Origin: Lactiplantibacillus dongliensis
GTDB lineage: Bacteria > Bacillota > Bacilli > Lactobacillales > Lactobacillaceae
DNA: 44,885 bases
NCBI RefSeq assembly: GCF_005405105.1
Contig: NZ_BJDK01000030.1
Span: forward strand, 1 to 44,885
Reading direction: 5' to 3'
Below the pieces are notes generated by a model. The model saw nothing but the letters and a program-made list of their open reading frames with translations, was not told where the DNA came from and did not search any database. A program made the translations under genes and the position numbers. Of this stretch, positions 1 to 44,885 are shown in pieces (position 1 is the stretch's first letter; the number at the start of each line of letters is the position of its first letter).

Positions 1-104
1 ATACCGAAATCATGCCGTCAAGAAAATTGCATAACAATTTTAATTATTTGATTGTCTACTTGACACGGAGCCGCGCCGATATCGCATCCAATCTTTTGTC
101 CGTT

Positions 105-1901
105 TTAATTATTCGCTACGGTATTCGATAAATTCCAATCAACCGTCGCATGATAACTGTCTTGTCGCGCCGTACCACCCGCGACTTTTAGCTTCAAACC
201 TTCCGCATCGCTAGACCAATTACCGGTCACATCCACGGGATCATGATTAGTGGTCGTGTTCGAGATTAGTGCTGTATCACTAGCAGTCGTAATCGGAATC
301 TTCGTACCATCACTTGTCTGATAATAGAGCGTTGCCCCGAGCTTGGCACCAGTATCAGCACCTGTAAAGTCCGTCGCTAACTTGGCCGACAGCGTCCAAC
401 CTGAGTTTAATTTACCGTTATTTTGAACTTTCAAGTCCCCAGTCGTACTCGTTAACGCATATGTTTCGGTCGCACTCGAAATCAAATGATTACCGAAATC
501 AAACGCCGTTGGCACCGACTGGAAGAATAGCTTACCGGCATAGACATACGTCACGGTAATCACTGAATTAGTAAACGTCCCCGTAGCATTGGCCGGCTTC
601 GTCTTCAATGTATAACCGGTAATATCCGGTGCCGAGGTCGTATAAGCACTGCCGGCTGCGCCATTTTGAACATCCGCCGTGGCCAGTTCAGTGCCATCTT
701 CGTCGACATATTTCGTGATAACCATCGCATCACTCGCCCAGACATACGTCCCAGTCATGGCGCTACTGCCATCATATTTCGCCATCAAATCAGCCGGCGT
801 ATACATCGTACTACTGCCGGTTTTGACCCATTTACCGTTATACGTCGTATTAGTTGGCGGCGTTGGCAAGTTCGACGCGTTGATTTTGGTATTAGTCCCT
901 AACGTCAAGCGATCCAACTGACTCATCCCCGCAAACAAACTCCCTTGCGTCGTACTTTTGCGCATATCCCAATTAGAGAGATCCAGTGATGTGATCGCTT
1001 TACAATAACTGAAAGTACTCTTAAAATCGGTCACTGAGCTGACATCCCAGTGACTAACATCCAGATTCGTGAGGGCACTACAGCTGAAGAACAGACTACC
1101 AATCGTGGTTACATGCGATAAATTCCACTTGCTAACATCTAAAGTGGTTAACGCAAAACACCCGGAAAACATCGCGTTCATATCTGTCATACTTGAAAAG
1201 TCAGCGTTACCTAAGTCTAAGGTCGTAACTTTATCGCCCCAAAACATCAAGTAAGCACTCGTGACCTGACTGAAATCCATCTGACTCAACCCATTAATTG
1301 ACGCGGCTGAAGTCAGGCTGGCAAATAAATAGCTGTAATCGGCTCCCGCATTTGCCGTAATTGGCCCATCAATCGAAATCGAGGTAAAACTTGTCATGAC
1401 CGCATTCCACGGTGACGTTGGGCTGTCCTTGTGTTGATACTCGTACAATGATGACCCAAAGTTACCGCCACTTAAATGCAAGACTTTATTCGTAATCGTC
1501 CACGTCACGGTTCCCAATTGACCGGATGTTTGTCCGGCGACAATCGTCCCGGTACTCAGCGCAGCCGCTTTGGCTAACGTCTTTTTTGTACTGCTTGATG
1601 AGGAGTCCGCACTGTCCGTCGCGGCGCTGTCACTCGTAGCCGAACTACTAGTAGTCGCCGAGGATTGACTAGTGTGCTCGGCATTAGTAGTTTCCGTGGT
1701 TTCAGAATTATCGGACGCAGCATTGGCAATAGCCATGCCACTCGGACTAGCCTGCGTGAGGTCACTCGTTTCACTGGCTGTTATTGCTGAGGATTGGTTA
1801 GTTTCCGCGGCAATCACCCAGTTCGTGCTGGCCGACACCGTCGTCAGACCTAATAGTGCGACCACTGCTATCAGACCAAACATTCTATTAACTTGTCGCA
1901 T
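105..1901 (-). CDS. BspA-like leucine-rich repeat / WxL-domain surface protein
   Basis: Secreted cell-wall protein of 598 aa, predicted to bind peptidoglycan non-covalently through its C-terminal WxL domain and to display a repeat domain for adhesion. Seen in order: a signal peptide (about 1-31), a Ser/Thr/Ala-rich linker (35-115), BspA/DUF285-type repeats with recurring LDxSxWxxS and MFxxCxxL patterns (about 170-335), a MucBP-like segment beginning ITKYVDEDGTEL (about 394-455), and a WxL domain from about 457 with AFDFGNH, WTLSA and the final VDWNLSNT. The ATG at 1901 has AAGGAGG seven bases upstream. It stands alone rather than inside a csc operon, but the WxL-binding DUF916 protein at 18944-20002 could be its partner (inference). 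The exact ligand cannot be told from sequence. Confidence 0.9.
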   Translation of the reverse strand: MRQVNRMFGLIAVVALLGLTTVSASTNWVIAAETNQSSAITASETSDLTQASPSGMAIANAASDNSETTETTNAEHTSQSSATTSSSATSDSAATDSADSSSSSTKKTLAKAAALSTGTIVAGQTSGQLGTVTWTITNKVLHLSGGNFGSSLYEYQHKDSPTSPWNAVMTSFTSISIDGPITANAGADYSYLFASLTSAASINGLSQMDFSQVTSAYLMFWGDKVTTLDLGNADFSSMTDMNAMFSGCFALTTLDVSKWNLSHVTTIGSLFFSCSALTNLDVSHWDVSSVTDFKSTFSYCKAITSLDLSNWDMRKSTTQGSLFAGMSQLDRLTLGTNTKINASNLPTPPTNTTYNGKWVKTGSSTMYTPADLMAKYDGSSAMTGTYVWASDAMVITKYVDEDGTELATADVQNGAAGSAYTTSAPDITGYTLKTKPANATGTFTNSVITVTYVYAGKLFFQSVPTAFDFGNHLISSATETYALTSTTGDLKVQNNGKLNSGWTLSAKLATDFTGADTGAKLGATLYYQTSDGTKIPITTASDTALISNTTTNHDPVDVTGNWSSDAEGLKLKVAGGTARQDSYHATVDWNLSNTVANN

Positions 1902-2027
1902 GGCTAATCCTCCTTCTCAATAACGATTTTTTATATTATTTAAAAAATATATGTATTTTTCAATCACAATTATATTAATTAATAATGTTTACCCCGTCAA
2001 CTAATTGCACATTTAGACTAGACCAAC

Positions 2028-2063
2028 TAAAAAAGGCCTGCCAACATAACATTGACAGACCAA
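2028..2063 (-). terminator. Terminator after zinc-ribbon membrane protein
   Basis: On the minus strand a 10-bp stem (GGTCTGTCAA pairing with TTGGCAGGCC, with G-U pairs) around a 7-nt loop is followed by a T run. It lies 27 bp past the stop at 2090. Confidence 0.7.
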
Positions 2064-2089
2064 GACGTTCTGAAAAAATAGCTTAATTT

Positions 2090-2902
2090 CTATAATGAAC
2101 TGAGCACGCCAATGCCCACACTCAAAATAATAAAGATAACAATCAAATCAATAAACGATAAAATAAACCCAGTAATAGCTAAGCCCCGTGGTCGTTTGAA
2201 CATCCCGATAAATGAGAATAACATCCCTAAGAACCAAACCACAAAGCTAACGCCAGGAATCCAAGAGAATAGAAATGAGATCAAGGCTAAGACAAAGCCC
2301 GCGGTCCCAATCCCATTGCTTTGTGGGGCAGCTTGCACGTAAATATTATTACTGCCAGCTGCTTGGGTCATATCTTGAATGGGATCAGCAGTTGCTTGAC
2401 TCGCAGTCGGTTGCGCTTGCGACGCGGTCGTATCAGCATGGGTCTGCGTAGATGTCTTGACCGCATTAACACCGCTCTTCGTCACGTGCCGTAATTGTTG
2501 TTCCATACTCGTTGGTTCAACCCCGTTAGTCCACGCATAGCTATATAACCAGACAACCGCCGCAATCACAGCAATCCAGCCTAATGACGCATGGTAGAAC
2601 AAGACCCGCATGAGAAACGAGAAGACGAAGATACCAACAACAATAACTGCGGTCGTGGCCCAGTTCGCCATAATCCACTTCATCATCGCATCTAACCGCG
2701 CATTAAAATCACTGCCAGAACCCGTTGACTGATTGGTCGTATTAGCGGTCGTCCGCGTCGTGGCTGTCTTAGTGGTTGTCTCAGTTGCTTGCGGCTTCGC
2801 AGTAGCCTCATCACTTGTTAGCTTAAACCCACACTTGGGACAAAACTTCACCGTTGCCCCGACTTTAGTCCCACAATGAGGACAAAACTTTGTTTCTTCC
2901 AT
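2090..2902 (-). CDS. Zinc-ribbon membrane protein with DUF4190-like C-terminus
   Basis: Membrane protein of 270 aa. The N-terminus is a zinc ribbon: CPHC at residues 7-10 and CPKC at 21-24. A Thr/Ala-rich linker follows, then two hydrophobic segments at about 92-130, a polar Gln/Ala/Thr-rich stretch, and a C-terminal pair of membrane helices containing GTAGFVLALISF and RPRGLAITGFILSF, typical of DUF4190-like domains. The zinc ribbon would face the cytoplasm. Such proteins are common in Gram-positive bacteria and their role is not established; I do not assign one. The start has GAGG seven bases upstream, and the gene appears monocistronic with its own terminator. Confidence 0.85.
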   Translation of the reverse strand: MEETKFCPHCGTKVGATVKFCPKCGFKLTSDEATAKPQATETTTKTATTRTTANTTNQSTGSGSDFNARLDAMMKWIMANWATTAVIVVGIFVFSFLMRVLFYHASLGWIAVIAAVVWLYSYAWTNGVEPTSMEQQLRHVTKSGVNAVKTSTQTHADTTASQAQPTASQATADPIQDMTQAAGSNNIYVQAAPQSNGIGTAGFVLALISFLFSWIPGVSFVVWFLGMLFSFIGMFKRPRGLAITGFILSFIDLIVIFIILSVGIGVLSSL

Positions 2903-3098
2903 TTAACTGCCTCTTCCCTTTAATAATAATCATTACCCCCGATTAACCTGACTTTGGTTGGTCACCTGCACATCGCCAAAAGCACATTAATCTTTTATGC
3001 AACTATTATTATAACGTAACCTCGGCATTTTGCAGGACTTTCTTCTTTTTTCTGAAAGCAATGCTCACCGCCGATTGCGTTCAATAGCCGGTGGGCAA

Positions 3099-3139
3099 TA
3101 AAAAGGCGGCGCTAATCTCAAAAATTAGCACCGCCTTTT
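3099..3139 (-). terminator. Strong hairpin terminator after reductase remnant
   Basis: A 12-bp stem (GGCGGTGCTAAT with ATTAGCGCCGCC) is followed by TTTTT on the minus strand, two bases past the stop of the truncated reductase. It is probably the original terminator of the once-complete gene. Confidence 0.85.
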
Positions 3140-3140
3140 A

Positions 3141-3662
3141 CTAAACCCAAATCCCATATAAATCCGTAGCCACACTCGGATAAGCCAAAAACAAATCATG
3201 TAACCGTGTCACCGACACCCGCTGTTGAATCAGGATTGCTAAAGCATTAATCAACTCATCAGCTGTGGTGCTATAGACTTCCGCGCCAACTACAAGCTGG
3301 TTTTGCCGATTGACAATCAATTTTAACCGCGCTTGGTCATCATGCTGACGCTGGTAATTTAACCAATGCGCTAATGATTTTTCTCTAATCTGATACTGAT
3401 CAGGCTCAGCTTGGGCTTGCATAACGGTAACACCGGCTTGGGCTAATCGTGGCAGACTGAAGACGGCCGTAACTGGCATCGGATATTTAATTGGAAAGAC
3501 TACTGGCGCTACCAAGCTATCACCCAAGTACTTACCTTGATAGATAGCGTAGTTCGCCAACTTCGGTACCCCAGCTGCCGCGCAGTCCCCAAGCGCGTAA
3601 ATTGACGGCTGATTAGCCCGCAATTGGTCATCCCTTTCGCCATTAATTGCCTTTATGGTAAA
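3141..3662 (-). pseudogene. C-terminal remnant of pyridine nucleotide-disulfide oxidoreductase
   Basis: Only the last third of a flavoprotein reductase (glutathione reductase / NADH-dependent family) remains. PSIYALGDCA is the FAD-binding motif that closes the second Rossmann region, and the roughly 120 residues after it match the dimerisation domain (AEVYSTTADELINALAILIQ). The N-terminal FAD and NAD(P) domains and the redox-active cysteines are absent. The reading frame stays open and homologous-looking upstream of the TTG at 3623 (GERDDQLRANQP) until an in-frame stop at 3663-3665, so the gene was cut at its 5' end rather than starting here. A reduced copy of the dispersed structured repeat lies about 75 bp upstream of the break. 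A functional short protein is unlikely. Confidence 0.8.
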
Positions 3663-3732
3663 TTAAACGAACTAACCAAACAAGCGGTTACACTTTATTT
3701 AGTAAACTATGGCAGGTATTAGTTAGATTAAA

Positions 3733-3812
3733 CTTGCCACTCTGGTTGGACCAGCATTGGCTGGAACGTGGTGGCTGCTGAGCCAATTCTGATCCGTCCG
3801 GCGTTAATTGGT
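3733..3812 (+). repeat. Reduced copy (A) of dispersed structured repeat
   Basis: It has both outer arms of the roughly 150-bp family (left arm ggaccagcattggct, right arm agccaattctgatcc) and the start of hairpin 1 (ggaacgtggtgg), but lacks hairpins 2 and 3. It sits in the divergent gap before the LPxTG adhesin gene. The right end has the family signature ccggcgttaatt. Confidence 0.8.
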
Positions 3813-4146
3813 ACAGTCTTAAAAGTTTTGCTAAGCGACTCCAATTCACTTGCGCTAGCTAAGAGACTGATTCCTAAAACGGTCAGGGGATTAAAATATT
3901 TAATTTTGAAAACAATTACTTTAAAGCACCCATCAGTAAAATAATCATCATTCAGACCGTTAACGGACACCCCCGCATTAATAAGATTATTCTTCCTAAT
4001 CGCCACCATCAAAATCACCAGTTTGCAAGCTATCCAAATAATCCCTCACCTGCTTAACCGACCGTGACCCGTGCTAGATTTAAAGTTACTAAGTGCATTA
4101 ATTGCGCTTAGGGTTAGACAATAGGCATTGATTGGAGGGAGTTAAG

Positions 4147-7100
4147 ATGCGCAAATTTTGGCAATACCTTTTGTTAGCGGTTACAGGTCTAATCATCATG
4201 ATTTTAAGTCCACCACTGATTAGCCAAGCGAAAGAAGTGACAGCTTCCGGTCTGGATGCCAATAGCTGTGTCATCAAAGACGCTCGAGGTAGAATCGTCT
4301 CGCACAGCGCGGCGCTATCGCCGGATAAGGAATATACGATTAACTATAACTGGAGAATCTCAAATACCGCTCGGATTCAAAGTGGCGATACCGTCCACTT
4401 CTACGTCCCAAATAACGTAGAAGTCGTGGGTGACCGTTCCTTTGATCTGGCAGGTTCCGGCAGTATCGGCGTCTGCGGGGTAACGAGTATTAAGTCCGGG
4501 TCACACGTAGGTCTGATTACGTTAAATAGCCGGTTACAAAGCATGTCGCAGCGTAACGGTTTTATTCGGATCGGTGTCATCGGAGCCGCTCCAGAGACAC
4601 CACCGGAACCAACGCCGACGCCTACCCCAACGCCAACGAAGCCGATTTCCATGACTAAAGGCGTCAGCTGGGTCGACCCGAATCACCCAACCAAGCTTAA
4701 CTGGACGATTCGCGTCAACGCCAACGGTAACACCTTGGATAATCCGGTCATCGATGATCAGCTCAGCGATAACCAAAGCTTCGTGCCGCAAAGCACGCGC
4801 GCGACCGATTCGCTCGGGCAAACCTTACCCGTTGCAACCGTGAACACGGGTTCAACGCTCTCGTTTCATTTGCGGACCACCGTCAAACGCAGTTTTAAGA
4901 TCACGTATCAAACAACACCAAACGCGTCGTACCCTGCCCAATCGCGAAGCTTAGAAACCTTTACGAATGCGGCCGTTTATCATGATGATAACGGTCACAA
5001 CGCTTCCGCGAATGCTAGTATCGACCGCACGCTGAAGGAGCCCGAACCAACCCCGACGGAACCCATCACCATGGAGAAGTCTGTTGCTTGGGCTGATCCC
5101 GGCACCTTCACTAAGATCAACTGGGCGCTGGCCATCTCAGCTAACAAGAACAAGCTGGTTAATCCGGTCATTGTTGATAAGCTAAGTGCCAACCAGAGTT
5201 ACGTTGACGGCAGTGTTCGCGTCATCGACAGTACCGGTCAGGCGGCCACCGTTAGTGCCGAAACTAACGGGACTGAAGTTGAATTCAAGATTACTGGGAC
5301 GTTTGATACCGACTTACACGTCACGTATCAGACCGAAAGTGACCAGCCAAGCGGCACCGAAACCTTTGCTAACATCGCCTACTACAGCGACGATAATCAG
5401 AATTCCGCAACTGCGCAGGCTGAAATCGACCGAACCACTGAGCCAACCGAACCAGACAAACCTGGCGAGGAAGAACCCATTGACATGACCAAGACCGCCA
5501 CTTGGGCCGACCCCGGTAAGTTTACCAAGATTGACTGGCAGCTAGTCGTTGAACCGAACGATCAAAAGCTAGCCAATCCCGTCATTGTCGACACGCTCAG
5601 TCCCAACCATAGCTATCTCAGCGGTAGTGCTAAGATCACCGATACGACGGGGACCGCGGTACCATTTACCGTTGAGACCAATGGTAAAGTCGTCACCTTC
5701 AAAGTCACCGGCACCTATACCACGGCCTTGAAGGTCAGCTATCAGACGACGACTGACAATGCAACTGGTGACGAAACGTTTGAAAATAGCGCCGTTTACC
5801 ACGACGACAATGGCAATACCGCCACGGCACAAGCAGCCCTCGATCGCGAAGGTCCCGTCGTTGAACCGAATAACCCTGATGAAACCACCAAACCAATTGC
5901 AATGACGAAACTAGCGGCTTGGACTGACCCGAACGATCAGACCAAGATTAATTGGGGTTTGGAAGTAGCTGCTAATGGGAACAAGCTCGTCAACCCGGAG
6001 ATTATTGACGAATTTACCAATAATCAAACGTTCGTTGACGGCAGTGCCAAAGCTTACACCGCCAGCGGCACGAGCATTCCATTGACCATTACCGCAAAGG
6101 GCACTGAGCTGACCTTTAAGTTAAGTGGCACGTTTACGGAAAACCTACACTTGACCTACCAAACCCAAACGACTAAACCAACTGGTGCTGCCATCTTTGA
6201 CAACGCCGCCATCTATCAAGACGACGCTGACAACAATGCGTCAGCGGAAGCCTCGATTGACCGCGATGAGTTGCCGGTTGAACCCGAACAACCAGTTACT
6301 AAAGATATTGGGATGACCAAAAATGCCGCTTGGGCTGATCCGGGCGCTTTCACCAAGATTGACTGGACAATCAAGATTGCCGCCAATGGCAATGACTTGC
6401 TGAATCCTAAGATCACTGATGACAGTAGTACGGACTTAACCTATGTCGACGGTAGTGCCAAAGCGATAGACAATACTGGTAAAGTATTGCCTGTTAAAGC
6501 AACGGTCGTGGCGCACCAGCTCGTCTTTACAATTACCGGCAAGCTCACTAACGACTTTACGTTAACCTATCAGACCTTAGCCGCCAGCGGCAAGGACAGC
6601 TTCGCTAACGCCGCCATCTATGAAGATGACAACGATAATAACGGTTCGGCGCACGCCACCGTTGATCGCGACGAAGCAGACACAACGCCAAGCGAACCAG
6701 ACACGACTGAACCTGAGACACCTGGCCAGCCTCAACCTGAACAGCCAGGAACACCGCAGCCAGAACAACCGGGCGTACCAGCACCGGAAGTTCCTGTCAC
6801 CCCTGAACCTGAACGCCCAGCAACGACCACCCCAACGCATCCGGCCAAACCAAGCAAGCCTAGCAAACCTGGTATCACCAAGCCGAATAAGCCGAGTGTG
6901 TCCAAGCCAAGTCGGCCAAGTCTGGCCAAACCGGTTAAACCGGTTAAGCCTAGTGCCGAGAAGCCGACCGTCGCGCCATTTAAGCCAAGTATCGCAACAC
7001 CAACGACCGCCATTCCAGCCATTCCAGCCATTCCAGCCACTTCAGCCCCCGTCACTAGTCAGCCAAATTCGCAAACGGCACCAGCCGTAACGAATGCGGC

Positions 7101-7266
7101 GACGACCAATGCGCCAGCCGAGACTGAAACACCGGCCAACGTGCTTCCTGGCAAGCGGTTACCACAGACTAACGAACATCCAGCCATTGATTTAGTAATG
7201 ATTGGCCTCGTTAGCTTCTTACTTTGTTTGTTGTTAGGCAGTTACAGCTTCCATCGGCATGCATAA
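4147..7266 (+). CDS. LPxTG-anchored adhesin with five collagen-binding-like repeats
   Basis: Sortase-anchored surface protein of 1039 aa. A signal peptide (about 1-29) is followed by a unique N-terminal domain, a PTPTPTPTP linker, five repeats of about 126 aa (roughly 168-298, 307-433, 445-569, 582-708 and 719-843), a Pro/Lys-rich wall-spanning region and LPQTNE at about 1005 with a hydrophobic helix and basic tail. Each repeat has MxK...W.DP...K..W, then NPxIxD, then F.N.A.Y.DD. This resembles Ig-like collagen-binding (Cna A-type) domains, and the Lys, Asp and Asn positions suit internal isopeptide bonds (inference). I chose ATG 4147, which has GGAGGG seven bases upstream; the in-frame TTG at 4132 overlaps that RBS. 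The ligand is unknown. Confidence 0.88.
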   Translation: MRKFWQYLLLAVTGLIIMILSPPLISQAKEVTASGLDANSCVIKDARGRIVSHSAALSPDKEYTINYNWRISNTARIQSGDTVHFYVPNNVEVVGDRSFDLAGSGSIGVCGVTSIKSGSHVGLITLNSRLQSMSQRNGFIRIGVIGAAPETPPEPTPTPTPTPTKPISMTKGVSWVDPNHPTKLNWTIRVNANGNTLDNPVIDDQLSDNQSFVPQSTRATDSLGQTLPVATVNTGSTLSFHLRTTVKRSFKITYQTTPNASYPAQSRSLETFTNAAVYHDDNGHNASANASIDRTLKEPEPTPTEPITMEKSVAWADPGTFTKINWALAISANKNKLVNPVIVDKLSANQSYVDGSVRVIDSTGQAATVSAETNGTEVEFKITGTFDTDLHVTYQTESDQPSGTETFANIAYYSDDNQNSATAQAEIDRTTEPTEPDKPGEEEPIDMTKTATWADPGKFTKIDWQLVVEPNDQKLANPVIVDTLSPNHSYLSGSAKITDTTGTAVPFTVETNGKVVTFKVTGTYTTALKVSYQTTTDNATGDETFENSAVYHDDNGNTATAQAALDREGPVVEPNNPDETTKPIAMTKLAAWTDPNDQTKINWGLEVAANGNKLVNPEIIDEFTNNQTFVDGSAKAYTASGTSIPLTITAKGTELTFKLSGTFTENLHLTYQTQTTKPTGAAIFDNAAIYQDDADNNASAEASIDRDELPVEPEQPVTKDIGMTKNAAWADPGAFTKIDWTIKIAANGNDLLNPKITDDSSTDLTYVDGSAKAIDNTGKVLPVKATVVAHQLVFTITGKLTNDFTLTYQTLAASGKDSFANAAIYEDDNDNNGSAHATVDRDEADTTPSEPDTTEPETPGQPQPEQPGTPQPEQPGVPAPEVPVTPEPERPATTTPTHPAKPSKPSKPGITKPNKPSVSKPSRPSLAKPVKPVKPSAEKPTVAPFKPSIATPTTAIPAIPAIPATSAPVTSQPNSQTAPAVTNAATTNAPAETETPANVLPGKRLPQTNEHPAIDLVMIGLVSFLLCLLLGSYSFHRHA

Positions 7267-7292
7267 CAGGCTTCATTAATGGAAGATACACG

Positions 7293-7345
7293 AAACGACC
7301 TCGTCTTTAACAGGCATTAACCTGTTGAAGATGAGGTCGTTTTCA
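7293..7345 (+). terminator. Terminator between convergent adhesin genes
   Basis: A long interrupted stem (ACGACCTCGTCTT...AAGATGAGGTCGT plus inner ACAGG/CCTGT) ends in TTTT. It lies 27 bp after the 1039-aa adhesin. The stem is symmetric enough to work weakly in the other direction for the 2853-aa adhesin. Confidence 0.85.
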
Positions 7346-7367
7346 TCTACATCGCTTAGTATTAGTC

Positions 7368-7450
7368 AGCGTAAACTGGTTGCTTTAGCTAAATTAGCAA
7401 TCGGCTGGAACACGGTGGCTGCATTTATGAACTAAGCTTTACTAAGTTAT
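7368..7450 (+). repeat. Degenerate half copy (B) of structured repeat
   Basis: The segment gcaatcggctggaacacggtggctgc matches the left arm and hairpin 1 start of the dispersed family. The right arm is not recognisable. It lies in the convergent gap between two adhesin genes. Confidence 0.45.
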
Positions 7451-7482
7451 CAGACTAACTAATTCAGTTGCTTAAAGGTACT

Positions 7483-10400
7483 TTACTGATGACGCCGATT
7501 AAATGGCCAAACCAGCCAAGTCAGCAGCATCATACCTAAGACCGCTAACCAATTTGATGATTGTTCATTAGTTTGCGGTAAAATTACTGCTTTTTGATCC
7601 GCTGAGTGCTTTGCCTGACGTGGCATTAAAGTCGTTGATTGATGAACACCCGTCGTCGATTCCTTGTCGTCAGCTGGTTGATCAGCCTTCAATGGATTCG
7701 TCTGTCGCTTGAATTCAGTTCCATCATTGACGCCATCACCGTCTGTATCGGCTTCCAATGGATTCGTGTGTAATTTAACTTCTTCGCCATCACTTAACCC
7801 ATCACCATCTGTATCAGCTTTTAGTGGGTTCGTGTGAAGCTTAAGTTCTTCGCCATCACTCAGACCGTCACCATCCGTATCAGCTTTTAGTGGATTCGTG
7901 TGAAGCTTAAGTTCTTCGCCATCGCTCAGGCCGTCACCATCTGTATCGGCTTTTAGTGGATTCGTGTGAAGCTTAAGTTCTTCGCCATCACTCAGACCGT
8001 CACCATCTGTATCAGCCTTTAGTGGATTGGTATGAAGCTTAAGTTCTTCACCATCGCTTAAACCATCACCATCCGTATCGGCTTTCAATGGATTCGTACC
8101 ATTCTTAAGTTCTTCGGCGTCACTCACACCATCACCATCTGTATCGGCTTTTAGTGGATTCGTACCGTTCTTGAGTTCTTCGGCATCGCTTAAGCCGTCA
8201 CCATCCGTATCAGTCTTCAATGGATTCGTACCATTCTTAAGTTCTTCGGCGTCACTTAAACCATCGCCATCCGTATCAGTCTTCAATGGATTCGTACCGC
8301 TCTTGAGTTCTTCAGCATCACTTAAACCATCGCCATCCGTATCAGCCTTCAATGGATTCGTACTGTTCTTGAGCTCTTCAGCGTCGCTTAAACCGTCACC
8401 ATCCGTATCAGCCTTTAATGGATTCGTACCGTTCTTAAGTTCTTCAGCGTCACTCACACCGTCACCATCCGTATCAGCCTTCAATGGGTTCGTACCGTTC
8501 TTGAGCTCTTCAGCGTCGCTCACGCCATCGCCATCTGTATCGGCTTTCAACGGATTTGTGCCATCCTTTAGCTCTTCGGCATCACTTAATCCATCGCCAT
8601 CTGTATCGGCTTTCAGTGGATTCGTGCCGGCCTTAAGTTCTTCGGCGTCACTCACGCCATCACCATCCGTATCGGCTTTCAGTGGATTTGTACCGTTCTT
8701 AAGTTCTTCGGCATCACTTAAACCGTCACCATCCGTATCGGCTTTTAGTGGATTCGTACCGTTCTTGAGCTCTTCAGCGTCACTCACACCATCGCCATCT
8801 GTATCAGCTTTCAATGGATTCGTACCGTCTTTGAGTTCCTCGGCATCACTCACACCATCGCCATCTGTATCAGCTTTTAATGGATTCGTGCCATCCTTTA
8901 GCTCTTCAGCGTCACTCACACCATCACCGTCTGTATCAGCTTTCAATGGATTCGTGCCATCTTTTAGCTCTTCAGCATCACTCACACCATCACCATCCGT
9001 ATCAGCTTTCAACGGATTCGTGCCATCCTTTAACTCTTCAGCGTCATTAACACCATCGCCATCTGTATCGGTCTTTAAGGGATCCGTCCCGGCTTTAATT
9101 TCAGCTTCATCACTGACACCATCGCCGTCCGTATCAGCTTTCAATGGGTCAGTCCCATCAGCCAATTCCGTCGCACTTGACACGCCATCATGATCAGGGT
9201 CGGCTGAATAATGCGTGATTTCTGGGTTTTGCGGATCAATCACTTTGACCACTGTCGCAGCCCCAGATTCATCCGGCAAGACGGTCCCAGTACTAAATGG
9301 CGCAATCGTTTGTGGGTTGACCGGCTGACCGTCAACTATCTCACTGACCGTCTGCGTATTGGTCTTGGGATCATTTGTATAGACCGTGGTATGGCCATCA
9401 TTCCATTCTTTAGTCACTTTGACGACGTTACCATCTGTATCTTTTTCGGTAATCGTCACGTTGCCATCAGCATCAACCGTATGACCCAGAATCTTCAACT
9501 CACCGGGAATAACTTGCACATCATAGTTTGGATTCATCGCCGCTACTTGAACCGGATACGTCCCCACAGCTTGACGCGTTGGCCGTTGATAGCGAAGTCT
9601 TAAGCTGGATAACGTTTCACCGGACTTTAAGGAGCCGTCAGTTAGTTGAACAACTGTCTGCGGATCAGCGGTACCGGCATATTTATCAGCGTCATCGACC
9701 CGTAACGTTAACAGGCGTCTGGTCACGTTTAACCGACCAAACAACATCCGATTAAAGGTATAGTTCGGATAGGCCGCCGCAACTTTTTTCTGTGCCAAGT
9801 CGGTCAATTCAATCTGGTAATCGCCACCCGCTTGCAAATCGTTTAATGGTACAATCTGTTGCTGAGCATCGACCACTTGGAAGTCACTTTGCTGCAGGTT
9901 ACTTGGCATATCCGGAATACTCAATGTGCCGGTAAAGCTTGGTAGATCACCATAAGTCGTGGCCGCTGATGCAACCGTAACGTGGGCCGCTGCCGGCTTA
10001 ATCGTCAAGTATCCTGTCGAAATAGCCACAATATAATTAGCACTAGTCGCGGTCCCGTTAATCTCATACTTGCCGACATTTTCACCTGGTTGACGAGTCA
10101 GCGTCACCCCTAAATCAGTCTCAGTATCGTGACCAACTAACACCGCGCTTGGATCGGCTAAAGTAAACGTTGGATCAGCTTCACCATACGTTTTGGTCAA
10201 CTCATTGGCCTGAACACTGACTTGCTTCTTTAAGATAACTAATGTCCCCGTACCGATTTTTACCGTGTAATTCTTACTATCACTAGTCCCACTAATCGTA
10301 TAATCGCCAGCTTGATCACCAGCAACTCGCGTCAAAGTCACCCCTAAAGCCGACTCAGTATCACCGTTGACTAACACCTTTTGCGCATCAGCGGTTAAAC

Positions 10401-13400
10401 TCAACGTTGCTGCGGGCGTCCCATAAGTCGTGGTACTGTCAGCCACTGTAACACTAACATCACGCTTAACAATTGTCAGTTTGCTAGGTGTTACGGTGAC
10501 CTGATAATTTTTACTCTTACTCGTCCCAGTAATCTCATAAACGCCGACATTTTCACCAGGCGCACGGGTCAACGTGATCTCAAGCACACTCGCGTCAGTA
10601 TCACTATTAACTAATACGCTGGTTGGCTTAACTAGGGTTAGGGTTGGATCGGCATCGCCATACGTTTTGGTTTGATCAGCCGCTGCCACCGTTACTGCCC
10701 GTTGATCAATGGTAAAGGTCCCCGGCGTGACGGTCACGTCATAGTTAGCGCTAGTTGCCTGACCAGTAATCTTATAACTACCAACGTCTTCGCCAGCTAC
10801 TCGCTGCAATGTCACGCCTAATACGTTAGCATCGGTATCGCCATTAACTAGCACATCGGTTGGCTTCGTCAAACTTAATTCAGGATCTGCCGCGCCGTAA
10901 GTCTTACCCGTATTAGTCACCGCTACCGTCACTGGTCGTTTATTAATCGTCATAGTCCCGTTAATAAACGTTATGGCATAATTGGTATCATCGGACTGTC
11001 CGGTAATCGTATAACGTCCAACTGTTTCACCAGCATCCCGATTGGTTTTAATATTTAAAGCTGCGACATCATCGCCGTTCGCTAAACTATCAGGCGCAAT
11101 CGTATAGGTTAACGCTGCGTCTTGATCACCATACTGCTTAGTCTGATTATCGACTGTTACCGTCAAGGCTTTGGCCGCAATTACAAACTGCCCAAGCGTA
11201 ACTGTCACGGCATAATTGTGACTCGTGGACGTTCCGCTAATCGCGTAAGTACCCACACTTTCACCAGACAAGCGTGTTAAGGTCACCGCCAAGTCAGCTT
11301 CGCTATCACCCTTAACCAGACTATCTGTGGGGATTAATAACTGTAACTTAGGATCAGTCGCACCATAGACTTTACCATTATCGATTGCCTTAACAGTCAC
11401 TGCCCGTGGCGTAATCTTCAAACTACCCTCATTAACTTTAACCGTATAATTACGATTATCCGCCTGACCGCTAATCGTATATGTGCCGACATTTTCACTG
11501 GTATTGGTCCGCGTTAAATCTAGGTTTAAGTCACTCAATTGATCGTTATAGCCGAACGTGCCATCAGTCAGTTGAGCCGTATAGATTGGATTAGGATCGC
11601 CATAGGTCTTCGTTAATTGATCAGCCGTCACCGTGATTGCCCGTGGCGTAATCGTAAAGGTCCCGGGGTTAACCGTAACAGTATAGTTCTGATTAGCTGA
11701 TGTCCCGGTAATCTTATAAGTTCCTTGATTTTGTCCAGTTTCACGCGTTAAGTCAACGGCTAACGTCTTCAACGTGTCGCCATCAACTAACCCCGCCGCT
11801 GAAGCTGCCGTTAACGTCAGCGTTGGATCAGCGTCACCGTAAGTCTTTTGACTATTGGCTGCCGTCACGGTTATCGCTAATGGCGTCACCGTTAATTTAG
11901 CCGTTGCAAATGGCGCTGCTTCGGTATAATTCTTATCTTGTGTCAATGCAGCTTGCGCAGCGGCGGTAAACCGAAGCGTGTAGTCGCCACCGACTTGTAA
12001 CTGCTTAGCTGACATCAAGTCGCCAGTTTTAGTCTCAATGACTTCAAAATCACTTTGGCTAAGCGGATGGGCAGCCTTGGCTGCGCCAAAATCACCCTTA
12101 AATTCCGGAAAATCACTCCCGTAAACGACCGAAGCATCAGCGAGACTAGTCGTTGTCGCTAATGGCTTAATTGAGAACGTTCCAGGTGTCACTGTAATCG
12201 TATAGTTAGGATTTTCAGTATCCTTGGCGTCTCGCATAATCGCGTAGTCGCCAACAGCTTCCCCAGTATCGCGAACTAATTGGACACCTAGGTCCGACAA
12301 CTTATCTTGATTAGCTAAATTCTTGGCTGAGTCAGCAGTCAAGGTTAACACCGGATCAGGATCGCCATAGGTTTTACTAATATCTTTTGCGACCACCGTG
12401 ATTGCTAACTTTTTGACACTTAAGGTCGCCGTTCTAAACGTAAAGGCGTAATTGCCATCCGCCGTCAAAGCAGCTTGTGCGGCGGCGGTGTACTGAATCG
12501 TATAATCGCCGCCTGCTTGCAATTGGTCAGCGGTCACAACTTTGCCAGTCTGCTGATCAACGATTTCAAAATCAGCTTGATCCAGCTGATGTGCGGCATC
12601 AGCTCGGCCCAAATCACCCACAAAAGTCGGGGTATGGCCATAATCAACGGTTGCATCTGCCAATGTGGCCGTAACTGGTAAGGCACTAATCGTAAAGGTC
12701 CCGGGTGTGACTGTGACCTGATAGTTTGGATTCAGCGTCGCAGTCGGAGCTAACGTAATCGGATATTTACCCGCATCTTCACCAGTTGCCCGCACCAACT
12801 GAACCCCTAAACTCGCTAATGAATCTTTGTTAACTAAACCATCAATCGAATCGCTAGTTAAGTCCAGCACTGGTTCGCCAGGGTCACCATACGTTTTCGC
12901 ATAATCCTGCGCTGTCACAGTGATTGGCCGAGGCGTAACGACCAACTTAGCAGTGCCAAAGGTCGTAAAGTGATAGTTTTTATTTTTAGTTAACGCCGTT
13001 TGCGCGGCGTCAGTATACCGAATCGTATAGGTACCATTGACTTGAAGATCGCTGATGGTCACTTCTTTACCAGTCGCATCATCGACTTCAAAGTCAGTCT
13101 GGCTAAGCGTATCGTCAGTATCTTTATCCAGATTTCCGATAAAGTCCGGCCAGTTGCCGGTTGCATCGCCACCATACACGATGGTGCCGTTAGCAATGCT
13201 AGGTGCTGTATCTAACGCTGTGATCGTTACAATTGCCGAGACATATAACCCTGCATTACTATTCGTGCTCAAGCTCTTTAAGTAAGCTCGGCCAGCATCA
13301 GTCAGCTTAAAGATATACGCACCAACATTTTTAGGCGTCACCGCGACCCCATTAGGATCATCAGTATCAAAGTACTGATAATAATCCGGATTATTGAGCT

Positions 13401-16044
13401 TTTGTAATTGCGTCTCCGTTACGGCCCCAAAATCCTTTCCCAAACTAACCGTTGGGAACTGAAGCGGCGTACTACCATAGACCTGTGACCATGAATTAAA
13501 TGTCGCTAAGCTATTAGTCGCAGCTTGATTAGTCGTCGTCATTTCCGTTAAATCAGCTTTGAAACTCACTAACAGGTTTTTAACTTCTTCCAACCGGGCA
13601 TAGCCGGTCTGACCGTCATGATAGATTGTCGTGGCATCAGTCTGCGCTTCCGCATCTTCAAAGGCCGCTTTCGCTTGGCCGTTGGTAGCTGAAACCTGAT
13701 TATAAATATCTACAACCGAATCTAATAACGTCTTGGCACTGTCTTTTTGAGCTTGCGTCAACCCGGACAGCGCAATAAAGTCATCGTAGAGCTTTTGAGT
13801 CTGGGCTTTATAATCATCCGCCTTAGCTTGATTCTCAGTCGCTTGTTGATCCCAATAAGTTAAGGTCGCCGCGGTCGGCAATAGAATACTGCCCGTCGTT
13901 TGCGGCTGTTGCGCATCAGTCGAATCCGTCGCTCCAGCAGTCCCCACCGTTGACCAGTAGTAGTCGGCGTTCGTAATCACTTTGCCACCACTAGTCACAG
14001 CTTGTCCGCTACCATCAACTAAAACCTGTTGATTCAAATCATCGGTAATCGATTGCCCGGTCCCGACCGTTGCTTTCGTCGTAACCGTCTGACCGTCCAC
14101 CGTCTTCCCAGTACTGGTATAATAATGGCCAATCGGATTGGCAGTGGTACTCGTTGTCTTGGTTGGATCCGTCTGCGTGGTCCCTTGATCAATTGGTAGG
14201 TTATCATGCGCAACCTTGTCACCATTAACTGGCGCAGCTAATGTAACCGTCGTTGGCGTATAACCCGGAATAGAGACAATCACCGGTTCACCAGCCACCG
14301 CCACGACCGTTACTGGATCTAAGCCCGGAATTGCTTGTTGAGTTGCTGCATCAACCGGCGTTACTTCGGCAGTAAAGGCCAACCGGACCGGGACCGTTAA
14401 GCTTTGATCATCGGCATCCGTCACCGTATAAGTGTAATAAGTTGCATCGGCAATCGCTTTATTGCTAGTACCGCCGATATAATGAACCGTGCCACTATTG
14501 TCAGTAGCGTTGGTCCCATCGATGACGTAGATATTCCCCGCTGAATCAGTCGGCAACACCGTCACTAATGACGGATCTTTAATTTCACCATCCGCTACCG
14601 CCCGATCAGCCGCCGCTTGGGTAGAGAAGACCGAAATCGTATCCCCAATGTTGGCGACCGCCGTGACATCGGTATCATTAAGTAAAGCATCTTGATCGGC
14701 CGAATCCACTAACTTAACGGTTAATGGAATGGTTTTTGGCGTATAACTGAATTTATCTACTTTAGCCGAATAATCGTTTTGGTTCCCACCGGTCGAGGCG
14801 GAGACTGAAATCGAATAACCGGTACTGACATCACTAATCTTACGCGTTAATGTCGCGGTTCCCAAAACCACCGTCAGCATTTGTGTGGTCGCATTGTAGT
14901 TCATCGTGAAATTATTTAACGTGTTAACACTGCGATCGTTTAAACCTGCTTGACTAGCGGCTTTCCAATCATTTTTATCAGGATATTGCAAATCACCACT
15001 GCCATCAGTAGTTCGCCAACCAACATAGGGCCTATCACTAGGATCATTGTAATTTGAATTATAATATTCATCAAAGACTAAACCAAAAGCATTACTCAAA
15101 CCGCCCAATCCTAACAGACCACCTGAACCGCCCTTAGCCGCTTCAACTGGGTTACATGGTGCAAAGATAAAGCCAACACTATCACCCCCACCATGATCCT
15201 TACTCCCAATCCCCAAAGCACCACTCATCGAGAAATTATGACTAAAGTCAATTTCATGCTCGAAAGAAACATGCGCGGATTGATGCCCTTGAATACTCGT
15301 TGAATCACCAGGTGAAGAATAGTATTTGTGCGGATCATTACTTGTTAGTGGAAATGACCCATCTGCCGCAATCTTTTGCGTCACCGTGTTATCAGTTGGA
15401 TCATCATCTTGATCATTACCACCACGGTTTTCAACCGTATCAGTAAAGTGATCGGCAATTTGATCCGCAGTTAAATTAACCTGGGTCGTGTCTACCCCAA
15501 TATTAGTTGGTTGACTGGTCGATAAAACGGGGTATTTATTAGTCGGCGCTGATTGAACAACCGCGGCACTTCGCACGGATCTAGCTTGCATTAATGACCG
15601 GGGGCTAACAGCTCTGGCACTGGTCTGAATGGGCGCTACGGCGCTACTACCGCTAGTGGCAGCCGATGACGCTTGTGAAGTCGTCGAAGTTGCGATTGAA
15701 CCCGCACTACTAGTGGCTTGCGATTGCGTTGAAGCCGTTGTCGGTGTAGCGGCGCTATTTTTCGGCGCCGTTTGACTAGCCGGCGCCGCTGATTTAGCTG
15801 TGCGGTCTGGAGCTGTCGACTGCTGACTAGTCGCCGTTGACTGGGTCGCTGGGGCCGTTGACGTCACAACAGTCCCAGTCGTCGCGGCACTTGCCGTCTG
15901 AATCTGAACCGCCTGCGCCAAGGTTAGTGCTGATAACGTTACGACTAAGCCGCCAAAGATCCGCGTCTTCACACACCATCCCGTATGTCCTTTATACAAA
16001 ATAAAGTGCTTTTTAATTTCTTGACTGATCAATCTTGGTTTCAA
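7483..16044 (-). CDS. Giant LPxTG adhesin: L-type lectin, MBG repeats, TSP type 3 repeats
   Basis: A 2853-aa surface protein. In order: a divergent KxYKxGKxW-type signal (FILYKGHTGW, about 16-50), an Ala/Ser/Thr linker, an L-type lectin-like domain (about 195-435, with GDSVGFIFAP and GLVFDEYYN), a mixed region with a helical, probably coiled-coil stretch (about 720-850), about 11 MBG-type repeats with the pattern VT..A.....TYGD.DP.L...GTFTI plus four related repeats (about 943-2188), about 23 near-identical 22-aa repeats DTDGDGVSDAEELKxGTNPLKA (about 2279-2785) and LPQTNEQ with a membrane tail. DxDxDG motifs are classic calcium sites, so the stalk should stiffen with Ca2+. The start is TTG with AGGGG nine bases upstream. 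The lectin domain suggests glycan binding; the target is unknown. Confidence 0.92.
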   Translation of the reverse strand: MKPRLISQEIKKHFILYKGHTGWCVKTRIFGGLVVTLSALTLAQAVQIQTASAATTGTVVTSTAPATQSTATSQQSTAPDRTAKSAAPASQTAPKNSAATPTTASTQSQATSSAGSIATSTTSQASSAATSGSSAVAPIQTSARAVSPRSLMQARSVRSAAVVQSAPTNKYPVLSTSQPTNIGVDTTQVNLTADQIADHFTDTVENRGGNDQDDDPTDNTVTQKIAADGSFPLTSNDPHKYYSSPGDSTSIQGHQSAHVSFEHEIDFSHNFSMSGALGIGSKDHGGGDSVGFIFAPCNPVEAAKGGSGGLLGLGGLSNAFGLVFDEYYNSNYNDPSDRPYVGWRTTDGSGDLQYPDKNDWKAASQAGLNDRSVNTLNNFTMNYNATTQMLTVVLGTATLTRKISDVSTGYSISVSASTGGNQNDYSAKVDKFSYTPKTIPLTVKLVDSADQDALLNDTDVTAVANIGDTISVFSTQAAADRAVADGEIKDPSLVTVLPTDSAGNIYVIDGTNATDNSGTVHYIGGTSNKAIADATYYTYTVTDADDQSLTVPVRLAFTAEVTPVDAATQQAIPGLDPVTVVAVAGEPVIVSIPGYTPTTVTLAAPVNGDKVAHDNLPIDQGTTQTDPTKTTSTTANPIGHYYTSTGKTVDGQTVTTKATVGTGQSITDDLNQQVLVDGSGQAVTSGGKVITNADYYWSTVGTAGATDSTDAQQPQTTGSILLPTAATLTYWDQQATENQAKADDYKAQTQKLYDDFIALSGLTQAQKDSAKTLLDSVVDIYNQVSATNGQAKAAFEDAEAQTDATTIYHDGQTGYARLEEVKNLLVSFKADLTEMTTTNQAATNSLATFNSWSQVYGSTPLQFPTVSLGKDFGAVTETQLQKLNNPDYYQYFDTDDPNGVAVTPKNVGAYIFKLTDAGRAYLKSLSTNSNAGLYVSAIVTITALDTAPSIANGTIVYGGDATGNWPDFIGNLDKDTDDTLSQTDFEVDDATGKEVTISDLQVNGTYTIRYTDAAQTALTKNKNYHFTTFGTAKLVVTPRPITVTAQDYAKTYGDPGEPVLDLTSDSIDGLVNKDSLASLGVQLVRATGEDAGKYPITLAPTATLNPNYQVTVTPGTFTISALPVTATLADATVDYGHTPTFVGDLGRADAAHQLDQADFEIVDQQTGKVVTADQLQAGGDYTIQYTAAAQAALTADGNYAFTFRTATLSVKKLAITVVAKDISKTYGDPDPVLTLTADSAKNLANQDKLSDLGVQLVRDTGEAVGDYAIMRDAKDTENPNYTITVTPGTFSIKPLATTTSLADASVVYGSDFPEFKGDFGAAKAAHPLSQSDFEVIETKTGDLMSAKQLQVGGDYTLRFTAAAQAALTQDKNYTEAAPFATAKLTVTPLAITVTAANSQKTYGDADPTLTLTAASAAGLVDGDTLKTLAVDLTRETGQNQGTYKITGTSANQNYTVTVNPGTFTITPRAITVTADQLTKTYGDPNPIYTAQLTDGTFGYNDQLSDLNLDLTRTNTSENVGTYTISGQADNRNYTVKVNEGSLKITPRAVTVKAIDNGKVYGATDPKLQLLIPTDSLVKGDSEADLAVTLTRLSGESVGTYAISGTSTSHNYAVTVTLGQFVIAAKALTVTVDNQTKQYGDQDAALTYTIAPDSLANGDDVAALNIKTNRDAGETVGRYTITGQSDDTNYAITFINGTMTINKRPVTVAVTNTGKTYGAADPELSLTKPTDVLVNGDTDANVLGVTLQRVAGEDVGSYKITGQATSANYDVTVTPGTFTIDQRAVTVAAADQTKTYGDADPTLTLVKPTSVLVNSDTDASVLEITLTRAPGENVGVYEITGTSKSKNYQVTVTPSKLTIVKRDVSVTVADSTTTYGTPAATLSLTADAQKVLVNGDTESALGVTLTRVAGDQAGDYTISGTSDSKNYTVKIGTGTLVILKKQVSVQANELTKTYGEADPTFTLADPSAVLVGHDTETDLGVTLTRQPGENVGKYEINGTATSANYIVAISTGYLTIKPAAAHVTVASAATTYGDLPSFTGTLSIPDMPSNLQQSDFQVVDAQQQIVPLNDLQAGGDYQIELTDLAQKKVAAAYPNYTFNRMLFGRLNVTRRLLTLRVDDADKYAGTADPQTVVQLTDGSLKSGETLSSLRLRYQRPTRQAVGTYPVQVAAMNPNYDVQVIPGELKILGHTVDADGNVTITEKDTDGNVVKVTKEWNDGHTTVYTNDPKTNTQTVSEIVDGQPVNPQTIAPFSTGTVLPDESGAATVVKVIDPQNPEITHYSADPDHDGVSSATELADGTDPLKADTDGDGVSDEAEIKAGTDPLKTDTDGDGVNDAEELKDGTNPLKADTDGDGVSDAEELKDGTNPLKADTDGDGVSDAEELKDGTNPLKADTDGDGVSDAEELKDGTNPLKADTDGDGVSDAEELKNGTNPLKADTDGDGLSDAEELKNGTNPLKADTDGDGVSDAEELKAGTNPLKADTDGDGLSDAEELKDGTNPLKADTDGDGVSDAEELKNGTNPLKADTDGDGVSDAEELKNGTNPLKADTDGDGLSDAEELKNSTNPLKADTDGDGLSDAEELKSGTNPLKTDTDGDGLSDAEELKNGTNPLKTDTDGDGLSDAEELKNGTNPLKADTDGDGVSDAEELKNGTNPLKADTDGDGLSDGEELKLHTNPLKADTDGDGLSDGEELKLHTNPLKADTDGDGLSDGEELKLHTNPLKADTDGDGLSDGEELKLHTNPLKADTDGDGLSDGEEVKLHTNPLEADTDGDGVNDGTEFKRQTNPLKADQPADDKESTTGVHQSTTLMPRQAKHSADQKAVILPQTNEQSSNWLAVLGMMLLTWLVWPFNRRHQ
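7690..9208 (-). repeat. 66-bp tandem repeats encoding TSP type 3 calcium stalk
   Basis: About 23 in-frame copies of a 66-bp unit (22 aa) lie inside the giant adhesin. The copies fall into subgroups: KDG, KNG and, nearest the C-terminus, KLHT units with DGEEL. This points to recent local duplications. Copy number is expected to vary between strains. Confidence 0.95.
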
Positions 16045-16860
16045 AATTTAAATCCCCTTTTTAACTAAAAACACGATGCAGATCAAGCTTGCTTAACTAT
16101 GTTTTTTATTTATAAAGACTACTCATTTGTGATTTTTGGCCGTTTATAAAAAGCCATTTAATCTTGCTAATAAACCGTCCTAAAATACGGCGATGCGTGA
16201 TTGATGGCCCTACTAACTTAAACGGGTTGTTAATATGATAGCTACACAGTTGATTGACGTTAATTAACTATTCGAACAAACATTACTTTGATTTAATCCG
16301 TTCAGCACATCCGTTAACCTATAAATGACTGAGTAATAATTTTCCACCGGCAACGACAATTTCAACTAACCCCCAACAAATGCCAACAGCCTCCTATTAA
16401 AAGTATTTCAAGCGCTTACATTAATAAGTATTTGAGGCAAAAATTAAAATAATCTAATTTATACATTATAAACTGATAATGTCAATTAGCATTACCATTA
16501 TCGATATATCACTGCTAAGTGCCTGTATTTAATACATTTATAGACCTATACCAGTCATACCGTCATCATTTAGTTACTGCTTCTTATCTTTTAAATAAAC
16601 ATTAGCTATGAACGTAATCAGCAATTAATCGAAAAAATCTAATTCATATATAACTAATATCCACACCAATCCAAGTATAGTATTGAAACTCCCAACATAC
16701 AAGGAACGATAAAATCAGCCCCTAGCTAGCCAAATGCTTTATCAACGCGGATTAGCAAGGATTTACGCTTCAATTGTCATCAAATAATTAGTGACAATTT
16801 ATTAATTAATACGCTAACTTCACATACTAACGGCTAGCCACCGTTACCGGGTGGACGCAC
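16045..16860 (-). other. AT-rich leader and promoter region of the giant adhesin
   Basis: About 815 bp without a convincing gene on either strand. It is much richer in A+T than the coding DNA around it. It contains a cre-like site (16406-16421) and a spaced inverted repeat GATAATG...CATTATC (about 16475-16502). No unique promoter could be chosen. The length suggests a long 5' untranslated region or complex upstream control. Confidence 0.5.
16406..16421 (-). promoter_or_regulatory. cre-like site upstream of giant adhesin
   Basis: TTTCAAGCGCTTACAT matches the catabolite-responsive consensus at all but one fixed position on either strand and has a palindromic core AAGCGCTT. It lies about 360 bp upstream of the TTG start. 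CcpA control of the adhesin is inferred. Confidence 0.5.
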
Positions 16861-16900
16861 AAAAGAGCTTTAACCTGTCTCATCAGGTTAAGGCTCTTGC
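16861..16900 (-). terminator. Terminator of csc operon
   Basis: On the minus strand AAGAGCCTTAACCTG pairs with CAGGTTAAAGCTCTT around a 6-nt loop, then TTTT. It lies about 40 bp past the stop of the last csc gene. Confidence 0.9.
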
Positions 16901-16938
16901 CAATATATTCGTCATTGTTTACGATCAACACCACACGA

Positions 16939-18498
16939 TTAAGGCGCATCAGTTAACGCCCACGTGACCGTGCCGCTGTAGCTCGTCGTGCCACTACCTG
17001 TATAAATGCTAGGCTTGGCCTGCAAATAAATACCAGCTTTGCCGATACCGGATGGCTGATCTGACTGGGTCTCCCAGCCATTCGTGACATTGATGCTATC
17101 TTCACCTTTAGTCCGGGTACCACTCGCCACCGTTTGGCTAGTTGCCAACGATTGTGCTTGACCAGTCGCATTGACATACATCAATTGACCGCTCAATTTG
17201 TGAGTCCCATCAGCAGTTGCAAGTGGCGCGGCACTAGCCGTGACTCGCCATGCCGATCCAGTCGCCCGAGTATCCGAGATTTCAACATCCGGGGCACTTG
17301 TCGGGGCAAATAAGGTCGTTGTGTTTGGTACCTGCAAGCTACCATAGCTTAACTTATCGCTAACCGTGGTAAATTTAAGTTCACCAGCGCTTTTAGTAAT
17401 TGTAATCTTCACATCGTCTGGTGCTTTCACACCCTTGCTGGTTGCGCCAATATCAATCGTCGTACTGTCGCCGCTAGCTAAATCAGTCAGCTTTTTAACT
17501 AAATCGCTGTCAGTTGAACTATAAGCCGCATCAGGATCAACGTCCGCTGTCATCGAGTCTTGAACTTTAAGCTTAGCCTCATTAGAAATCCAATCTATGA
17601 CCTCGGCATCCGAAGTTAATGTTTCCAATTTCGACGGGGTAATTGTCAAATCCTTTGAACCTGCTGAAATCACCGGCACTGACATTTGAAGATCAGTCGA
17701 AGCACTCTTCGTATCACCCATATCGTTACTTTCATACACGGTAATTTGACCTGAAGACATCAATGGTAGTGTTGGTGTCAACGTGTACTTGCCATCCGCG
17801 TCCGCAGTCGTCGTCACCGCGTTGCCGTTCAATGTTGCCGAGATAGCCGCACCTGGTTCCGCTGTACCGGTAATTTTGGTATCGTACAACTTAACTGGTT
17901 GATCAATCGTGATATCTTTCATGTTATTAAGGGTCGTTTCATCTTGCTCAAACTTCCCGAAGCCATACGCCATCCAGCGTGTACTGCCATCCGGGTTTGG
18001 CGTCGTCGAGCTAAATGTTACCCCAACATAGATTGGCAATTGCAGGTCTTGAGTTCCTAACTTTGATAAGTCCACGCTCAAAGTTTGTTTAGAGGTTGAA
18101 AAAGTGGCACTAGTCCCTGAAACAGACGCTTGCACGGGTTTACTCGTCATCAACGATTTCCCGCTAGAATCAACCACGTCTAAATAAGCTTTGCTAAAGG
18201 AAAATCCTTTTGCCTGTAACACCTTATAATCATTGTCAACATTGACATAAATCTTATCAGTATACTTAGTCAACCGATTACTTTGAATATTGTTCGCAGT
18301 AACGGTCGAAAAGGCAATATAGTTACTAATGGCATACCCATCTTCAGCCAATAACCGGTCACCATTAACGGTCTTATAAGTAGCGGCCCCCGACGTACCA
18401 GAACCAGCAGCACTGACAGTCTGGGTACATCCCCAGCTAACGCCTAATAAAATCACCAGCAGTAAGGCTAATCGGCGCCATATTAACTTATATGTCAT
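16939..18498 (-). CDS. WxL-domain surface protein (second WxL protein of csc operon)
   Basis: Secreted 519-aa protein expected to attach to peptidoglycan through a C-terminal WxL domain. A signal peptide covers about 1-31 (ending VSAAG). A beta-rich N-terminal half includes a bacterial Ig-like module around 206-250 (ITGTAEPGAAISATLNG...ADGKYTLT). The WxL domain spans about 385-519, with the first motif SAWRVTAS and the second VTWALTDAP at the extreme C-terminus. Its ATG overlaps the stop of the upstream LPxTG gene (TAATG), which indicates translational coupling. It is the last gene of the four-gene cluster and is followed by a strong terminator. Confidence 0.92.
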   Translation of the reverse strand: MTYKLIWRRLALLLVILLGVSWGCTQTVSAAGSGTSGAATYKTVNGDRLLAEDGYAISNYIAFSTVTANNIQSNRLTKYTDKIYVNVDNDYKVLQAKGFSFSKAYLDVVDSSGKSLMTSKPVQASVSGTSATFSTSKQTLSVDLSKLGTQDLQLPIYVGVTFSSTTPNPDGSTRWMAYGFGKFEQDETTLNNMKDITIDQPVKLYDTKITGTAEPGAAISATLNGNAVTTTADADGKYTLTPTLPLMSSGQITVYESNDMGDTKSASTDLQMSVPVISAGSKDLTITPSKLETLTSDAEVIDWISNEAKLKVQDSMTADVDPDAAYSSTDSDLVKKLTDLASGDSTTIDIGATSKGVKAPDDVKITITKSAGELKFTTVSDKLSYGSLQVPNTTTLFAPTSAPDVEISDTRATGSAWRVTASAAPLATADGTHKLSGQLMYVNATGQAQSLATSQTVASGTRTKGEDSINVTNGWETQSDQPSGIGKAGIYLQAKPSIYTGSGTTSYSGTVTWALTDAP

Positions 18499-18917
18499 TA
18501 ACTCTCACGCCCCTCTCGTGATCGGCGCCACTGCCAAGCAATCACCAGCAGTAACAGCCAGCAGATTAAGAGCAGTCCGCCTAAGATGACCATTAACCCA
18601 GCACTAACTTCAGCTGTTTGCGGTAACTGCCCTTGTCGTAAGTTGGCTGCAGCTGACTGAACCGCCCGCGACCAATTAGCTCGCTTGGGGGCCTGCTTAT
18701 TAGTTGGTCCAATCGTATCGGCCGTGGACTGATTTTGTGTGCCATTAGGAATCTGCTGGTTGCTTTGCCGTAACTGATCGGCGTCAGCATCAGATTTTAC
18801 AATCGTCACGCCGACTTGGGTTCGGTAAGTTGTGACGGCTTGACCAATTGTCGTCGGGCCAACAACCCCTAATACCAAGACTAAAATGAATCCCCACCAT
18901 TTTAAACGATTTCTCAA
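18498..18917 (-). CDS. Small LPxTG-anchored protein of csc cluster (CscD-like)
   Basis: A 139-aa protein with a signal peptide (1-28, ending TIGQAVT), a short Gln/Asn-rich exposed region, LPQTAE at about 98, a hydrophobic helix and a basic tail (WRRSREGRES). Small LPxTG proteins are a standard member of csc clusters in lactobacilli, where they are thought to join WxL and DUF916 proteins in one surface complex. The start codon is TTG at 18917, supported by a GGGGGG ribosome site eight bases upstream. It is 26 bp after the DUF916 gene and overlaps the next gene by one base. Confidence 0.9.
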   Translation of the reverse strand: MRNRLKWWGFILVLVLGVVGPTTIGQAVTTYRTQVGVTIVKSDADADQLRQSNQQIPNGTQNQSTADTIGPTNKQAPKRANWSRAVQSAAANLRQGQLPQTAEVSAGLMVILGGLLLICWLLLLVIAWQWRRSREGRES

Positions 18918-18943
18918 AGTTAACGCCCCCCTTTTAGTTTCAA

Positions 18944-20002
18944 CTAAGCTTCTGCTTGATCAGCATTACGCCGCCGTTTGACTAAGTAGATAATCAGCCA
19001 AATCAATAGCATTAATAGCAACATTCCAAGTGCTCCTAGACCGACCAGTAACCAAACATTCATGTTCTGCCGATCACCAGCGGCCATATTTGCTTGCTTA
19101 GCCGCGGCTTTGGTGACCGTAAAGTTACGGTCAAAGACCCAGCGATGGGCACTATTCTTAACAACCATATGCAAGTGGTAGCGACCTGGCTGTAATTTGG
19201 TTTCACCAACTAATATTGGATAGCGAAAGACGGTATTGGGCGCCATTTGAACATCGTTTTGTTTCAAGTGTTTCACAACTTTACCATCGCTTAATGTCGT
19301 GACGGTCGTGTCCATTTTCAGATTAGGAATAATGACCGCCATTGGGTTACGCAGATCAACAATAATGCCACGATGATAGTTGTAAGTTCCGGCATTCACT
19401 TTGCCTAACACCAAGTTAGGTGCTGGTACCTTACCAACTGTATACTTCATCCCAATCACATAGGCATACGCACTACGGATATTATTCGCATTCTTAACTG
19501 AACTTGTCACTTTACGATCGACCCGCTTGAAGAACCAGCCACCTAGGATAACGCCATGCGCCGTTGATTCGGGCACTTTGACTTTCGTTGTCACAACTTT
19601 TTTACTATCCGCCGCAACCGTAATCGTCTTGGCGCCTTGCACCTGACTGATCTTGCTCATTGGCGTCTGTAAGGAAGTATCAAATGACTTCGGGACATTT
19701 GTATAATCAATCGTCCCAGCCGAGTTGGTCCACGCCGTATGAATCGCCATCTGCACGCGAATGTCGCGATTGGTTGAATTATAGATCGTGGCTTTCAACG
19801 TTTCCGTTTGCCCTGGCTTCATCTTCAAATCATAAAATGAATTCTTGGTATTAAGCTGATTCTTGGGCAACTTGGCGGCCACACTAAACCCGACATTGTT
19901 TGAAACGTTGGCCGCTTGACTCACTAAGCGTCCCCAACCGCTCAGTAAACCAGCCAATAAAACCAACCCGAATATTGATAACCTTTTAACTAAACGCATC
20001 AT
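18944..20002 (-). CDS. DUF916/DUF3324 WxL-interacting membrane protein (CscA-like)
   Basis: A 352-aa protein that is known in this family to bind WxL domains and peptidoglycan and to tether the complex to the membrane. A signal peptide covers 1-31. DUF916 covers about 35-155 (SFYDLKMKPGQTETLKATIYN) and DUF3324 about 165-300 (VVDLRNPMAVIIPNLKM-type strands). One transmembrane helix follows at about 308-340, with a basic tail (KRRRNADQAEA). Two ATGs are adjacent; GGGGGAG upstream suits the second (19999) slightly better. It lies between the first WxL gene and the small LPxTG gene, as expected for a csc operon. Confidence 0.92.
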   Translation of the reverse strand: MMRLVKRLSIFGLVLLAGLLSGWGRLVSQAANVSNNVGFSVAAKLPKNQLNTKNSFYDLKMKPGQTETLKATIYNSTNRDIRVQMAIHTAWTNSAGTIDYTNVPKSFDTSLQTPMSKISQVQGAKTITVAADSKKVVTTKVKVPESTAHGVILGGWFFKRVDRKVTSSVKNANNIRSAYAYVIGMKYTVGKVPAPNLVLGKVNAGTYNYHRGIIVDLRNPMAVIIPNLKMDTTVTTLSDGKVVKHLKQNDVQMAPNTVFRYPILVGETKLQPGRYHLHMVVKNSAHRWVFDRNFTVTKAAAKQANMAAGDRQNMNVWLLVGLGALGMLLLMLLIWLIIYLVKRRRNADQAEA

Positions 20003-20040
20003 TGAACTCCCCCTTGAACAACTTATTTTTACTATGTAGC

Positions 20041-20083
20041 GCGAAAAAGGCGCTCATTTTAGCGATGATCACCTTTTTTCGCG
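20041..20083 (-). terminator. Intra-operon terminator-like hairpin
   Basis: On the minus strand CGCGAAAAAAGGTG pairs with the CGCCTTTTTCGCG side; the stem has a T-rich 3' arm. It lies just after the first csc gene and before the DUF916 gene, so it may act as a partial terminator or mRNA stabiliser that raises the level of the first WxL protein over the rest. Confidence 0.7.
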
Positions 20084-20090
20084 AAATGAT

Positions 20091-20855
20091 TTATTCAACT
20101 GGTGTGTCATTTAAAGTCCAAGTCAAAGTTCCTTTATAGGTCCCGGCTTTGGCGTTAGCTTCAATCCCAGTCATGGTAATGTTATCTGGTGAAAGCTGGA
20201 AGGCCGTCTGACCAGCCCCAGCATCTTTGGCAGCGGTGTAAATTGTGGCAGCATTACCATTTTCAGTCGATAACGCCGCATCTTGACCATCAATCCCGGT
20301 TGCATCGCCCGAGTTATTGACGATATTCTTGGCGGTATCATTCGCACCTAAGTTAATCGTAGCGCCTTTCAAAACATCGGTGGCACCCTCTAGTGTTAAC
20401 GGCGTGCTGCTGACTTGGACGTTCCAGCCAACACTAGTCCCACGAGTATCTGAAACTTCGGTGACCAGGTTCGTATTAGGATCGGTGCCATTGAACTTTT
20501 GCGAGGCAACTGTAATTTGGCCTGGCGTGTCCGCATTGCTAATATTCTGGGTGTTGCTTGAGACCGCTTTTTGATGCCCGAAATCAATCGATGGTGAGAC
20601 GTATAAGAAAGATAATGGCCCAGTTGGATCGACAGTCGCACCACCGGGATCTTTGGCACCATCAGGGTCAGTTACTGTCTTACCGGGATCTGTTGGATCA
20701 ACTGGATTAATAACATTTTCTGGTGGTAAAAATTCCACGTCACTAGTAGTTTTACCACTCGTTTCGGTTACTGCTTCAGCATTCGCCGTTAATGGTAAAA
20801 CGCTCCCCAAAGCTAATGCCCCGACTAACACTAAACTGCTTACTCTTTTATTCAT
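20091..20855 (-). CDS. WxL-domain surface protein (first gene of csc operon)
   Basis: A 254-aa secreted protein consisting of a signal peptide (about 1-28), a short Pro/Gly/Asp-rich linker (DPTDPGKTVTDPDGAKD) and a WxL domain. Motifs seen are LYVSPSIDFGHQ, SVGWNVQVSS (first motif) and LTWTLNDTPVE at the very end. It is nearly the minimal WxL protein, so it may be a structural wall component rather than an adhesin (inference). I chose ATG 20855; the upstream in-frame GTG at 20867 overlaps the AAAGGAG ribosome site. It is the first gene of the cluster, followed by a hairpin that could make it the most abundant product. Confidence 0.92.
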   Translation of the reverse strand: MNKRVSSLVLVGALALGSVLPLTANAEAVTETSGKTTSDVEFLPPENVINPVDPTDPGKTVTDPDGAKDPGGATVDPTGPLSFLYVSPSIDFGHQKAVSSNTQNISNADTPGQITVASQKFNGTDPNTNLVTEVSDTRGTSVGWNVQVSSTPLTLEGATDVLKGATINLGANDTAKNIVNNSGDATGIDGQDAALSTENGNAATIYTAAKDAGAGQTAFQLSPDNITMTGIEANAKAGTYKGTLTWTLNDTPVE

Positions 20856-21024
20856 GATACAAAACACTCCTTTGCTTTAAATCCCCAAATTTTTCGGCAA
20901 TGTTGCCAGTTAAGTAAATAGGCGAACCGCTACTAGTGACATTGCCTTACAGCATCCATAAAATAGTCGTCCATAATTGCTACCAGTCTTATTCTGTTGC
21001 CTATGTCAACCATTTACGACACTC

Positions 21025-21125
21025 ATTGTAGCATGATTTTTATATTTATAATTATCATTATGTAAGAATAACGAATTTACTAACTGCCAATGAGTAACGT
21101 TATCAAATTATAATAATTATCATTA
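21025..21125 (-). promoter_or_regulatory. csc operon control region with Fur-family-like box
   Basis: On the minus strand TGATAATTATTATAA (21108-21122) differs at one fixed position from the Fur-family 7-1-7 consensus TGATAATnATTATCA. A 12-bp piece of it (TAATTATCATTA on the plus strand) recurs at 21049-21060, just upstream of a possible -10 TACAAT (21030-21025). The region is AT-rich, so chance is possible. Confidence 0.4.
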
Positions 21126-21299
21126 ATTAGATTTCACGCTATTATCCCTTTAATATCAACGATTATAAAGAATTTGTTTATAACTTATTTTATTAAATTA
21201 TTATTTATTCGACCATTTTGGACAAATTTAGCCATTTTTATTTATTCGTTAGTCAGTTGAAATTACTAATCAAAAATCGTATATGTGCTTATATAGTTA

Positions 21300-21435
21300 G
21301 TGCTAGGTCAAGTCGCCGGGTGCCAGCATTAACTCAGTGGTGTCGTTTGACTTACTTGGGTTCGCTTTTTAATATATACAGCCATCACCTTCCAGCCAAT
21401 TCTGGTCCAATGATAGCAGTCACACCAAGTAGGCG
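21300..21435 (-). repeat. Degenerate copy (C) of structured repeat
   Basis: Read on the minus strand it has the left arm (ggaccagaattggctgg), a decayed hairpin 1, a trace of hairpin 3 (aagtcaaacgacacc) and the right arm ending in cacccggcg. Hairpin 2 and one side of hairpin 3 are lost. It lies between ppsA and the csc promoter. Confidence 0.65.
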
Positions 21436-21446
21436 CTGCTTCTAAA

Positions 21447-21502
21447 CAAAAAAGCAGTCTACTAAGATTTACCTAATCAAATCCTAGTAGACTGCTTCTT
21501 AT
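21447..21502 (-). terminator. Terminator of ppsA
   Basis: A near-perfect stem (AAGCAGTCTACTAGGATTT with AAATCTTAGTAGACTGCTT) is followed by TTTTT on the minus strand, about 40 bp after the ppsA stop. Confidence 0.92.
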
Positions 21503-21538
21503 TCAATTACTGTATCTATCAAAAGTTATTTAACCCGT

Positions 21539-23941
21539 TTATTCCCAATCATAGTCAGTCGGATCTTGCAGTCCGCGGCCCGTCGCCTTGTCCAACATAA
21601 TCCGTTGTTCAAAGTGCGCGACGTTACGTTTTGTAGCTTTGACCATGTCTGGGTTAACCGAAACATAATCAATCCCGCTTTGAATCAAGAAGTTCGTGAA
21701 GTCAGGGAATTCAGATGGTGCTTGCCCACAGATTGAGACCGTCTTGCCATCTTTATGCGCAGTCTTGATCAAGTGGCGAATTGCCCGTTTAACGGCTAAG
21801 TTCCGTTCGTCAAAGAGACTGGCAACTTGATCATTATTCCGATCACAGCCCAAGAGTAGCATCGTCAAGTCGTTAGACCCAATTGAGTACCCATCGATGA
21901 ACTGGTTGAACTTGTCGGCTAAAATGATATTTGATGGAATTTCGGCCATCATGTAAACTTTGAAGTCGGCATTCCGAACTAAGCCTTCACCGGCCATAAT
22001 GTCGGTGACCCGTTGTGCTTCAGCGACCGTCCGTACAAATGGAATCATGACGTTCAAGTTCTTCAAGCCGTATTCGTTGCGAACCTTCTTAACGGCGCCC
22101 AATTCGAGCTTGAACGCATTAATATACTTCGGATCGTAGTAACGGGAAGCTCCCCGCCAACCTAATAAGTCCGCGGATTCGTGCGGTTCATACTTTTCGC
22201 CGCCTTTAAGCTTCCGGTATTCACTCGACTTAAAGTCTGACAACCGTAAGACGACTGGCCGTGGTGCCATGGCCCGGGCAACCTTCGAGATGCCTTCAGC
22301 CAACATATTAACGACTTTTTCAGGATGGCCTTGTTCGATCAAGTAGAGTGGATGTTCGTGAATGTATGTGGTCCAAAGGAATTCTTCACGCATTAACCCA
22401 ATCCCATCAGCCGGCAAAGTCGAATACTTTTCCGCTAACTCAGGATCGCCTAAGTTCATCATCACGCCAGTAGCCGTTGGTGCAAAGGTTTCAGCCGCGA
22501 CAACTTGACCAGCCGCAGCGGTTGCTGGGGCGCTCTTCTTCAAGAGGCTTTCAACCTTGCCTTGATAGACAACCCCATTCTTCGCATCGACCGTCACCAC
22601 ATCGCCAGTCTTCAAAACTTCTGTCGCAGCGACATGCCGGCTTTCCGTCCCAACGATACATGGAATCTGCATTTCCCGTGAAACGATGGCCGCGTGACAC
22701 GTCATCCCACCATTATTGGTGACAATGGCAGCCGCTTTCTTCATTGCTGGTACCCAGTCCGGTGACGTCATTAAGGTGACTAAGACTTCACCTTTCTTGA
22801 ATTGATCGATATCCTTGGGGTTATCAATGACATGAACCACGCCACTGGCTAAACCAGGACTAGCTGGTAAACCACGAACAACCACTTTTGCATCTGCTTC
22901 AGCGACCACGTTATCATCTCCAGTTGTGCTGGTCTTATCTTTATTACGCTGTGACCAAACGGTTTCTGGCCGTGCTTGCACGATCCAAAGCCGGTTCGTG
23001 TTCACATCCAAGGCATATTCCATATCCATGTAACAGCCATAATGTTTTTCGATTTCTTTAGCGTAACCGGCTAACTCTAACACTTGGCTATCGGTCAAGA
23101 CCGGCTTTTCTTGTAATTCAGCGGGAACCGCTTGTTCTTTCGTCCCACCATTAGCAACCCGCATCAATTCAACCGGTTGTTTCACAATATTGCGTTCAAC
23201 AATTTGCATCGAGCCCTTGTCGATCACAAAGTGGTTCGGGGTGACTTTCCCTAAAACGATGTATTCGCCTAAACCACGAATGCCATCGATCACAATCTTG
23301 GTGTCATCCCCATTAGCAACGTTAACGGAGAACATAATCCCCGATGCCTTGGAGAAGACCATCATTTGAACTGCGGCCGATAACGCGACTTTCTCATAAG
23401 GGAACTGTTGCTTATGACGATAGTACGTTGCGCGATCCGTAAACAGCGATGAATAACACTGTTGCACCCGGTTAACGACGTCCGCGGCGCCCTTAATATT
23501 GAGATAAGATTCCTGTTGACCAGCAAACGAAGCGTTCGGTAAATCTTCCGCCGTGGCTGAAGACCGAATGGCAACGAATGGATTGGACTGTCCCATCTTA
23601 TCGGCTAAGTCCACATAAGCTTTTTGAATATCATTTGCAAGATCCGTTGGCATGGTCGCCCCAACGATCAAGTTACGAATCTGTTCGCAAGTGGTATGTA
23701 GTTCATCTGAATCTTCGTAGTCCTTAATGCCTTTTAGTAAGGCATTAACTTTATCGTTTAAGCCCGTAGCTTTCATAAAGTAACGGTAAGCCCGCGCAGT
23801 AGTGGCAAAGCCATAAGGAACCGGCACCTTCATTGAAGACGTCATTTCCCCTAACGATGATGACTTCCCACCAACTAAATTAACATCTTCACGATGTAAA
23901 TCCTTAAACCATAAAACATTTGCTGTATCGCGACTACTCAT
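21539..23941 (-). CDS. ppsA: Phosphoenolpyruvate synthase (pyruvate, water dikinase)
   Basis: Cytoplasmic enzyme of 800 aa that makes phosphoenolpyruvate from pyruvate, ATP and water, yielding AMP and phosphate; it is the entry to gluconeogenesis from pyruvate. Domains in order: an N-terminal ATP-grasp domain (about 15-345, with VGGKSSSLGEM and AIRSSATAEDLPNASFAGQQ), the swivelling phosphohistidine domain (about 385-460, catalytic His in GGMTCHAAIVSR near 415) and a C-terminal PEP-utilising barrel (about 480-785, catalytic Cys in SICGQAPSE near 736). Length and motifs are normal for PpsA. It is monocistronic with its own promoter and terminator. The perfect cre just downstream of the -10 predicts repression by CcpA when preferred sugars are present. 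Confidence 0.95.
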   Translation of the reverse strand: MSSRDTANVLWFKDLHREDVNLVGGKSSSLGEMTSSMKVPVPYGFATTARAYRYFMKATGLNDKVNALLKGIKDYEDSDELHTTCEQIRNLIVGATMPTDLANDIQKAYVDLADKMGQSNPFVAIRSSATAEDLPNASFAGQQESYLNIKGAADVVNRVQQCYSSLFTDRATYYRHKQQFPYEKVALSAAVQMMVFSKASGIMFSVNVANGDDTKIVIDGIRGLGEYIVLGKVTPNHFVIDKGSMQIVERNIVKQPVELMRVANGGTKEQAVPAELQEKPVLTDSQVLELAGYAKEIEKHYGCYMDMEYALDVNTNRLWIVQARPETVWSQRNKDKTSTTGDDNVVAEADAKVVVRGLPASPGLASGVVHVIDNPKDIDQFKKGEVLVTLMTSPDWVPAMKKAAAIVTNNGGMTCHAAIVSREMQIPCIVGTESRHVAATEVLKTGDVVTVDAKNGVVYQGKVESLLKKSAPATAAAGQVVAAETFAPTATGVMMNLGDPELAEKYSTLPADGIGLMREEFLWTTYIHEHPLYLIEQGHPEKVVNMLAEGISKVARAMAPRPVVLRLSDFKSSEYRKLKGGEKYEPHESADLLGWRGASRYYDPKYINAFKLELGAVKKVRNEYGLKNLNVMIPFVRTVAEAQRVTDIMAGEGLVRNADFKVYMMAEIPSNIILADKFNQFIDGYSIGSNDLTMLLLGCDRNNDQVASLFDERNLAVKRAIRHLIKTAHKDGKTVSICGQAPSEFPDFTNFLIQSGIDYVSVNPDMVKATKRNVAHFEQRIMLDKATGRGLQDPTDYDWE

Positions 23942-24002
23942 GATATTACCTCCCTGTAACTGTTAACATCAACTTCAGGTCAAGTTAAGCTGTTCCAAAA
24001 AG

Positions 24003-24016
24003 TGAAAGCGTTTTCA
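24003..24016 (-). promoter_or_regulatory. Perfect cre site at ppsA promoter
   Basis: TGAAAGCGTTTTCA fits the catabolite-responsive consensus TGNAANCGNWNNCA at every fixed position. It lies 12-25 bases downstream of the -10 box, a position typical for CcpA roadblock repression. Confidence 0.85.
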
Positions 24017-24027
24017 TTTACAACTTC

Positions 24028-24073
24028 ATTGTAGTTCACCGATGCACAAAGTGTAAAGCCGATTTCACACTTT
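24028..24073 (-). promoter_or_regulatory. ppsA promoter with overlapping dyad
   Basis: On the minus strand TTTACA (24057-24052) and TACAAT (24033-24028) are separated by 18 bp. A dyad AAAGTGT...ACACTTT (24048-24073) overlaps the -35 and could be a second operator. Confidence 0.65.
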
Positions 24074-24199
24074 TTGTTTAAATTATTCTAAAGCCTCGTA
24101 GAACGACGACAGCGCTTTAGCTGGTGTTTACAAGGACACTTTATTATCGATAATTGCCGGTATCATCCAGAAGCCAGCAGTTCAACGGCGGCAATCCAA

Positions 24200-24233
24200 C
24201 AAAAAAAGAGATAGCTTTAACTATCCCTTCTCG
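24200..24233 (-). terminator. Terminator after 110-aa protein gene
   Basis: The stem AGGGATAG/CTATCTCT on the minus strand is followed by seven T. It lies about 90 bp past the stop at 24322. Confidence 0.75.
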
Positions 24234-24321
24234 TTTAAATTACCACTTTGTTGTCATTGACTGGCCCCATTAATTGCAATTGAAAATTAGCCATTTTTGT
24301 TATGAAAAGTGATTAACGTCG

Positions 24322-24654
24322 CTAGTCGTCAACGGCTTTTAGCAAGGTCTTTAAATCCGCTTGCTTATTTAACACCGTCACTAATTGTTGTCCCGTCTTT
24401 TCGTAAGTCATCGATTCAAAAACGTTAACCAATGTTTGCGCATCATTAGGTGTGCTTATCTGTAACGTTGTCAACTTGGCAAAGATGTTAACACTCGGAT
24501 TCACATCAAAGATGGCGGCCACGTCTGGTAACATCTCACCCAATGGTAGCTTATTCGTATAGTTGCCGCTACTAAAATAGGCGTGCAAACAGAACATTAA
24601 AATCGCCCGTTCGTACATTGACAATGCGGCTAACTGCTTCTTTACTTCTGACAT
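24322..24654 (-). CDS. Hypothetical 110-aa protein
   Basis: I do not recognise this family. It is a small, mostly helical, soluble protein without signal peptide or membrane segment. Visible features are an N-terminal helix (MSEVKKQLAALSMYERAILMF), an acidic/hydrophobic middle and a Leu/Lys-rich C-terminal helix ending KAVDD. Good coding composition, a clear 5' leader and its own terminator support a real gene. It lies between ppsA and an AT-rich gene, all on the minus strand, with gaps too long for an obvious operon. Confidence 0.75.
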   Translation of the reverse strand: MSEVKKQLAALSMYERAILMFCLHAYFSSGNYTNKLPLGEMLPDVAAIFDVNPSVNIFAKLTTLQISTPNDAQTLVNVFESMTYEKTGQQLVTVLNKQADLKTLLKAVDD

Positions 24655-24815
24655 CTTTATCTTACCATCCTAAATTTTGACTTCTTAAGTATCATAGCAC
24701 ACTGCCGGCGGGTTCTTAAAAAGTCCGACGGCTTTTACTAGCCACTAAAGACAATTCAAGCATTTCGCAAAATGCTAGTTTCAAAAATCATGACTCATTT
24801 ACATACACGATAACT

Positions 24816-24849
24816 CAAAAAGAGATAGCAAAAACTCTCTTTTAAGAGA
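24816..24849 (-). terminator. Possible terminator after coiled-coil gene
   Basis: On the minus strand AAAGAGAG and CTCTTTTT arms flank a short loop and end in a T run. It lies about 95 bp after the stop at 24943. The stem is short. Confidence 0.5.
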
Positions 24850-24942
24850 CTACATCACACATTGCATTTAACAAATCCATAGCAGCTTTTTCACCAGGTC
24901 TTGGTAACATAATTAAACATCAATATCAGCAGAAAATATTAC

Positions 24943-26793
24943 TCATTCAGTATCAACAGCCTTTTTCTCTAAATCGATATTCAAGAATTTAATAACATCT
25001 ATCATATGAAACACTTTGTACCCTTTATCATGAAGCTCTTTCACCCGTCTAGGCATTGGATCATTTGTTATGATGACGGAATTTGCAGATTTAGCAATTG
25101 ACTTATAAATTTTGGCATCTATTCGTTCTTGAATTTCTACCTTAATCCTATTGATCAAATCATCTACATTACCAGATCCATCCTTAAAATAAAGTGGCTT
25201 CATTAAATTCAAAGAGTACGTTGGAACGACTGTTTTTTTCAAGGAGATCATATCTACGTCATCATAAGTCTCAGCCTTATCAAGTAATCCGTAATGTTCT
25301 TCAACAACGTTTCCAACAATTTGGGGTGTCTCCAAATAATTAAACTTTCGCGCACCAATATCTGTCTTTTCCGCCGCAGAACTTAGCCCACCAATGTAAC
25401 CCATTGGAACTTGAATATTTGTCAAAACATTATCCGCACTTAAAACTGCCCTCATTGTCATATTCTTTAATTCATGAGCCATCGATTTAGTTAAATGCTG
25501 CTCAACGTAACGGTAATCAGATGGATACTTATCTTTTACTTGTAAAAACAAATCATTTTTATCCATCATCGATTTTCCATCGATTCCAATGCCTACATAA
25601 AAAATCTCACCTGTTTCTTTAATGTACCATTCATAAACATTATAATTGTCGTTCGCTTTGTTTTGCTGACCAGAATCAGTAACTGACGTTAACTCAGATA
25701 ACACTTTCTTTCCGGTATGACCGTCACGCGTACTCAGTAGCACTGATTCTGGAATATTATGAACCAAGGCTCCACCAATAAACTGTCCTTGCTCATCAAG
25801 CATCACTAGACTCTTATCTAATTTTGATTTTTCATCATTCATTAACGCATTAACAATTGCACTAGCTGTCTCATCATCGGCCGAATAACCAAGTGTTAGT
25901 AAGAAGCGTAATGGTTTATCAATCTGCTTTCTTTCTTCGATTTTCTGTTTTAACATCTGCATCAACCGGCAAAAATGAACTGCTTGTTGATAACTATCAG
26001 TTATTGTCCCAATTGTTTGATTTGAAATAGCCTCAGTTTTAAAATATGCTATTATCATGTTCCCTTGAACAAAATAATTAATCTTTTGCATCAGTAGTTG
26101 AAGCTCGCCCATCTCTTTAGACGGCACATTCTGTTCTTTAGATTTTAATATCTGTGCAATTGTGCCACCGACCAATTGTCCTTTACTATCTAGATGTAAA
26201 ATAGATTCTTTGACCATTGACTCTTCATTTGCCAATATCTCTTTTGAAATACGATCTATATCTTTGCTCTCCCCATAGACTGGCATTAAATACAAGCCAA
26301 CCTCATTCGATAATTCAAGATGTGTTTCCATTTTTCCTTGATTATCTCTCAGATATTCATAGACACGTTTAGAATAATCACTTGAATCATCAATAAACCG
26401 TTCATAATTTTGCCAATCATTTTGTTTATTAAATATGACAATTAGAGACTTGAACCTTTCTTCATAAAAATAATTGAAGTGAAAATCAAAATGAAGTTGC
26501 GAATGATGCTCCTCCTTTTCAGAAAGTTCATCTGACTGTCGTTCGCGTTGAGCTTGTTCCGCAATCTTTTGTTCCCGTAAGATCCTTATCTGACGCTTTT
26601 TCTCCAATCTTTCTACTTCTAATTGTCTAAGACGATTTTCTTCTTGCTTGATCTGCTCTTGTCGCGCCTGTTCCAGTTGTGCTTGGTGCTCTTGCTCTAA
26701 TTCTTGTTGCTCTTTCTGCTGTTGTCTCTTCTTACCATCTCGCGCAACCCAGAAAACAACCCCCATAAATACAATCACAAAAACAAATCCCAT
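24943..26793 (-). CDS. Membrane-anchored coiled-coil protein with divergent GIY-YIG-like segment
   Basis: A 616-aa protein of no family I can name. A single N-terminal helix (about 2-17) anchors it, with the rest probably cytoplasmic. A charged coiled coil (about 20-100, rich in Gln/Glu/Arg/Lys) follows. Two related segments then repeat: LYLMPVYGES...HLDSKGQLVGG near 165-213 and FLLTLGYSAD...MLDEQGQFIGG near 295-345. At about 381 YEWYIKETGEIFYVGIG, with HELKN and NVLTNIQVP downstream, resembles LEM3-type GIY-YIG nuclease domains, but GIG replaces the usual GKG. The end (VIITNDPMPRRVKELHDKG) faintly recalls a PIN-type C-terminus. The gene is clearly more AT-rich than its neighbours, suggesting transfer. 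AAGGGGC precedes the ATG. Confidence 0.75.
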   Translation of the reverse strand: MGFVFVIVFMGVVFWVARDGKKRQQQKEQQELEQEHQAQLEQARQEQIKQEENRLRQLEVERLEKKRQIRILREQKIAEQAQRERQSDELSEKEEHHSQLHFDFHFNYFYEERFKSLIVIFNKQNDWQNYERFIDDSSDYSKRVYEYLRDNQGKMETHLELSNEVGLYLMPVYGESKDIDRISKEILANEESMVKESILHLDSKGQLVGGTIAQILKSKEQNVPSKEMGELQLLMQKINYFVQGNMIIAYFKTEAISNQTIGTITDSYQQAVHFCRLMQMLKQKIEERKQIDKPLRFLLTLGYSADDETASAIVNALMNDEKSKLDKSLVMLDEQGQFIGGALVHNIPESVLLSTRDGHTGKKVLSELTSVTDSGQQNKANDNYNVYEWYIKETGEIFYVGIGIDGKSMMDKNDLFLQVKDKYPSDYRYVEQHLTKSMAHELKNMTMRAVLSADNVLTNIQVPMGYIGGLSSAAEKTDIGARKFNYLETPQIVGNVVEEHYGLLDKAETYDDVDMISLKKTVVPTYSLNLMKPLYFKDGSGNVDDLINRIKVEIQERIDAKIYKSIAKSANSVIITNDPMPRRVKELHDKGYKVFHMIDVIKFLNIDLEKKAVDTE

Positions 26794-27026
26794 TTTTTTG
26801 CCCCTTACCCTTTATTTGATGACCTCTCCTCTAGAGCTGTCTATTAAAAGTATATCAAATGATTTTTATAGTAAGCAATATCAAATTTAGTGACTATCGA
26901 ATCAGGTCCGATTGTTTTATCGCTACAATATCTCCTGCATCCCAGGTTGCAAGAATCCAGTTAGGTTATTAAAGGCAGTTTTACCAAATTCTGTGTACGT
27001 TCGCTCTAAAAACAAACTTGGAGCAT

Positions 27027-27071
27027 AAAATAAGGACCAGCAACCACTATTGGGTCACTGGTCCTTATTTT
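27027..27071 (-). terminator. Terminator of uvrA2
   Basis: AAAATAAGGACCAGTG pairs with the CTGGTCCTTATTTT arm across a short loop, giving a symmetric hairpin right after the uvrA2 stop. Confidence 0.88.
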
Positions 27072-27081
27072 ATTAGCCACT

Positions 27082-29619
27082 CTATGCTAACTCAAACTTC
27101 TGGAAATGGGCTTTCAAGTAATCCAACGTCAAACTTTTAGCCGTTTTAATCAACTGCTTAGGTTCACCACTAGCCATTAATCGACCCCCAGCCTGACCGC
27201 CTTTAGGTCCCAAGTCAATTAAATAATCGGCATTGGTCATCAAGTCTAGATCATGGGTGATGATAATAATTGTGGCGCCTTTCGCCTTCAAACTATTAAT
27301 CACGCCCAGCAATGTTTGGACATCTTGAGGATGCAAGCCCACAGAAGGTTCATCAAAAATAAACAGTGTTTTGTTTTGACGCTTATTCAAATGACTCATC
27401 AGCTTTAACCGTTGGGCTTCACCGCCCGACAAACTCGGCGTGCTTTCGCCTAAATGCAAATAGCCTAGACCCATCTCATCCAACAATTGTAACTGTTTCT
27501 CAATCTTAGGGACGGCTTCAAAAACAGCTAAGGCATCACGGACGGATAAATTCAACAAATCGACAATGTTATAGCCATGCCAGCGAATCTGCTGAATCTC
27601 ATCCTTGTAGCGCGTGCCATGGCAGTATGGACAGACTTCTTCCATATCTGGTAAATATTGAATATCCAGTGTAATCGTGCCGAGCCCACCACATTGCTCA
27701 CAGGCCCCTTGCTTATTATTGTACGAAAAATAAGCAAGACCGTATTTTTTAGCTTTGGCAGCTGGCAAACTCGCAAATAATCGCCGTAAATTATCCATAA
27801 TTGTCGTGTAAGTCGCAATTGTTGACCGCGTATTTTTACCGATGGGCTTCGCATCGACAGACACGACATCGGTTAGATGGGTTTTAAGCCGCTTCACTTG
27901 TTTGGGCAACGCTGCCTTTTCATTAACCGCTTTGATCGCGGGCACTAGACTATCTAAGATTAGACTCGTCTTCCCAGCACCGGAAAAGCCAGTGACCGCT
28001 GTAATTTCATTACCCGGAATCGAAACAGCCACGTCGTGTAAATTAAAGTAATCTTGCACTTCGAATTCGGTCGTCAACTCACTCGCTTTTTTAGCAGTCG
28101 GCACCTTAGCATGCATAATCGACGCTTGACCTGAGATATACGGGCCAATCAACGATTTTGGATTACCGACTAACGATTGCGGCGTACCTTCAGCGATCAC
28201 CTTTCCACCAGCATCGCCGGAACCGGGACCAATCTCAATCACCCAATCAGCCGCTTCAATGATATCGACTTCATGATCAACGACCACTAACGAATTTCCT
28301 TGGGCAATCAGCTCTCTAAAGATACGAATCAAGCCTTTGACGTTATCTGGATGTAGCCCAATCGACGGTTCATCCAAAACATACAACACGCCAGTCGTCT
28401 CCGTTCGAATCGTCTTGGCAAGTTGGAGTCGTTGTAATTCACCGGTAGACAACGTATTCCCATTGCGTGCTAACGTTAAGTAGTCCAGCCCTAGTTCCAG
28501 CAGTGGCCGCAACGTATCCGTTAAGTTTTTAAATAGAATGGTCGCCATCGCCGTCATTTCTTGTGGCAAGTCTTGTTGGGCTTCAGCTTGCCAATCAGCT
28601 AAAGTTCCCAGCGTGAGATCCGCGACTTCGGCAATGTTCTTACCGCCAACTAATTGCGTTAATAATTCCGGATTCAAGCGTGTCCCATGACAAGTTGGGC
28701 AAACTGAAAAGTGGAAGAATTGGTTCACCTTATTAATTGCGCGTTCACTTTTAACCGTTTTAAGTGAATCATAGACCGCCGCATGGGCATTTTCATACAA
28801 CGTTTTATCGGTATGGAAGACCCGCCCCGTTGACGTCCGAAAGTCGACCGGATATTGTTTCTTCGCGCCATTCAACACAATGTCTTTTTCATGATCAGTT
28901 AAGTCTTTATAAGGAACATTGATGCGCACGCCCAGGGTTTCTGCCACAGTCGGCATAAAGTTCCGACCAGGTAAATGCCATGACGCTACGACCCCTTCAG
29001 CCAGGCTCAAATTCTCATCGCCAATTAATTTGGCTTCATCTAATTCCCGAACTTTCCCGGTCCCATGACATTCTGGACAAGCGCCACCAGAATTGAAGGC
29101 AAAGTCTTCCGCAGACTTCGCCATAAATTCAACGCCGCATTCTGGACACGTCACATACCCCATCTTGCTATCGGCGCCACCGGGAAGGTCCATCGACTGC
29201 GCCACTTTGAGACTAGGCGCCAGTCGATGCCCGTTGGGACAAACCATTGAGCCCAACCGTGAAAAAATCAATCGGACCACGTTGAACAATTCACTCATCG
29301 ATCCGACGGTTGACCGTTCAGACGGGACACTCGGCCGTTGACGTAAAGCAATCGCGGACGGAATATGCTTGACTTCTTGGACTTGCGAACGTTTGCTTTG
29401 ACCAATACGCCGCCGTGTATAGGTTGAGAGTGCCTCTAGATAGCGCCGCGACCCTTCCGCATACAAAATGCCCATCGCTAACGAGCTCTTACCTGATCCC
29501 GAAGGCCCTGAAATAGCCACAAAGCGATTTAGGGGAATATCAACATTAATATTTTTTAAATTATGGACGTTACCGCCCCGTACACTAATATGTTCAATCT
29601 GCTTTTCATTCGTTACCAT
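27082..29619 (-). CDS. uvrA2: Class II UvrA-like ABC ATPase without UvrB-binding domain
   Basis: Tandem ABC ATPase of 845 aa related to the damage-recognition subunit of nucleotide excision repair. First half: Walker A GPSGSGKSSLA (about 36-46), RSTVGSMSELF, and the signature LSTGELQRLQL with VLYVLDEPSIGLHP. Second half: GFSGAGKTSLI, LSGGEAQRLKL and FIFDEPSVGLHP. CxxC zinc pairs occur as CPECHGTG, CPTCHGTR, CEQCGGLG and CPYCHGTR. Between IFSRLGSMVCP and CPECGVEF only about 45 residues remain, where canonical UvrA carries the roughly 120-residue UvrB-binding part; total length is about 100 aa shorter than UvrA1. That marks class II UvrA, linked in other bacteria to tolerance of DNA-binding drugs. 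A partner cannot be named from the neighbours. Confidence 0.9.
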   Translation of the reverse strand: MVTNEKQIEHISVRGGNVHNLKNINVDIPLNRFVAISGPSGSGKSSLAMGILYAEGSRRYLEALSTYTRRRIGQSKRSQVQEVKHIPSAIALRQRPSVPSERSTVGSMSELFNVVRLIFSRLGSMVCPNGHRLAPSLKVAQSMDLPGGADSKMGYVTCPECGVEFMAKSAEDFAFNSGGACPECHGTGKVRELDEAKLIGDENLSLAEGVVASWHLPGRNFMPTVAETLGVRINVPYKDLTDHEKDIVLNGAKKQYPVDFRTSTGRVFHTDKTLYENAHAAVYDSLKTVKSERAINKVNQFFHFSVCPTCHGTRLNPELLTQLVGGKNIAEVADLTLGTLADWQAEAQQDLPQEMTAMATILFKNLTDTLRPLLELGLDYLTLARNGNTLSTGELQRLQLAKTIRTETTGVLYVLDEPSIGLHPDNVKGLIRIFRELIAQGNSLVVVDHEVDIIEAADWVIEIGPGSGDAGGKVIAEGTPQSLVGNPKSLIGPYISGQASIMHAKVPTAKKASELTTEFEVQDYFNLHDVAVSIPGNEITAVTGFSGAGKTSLILDSLVPAIKAVNEKAALPKQVKRLKTHLTDVVSVDAKPIGKNTRSTIATYTTIMDNLRRLFASLPAAKAKKYGLAYFSYNNKQGACEQCGGLGTITLDIQYLPDMEEVCPYCHGTRYKDEIQQIRWHGYNIVDLLNLSVRDALAVFEAVPKIEKQLQLLDEMGLGYLHLGESTPSLSGGEAQRLKLMSHLNKRQNKTLFIFDEPSVGLHPQDVQTLLGVINSLKAKGATIIIITHDLDLMTNADYLIDLGPKGGQAGGRLMASGEPKQLIKTAKSLTLDYLKAHFQKFELA

Positions 29620-29802
29620 AATTAGCCACCTTTAATCTCAATCCTAACCTAATCCAGATTATTTTGAAAACAAACCTACATTGGACTCAGCTTTAATCAT
29701 AAACTGTCCCGTTTGGTTACAGTCAATAGGAATAACGAAATTTATTTACAAAAGTTGGTCATTTCATCATCAAGGCCACTAATCCACCATAGCTTTAATC
29801 AC

Positions 29803-29838
29803 AAAAAAAGAGCCTTTGGATTTTACAACCCAAAGACC
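29803..29838 (-). terminator. Terminator after DUF2442-like gene
   Basis: TCTTTGGG pairs with CCAAAGGCT-type arm and a run of seven T follows on the minus strand. The rest of the 29620-30013 gap holds no gene I can support. Confidence 0.7.
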
Positions 29839-30013
29839 CGATTACCTCATAACGTAAATTATCAGGATTTTCGAGCATACCCGACCATGGGTACGCCTAC
29901 GCGTCTAATCATACCATGACTGGACACCGTTTAAAAGTCAAAATTCATTATGACCATAATTAAACCTTTATAAGTGGGTATTTCACGTTTGATGCGTTGG
30001 ATTAAGTTACCAC

Positions 30014-30334
30014 TTACGACTTACCTTTAATACCTGAGACGAGATTAATCTGTTCCTGACTATTTTCCCAAAGTTCTTGCGGCGTGTAGACATCTTTATC
30101 AAAAAGAATCACTGCGCCATTCGGTTCAACCCGTGCATTTGAGCCAAACCACGCCCAAGTCGGTGCCATTAGCAAGTTAAGCCGGTTGCCCTTCCCCCGC
30201 TTAGGCGACCACGCCGACACATAATTATCCATATAATGAGTTCGCATATATCGAGTCTGACCATTATCAAATTCGATAGCTAACAAGTTCGCAGCCATCC
30301 AAACCTTGACGGCCTTTGGAAAATCCGGTGACAT
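30014..30334 (-). CDS. DUF2442-like small protein
   Basis: A 106-aa soluble protein. The N-terminal half (PKAVKVWMAANLLAIEFDNG) and the end (VEPNGAVILFDKDVYTPQELWENS) fit the layout of DUF2442 proteins, in which a strand-rich domain ends in a LYExS-like motif. DUF2442 proteins are small and of unknown role; some lie beside toxin-like genes, but no such partner is adjacent here. The second of two adjacent ATG codons suits the GAGGAGGGG ribosome site best (6 bp). The assignment is from pattern only. Confidence 0.6.
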   Translation of the reverse strand: MSPDFPKAVKVWMAANLLAIEFDNGQTRYMRTHYMDNYVSAWSPKRGKGNRLNLLMAPTWAWFGSNARVEPNGAVILFDKDVYTPQELWENSQEQINLVSGIKGKS

Positions 30335-30591
30335 CATTAACCCCTCCTCAAAATTGAGCTAGACATTGGCAAAAAACAGCTTTTCTAACCGCGACCAATC
30401 TCAACAACTTGTCGCTGTTTTGAAAGCTTTAGGATAGTCGCATCAATGCCATTTAAGAAAGCGCTATCATTAATCTCATATTAACACGATTTCAACTAAA
30501 CGGACGATTTAGTTTTAATTACCAGGTTAACCAGTACGTTGCCATCGATGCGCTTCGACCCCTTCGGCGATGGGTAAAGTGACGACTACGG

Positions 30592-30619
30592 TTGTTTTAC
30601 GGCCTATAGCTAGTATAAT
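30592..30619 (+). promoter_or_regulatory. Promoter for 94-aa / metallothionein-like gene pair
   Basis: TTGTTT, a 16-bp spacer and TATAAT, about 40 bp upstream of the ATG at 30661. The rest of the 30335-30591 gap shows no gene. Confidence 0.65.
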
Positions 30620-30660
30620 ACAGGTATGTCCTAAATCTTTTACCTAAGAGGGGTCTTAGC

Positions 30661-30945
30661 ATGACTGAATATTTTCTTGTTAATCACCAAGATTATTTCG
30701 CGGCTGGCTTTATTGTGAATAACGGCGCCGCGTATATCGATACCACGACGGGACTCGACACCGCAGCAACCGCCAAGACTGATGATCCGGCACGGGCTAA
30801 AGCCGCGCTATATCAACAGGTGCTGACTCGCCCCACTGTCGGTAGTGAACGTAACCAATTAACTGAGCCCGAACAAGTTCAGCTAACTCAACAACTTGAT
30901 GACCGATTTAAAGTCATCAGCACGGACAACTTACAAAGTTGTTAA
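30661..30945 (+). CDS. Hypothetical 94-aa protein
   Basis: Unknown soluble protein. AGAGGGG precedes the ATG by seven bases and a good promoter lies upstream. The sequence has a strand-rich start (EYFLVNHQDYFAAGFIVNNG), an Ala/Asp/Thr middle and a Gln-rich helix near the C-terminus, ending in a single Cys. The next gene, a cysteine-rich 58-aa protein, begins 24 bp downstream with no terminator between, so the two are probably co-transcribed and may share a role in metal handling (inference). Confidence 0.7.
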   Translation: MTEYFLVNHQDYFAAGFIVNNGAAYIDTTTGLDTAATAKTDDPARAKAALYQQVLTRPTVGSERNQLTEPEQVQLTQQLDDRFKVISTDNLQSC

Positions 30946-30969
30946 TCCACTTAATCCGAGGCGATCATA

Positions 30970-31146
30970 ATGACCGAAAATATTAAAAAGAACGAGACTA
31001 AAAAGGATGACAATCCATTTTGTCATGCCGGCATGACCTGTGCGCCTGGCTGTGGTTGCGCCAGTAGCGATGGCATCTGCCGTTGTCCAATGATTTCAGA
31101 ACGCAAATGTGCCTGCGACGGCTTCTGTGGGGTCCCTAAACACTAA
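30970..31146 (+). CDS. Cysteine-rich metallothionein-like small protein
   Basis: A 58-aa ORF with nine cysteines and two histidines. After a charged N-terminus (MTENIKKNETKKDD) come FCHAGMTCAPGCGCASS, then GICRCP and KCACDGFCG. The three CxC pairs plus isolated Cys and His residues are what small metal-thiolate proteins look like, so binding of Zn, Cd or Cu is inferred; alternatively it could be an electron-transfer or folding-limited secreted peptide, but there is no signal sequence. A GAGG ribosome site lies nine bases upstream. It follows the 94-aa gene by 24 bp and is closed by a strong terminator, so it ends a two-gene operon. Confidence 0.75.
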   Translation: MTENIKKNETKKDDNPFCHAGMTCAPGCGCASSDGICRCPMISERKCACDGFCGVPKH

Positions 31147-31200
31147 TAGCTGACCTCTTCATGGCGCTGAAGTTGTCCCATTTTAAGCACAATTACTCAA

Positions 31201-31247
31201 AACGTACCGTCAAGCCTCAGATTACTACGGCTTGACGGTACGTTTTT
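31201..31247 (+). terminator. Terminator after metallothionein-like gene
   Basis: A perfect 16-bp stem (AACGTACCGTCAAGCC with GGCTTGACGGTACGTT), 12-nt loop, then TTTTT. Confidence 0.95.
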
Positions 31248-31361
31248 AAAATATCATAAGTATTCGGCGCTAATCTAAAGTCAACGCCTGCTGGTTGGAC
31301 TTACCGCCTACCGGTTGAATAACTGAACTTAAAATAATCAATCGTTAACTTTTTAATCCCC

Positions 31362-31448
31362 GTTAGTTAACACCGGGTGGGCCAGAATTAGCTTTCAAAC
31401 GCGGCCACCACGTTCCAGCCGATTCTGACCCAACCAGAGTGACAGTTT
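31362..31448 (-). repeat. Reduced copy (D) of dispersed structured repeat
   Basis: Minus-strand copy with the left arm gggtcagaatcggct, complete hairpin 1 (AACGTGG/CCGCGTT with a G-U pair) and right arm agctaattctggccc. Hairpins 2 and 3 are cleanly missing. It sits in a convergent gene gap. Confidence 0.85.
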
Positions 31449-31518
31449 AAGCCTACTAGCACCAAGCGTAATTGTTAACTCATTCAAGTAACCCTTTCAT
31501 TTTTCACTAGGATTAAAA

Positions 31519-32928
31519 TCATCGGCTGAAGAAGCGGTAACACCGGCGTAAAAGCTCCTCAGGCGATTCATTGTAAACTAAATCAAGGTCATGACGCGCC
31601 TTGAGCTGCGCTTTACCAACCGTCGCTAACAAGCTGTGCGACACCCCTTCACTCAGCAGTAACGTATAGTCAATTTGCTTGGATAATGCAGTAGTCGTGA
31701 TCCATGAAATACTGCGTTCTTGATCATTCACGATTATCGGATCGATTCCAAACGAGCGGAACATCTGATTGAGTCGCTGTGTCCGTTGCCAAGTAACCAC
31801 CAGCACCTTTTTCCCAGTCAACTTAGCCACGGCATCCGCCGGCAATAAACTTCGGTAATCCTTACGCGCATGGCGTCGGTGTAGCTGTACCTCATGCTGC
31901 AGTCGTAATTGGCTAGGTGTAACATCACGAAAGACCGTCGTAACCAAAACCCGATTACCATCAATTTTCCCCGCATAAACAACGTTCTCCGATAGCCGTT
32001 TCTTAGCCGGGCCAACACATCGATACTGTTGATAAGCCTGACCATTAACTACTTGAAAATAATAACCGCCCCGGTGCTTAACCAAATAACCAAAAATTCG
32101 GTTACCATCATTCACCATCACGTCTTCTAACAGAATCTTCCGATACTGCTGATAAGCACTCGGTAACCACTTAACAGTCCCTATCCGGTCAACCGTTAGC
32201 TCACGCATCACCTGATCTACTAACGGCAACGTTGTTAACTGCGACTGATTCTTAGGCTGACGTCGCAACTGTATGTTTTCTTTTAACAACATTGCGGTCC
32301 GTTCATGCGCTCTTTGAAGGGCAGTATTCAATCCCATCACTTGGTGTTTAAAATCATGATGCTGCTTAAGTTTCTCTTTTTCTTTAGCCGTAATCGGTCG
32401 TTGTTCCTGATTAAGGGTTGCTTGCCGCCGCGCTTCGGTCATTTTTTTCTCAGCTTGAGCTGCAATAATCAAACTATACGTGAGCCAATCACTAGCCCCG
32501 TTAATATAAGTTTCAGTCTGTGTTAATCGGTGTCGAAGATTCTGCTGATCTACCAATACTTGGTCACGACTCTGTTGAAGCTGTACAACCTGAGCTTTGG
32601 TTTGTTGCAAGTTCGCTTGCGTTGCTTGCAATTGATGCTTCATTTGGTGTAATTGTTGCCGCAATGCATGCGCCTGATCTTGGTCCTGTTTCGATTGTTT
32701 AAGCTTGTTTAATTGCCGTTTTAAACGTCGATTTTCTTGTTTTAACTTAGCATCTGGCTTCTCTTTAGTAGCCACTACTGGTTTTGGTGTTGCAGGTGCA
32801 GCCGTTGACACATGGCGCTTGCAATAACGCTCAATTAACGCCTGCTTAGCTTCTCGTGCCTGGTCTTGATAGTCAAAACGTTCAGCTTGATCACTCTTTT
32901 TATCAAGTTGATAAGTCATCTTTTTCAC
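31519..32928 (-). CDS. Coiled-coil protein with DUF2325-like C-terminal domain
   Basis: A 469-aa soluble protein. A short basic N-terminus and an Ala/Pro linker lead into a long Gln/Lys/Leu-rich coiled coil (about 65-150), a further helical part (to about 230), a strand-rich middle (VKWLPSAYQQYRKILLEDVMVNDGNRIFGYL) and a C-terminal Rossmann-like unit from about 375 (KKVLVVTWQRTQ...GIDPIIVND...DYTLLLSEGVSHSLLATVGKA). The last part fits DUF2325, whose function is not settled. GTG 32928 is chosen because GGAGGGG lies eight bases upstream; a TTG at 32949 and an ATG at 32919 share the frame. Confidence 0.75.
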   Translation of the reverse strand: MKKMTYQLDKKSDQAERFDYQDQAREAKQALIERYCKRHVSTAAPATPKPVVATKEKPDAKLKQENRRLKRQLNKLKQSKQDQDQAHALRQQLHQMKHQLQATQANLQQTKAQVVQLQQSRDQVLVDQQNLRHRLTQTETYINGASDWLTYSLIIAAQAEKKMTEARRQATLNQEQRPITAKEKEKLKQHHDFKHQVMGLNTALQRAHERTAMLLKENIQLRRQPKNQSQLTTLPLVDQVMRELTVDRIGTVKWLPSAYQQYRKILLEDVMVNDGNRIFGYLVKHRGGYYFQVVNGQAYQQYRCVGPAKKRLSENVVYAGKIDGNRVLVTTVFRDVTPSQLRLQHEVQLHRRHARKDYRSLLPADAVAKLTGKKVLVVTWQRTQRLNQMFRSFGIDPIIVNDQERSISWITTTALSKQIDYTLLLSEGVSHSLLATVGKAQLKARHDLDLVYNESPEELLRRCYRFFSR

Positions 32929-33101
32929 CCCATATTCCCCTCCGCTCAACTAATTTATTTAAGTGTATCACGGATATTGCGAAAGGGGAACGCACGTTTA
33001 TAGATGGGTTAATGATTTATACGCTACACATCATTAGTTACAGCCGAAAATATTTTTTCTTAAATATTCAGGGAACAATAAATTCATCATTTAAGCTCAA
33101 C

Positions 33102-33131
33102 TAAAAAGGGACCGATACCAGATATCGGTCC
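33102..33131 (-). terminator. Terminator after 50-aa ORF
   Basis: A 9-bp stem (GGACCGATA with TATCGGTCC) followed by TTTTT on the minus strand, three bases beyond the stop of the 50-aa ORF. Confidence 0.85.
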
Positions 33132-33133
33132 TC

Positions 33134-33286
33134 TTACAAAATGACTAGTGACTCTATCTCTGCCTTTGACAACTTAACAGCCAATTTTTTGTTCACCCGC
33201 TGATACACCAACTTGGTATAACAAACATGTTTTTTAATTTGCACTAAGTGTCCCTGAGTAATTAGATTTACATTTTCGTCTGTCAA
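33134..33286 (-). CDS. Hypothetical 50-aa protein
   Basis: A short ORF starting TTG with a purine-rich stretch (GGAAAGGA) upstream and a strong terminator immediately after its stop. The product is basic, with GHLVQIKKHVCYTKLVYQR in the middle and an amphipathic C-terminal helix (AVKLSKAEIESLVIL). I recognise no family. The close terminator and orderly composition argue for a real gene, but size keeps confidence low. Confidence 0.5.
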   Translation of the reverse strand: MTDENVNLITQGHLVQIKKHVCYTKLVYQRVNKKLAVKLSKAEIESLVIL

Positions 33287-33476
33287 TTTTATTTTCCTTT
33301 CCTAAATACTTTTCTAGTTACTACTGATAATATTTGTCCTAAAAAGAGCCGCCCCAGATTCAGAGCCGCCCTAATTTAATTGATAATTATTTTTCCAGCT
33401 TTGTCTTGATTAACACTAAAATTGCTGACACAACACAATTCAAACTAAAAATTGATTTTTCTTATTTCAATAACCA

Positions 33477-33720
33477 TCATTTAATTAGACGATAGTATTG
33501 ATTAGGTGACGTCGGTGCTCCTGCAACTCTCTCCAAAATTCCCATTACAGTTAAATGTTTTAGTGCATTTCTAACCGAACTCAGACTATAATTATCTACA
33601 GCTGCCGACAATTCACGCGTACGGACTGTTCCATGCTCATACGCGAGCCCCACAGCTGCCTGTTCAATAAAGTTTAATTGTTTCCAGTCTTCTCCAATTT
33701 TTGATTCTAAATCATCATTT
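33477..33720 (-). pseudogene. C-terminal winged-helix fragment of a broken gene
   Basis: The frame reads DDLESKIGEDWKQLNFIEQA, then an HTH-like stretch (TRELSAAVDNYSLSSVRNAL, then KHLTVMGILERVAG) to a stop at 33477-33479. This is what the C-terminal winged helix of Fic-type or AlbA/ATPase-type regulatory proteins looks like (family not certain). There is no start codon or upstream domain. Just upstream the frame runs into a 40-bp tandem array; in another frame the array reads KENYGAVASIVEL, which could have continued into DDLESK before a frameshift. The gene therefore seems broken by repeat growth and deletion. Confidence 0.6.
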
Positions 33721-33980
33721 GAGCTCTACAATACTAGCTACAGCTCCGTAATTCTCTTTCAAGCTCTACAGTACTAGCCACAGCTCCGTAATTCTCTTTC
33801 AAGCTCTACAATACTAGCTACAGCTCCGTAATTCTCTTTCAAGCTCTACAATACTAGCTACAGCTCCATAATTCTCTTTTGAGCTCTGCAATACTAGCCA
33901 CAGCTCCATAATTCTCTTTTGAGCTCTGCAATACTAGCCACAGCTCCGTAATTCTCTTTCAAGCTCTACAATATTAACTA
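33721..33980 (-). repeat. 40-bp tandem repeat array, 6.5 units
   Basis: Six full units of 40 bp (unit starts 33721, 33761, 33801, 33841, 33881, 33921) and a half unit. Each has the form [ga]agctct[ag]ca.tacta then gc[tc]acagctcc[ga]taat, then tctctttt or tctctttc. Units differ at a few shared positions (g/a, t/c), so homogenisation is partial. Since 40 is not a multiple of three, each unit shifts the frame. Confidence 0.95.
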
Positions 33981-34040
33981 CTGTTTTAAATACTAAGTTT
34001 ACTTTTTAGTATACCAGCTTTTAAATACTATATATGTACC

Positions 34041-34072
34041 AAAAAAGAGACAGCCACAGCCATCCCTCTCAA
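34041..34072 (-). terminator. Terminator after 81-aa protein gene
   Basis: An imperfect stem of AGAGGGATGGC with GCTGTCTCT is followed by six T on the minus strand, about 12 bp after the stop. Confidence 0.7.
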
Positions 34073-34082
34073 ATTCATCTAT

Positions 34083-34328
34083 TTACTTAGCTACTTCATG
34101 ATTTTCATCCAACATATATTGGAATTCAATCGTCCCAGCCAACAAGTCGGCTTTAAACAAGCCTTGCGTCCCGTTGTTTTCATCTGACATCACAACGAAG
34201 TAACTAGCTCCTTCGTCAACGACGTGTTGGAAACTCACGTATTCGCCCTTAAAACCATTCTTACGAAACAACCCAATAATCCGGATCATTTCGCGTTGTG
34301 TGACTTCGTTTGCTGCTGTTTCACTCAT
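34083..34328 (-). CDS. Hypothetical 81-aa protein
   Basis: Small acidic soluble protein (MSETAANEVTQREMIRIIGL...). A helical start is followed by strands (GEYVSFQHVVDEGASYFVVM, LLAGTIEFQYML). I know no function for it. I prefer ATG 34328, with AGGGG about ten bases upstream, over the in-frame start at 34349. It has its own terminator and lies downstream of the 71-aa gene with a 129-bp gap. Confidence 0.7.
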   Translation of the reverse strand: MSETAANEVTQREMIRIIGLFRKNGFKGEYVSFQHVVDEGASYFVVMSDENNGTQGLFKADLLAGTIEFQYMLDENHEVAK

Positions 34329-34457
34329 GTATTCAAATACCCCTATCAATTTCTCTTCGTCTTAACCAATCAAATCTTATGCTTTACATCTATATAGGTG
34401 CCACGGGAATTACGGGGAGCTTTTTCACGCCACTCACAATTCGCTAAATCTTAATGG

Positions 34458-34673
34458 CTAGTAACCACTATCTGACTTCAACTCAGCCAACTTATCTTCA
34501 ATTAACTGATTCGCAATGCCAAAAGCTTTCAGTCGGCGTTTGGCTAAAGTCAATTGCGACTTATACCGTGATGGATTTTCTTTAGCTTCAAAAGTCTTCA
34601 CAACTTCACGAATCTTATGCAAGGTTGAATCAATTTGCCGTTTGGCTTCTATTAATTCTGCTTCATCATACAT
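34458..34673 (-). CDS. Hypothetical 71-aa helical protein
   Basis: Small, strongly charged, all-helical protein (MYDEAELIEAKRQIDSTLHK...IANQLIEDKLAELKSDSGY), probably a helical hairpin. Start ATG 34673 has AAGGGGGA seven bases upstream; the in-frame ATG at 34733 lacks such a site. Function unknown. It lies 200 bp downstream of gpmA, beyond the gpmA terminator. Confidence 0.7.
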   Translation of the reverse strand: MYDEAELIEAKRQIDSTLHKIREVVKTFEAKENPSRYKSQLTLAKRRLKAFGIANQLIEDKLAELKSDSGY

Positions 34674-34816
34674 GCAAAGTCCCCCTTGATTTTTAGAAAA
34701 TGCATCAACTAACTTGAAAGTGGCAGTGTCCATTTAGCGTCCACTAGCGGCCGTTTGTTGTCATTAATTGCCAATCTAATCCTAAGTTATCTCAACTTAG
34801 CCAGTTTTAAAGCCAT

Positions 34817-34851
34817 AAAAAAGCGCCCCCCACTAAGCGGGCGCTTCTTGA
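34817..34851 (-). terminator. Terminator of gpmA
   Basis: AAGCGCCC pairs with GGGCGCTT on the minus strand, followed by TTTT, about 25 bp past the gpmA stop. Confidence 0.92.
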
Positions 34852-34874
34852 AAATCTAGTAAATAATCAGCTGA

Positions 34875-35567
34875 TTATTTGCCTAACTTTTCTTTGCCTA
34901 AAACGTTCAACTTTTCGTCGAAGTCATAAACAACTGGTTCACCAGTAGCCATTTCCAAGTTCATGATATCATCATCAGAGATGTTTTCGATGTACTTGCT
35001 TAAGGCACGTAATGAGTTACCATGGGCTGCGATGATGACATTCTTGCCATCAAGCAACTTAGGTGCAATTTGGTCTTCCCAGAAAGGCATAACCCGTTCC
35101 AAGGTAACCTTCAAGTTTTCGCCACCAGGGACGATGTTAGGGTCTAAGTCAGCATAACGACGATCGTTAACAGCTGAACCTTCATCATCAGCACTCAATA
35201 ATGGAGGTAAAACGTCGTATGAACGACGCCAGATATGAACTTGGTCGTCACCGTATTTTTCAGCGGTTTCCTTCTTGTTCAAACCTTGTAAAGCGCCATA
35301 ATGACGTTCGTTTAAGCGCCAAGTCTTGGTTTCAGGAATCCAAAGTTGGTCAGATTCTTCCAAAACATAGTGCAATGTCTTGATGGCACGAGTCAAAACT
35401 GAAGTGAAGGCGTAATCGAACTTCAAGCCGGCTTCGGCAACTTTCTTACCAGCAGCCTTGGCTTCTTCAACACCCTTTTCACTTAAATCAACGTCAACCC
35501 AACCCGTAAATTGGTTTGACAGGTTCCATTCACTTTGACCGTGACGAATCAATACTAATTTTGCCAT
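34875..35567 (-). CDS. gpmA: 2,3-bisphosphoglycerate-dependent phosphoglycerate mutase
   Basis: Glycolytic and gluconeogenic enzyme of 230 aa that interconverts 3- and 2-phosphoglycerate in the cytoplasm. The catalytic signature [18 protein letters not shown] (His at about 9) is at the N-terminus; [15 protein letters not shown], the family glutamate region, and [10 protein letters not shown] with the second catalytic histidine are present. Full normal length. It is monocistronic with a clear promoter and terminator. ATG 35567 has AGAGG twelve bases upstream. It may be one of several mutase paralogues in the genome (inference from the genus). Confidence 0.95.
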
Positions 35568-35607
35568 AGCAGTTAATGACCTCTTTCATTTATTATTTAC
35601 TTCATTC

Positions 35608-35635
35608 ATTTTACACTGAAACGCTGAAAAATCAA
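35608..35635 (-). promoter_or_regulatory. gpmA promoter
   Basis: TTGATT (35635-35630), a 16-bp spacer and TAAAAT (35613-35608) on the minus strand, about 40 bp upstream of the ATG. Confidence 0.65.
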
Positions 35636-35642
35636 AATATTA

Positions 35643-36725
35643 TCAGGGTTTATTTGCAGAATCATGATGTGAATTTAAACTTTTTTTCAAATGTAATTGC
35701 GGTTTTAATCCGTGAACCGGTTTCACACCGATAATGTCTAAAATGAAGTTAAAAATCGGTACTCCGACGATCAACCCCCAAACACCAAAGAGCCGTTCAC
35801 TGACTAATAAAACAACAAAAGTGTAAAAGACGGGAATTTCTGTCCGGCTCGCCATAAACTTCGGATTCAACACGTATGCTTCCAGCAGATGTACGACCGC
35901 AATCATGACCACCATATAAACCACATACTTCAACCCACCGACTGAATAAGCAATCAGACTTAGCGGAATCAATGAAATAATCACCCCCGCCACCGGAATC
36001 AGGCTCAATAGAAAGATCATCAAGCCCAAACTGATCAGCTGTGGCATACGTAAAAACGCCATAAAGATCAGTGTAATCACAGTGTTCACAATCGCAATCA
36101 TAAACTGGGCTTCTAGGACCACGCCAAAGCTATTCACAAACTTCTTCGCAAAAAAGTAAACATCCTGGAAGAACCAACCAAAGGTACTCGTTAAAAAGCG
36201 TTGTGAAAACCGATGCATCTGGCGGTCTTCAACGGTAAAGAAGAAACTCAAAACCAATGACAAGAAGAAGGTGACGCCCATATTACCAATATTAGTAATG
36301 TACTTAAACACCACTGAAATGCCCGTTTTCACTTGCTTAATGATATCGGATTCCTGAAAATACGACGACACCCAGCGTAACAATTCATTCGTATCATTCG
36401 AGGGATTTTGATAGAACTCGTAGACGGATTGAAACGTCATTAACGTCTGCTTAATCAACTGCGGCAAATAGGCCGTCACCGCAAAGTACATCCCCAGCAC
36501 CACTAACGCATACACCGCTATCACAATCAACGCACTCGGTACTGGCACGTGCTTTTGAATCCAGCGCACCAATCGCGTCACCAAAAAGGTGAAAATAAAC
36601 GTTAATAAAATGATACTCATCATGCTAGATGCCAAATACAAAATCACCACAATTAACGCCAATACGCTGGCCCGCCGCAACCGGACGTTATGAACAAAGT
36701 GTGACCAAAGTTCCAAAACATTCAA
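35643..36725 (-). CDS. AI-2E family transporter (putative permease)
   Basis: Integral membrane protein of 360 aa with about eight hydrophobic segments. It begins with a short cytoplasmic stretch (MNVLELWSHFVHNVRLRR) and two helices, has a polar region at about 110-150, and the C-terminal cluster of helices with FGVWGLIVGVPIFNFILDIIGV, the family's conserved end. Members of this family include the E. coli exporter TqsA and Na+/H+ antiporters, so the substrate cannot be told. AAAGGGAG precedes the ATG by four bases. It runs in the same direction as gpmA, but the gpmA promoter lies between them, so gpmA is not dependent on it. Confidence 0.88.
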   Translation of the reverse strand: MNVLELWSHFVHNVRLRRASVLALIVVILYLASSMMSIILLTFIFTFLVTRLVRWIQKHVPVPSALIVIAVYALVVLGMYFAVTAYLPQLIKQTLMTFQSVYEFYQNPSNDTNELLRWVSSYFQESDIIKQVKTGISVVFKYITNIGNMGVTFFLSLVLSFFFTVEDRQMHRFSQRFLTSTFGWFFQDVYFFAKKFVNSFGVVLEAQFMIAIVNTVITLIFMAFLRMPQLISLGLMIFLLSLIPVAGVIISLIPLSLIAYSVGGLKYVVYMVVMIAVVHLLEAYVLNPKFMASRTEIPVFYTFVVLLVSERLFGVWGLIVGVPIFNFILDIIGVKPVHGLKPQLHLKKSLNSHHDSANKP

Positions 36726-36828
36726 CTCCCTTTAAAACGCTCCCTTTCATTGTAACTGAAAACGGTTTAAAAAAATATGAAACTGTGATGCTTATTTCAA
36801 CTTTCTATGGGTTTATTTTCATGAAAGC

Positions 36829-36982
36829 TTGCCACTCTGGTTGGGTCAGAATCGGCTGGAACGTGGTGGTCGCGTTTTTGAGCCACGGGGCGGTCTCAAA
36901 AGCCGGGCTTTGACTTAGCCGGAAGGTCACCGACTAAGTCAAACGACACCACTGAGCCAATTCTGACCCGCCCGGCGTTATC
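36829..36982 (+). repeat. Full copy (E) of dispersed structured repeat
   Basis: Complete element. Outer stem gggtcagaatcggct (36843-36857) with agccaattctgaccc (36955-36969); hairpin 1 AACGTGG/TCGCGTT; hairpin 2 TTTTGAG/CTCAAAA; hairpin 3 TTTGACTTAG/CTAAGTCAAA. It starts gccactctggttggg and ends cccggcgtta. Confidence 0.9.
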
Positions 36983-37137
36983 TTAACGATGTATTTTTAG
37001 CTAGACGGTTAATTTTTAAAATACCCAGCTCTACCAATAACCGTCAGATAAACAGTTTTGAAGACTAAGATAATTTCAAAACTAACCCTTATTGTCCGTG
37101 CCCAGCTCATCCAACTAATAGCTAGCCCAGTCGGAAC

Positions 37138-37293
37138 TGGCCAGAAATTAACGCCGTGGCGAGCCAGTTAGCCGGTGATTTCCCCGGCTTAGTGGCTGGG
37201 CCGACCTTTAAGACTTGGGTTCTAGGCTTAAAGGCGCCTGACTGACCGTACTTCGGCTGTCAGGTCCGCCCCACCGCGTTAAATTTCTGGACA
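37138..37293 (+). repeat. Second structured element, same topology, different sequence
   Basis: The outer stem CCAGAAATTAACGCCGTGG (37141-37159) pairs with CCACCGCGTTAAATTTCTGG (37271-37290). Inside are three hairpins: AGCCA..AGCCGG with CCGGCT..TGGCT (37162-37197), CCTTTAAG with CTTAAAGG (about 37204-37234) and CCTGAC with GTCAGG (about 37238-37264). It lies between the other element and the ROK gene terminator. Confidence 0.85.
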
Positions 37294-37320
37294 GTGGAGA
37301 CGACAATCGATAACACAATA

Positions 37321-37368
37321 AAAAACGTGTCGGTAACTAAGGTCAACCCAAAGTTACCGACACGTTAG
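37321..37368 (-). terminator. Terminator of ROK regulator gene
   Basis: A perfect 15-bp stem (AACGTGTCGGTAACT with AGTTACCGACACGTT region) followed by TTTTT on the minus strand, about 20 bp after the stop. Confidence 0.92.
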
Positions 37369-37386
37369 TTTTCATACTTTAACTAT

Positions 37387-38541
37387 TTAAGAAAAATGCA
37401 TCTTCAAGCTTTCAAGACCCAAGGCTTGATGAATGATTTCCGAAGCGCCACCTAACAAGGCCGCTGACTGCACGTTCTTAGTAGCAATGATTGGTACTTG
37501 CCGGCTTGGCGAGGACATCTTAGCCGTCATGTTGCGGATATCCGTCAACAGTTGTGGCAAGATTTCTAGCACGCTGGTGTTCAAGACAACCACATCCGGT
37601 GCAAAGGCCGTTGACACGTTCGCAACGACTTTTGACAAGTAGTAAACGAAGTCATCAAAGACTTGCGTTACTTCAGGATTGTGGTTGATATAATCATGCT
37701 TAACCGCCGTTAAATCTAAGCGATCGACATGCTTAATTGCCTTTAACTTCGCCCAAAGTGACTTTTCGGATGCATAGTCGTTGGCCGATTCCATATGATT
37801 TTCGAGCTTCCGGTCTTCCAGTAAAGCCGTCCCAACTTCACCGGCTTCACCTTCATGCCCGGAGTACAACCGTGAATCCGCCACAATTCCGGCATGAATC
37901 TCGTCACGAACGACCACGGAGACCACATTATCGAAGATCTCATTGTCGTGGAAGTCGCGTTCAAAGACCGCCGTTAAGTTGGCTTTCTTCTCGAGCATAA
38001 CTGGTATCCGCAGTTTATCACGCAAATATTTTGCCAAGTCAAAATGTGCTAAACATTTAATTGGCGTCTTTAAAATCTTATTTTCATAAATGATACCGTC
38101 CAAGGCAATTGCGACCCCCATCAAGCCGTGGACCGTGCCATAATCGTCAACGTTACGCAATTGATCCTCAATCAAATCAATCACATCAGTCAACGTCATA
38201 TCCGTTGTCTTAAAGCTTTGGAAATGCAGAATCTTGCCGTTGAAACGTGAATACATTAATTTGACCGCCGTCTCTGACAAATCGATGCTAGCCACAAAGC
38301 CATAGTTAACGTTTAATTCAGCCATGACTGGTTTACGACCACCATTCTTGGTGCTAACACCGCAACCAATTTCCTTGATGTACTGCGCCCGCAAAAGCTG
38401 ATTGTAGATATCAGAAACCGTCACCTTATTCAAACTTAAGTTCCGTGAGATTTGACTACGACTGATCGGACCTTCATTGATAACTTGCTGAAGAACCTGT
38501 TTCTCGTTGGTACTGCGCATGACATGTTTATTAATAATCAT
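37387..38541 (-). CDS. ROK family transcriptional regulator (NagC/XylR type)
   Basis: DNA-binding sugar-sensing repressor of 384 aa. The N-terminal winged HTH is at about 10-60 (KQVLQQVINEGPISRSQISRNL, LNKVTVSDIYNQLL). The ROK domain follows with YGFVASIDLSETAVKL, GVAIALDGIIYENK and GHEGEAGEVGTALL. The usual ROK zinc cluster CxCGxxGCxE is absent after that last motif, a trait also seen in some XylR-type repressors, so it is a regulator rather than a sugar kinase. The target genes are not next to it: the neighbours are a permease and an unrelated membrane protein, so the inducer is unknown. It is monocistronic with a strong terminator. The ribosome site is weak. Confidence 0.88.
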   Translation of the reverse strand: MIINKHVMRSTNEKQVLQQVINEGPISRSQISRNLSLNKVTVSDIYNQLLRAQYIKEIGCGVSTKNGGRKPVMAELNVNYGFVASIDLSETAVKLMYSRFNGKILHFQSFKTTDMTLTDVIDLIEDQLRNVDDYGTVHGLMGVAIALDGIIYENKILKTPIKCLAHFDLAKYLRDKLRIPVMLEKKANLTAVFERDFHDNEIFDNVVSVVVRDEIHAGIVADSRLYSGHEGEAGEVGTALLEDRKLENHMESANDYASEKSLWAKLKAIKHVDRLDLTAVKHDYINHNPEVTQVFDDFVYYLSKVVANVSTAFAPDVVVLNTSVLEILPQLLTDIRNMTAKMSSPSRQVPIIATKNVQSAALLGGASEIIHQALGLESLKMHFS

Positions 38542-38941
38542 ACTTACATTTCGGTGTCCACTTAAGTTTTATTGAATAGCCTTTTAAATGCCGAAGTTCG
38601 TGTTACTCAAAAGTCCTTCTGGCGCTGCCATGCATCCAATAAGACTTACGTTCACCTTAACCCCCTAGTCTGTTAATATTCTAAAGCATCAAACTGAAAT
38701 AGTACACAAAATAGTCATATTTATACCCGTTTTGACATTTGACGGCTTAAAAAATGCCCCAATTCGCGATACAAATTCTGACTGCCCCCATTTTGTTCCG
38801 CTACACGCAAGAAATGAATTTATTCACTCTTACTCATCTATTTATAACAGTTTTTATAAAAAAATCACCGATTCACACTTAAAATTAAGCGTTTTCTCGA
38901 TGATTGTAAAGTCAACTACCATACCGGCGGCCAATTTTAAA
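38542..38941. other. 400-bp gap with no supported gene
   Basis: AT-rich spacer between the ROK gene start and the next minus-strand gene. I see no convincing ORF, repeat or clear terminator. It must carry the ROK promoter, which I could not place with confidence. Confidence 0.5.
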
Positions 38942-39898
38942 TTATTTAAATAATTTTTTTGCTGCTTGAACTGGTGATGTATGCTCGCTAGCCGCCGTCT
39001 GTAGCACGGTTCGAACGTCTTGGTCGCTTAATGCATCTGCATCGATGCCAGCTTCCTTCAATTCAGAACGCGTTGACTTGATTTGGCTGCTAGTCACGGC
39101 TGAACCATTGACGGCCTGCTGTGAGCTCGTCACGGTGTATTCATTGCTACCAGAATAATTTTTAGCCGCACTTTGTTCTGCACTGGTCAAGCCAGAGCTA
39201 CTGCTATTAGCTTTACTCTTGGCCGTACTGCTACCCGTTGAACGATCATTGTCTGATTGGCTACTCTCGTCATCCGTCGTTGACTGACTACTTTGCGAAC
39301 TCCCATTAGCAATCACTGGCGTCGAACCCGTCAAGGATTTCAAAGCTGCGTTATTTTGCTTCCGTAAAGCATGGGCCTTTTTGTAAATATCCTTATAATA
39401 AGACTGACTAAAGGTCTTACTTTGGAAAAGCACGGTTAACACACCATTAGAATCCGTAAATTCATTGGATTGATTTAATTCCAACGCTTTTTGATACTCA
39501 CTCGCATAGGTCTGCCGTTTTTTCAAGATCTTCTTAATCAGCTTCAATTCGGTCTTCGCCCGGGTGACTAGCACGCTGGACCCGTTTTTCGTCTTGGAGA
39601 CGGTGGTAAAGCTCGTCTTCGCATCTGAAAACTGCCGTTCTTTGATGGCATTGGCACCGTCAACATACGTTTGAGTCTGTTCTAAATAACGTTGTGCGGC
39701 CGCATCGTTGGCTTTCGTCCGTGACGCCCGACTGAAGAACGATTCTGCTTGTGTGTAATTTTTATCTTGAATGGCTTCTTTACCATAACGCATCGCTGTT
39801 GTATACGCAGTCGTCTGTTCGCGGTGCTTTGAATAGGTATAACCGCTGACACCAATCACAATGACTGCTGCGACAATCACCCACATCCACTTTTTCAA
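38942..39898 (-). CDS. Membrane-anchored TPR-like protein with Ser-rich linker
   Basis: A 318-aa bitopic protein with one N-terminal transmembrane helix (WVIVAAVIVIGVSGYTY) and an extracellular part. About 30-180 is helical with TPR-like spacing (AIQDKNYTQAESFFSRAS, AIKERQFSDAKTSFTTVS, ALELNQSNEFTDSNGVL). A low-complexity Ser/Thr/Asn linker covers about 195-260, and a small helical C-terminal domain follows (RSELKEAGIDADALSDQDVRTV). Function unknown; the layout suggests an envelope scaffold. I prefer TTG 39898, which has GGGGG eight bases upstream, over ATG 39913, which lacks a good ribosome site. It is divergent from cfa. Confidence 0.78.
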   Translation of the reverse strand: MKKWMWVIVAAVIVIGVSGYTYSKHREQTTAYTTAMRYGKEAIQDKNYTQAESFFSRASRTKANDAAAQRYLEQTQTYVDGANAIKERQFSDAKTSFTTVSKTKNGSSVLVTRAKTELKLIKKILKKRQTYASEYQKALELNQSNEFTDSNGVLTVLFQSKTFSQSYYKDIYKKAHALRKQNNAALKSLTGSTPVIANGSSQSSQSTTDDESSQSDNDRSTGSSTAKSKANSSSSGLTSAEQSAAKNYSGSNEYTVTSSQQAVNGSAVTSSQIKSTRSELKEAGIDADALSDQDVRTVLQTAASEHTSPVQAAKKLFK

Positions 39899-40098
39899 AA
39901 ATGACACCCCCATTAGTTGGTTTCCATAAATTAGAACCTAAGCCTATTATACATTGTTATGCCGATTTTTTAAGGTTGAATCTCCTCGAACTTCTATCAG
40001 TTTCTCGAATATCTTGAAATTTAATAAATTATTAAATGACGAACCGCGACCCACCATTTAGTTAACCGTTTGCACACAAATGTCTTAGAACCAAGTGC

Positions 40099-40127
40099 TT
40101 ACATTCCCATTTTCATTGGCGTATAAT
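40099..40127 (+). promoter_or_regulatory. cfa promoter
   Basis: TTACAT (40099-40104), a 17-bp spacer and a perfect TATAAT (40122-40127), 40 bp upstream of the ATG at 40167. Confidence 0.8.
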
Positions 40128-40166
40128 ATATTCTGTATTTTTAATCGAGAAAGGATCCTTATTGTA

Positions 40167-41360
40167 ATGCTAGAAAAGACTTTTTATCGCAGCTTGTTAA
40201 GCCACTCTTTCAATATTCCAATCCAGGTTAACTATTGGGATGGCACTAGCGAAAACTACGGTGGCGATGGTACTCCCGATGTAACAATTACCTTTAAAGA
40301 AGCCATTCCCATGCACGATGTTACCAGAAATGCGTCAATTGCGCTTGGCGAAGCTTACATGGATGGTAAGATTGAAATCGATGGCAGTATTCAAAAGTTG
40401 ATTCGCTCAGCCTATGAATCTGCTGAAAGCTTCTTCAACGTCTCTAAATTCAAGAAGTTCATGCCCAAACAATCCCATTCTGAAAAGAAGAGCCAAAAAG
40501 ACATTCAGAGTCATTACGATGTGGGTAACGACTTCTATGAAATGTGGTTAGACCCAACGCTGACTTACTCTTGTGCCTACTTCCAAAATGAAGATGACAC
40601 TTTGGAACAAGCGCAAATCAACAAAGTTCACCACATCATTCAAAAGTTGAACCCTGAACCTGGCAAGACCTTGCTAGATATCGGTTGTGGCTGGGGAACC
40701 TTGATGTTGACAGCCGCCAAGGAATACGGCTTAAAAGTAGTTGGGATCACCTTATCCCAAGAACAATACAACTTGGTTGCTAAGCGGATCGAAGACGAAG
40801 GCTTAAGTGACGTTGCTGAAGTTCGGTTGGAAGACTACCGTGAACTTGGCGACGAAACTTACGACTACATCACCAGTGTTGGGATGTTTGAACACGTTGG
40901 GAAAGCCAACTTGAAGATGTACTTCGAACGCGTTAACCATTATTTGAAACCAGAAGGCGTGGCTTTATTGCATGGGATTACCCGGCAACAAGGCGGTGCT
41001 ACTAATGGTTGGTTAGACAAGTACATCTTCCCCGGTGGCTACGTTCCTGGGATGACCGAAAACTTACAACACATCGTTGACTGTGGCTTACAAGTCGATG
41101 ATGTTGAAACCTTACGTCGGCATTACCAAAAGACGACCGAACTCTGGGACGTCAACTTCAATGCTGCACGCGAAGCCATCGAAGATAAGATGGGCACCCG
41201 CTTTACGCGGATGTGGGACTTATATCTCCAAGCTTGTGCCGCTTCATTTGAATCTGGTAACATCGACGTCATGCAATACCTTGTCTCAAAGGGACCTTCT
41301 TCACGGAACTTACCAATGACACGGGAATATATGTATGATGACAACACCGTTAATGCTTAA
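40167..41360 (+). CDS. cfa: Cyclopropane-fatty-acyl-phospholipid synthase
   Basis: A 397-aa enzyme that adds a methylene group from S-adenosylmethionine to unsaturated phospholipid acyl chains, hardening membranes against acid and other stress. After an N-terminal lipid-binding part come [20 protein letters not shown], the SAM motif [32 protein letters not shown] and the C-terminal LHGITRQQ and FPGGYVPGM motifs, all family hallmarks. ATG 40167 is chosen: AAAGGAT lies upstream, and the promoter -10 falls inside the longer frame that begins at 40095. It is monocistronic with a strong promoter and terminator. Confidence 0.96.
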
Positions 41361-41369
41361 AGCTTAATC

Positions 41370-41410
41370 AAAAATTGCGCTTAGTCAGCTGACTAGGCGC
41401 AATTTTTTTG
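41370..41410 (+). terminator. Terminator of cfa
   Basis: AAATTGCGCTTAGTCAG pairs with CTGACTAGGCGCAATTT with almost no loop, then T7. It starts about ten bases after the stop. Confidence 0.93.
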
Positions 41411-41425
41411 TATTATCGTTTTTTC

Positions 41426-41580
41426 CGCTCCGGGGGGACTGGATTTGACGCTGGAACGTGGTGGCCACGTTTATGAGCCAAAAATGCGGTCTCATAAGCC
41501 GGGCTTTCTCTAGACCGAGTAACCCACTCGCTCAAGAGAAATTTCACCACTGAGCGTCATCCAGTCCCCCCTACGCTAAT
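41426..41580 (+). repeat. Full copy (G) of dispersed structured repeat
   Basis: Outer stem ggggggactggat..gacgct with agcgtcatccagtcccccc; hairpin 1 AACGTGG/CCACGTT; hairpin 2 TTATGAG/CTCATAA; hairpin 3 TTTCTC/GAGAAA. It ends ctacgctaattaatt. It lies between the convergent cfa and TauE/SafE genes. Confidence 0.9.
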
Positions 41581-41616
41581 TAATTTCACTGTAGTACGCT
41601 TGACCGCACTTTCCTT

Positions 41617-42333
41617 CTAAAACAACAAATAATATAGGCCACTGATCCCAATAAATGCGTAAATACCGCGCCGAACTAGTTGGATATTCATGTGGGTTAA
41701 CAACCGGGCCGCAATCGCGGTGCCAATGAACGCGCCTAACATACCGATTAGGATCACTGGAATCACGGCAACCGTTAAAATGCCACTAGCGACTCGAATA
41801 CTAGTGATGTAAATGATATCGATTAAGAAAAAGGTCTGCATATTAGCCGTATAGTCGGCAGTTGACTCTGATAGTGATAAGAAATATAACGCCATCAACG
41901 GGCCACCAATTCCGAATAAGCCATTGAAGAAGCCAGAAATAATCATAAAGCTACCGGCAATATAAAACGGATACCGTTGCGTTCCTGCTTGTTTGGATAG
42001 CGTAAAATAGATTGCCAAGCCGACTAATAAGCCTCCCAGCAATAACCGTAATAATTGCAGATCCAAGACTTGGCCCAAATGAACCGACCAGGCAGCCACA
42101 CTGGCATAGACGATAAACGGTATGATGATACGTTTGAGCTTTATGGCTTGATGATAGCGCCCAACCAACATGATGACACTGGCTGCCATAATTAAACCCG
42201 CCACCCCCGCACTTTGATCGATGGGAAGCAACGCTGGGAGAAAAATCATCATGATGATTGCAGCGCCAAAACCGGTTAAGCCTTGGACCAGACCAGCTAG
42301 AATAGCTGGCAAAATGATTAGCAATTGTGACAT
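41617..42333 (-). CDS. TauE/SafE family permease
   Basis: A 238-aa membrane protein with about seven to eight hydrophobic helices, nearly all of its length. The first helix contains GLVQGLTGFGAAII and the second half GFFNGLFGIGGPLMALYFL; these paired glycine-rich motifs mark the TauE/SafE (sulfite/organosulfur exporter) family. The actual substrate, such as a sulfonate or other organic anion, is not visible from context. AGGGGGC lies eight bases before ATG 42333. It is downstream of azlCD in the same direction but separated from them by a terminator. Confidence 0.88.
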   Translation of the reverse strand: MSQLLIILPAILAGLVQGLTGFGAAIIMMIFLPALLPIDQSAGVAGLIMAASVIMLVGRYHQAIKLKRIIIPFIVYASVAAWSVHLGQVLDLQLLRLLLGGLLVGLAIYFTLSKQAGTQRYPFYIAGSFMIISGFFNGLFGIGGPLMALYFLSLSESTADYTANMQTFFLIDIIYITSIRVASGILTVAVIPVILIGMLGAFIGTAIAARLLTHMNIQLVRRGIYAFIGISGLYYLLF

Positions 42334-42378
42334 TTTTGGGCGCCCCCTTAGTCTATTGGCAGAATGTGTTCACCCTAC

Positions 42379-42404
42379 AAAAAAAGACCGGTTTCCCAGT
42401 CTTC
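42379..42404 (-). terminator. Terminator of azlCD operon
   Basis: AAGACTGG pairs with CCGGTCTT around a GAAA-type loop, followed by T7 on the minus strand, about 15 bp after azlD. Confidence 0.9.
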
Positions 42405-42417
42405 ATAAGCTTAATCG

Positions 42418-42768
42418 TTAAATATGCAGTACTAGCACAAATATCATAACTGCACCTAAGCCAATCACCACCGACAACGTCATTGAGCGCGTGCGATAAG
42501 CGACGATACCCACTAAAATCGATGAAATAATCAGGCCTAAATTACCGGAAGTCATAATGTTGTACTTACTATCAACGAAGACACTCTTGACCACTAGCGC
42601 TGTAAATAGCGATACAGGGACAAAACGCATCCATTCGTTAAACCATTCCGGAATTTGCCGCTTCGTGAAGAATAGCAACGGAAAAAAACGTGGAATAAAC
42701 GCCACGATTGCACAAAAGATAATCAACCAAAAATGGTCCATACTAGTCATTGAACTAACTGATTGCAT
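42418..42768 (-). CDS. azlD: AzlD: small subunit of branched-chain amino acid exporter
   Basis: A 116-aa hydrophobic protein with about four membrane helices (HFWLIIFCAIVAFIPRFFPL, FVPVSLFTALVVKSVF). AzlD works with the larger AzlC; in B. subtilis the pair exports branched-chain amino acids and analogues such as 4-azaleucine. IPRFFPLLFF and the C-terminal LSVVIGLGAVMIFVLVLHI match the family. ATG 42768 is chosen because GAGGAG lies eight bases upstream; an in-frame TTG lies six bases earlier. The gene starts 20 bp after azlC, as expected for an operon. Confidence 0.93.
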   Translation of the reverse strand: MQSVSSMTSMDHFWLIIFCAIVAFIPRFFPLLFFTKRQIPEWFNEWMRFVPVSLFTALVVKSVFVDSKYNIMTSGNLGLIISSILVGIVAYRTRSMTLSVVIGLGAVMIFVLVLHI

Positions 42769-42788
42769 AATCAAAACTCCTCGGTGCC

Positions 42789-43553
42789 CTACTTGTCAGA
42801 TTCTTCCATCGCCGTTTGGCTAGTTGGATCGTGAACCTTATATAACAGATGACTTTCCGGCTTACGTGCTAATAAATGGCGCTCGATAAAGTAGCCAGTC
42901 AACGATGCGATCAACGTTGCCACTACTAAGCCTAACGTACTCTTCATCAAGACCAAGAAGAAAATCGTTAAGACGCCTGATAACGCACAGACTAAAATTG
43001 TTAAACGACTCTTTGTTTGCATAACTGCCATATAAATAAATAGCGCCGTCAAAGCAAAATCAACCACACTCAAGTTGATGGTCAACGCACTCCCAATCAA
43101 ACTGCCGATAATATTGCTGACAGTCCAGAAAAGTAAGGAATAGTGTTCAACCAATAGTGCTTGCGTGGGTTTCCAATGTTTATCCGTTGCAAACTTCAAA
43201 TAGTTAACCGCGTAATTTTCATCATTCATCGAAAAAGCGAACGCAAAAATGAACGGTAACGGCTGGCCCTTAAGGTAACGTGATAAACTCGACCCTAACA
43301 GCGCATACCGTAGTTCTAGGAAAAACATCATCAAAATAATTGTCGTCATTGGTGCATTGATAGTTAACATCGATGCAATCAAAAATTGGGCACCACCGGA
43401 AAAGACCAACACTGAAATTAACGCTGTCAGTAGATGGTTGAACCCGGCTGCATGCAATAAGACCCCACAAGCTAAACCAATGGGGATATAGCTAAGCCCA
43501 AGTGGCATTACTGTCCGTAACACCGCTAACCAATTTGGCTCGTTCTTTTTCAC
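42789..43553 (-). CDS. azlC: AzlC: large subunit of branched-chain amino acid exporter
   Basis: A 254-aa integral membrane protein with about seven helices. PLGLSYIPIGLACGVLLHAAG, VFSGGAQFLIASML and ELRYALLGSSLSRYLKG are characteristic AzlC motifs, and FAFSMNDENYAV follows in the second third. With AzlD it would export leucine, isoleucine or valine or related compounds. The GTG at 43553 is chosen because GGAGG lies eight bases upstream; an in-frame ATG at 43598 would add 15 residues but has no ribosome site. It is the first gene of the azlCD operon. Confidence 0.93.
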   Translation of the reverse strand: MKKNEPNWLAVLRTVMPLGLSYIPIGLACGVLLHAAGFNHLLTALISVLVFSGGAQFLIASMLTINAPMTTIILMMFFLELRYALLGSSLSRYLKGQPLPFIFAFAFSMNDENYAVNYLKFATDKHWKPTQALLVEHYSLLFWTVSNIIGSLIGSALTINLSVVDFALTALFIYMAVMQTKSRLTILVCALSGVLTIFFLVLMKSTLGLVVATLIASLTGYFIERHLLARKPESHLLYKVHDPTSQTAMEESDK

Positions 43554-43724
43554 CAAGAATGCCTCCAGTACCATACCAGTAAAGAATTCTAGCAACATTG
43601 TGTGATGTCTATTTGCTTAGACATTCGGGTTTAATTTTAACATGTTTCAAGCTGCAATCCTACCTTTTCACCGATATTGTTCGGTTTAAGCCCATATGTA
43701 ATCGTTTCCCTAAGTCCGGTGCCA

Positions 43725-44219
43725 CTAAAAATGTCTCCCCAAGATTACTAAATCATTCGGGCGTTGATCTAATTCAGCGACCGCTGGCAAGAAGCCCCAT
43801 TGTTCAAAGCCAAACTTCTTAAATAACTTGATACTCGGCAAATTACTGGAAAAGATATAGGCCACTAACGTTGTTAAGCCGACCGTGGTCATCTGAGTCG
43901 GAATCAATGTCAAGACCTGACTCCCCACGCCTTGACCTTGAACACTTCGATCCAAATAAATTGAAATCTCTGCTGTCTTAGCATAGGCAGCCCGACCATA
44001 AAATGGCGAAAAGCTCATCCAGCCGACAACTTGGTCATCAGCTTGGACAACCCATAGCGGGTAATGATTGGCTGAGTGAGCTAAGAACCACGGCCGCCGC
44101 TGATCCACCGTCACTGGTTTGAGATCCGCCGTCACTTGATGGCTCGGAATCGTTTGGTTATAAATATCCACAATCAATGGTAAGTCTGACATGGTCGCCG
44201 TTCGTAGCGTCACATCCAT
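43725..44219 (-). CDS. GNAT N-acetyltransferase (phosphinothricin acetyltransferase-like)
   Basis: A 164-aa cytoplasmic acyltransferase. LRTATMSDLPLIVDIYNQTI opens the GNAT fold, VGWMSFSPFYGRAAY follows, and the acetyl-CoA loop is SVQGQGVGSQVLT with NLPSIKLFKKFGFEQWGFLP near the end; this series is typical of the COG1247 group (phosphinothricin/methionine sulfoximine acetyltransferases). The substrate is probably a small amino compound. ATG 44219 is preferred: AAAGGA lies upstream, while the longer frame from 44267 has no such site. The gene is alone. Confidence 0.88.
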   Translation of the reverse strand: MDVTLRTATMSDLPLIVDIYNQTIPSHQVTADLKPVTVDQRRPWFLAHSANHYPLWVVQADDQVVGWMSFSPFYGRAAYAKTAEISIYLDRSVQGQGVGSQVLTLIPTQMTTVGLTTLVAYIFSSNLPSIKLFKKFGFEQWGFLPAVAELDQRPNDLVILGRHF

Positions 44220-44361
44220 GTTATCAACATCCTTTCGAAAGCTCTTACATTTTCGACCTAATTCCATTATACATTTTTATGCAGTTAGATGATATTCCTT
44301 TTTCAATCAGTTTATATCACTATTTAAGTCTGTCTATCGTTGTGATGACTGATCATTAACT

Positions 44362-44521
44362 TGCCGCTCCGGGTGGTCTGGCTCGATGCTGGAACGTGGT
44401 GGCCACGTTTGGAAGCCTTAAGGGCGGTCTTCCAAGCCGGGCTTTGACTAAGACCGGGAAAGTCACCCGCTCTAAGTCAAACGACACCACTGAGCATCAT
44501 CCAGCCCACCCTGCGCTAATT
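44362..44521 (+). repeat. Full copy (H) of dispersed structured repeat
   Basis: Outer stem gggtggtctggctcgatgct with agcatcatccagcccaccc; hairpin 1 AACGTGG/CCACGTT; hairpin 2 TTGGAAG/CTTCCAA; hairpin 3 TTTGACT..AGA with TCT.AGTCAAA. It ends tgcgctaattaat. Confidence 0.92.
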
Positions 44522-44734
44522 AATCGACCAATTGGCTAGTTAGTGGTTAGGGTCAAGACCAATTAGATCAACGGAAAGCAAACCTAGGTCATCATGTACA
44601 GCCGTTTCGTCCCGAAAATCATGTCCTAGCAACCAGTCTAACCCACTACAAACATGTTAGTGAACTGGCACCAACGCACATTTTAAATAACGCTCTATTG
44701 ACTAATACGAATTCTCTATTAGTAACCGGTTAAT

Positions 44735-44885
44735 TAACGCCGGGCGGGTCAGAATTGGCTCAGTGGTGTCGTTTATCTTAGACGGTGATTTTCCGCCTTA
44801 GATAAAGCCCGGCTTATGAGACCGCCCTGTGGCTCATAACCGCGGCCACCACGTTCCAGCCGATGCTGGCCCAACCAGAGTGGCA
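44735..44885 (-). repeat. Full copy (I) of dispersed structured repeat, inverted to copy H
   Basis: Minus-strand copy reaching the window edge. Left arm gggccagcatcggct, right arm agccaattctgaccc; hairpin 2 TTATGAG/CTCATAA; hairpin 3 TTTATCTAAG with CTAAGATAAA. The 213-bp space between copies H and I shows no gene. Confidence 0.9.

Follow-up and report, generated by a model that had tools for sequence, protein, structure and literature searches.

The window analysed here, 44,885 nucleotides of Lactiplantibacillus dongliensis that make up one whole contig of a 3.1-Mb genome (hereafter G000), carries repeated copies of a folded module of approximately 150 nt with three or four hairpins. Four full copies had been described in the initial annotation; all four lie at the coordinates given there and contain the stems quoted, although one of these, GGGTGGTCTGG/CCAGCCCACCC, was loosely stated and includes one mismatch. 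Interrogation of the window with a covariance model (defined below) returned nine matches at E-values up to 1, comprising the four full copies (121-129 bits) and five deleted, degenerate or variant copies (13-36 bits), which are inventoried in Table 1 together with the inserted unit that holds the reported copy. Three features had escaped the initial reading: the arrangement of modules as inverted pairs, the four-hairpin variant (about 37141-37290) with which the reported copy is paired, and the identity of the unit as a transposon. The partner was matched in part by the model (37161-37238, minus strand, 26 bits), and the DNA fold of the region containing it (37085-37330, minus strand) has a z-score of -5.2. 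Six folds of the four full copies, computed with DNA parameters, gave z-scores from -3.4 to -9.6, with none or one of 200 shuffled sequences equally stable; in the two copies for which both strands were tried, both folded as DNA.

Table 1. Copies of the module and associated features in the window
Feature	Position	Strand	Remarks
Reported copy (three hairpins; module 1 within its element)	36829..36982	+	covariance model 123 bits
Four-hairpin variant, convergent partner of reported copy	37141..37290 (approx.)	-	outer stem CCAGAAATTTAACGC/GCGTTAATTTCTGG on minus strand
Inserted unit holding reported copy (ends approximate)	36783..37360	.	present in window and G017; missing in seven other congeners, where a short spacer lies between flanks of 72-81% identity
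Full module, second outer-stem type	41426..41575	+	121 bits
Full module, second outer-stem type, convergent with 44735 copy	44362..44515	+	124 bits
Full module, contig ends inside copy	44735..44885	-	129 bits
Deletion derivative; outer and inner stem arms retained, hairpins 2 and 3 gone	3735..3809	+	36 bits (match 3741-3803)
Deletion derivative	31371..31469	-	16 bits (match 31371-31438); terminal inverted repeat 31453-31469, 1 mismatch
Degenerate copy	21312..21415	-	25 bits
Degenerate copy	7385..7515	+	13 bits, E 0.027, weak

As had been noted, the copies lie between called genes: over 435 kb of this genome, in stretches picked for holding copies, called genes take up 82% of the sequence, and 3 of 58 units share more than 60 nt with a called ORF. 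The window also contains tandem repeats of other kinds. About 21 or more copies of a 66-bp unit (7583-9202) lie inside a minus-strand ORF (7483-16044, 2853 aa) that also bears repeats of approximately 234-237 bp at 10032-12927 and would encode a repetitive protein; seven or more 40-bp repeats occupy 33670-34029, outside ORFs of at least 90 aa.

Covariation and block-wise turnover of the stems

The covariance model was based on an alignment (A2) of 50 diverse modules with a mean column identity of 60%, obtained from 52 rows by removal of a chance match (L092:7420) and a degenerate copy (L142:710). These were aligned by sequence rather than by structure, and the structure itself was derived from the same alignment. 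Covariation among the 50 modules is strong, with a score of 0.566 compared with 0.158 +/- 0.009 in shuffled alignments and no more than 0.131 when the partner was slid. Pairing was retained in 92.9% of cells, double-sided change was found in 33 of 39 pairs, and none of 500 shuffles reached any of the five measures. Constant parts of the module include GGAAC ahead of the inner stem, TGAGC behind it, and the edges of the hairpin 2 loop. Even the inner stem, GTGGTG/CACCAC, varies; a second module type has, for instance, GCCRTG/CAYGGC. Across genera, loops and junctions (GGAAC, TGAGC and others) are unchanged and the outermost sequences differ.

The hairpins change as whole blocks. Of 77 modules in one genome (88 less 11 with gaps), 66 have perfect complementarity between the basal arms of hairpin 3; 12 arm sequences are represented, and the types of hairpin 2 and hairpin 3 are found in many combinations. 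Entire hairpins have also been lost precisely between stem arms, both in the window (3735-3809) and at L003:950 compared with L053:6800, a pattern that slippage of the replication machinery on a DNA hairpin would be expected to produce. The initial annotation had taken compensatory change to mean that pairing is selected. Selection is probable, but it is not the sole route to such a pattern, since block-wise change could also arise from arm-to-arm copying or from exchange between copies; for part of the covariation, the block-wise turnover makes arm-to-arm copying a serious alternative. In its full form this explanation holds that the matched changes arose by mutation and not by selection, both arms being rewritten through template switching between arms or conversion between copies. 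We regard it as somewhat unlikely, weighing the perfectly complementary arms, the many hairpin combinations, the precise losses, and the rarity of mismatched intermediates in the outer pairs of hairpin 3 against the constancy of loops and junctions across genera, which mutation alone leaves unexplained and for which selection or recent spread is needed.

A further peculiarity of hairpin 3 concerns A2 columns 95 and 121, where the pentamer CTAAG often occurs on both arms and creates an A.A mismatch in mid-stem. That position is paired in the reported copy, and the rest of the stem covaries.

Paired modules, terminal repeats and target duplications

The unit of approximately 150 nt is half of a larger element. 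Neighbouring modules less than 600 bp apart in the G000 stretches that were picked for holding copies are convergent in 32 of 37 cases (32 +-, 3 ++, 2 --, 0 -+), as are 47 of 53 neighbours less than 800 bp apart at 60 loci mostly from other species or genera (47 +-, 5 ++, 1 --, 0 -+). The gap between paired modules, by model coordinates, is 40-69 bp in 27 of the 32 G000 pairs, of which one member is often the second module type. Close convergent pairs occur in four genera, Lactiplantibacillus, Lapidilactobacillus, Levilactobacillus and Companilactobacillus; at the Lacticaseibacillus loci no close pair was seen, modules there being single or more than 1 kb apart, and within the window no partner was found for the module at 41426. 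A typical unit in this genome spans approximately 390-410 bp in the order terminal repeat, module, short spacer, inverted module, terminal repeat, and 30 of 47 pairs of terminal inverted repeats (TIRs) enclose 350-449 bp. From a reading of open frames in spacers the element is without recognisable gene: nine spacers contained no frame longer than 84 codons, and one locus (L116) has a single 93-codon frame lying mostly within the spacer. Longer elements, with spacers of approximately 365-416 bp between convergent modules, occur in Lapidilactobacillus achengensis/luobeiensis (L050, L072, L088, L092, L116), and no clear gene was found in them.

In this genome and its close relatives, the pair sits inside terminal inverted repeats accompanied by target duplications of 8-9 bp. 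The terminal repeats, ACGCTTGGTGCTAGTTG, lie outside the modules at both ends and number 179 occurrences in G000 at up to two mismatches, compared with one for the reversed control. Duplications were scored in 43 elements with both ends, obtained from the 47 TIR pairs by dropping four as chance and not all independent (insertion L078:4521 = L165:12972 looks common to two species). Flanking direct repeats of 8 bp, at up to one mismatch, were present in 13 of the 43 (shuffled mean 0.32, maximum 3, in 2000 shuffles), of 9 bp in 10 (mean 0.29, maximum 3) and of 7 bp in five (mean 0.31, maximum 3); one each was found at 10 and 11 bp, and none at 6 or 12 bp. At loci beyond the type represented by G000, L. 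songbeiensis and G008, no target duplications were found among 45 pairs, mostly from other species or genera (47 less two without 90 bp of flank); there, an 8-mer is common to both flanks in 7 of 45, with a shuffled mean of 4.7 and a maximum of 10.

Comparison of empty sites between strains, also proposed in the initial annotation, identified one exact empty site with a target duplication. The 405-bp copy at L174:15949-16353 has ACCAGTTA on both sides, and the relative G017 has ACCAGTTA once, between flanks that are 97.7% and 99.3% identical. The copy at L165:3049 is also missing from G017, at a site too diverged to display a clean duplication. Two other candidate empty sites were rejected: L003/L053, where one copy has lost the hairpins that lay between its stem arms, and L006/L102, which is a degenerate remnant.

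Together, terminal repeats, duplications and the empty site identify the element as a MITE of the cut-and-paste type, that is, a non-autonomous transposon, and so uphold one of the readings offered in the initial annotation, a non-autonomous mobile element. The traits of MITEs given in PMC3049150 include inverted repeats at the termini, a base-paired structure and duplication of the target, and the route proposed there is movement by the transposases of resident IS elements. The element described here is short and without recognisable genes, and its G000 type has terminal inverted repeats, an empty site and target duplications. AT-richness, which PMC3049150 names as usual in MITEs but which does not define them, is absent: module G+C is 39-61% over the G000 stretches and 39-60% over the window.

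A unit without a gene, lying between genes and flanked by an 8-9 bp target duplication, would be the footprint of a DDE-type transposase, a cut-and-paste enzyme presumed to act in trans on the elements. Among the families searched in G000 (Y1, IS256 and ISL3), no transposase for the element was found. The IS256 and ISL3 families are absent from both G000 and G017, and no Y1 transposase occurs in G000, G013 or G020, all of which are element-rich. IS200/RAYT, IS256 and ISL3 transposases were accordingly rejected as mobilisers, being absent from G000. TIRs 3.4-5.3 kb apart were considered as candidate autonomous copies and set aside: in two of three such regions, inspection of the ORFs by eye revealed none resembling a transposase, and the third had a module search only.

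A REP/BIME-like element, moved in single-stranded form by a Y1 (RAYT/IS200) transposase, would accord with the inverted hairpin pairs, the intergenic location and the very high copy number. Among 21 genomes from the genus, 13 have Y1 genes; one of these is G017, which has three such genes and is as element-rich as G000. We nevertheless consider such movement extremely improbable given the three element-rich genomes that lack the enzyme, the target duplications, and the exact empty site with its duplication; Y1 enzymes are not known to make target duplications. The initial suggestion of a REP-like structure fails on its defining parts. As REP/BIME elements with RAYT transposases are described in PMC2817692 and PMC3733652, they share with the present element inverted pairs of folded repeats between genes and very many copies, but their unit is a palindrome of 20-40 bp compared with approximately 150 nt here, and this genome combines the absence of Y1 with the presence of target duplications.

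Wobble pairs and the nature of the folded molecule

In a structured RNA, G.U pairs should exceed A.C on the functional strand, A.C being the G.U of the other strand. Counts were made leaving out constant-mismatch and mostly-gap columns; two of the module alignments, A3 and A4, were fitted to the model and lean towards paired cells. RNase P of Lactobacillaceae served as a control (the best-scoring 30 of 41 matches), giving G.T in 7.1% and A.C in 1.3% of pair cells, and columns 55:9 (p 3.5e-9), with the bias reversed when read antisense. On the strand originally described, the modules gave G.T 1.7% and A.C 3.5% (columns 10:17) in A2; 1.7% and 5.1% (11:20) in 88 G000 modules; 2.0% and 2.6% (7:15) in 146 modules mostly from other species or genera; and 1.5% and 2.3% (7:12) in a set thinned to 80. 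Column bias was not significant in any module set (p 0.13-0.57). A second control, 6S RNA (24 of 61 genomes matched, 9 over the family cut-off and 15 below), gave G.T 8.1% and A.C 3.7% with only 11:8 columns, indicating that the column test has little power at such size. In hairpin 3 the seven outer pairs, which include three of the most variable in the family, contain no G.T and one A.C over the 146 modules.

Wobble that is rare, with G.T below A.C, makes a plus-strand RNA unlikely. Strong covariation would suit a family of small RNA genes on that strand, as the initial annotation had suggested, but G.T does not exceed A.C, in contrast to RNase P, the copies have transposon boundaries, and there is no Rfam match; we give this reading hardly any credence. 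The gene context of 54 units (14 convergent, 14 divergent, 26 tandem) is near background, the convergent class comprising 14 of 54 compared with 22 of 153, a difference short of significance (p 0.06). Such a context speaks against any fixed function within adjacent mRNAs.

The same counts bear on a further possibility, that the element is mobile as described but its module is a functional RNA transcribed from the minus strand, outward from the spacer through the module into the flank. On that strand the 88 G000 modules have G.U 5.1% compared with A.C 1.7%, favouring it in 20 of 31 unequal columns, and A.C exceeds G.T on the plus strand in each module set. The minus strand also has the better consensus energy (-103.8 compared with -97.4, and -110.3 compared with -105.8), and the reported copy folds more stably there. 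However, beyond the lack of column-level significance in every set, much of the excess is concentrated in a small number of columns (with the three most unequal left out, the counts are A.C 84 and G.T 50), and the units display no clear orientation preference relative to genes. We consider a minus-strand RNA unlikely.

Watson-Crick pairing dominates both strands, as expected of DNA, and folding of the module as DNA is favoured over an ordinary RNA, with a putative function. The explanation we consider probable is a family of MITEs whose two ends each comprise a folded module of approximately 150 nt in inverted orientation, the module working as folded DNA. We infer that the module is a folded-DNA subterminal structure, which may form as hairpins in single-stranded DNA or as a cruciform. 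Just inside the ends, the fold could serve as a recognition structure for the transposase or an accessory protein, with stems rewritten block-wise and loops that a protein might read retained; alternatively, it may help the element persist or copy. A broader proposition, which we consider somewhat unlikely, is that these form a class of double-ended transposable elements found throughout the Lactobacillaceae and recognised by structure. Their mobility or persistence would depend on a protein able to sense the shape of the approximately 150-nt DNA fold, with its conserved loops on freely changeable stems; outer ends would be interchangeable between genera, and a novel enzyme would move the elements. 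Covariation is usually taken as proof of a functional RNA, and these elements provide a natural test bed for separating DNA-level from RNA-level covariation.

Dispersal of the element and its relation to known repeats

A BLAST search with the reported copy retrieved, among the best 40 of 287 candidates, the copy itself and 39 further full or nearly full copies at 88-92% identity, and the model found 88 matches in 390.6 kb of other G000 stretches, picked for holding copies. Extrapolation of the nine matches in 45 kb suggests that modules and remnants in this genome number on the order of 600 and make up as much as about 3% of its length, in a family that is not in Rfam. Contigs of this assembly terminate within copies (the window at 44885; G000:C7:1-148), so that copy numbers from drafts are probably low.

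At the DNA level, 10 of 41 genomes including G000 were positive, all from the same genus. A pattern scan of named genomes retrieved at least 96 stretches, with Lactiplantibacillus, Lapidilactobacillus, Lacticaseibacillus, Levilactobacillus and Companilactobacillus among the matches listed. The search of relatives with the model, as the initial annotation had recommended for Lactiplantibacillus, located the element in 30 of 121 Lactobacillaceae genomes and 11 of 40 genera, under stricter filters and with at most the best 25 matches per genome; within genera its occurrence is patchy. Different sequences bound the module pair in Lapidilactobacillus, indicating that the module has a wider distribution than the ends. 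Collections of plasmids and phages contained no match to the reported copy, and in viral contigs the loop pattern had no exact counterpart. That no named family was recognised initially agrees with Rfam, which gave no match for the window. Three weak matches to eukaryotic RNA families (E 0.086-1.6) all fell under the gathering score, and at six other loci solely a TPP riboswitch and an SRP RNA were matched. No paper describing the element was found in the open-licence literature searched.

By description only, the element resembles bacterial MITEs in general, such as RUP and BOX of Streptococcus pneumoniae as presented in PMC3049150, in being short, intergenic, strongly folded and high in copy number. 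It differs from them in having an independent multi-hairpin module at each end, the two convergent, in the presence of that module in five named genera (among the matches listed) with different outer ends, in not being AT-rich, and in stems that covary almost without wobble; the terms "compensatory" and "covaria" are absent from the main text of that paper. Efa-1 of Enterococcus faecalis, as characterised in the relevant text of a 2008 stem-loop survey (PMC2267715), is likewise similar by description only, consisting of intergenic repeats of approximately 160 nt with two adjacent stem-loops. The sole Lactobacillus in the survey, according to the same text, was L. johnsonii, with one coding repeat, Lac-1.
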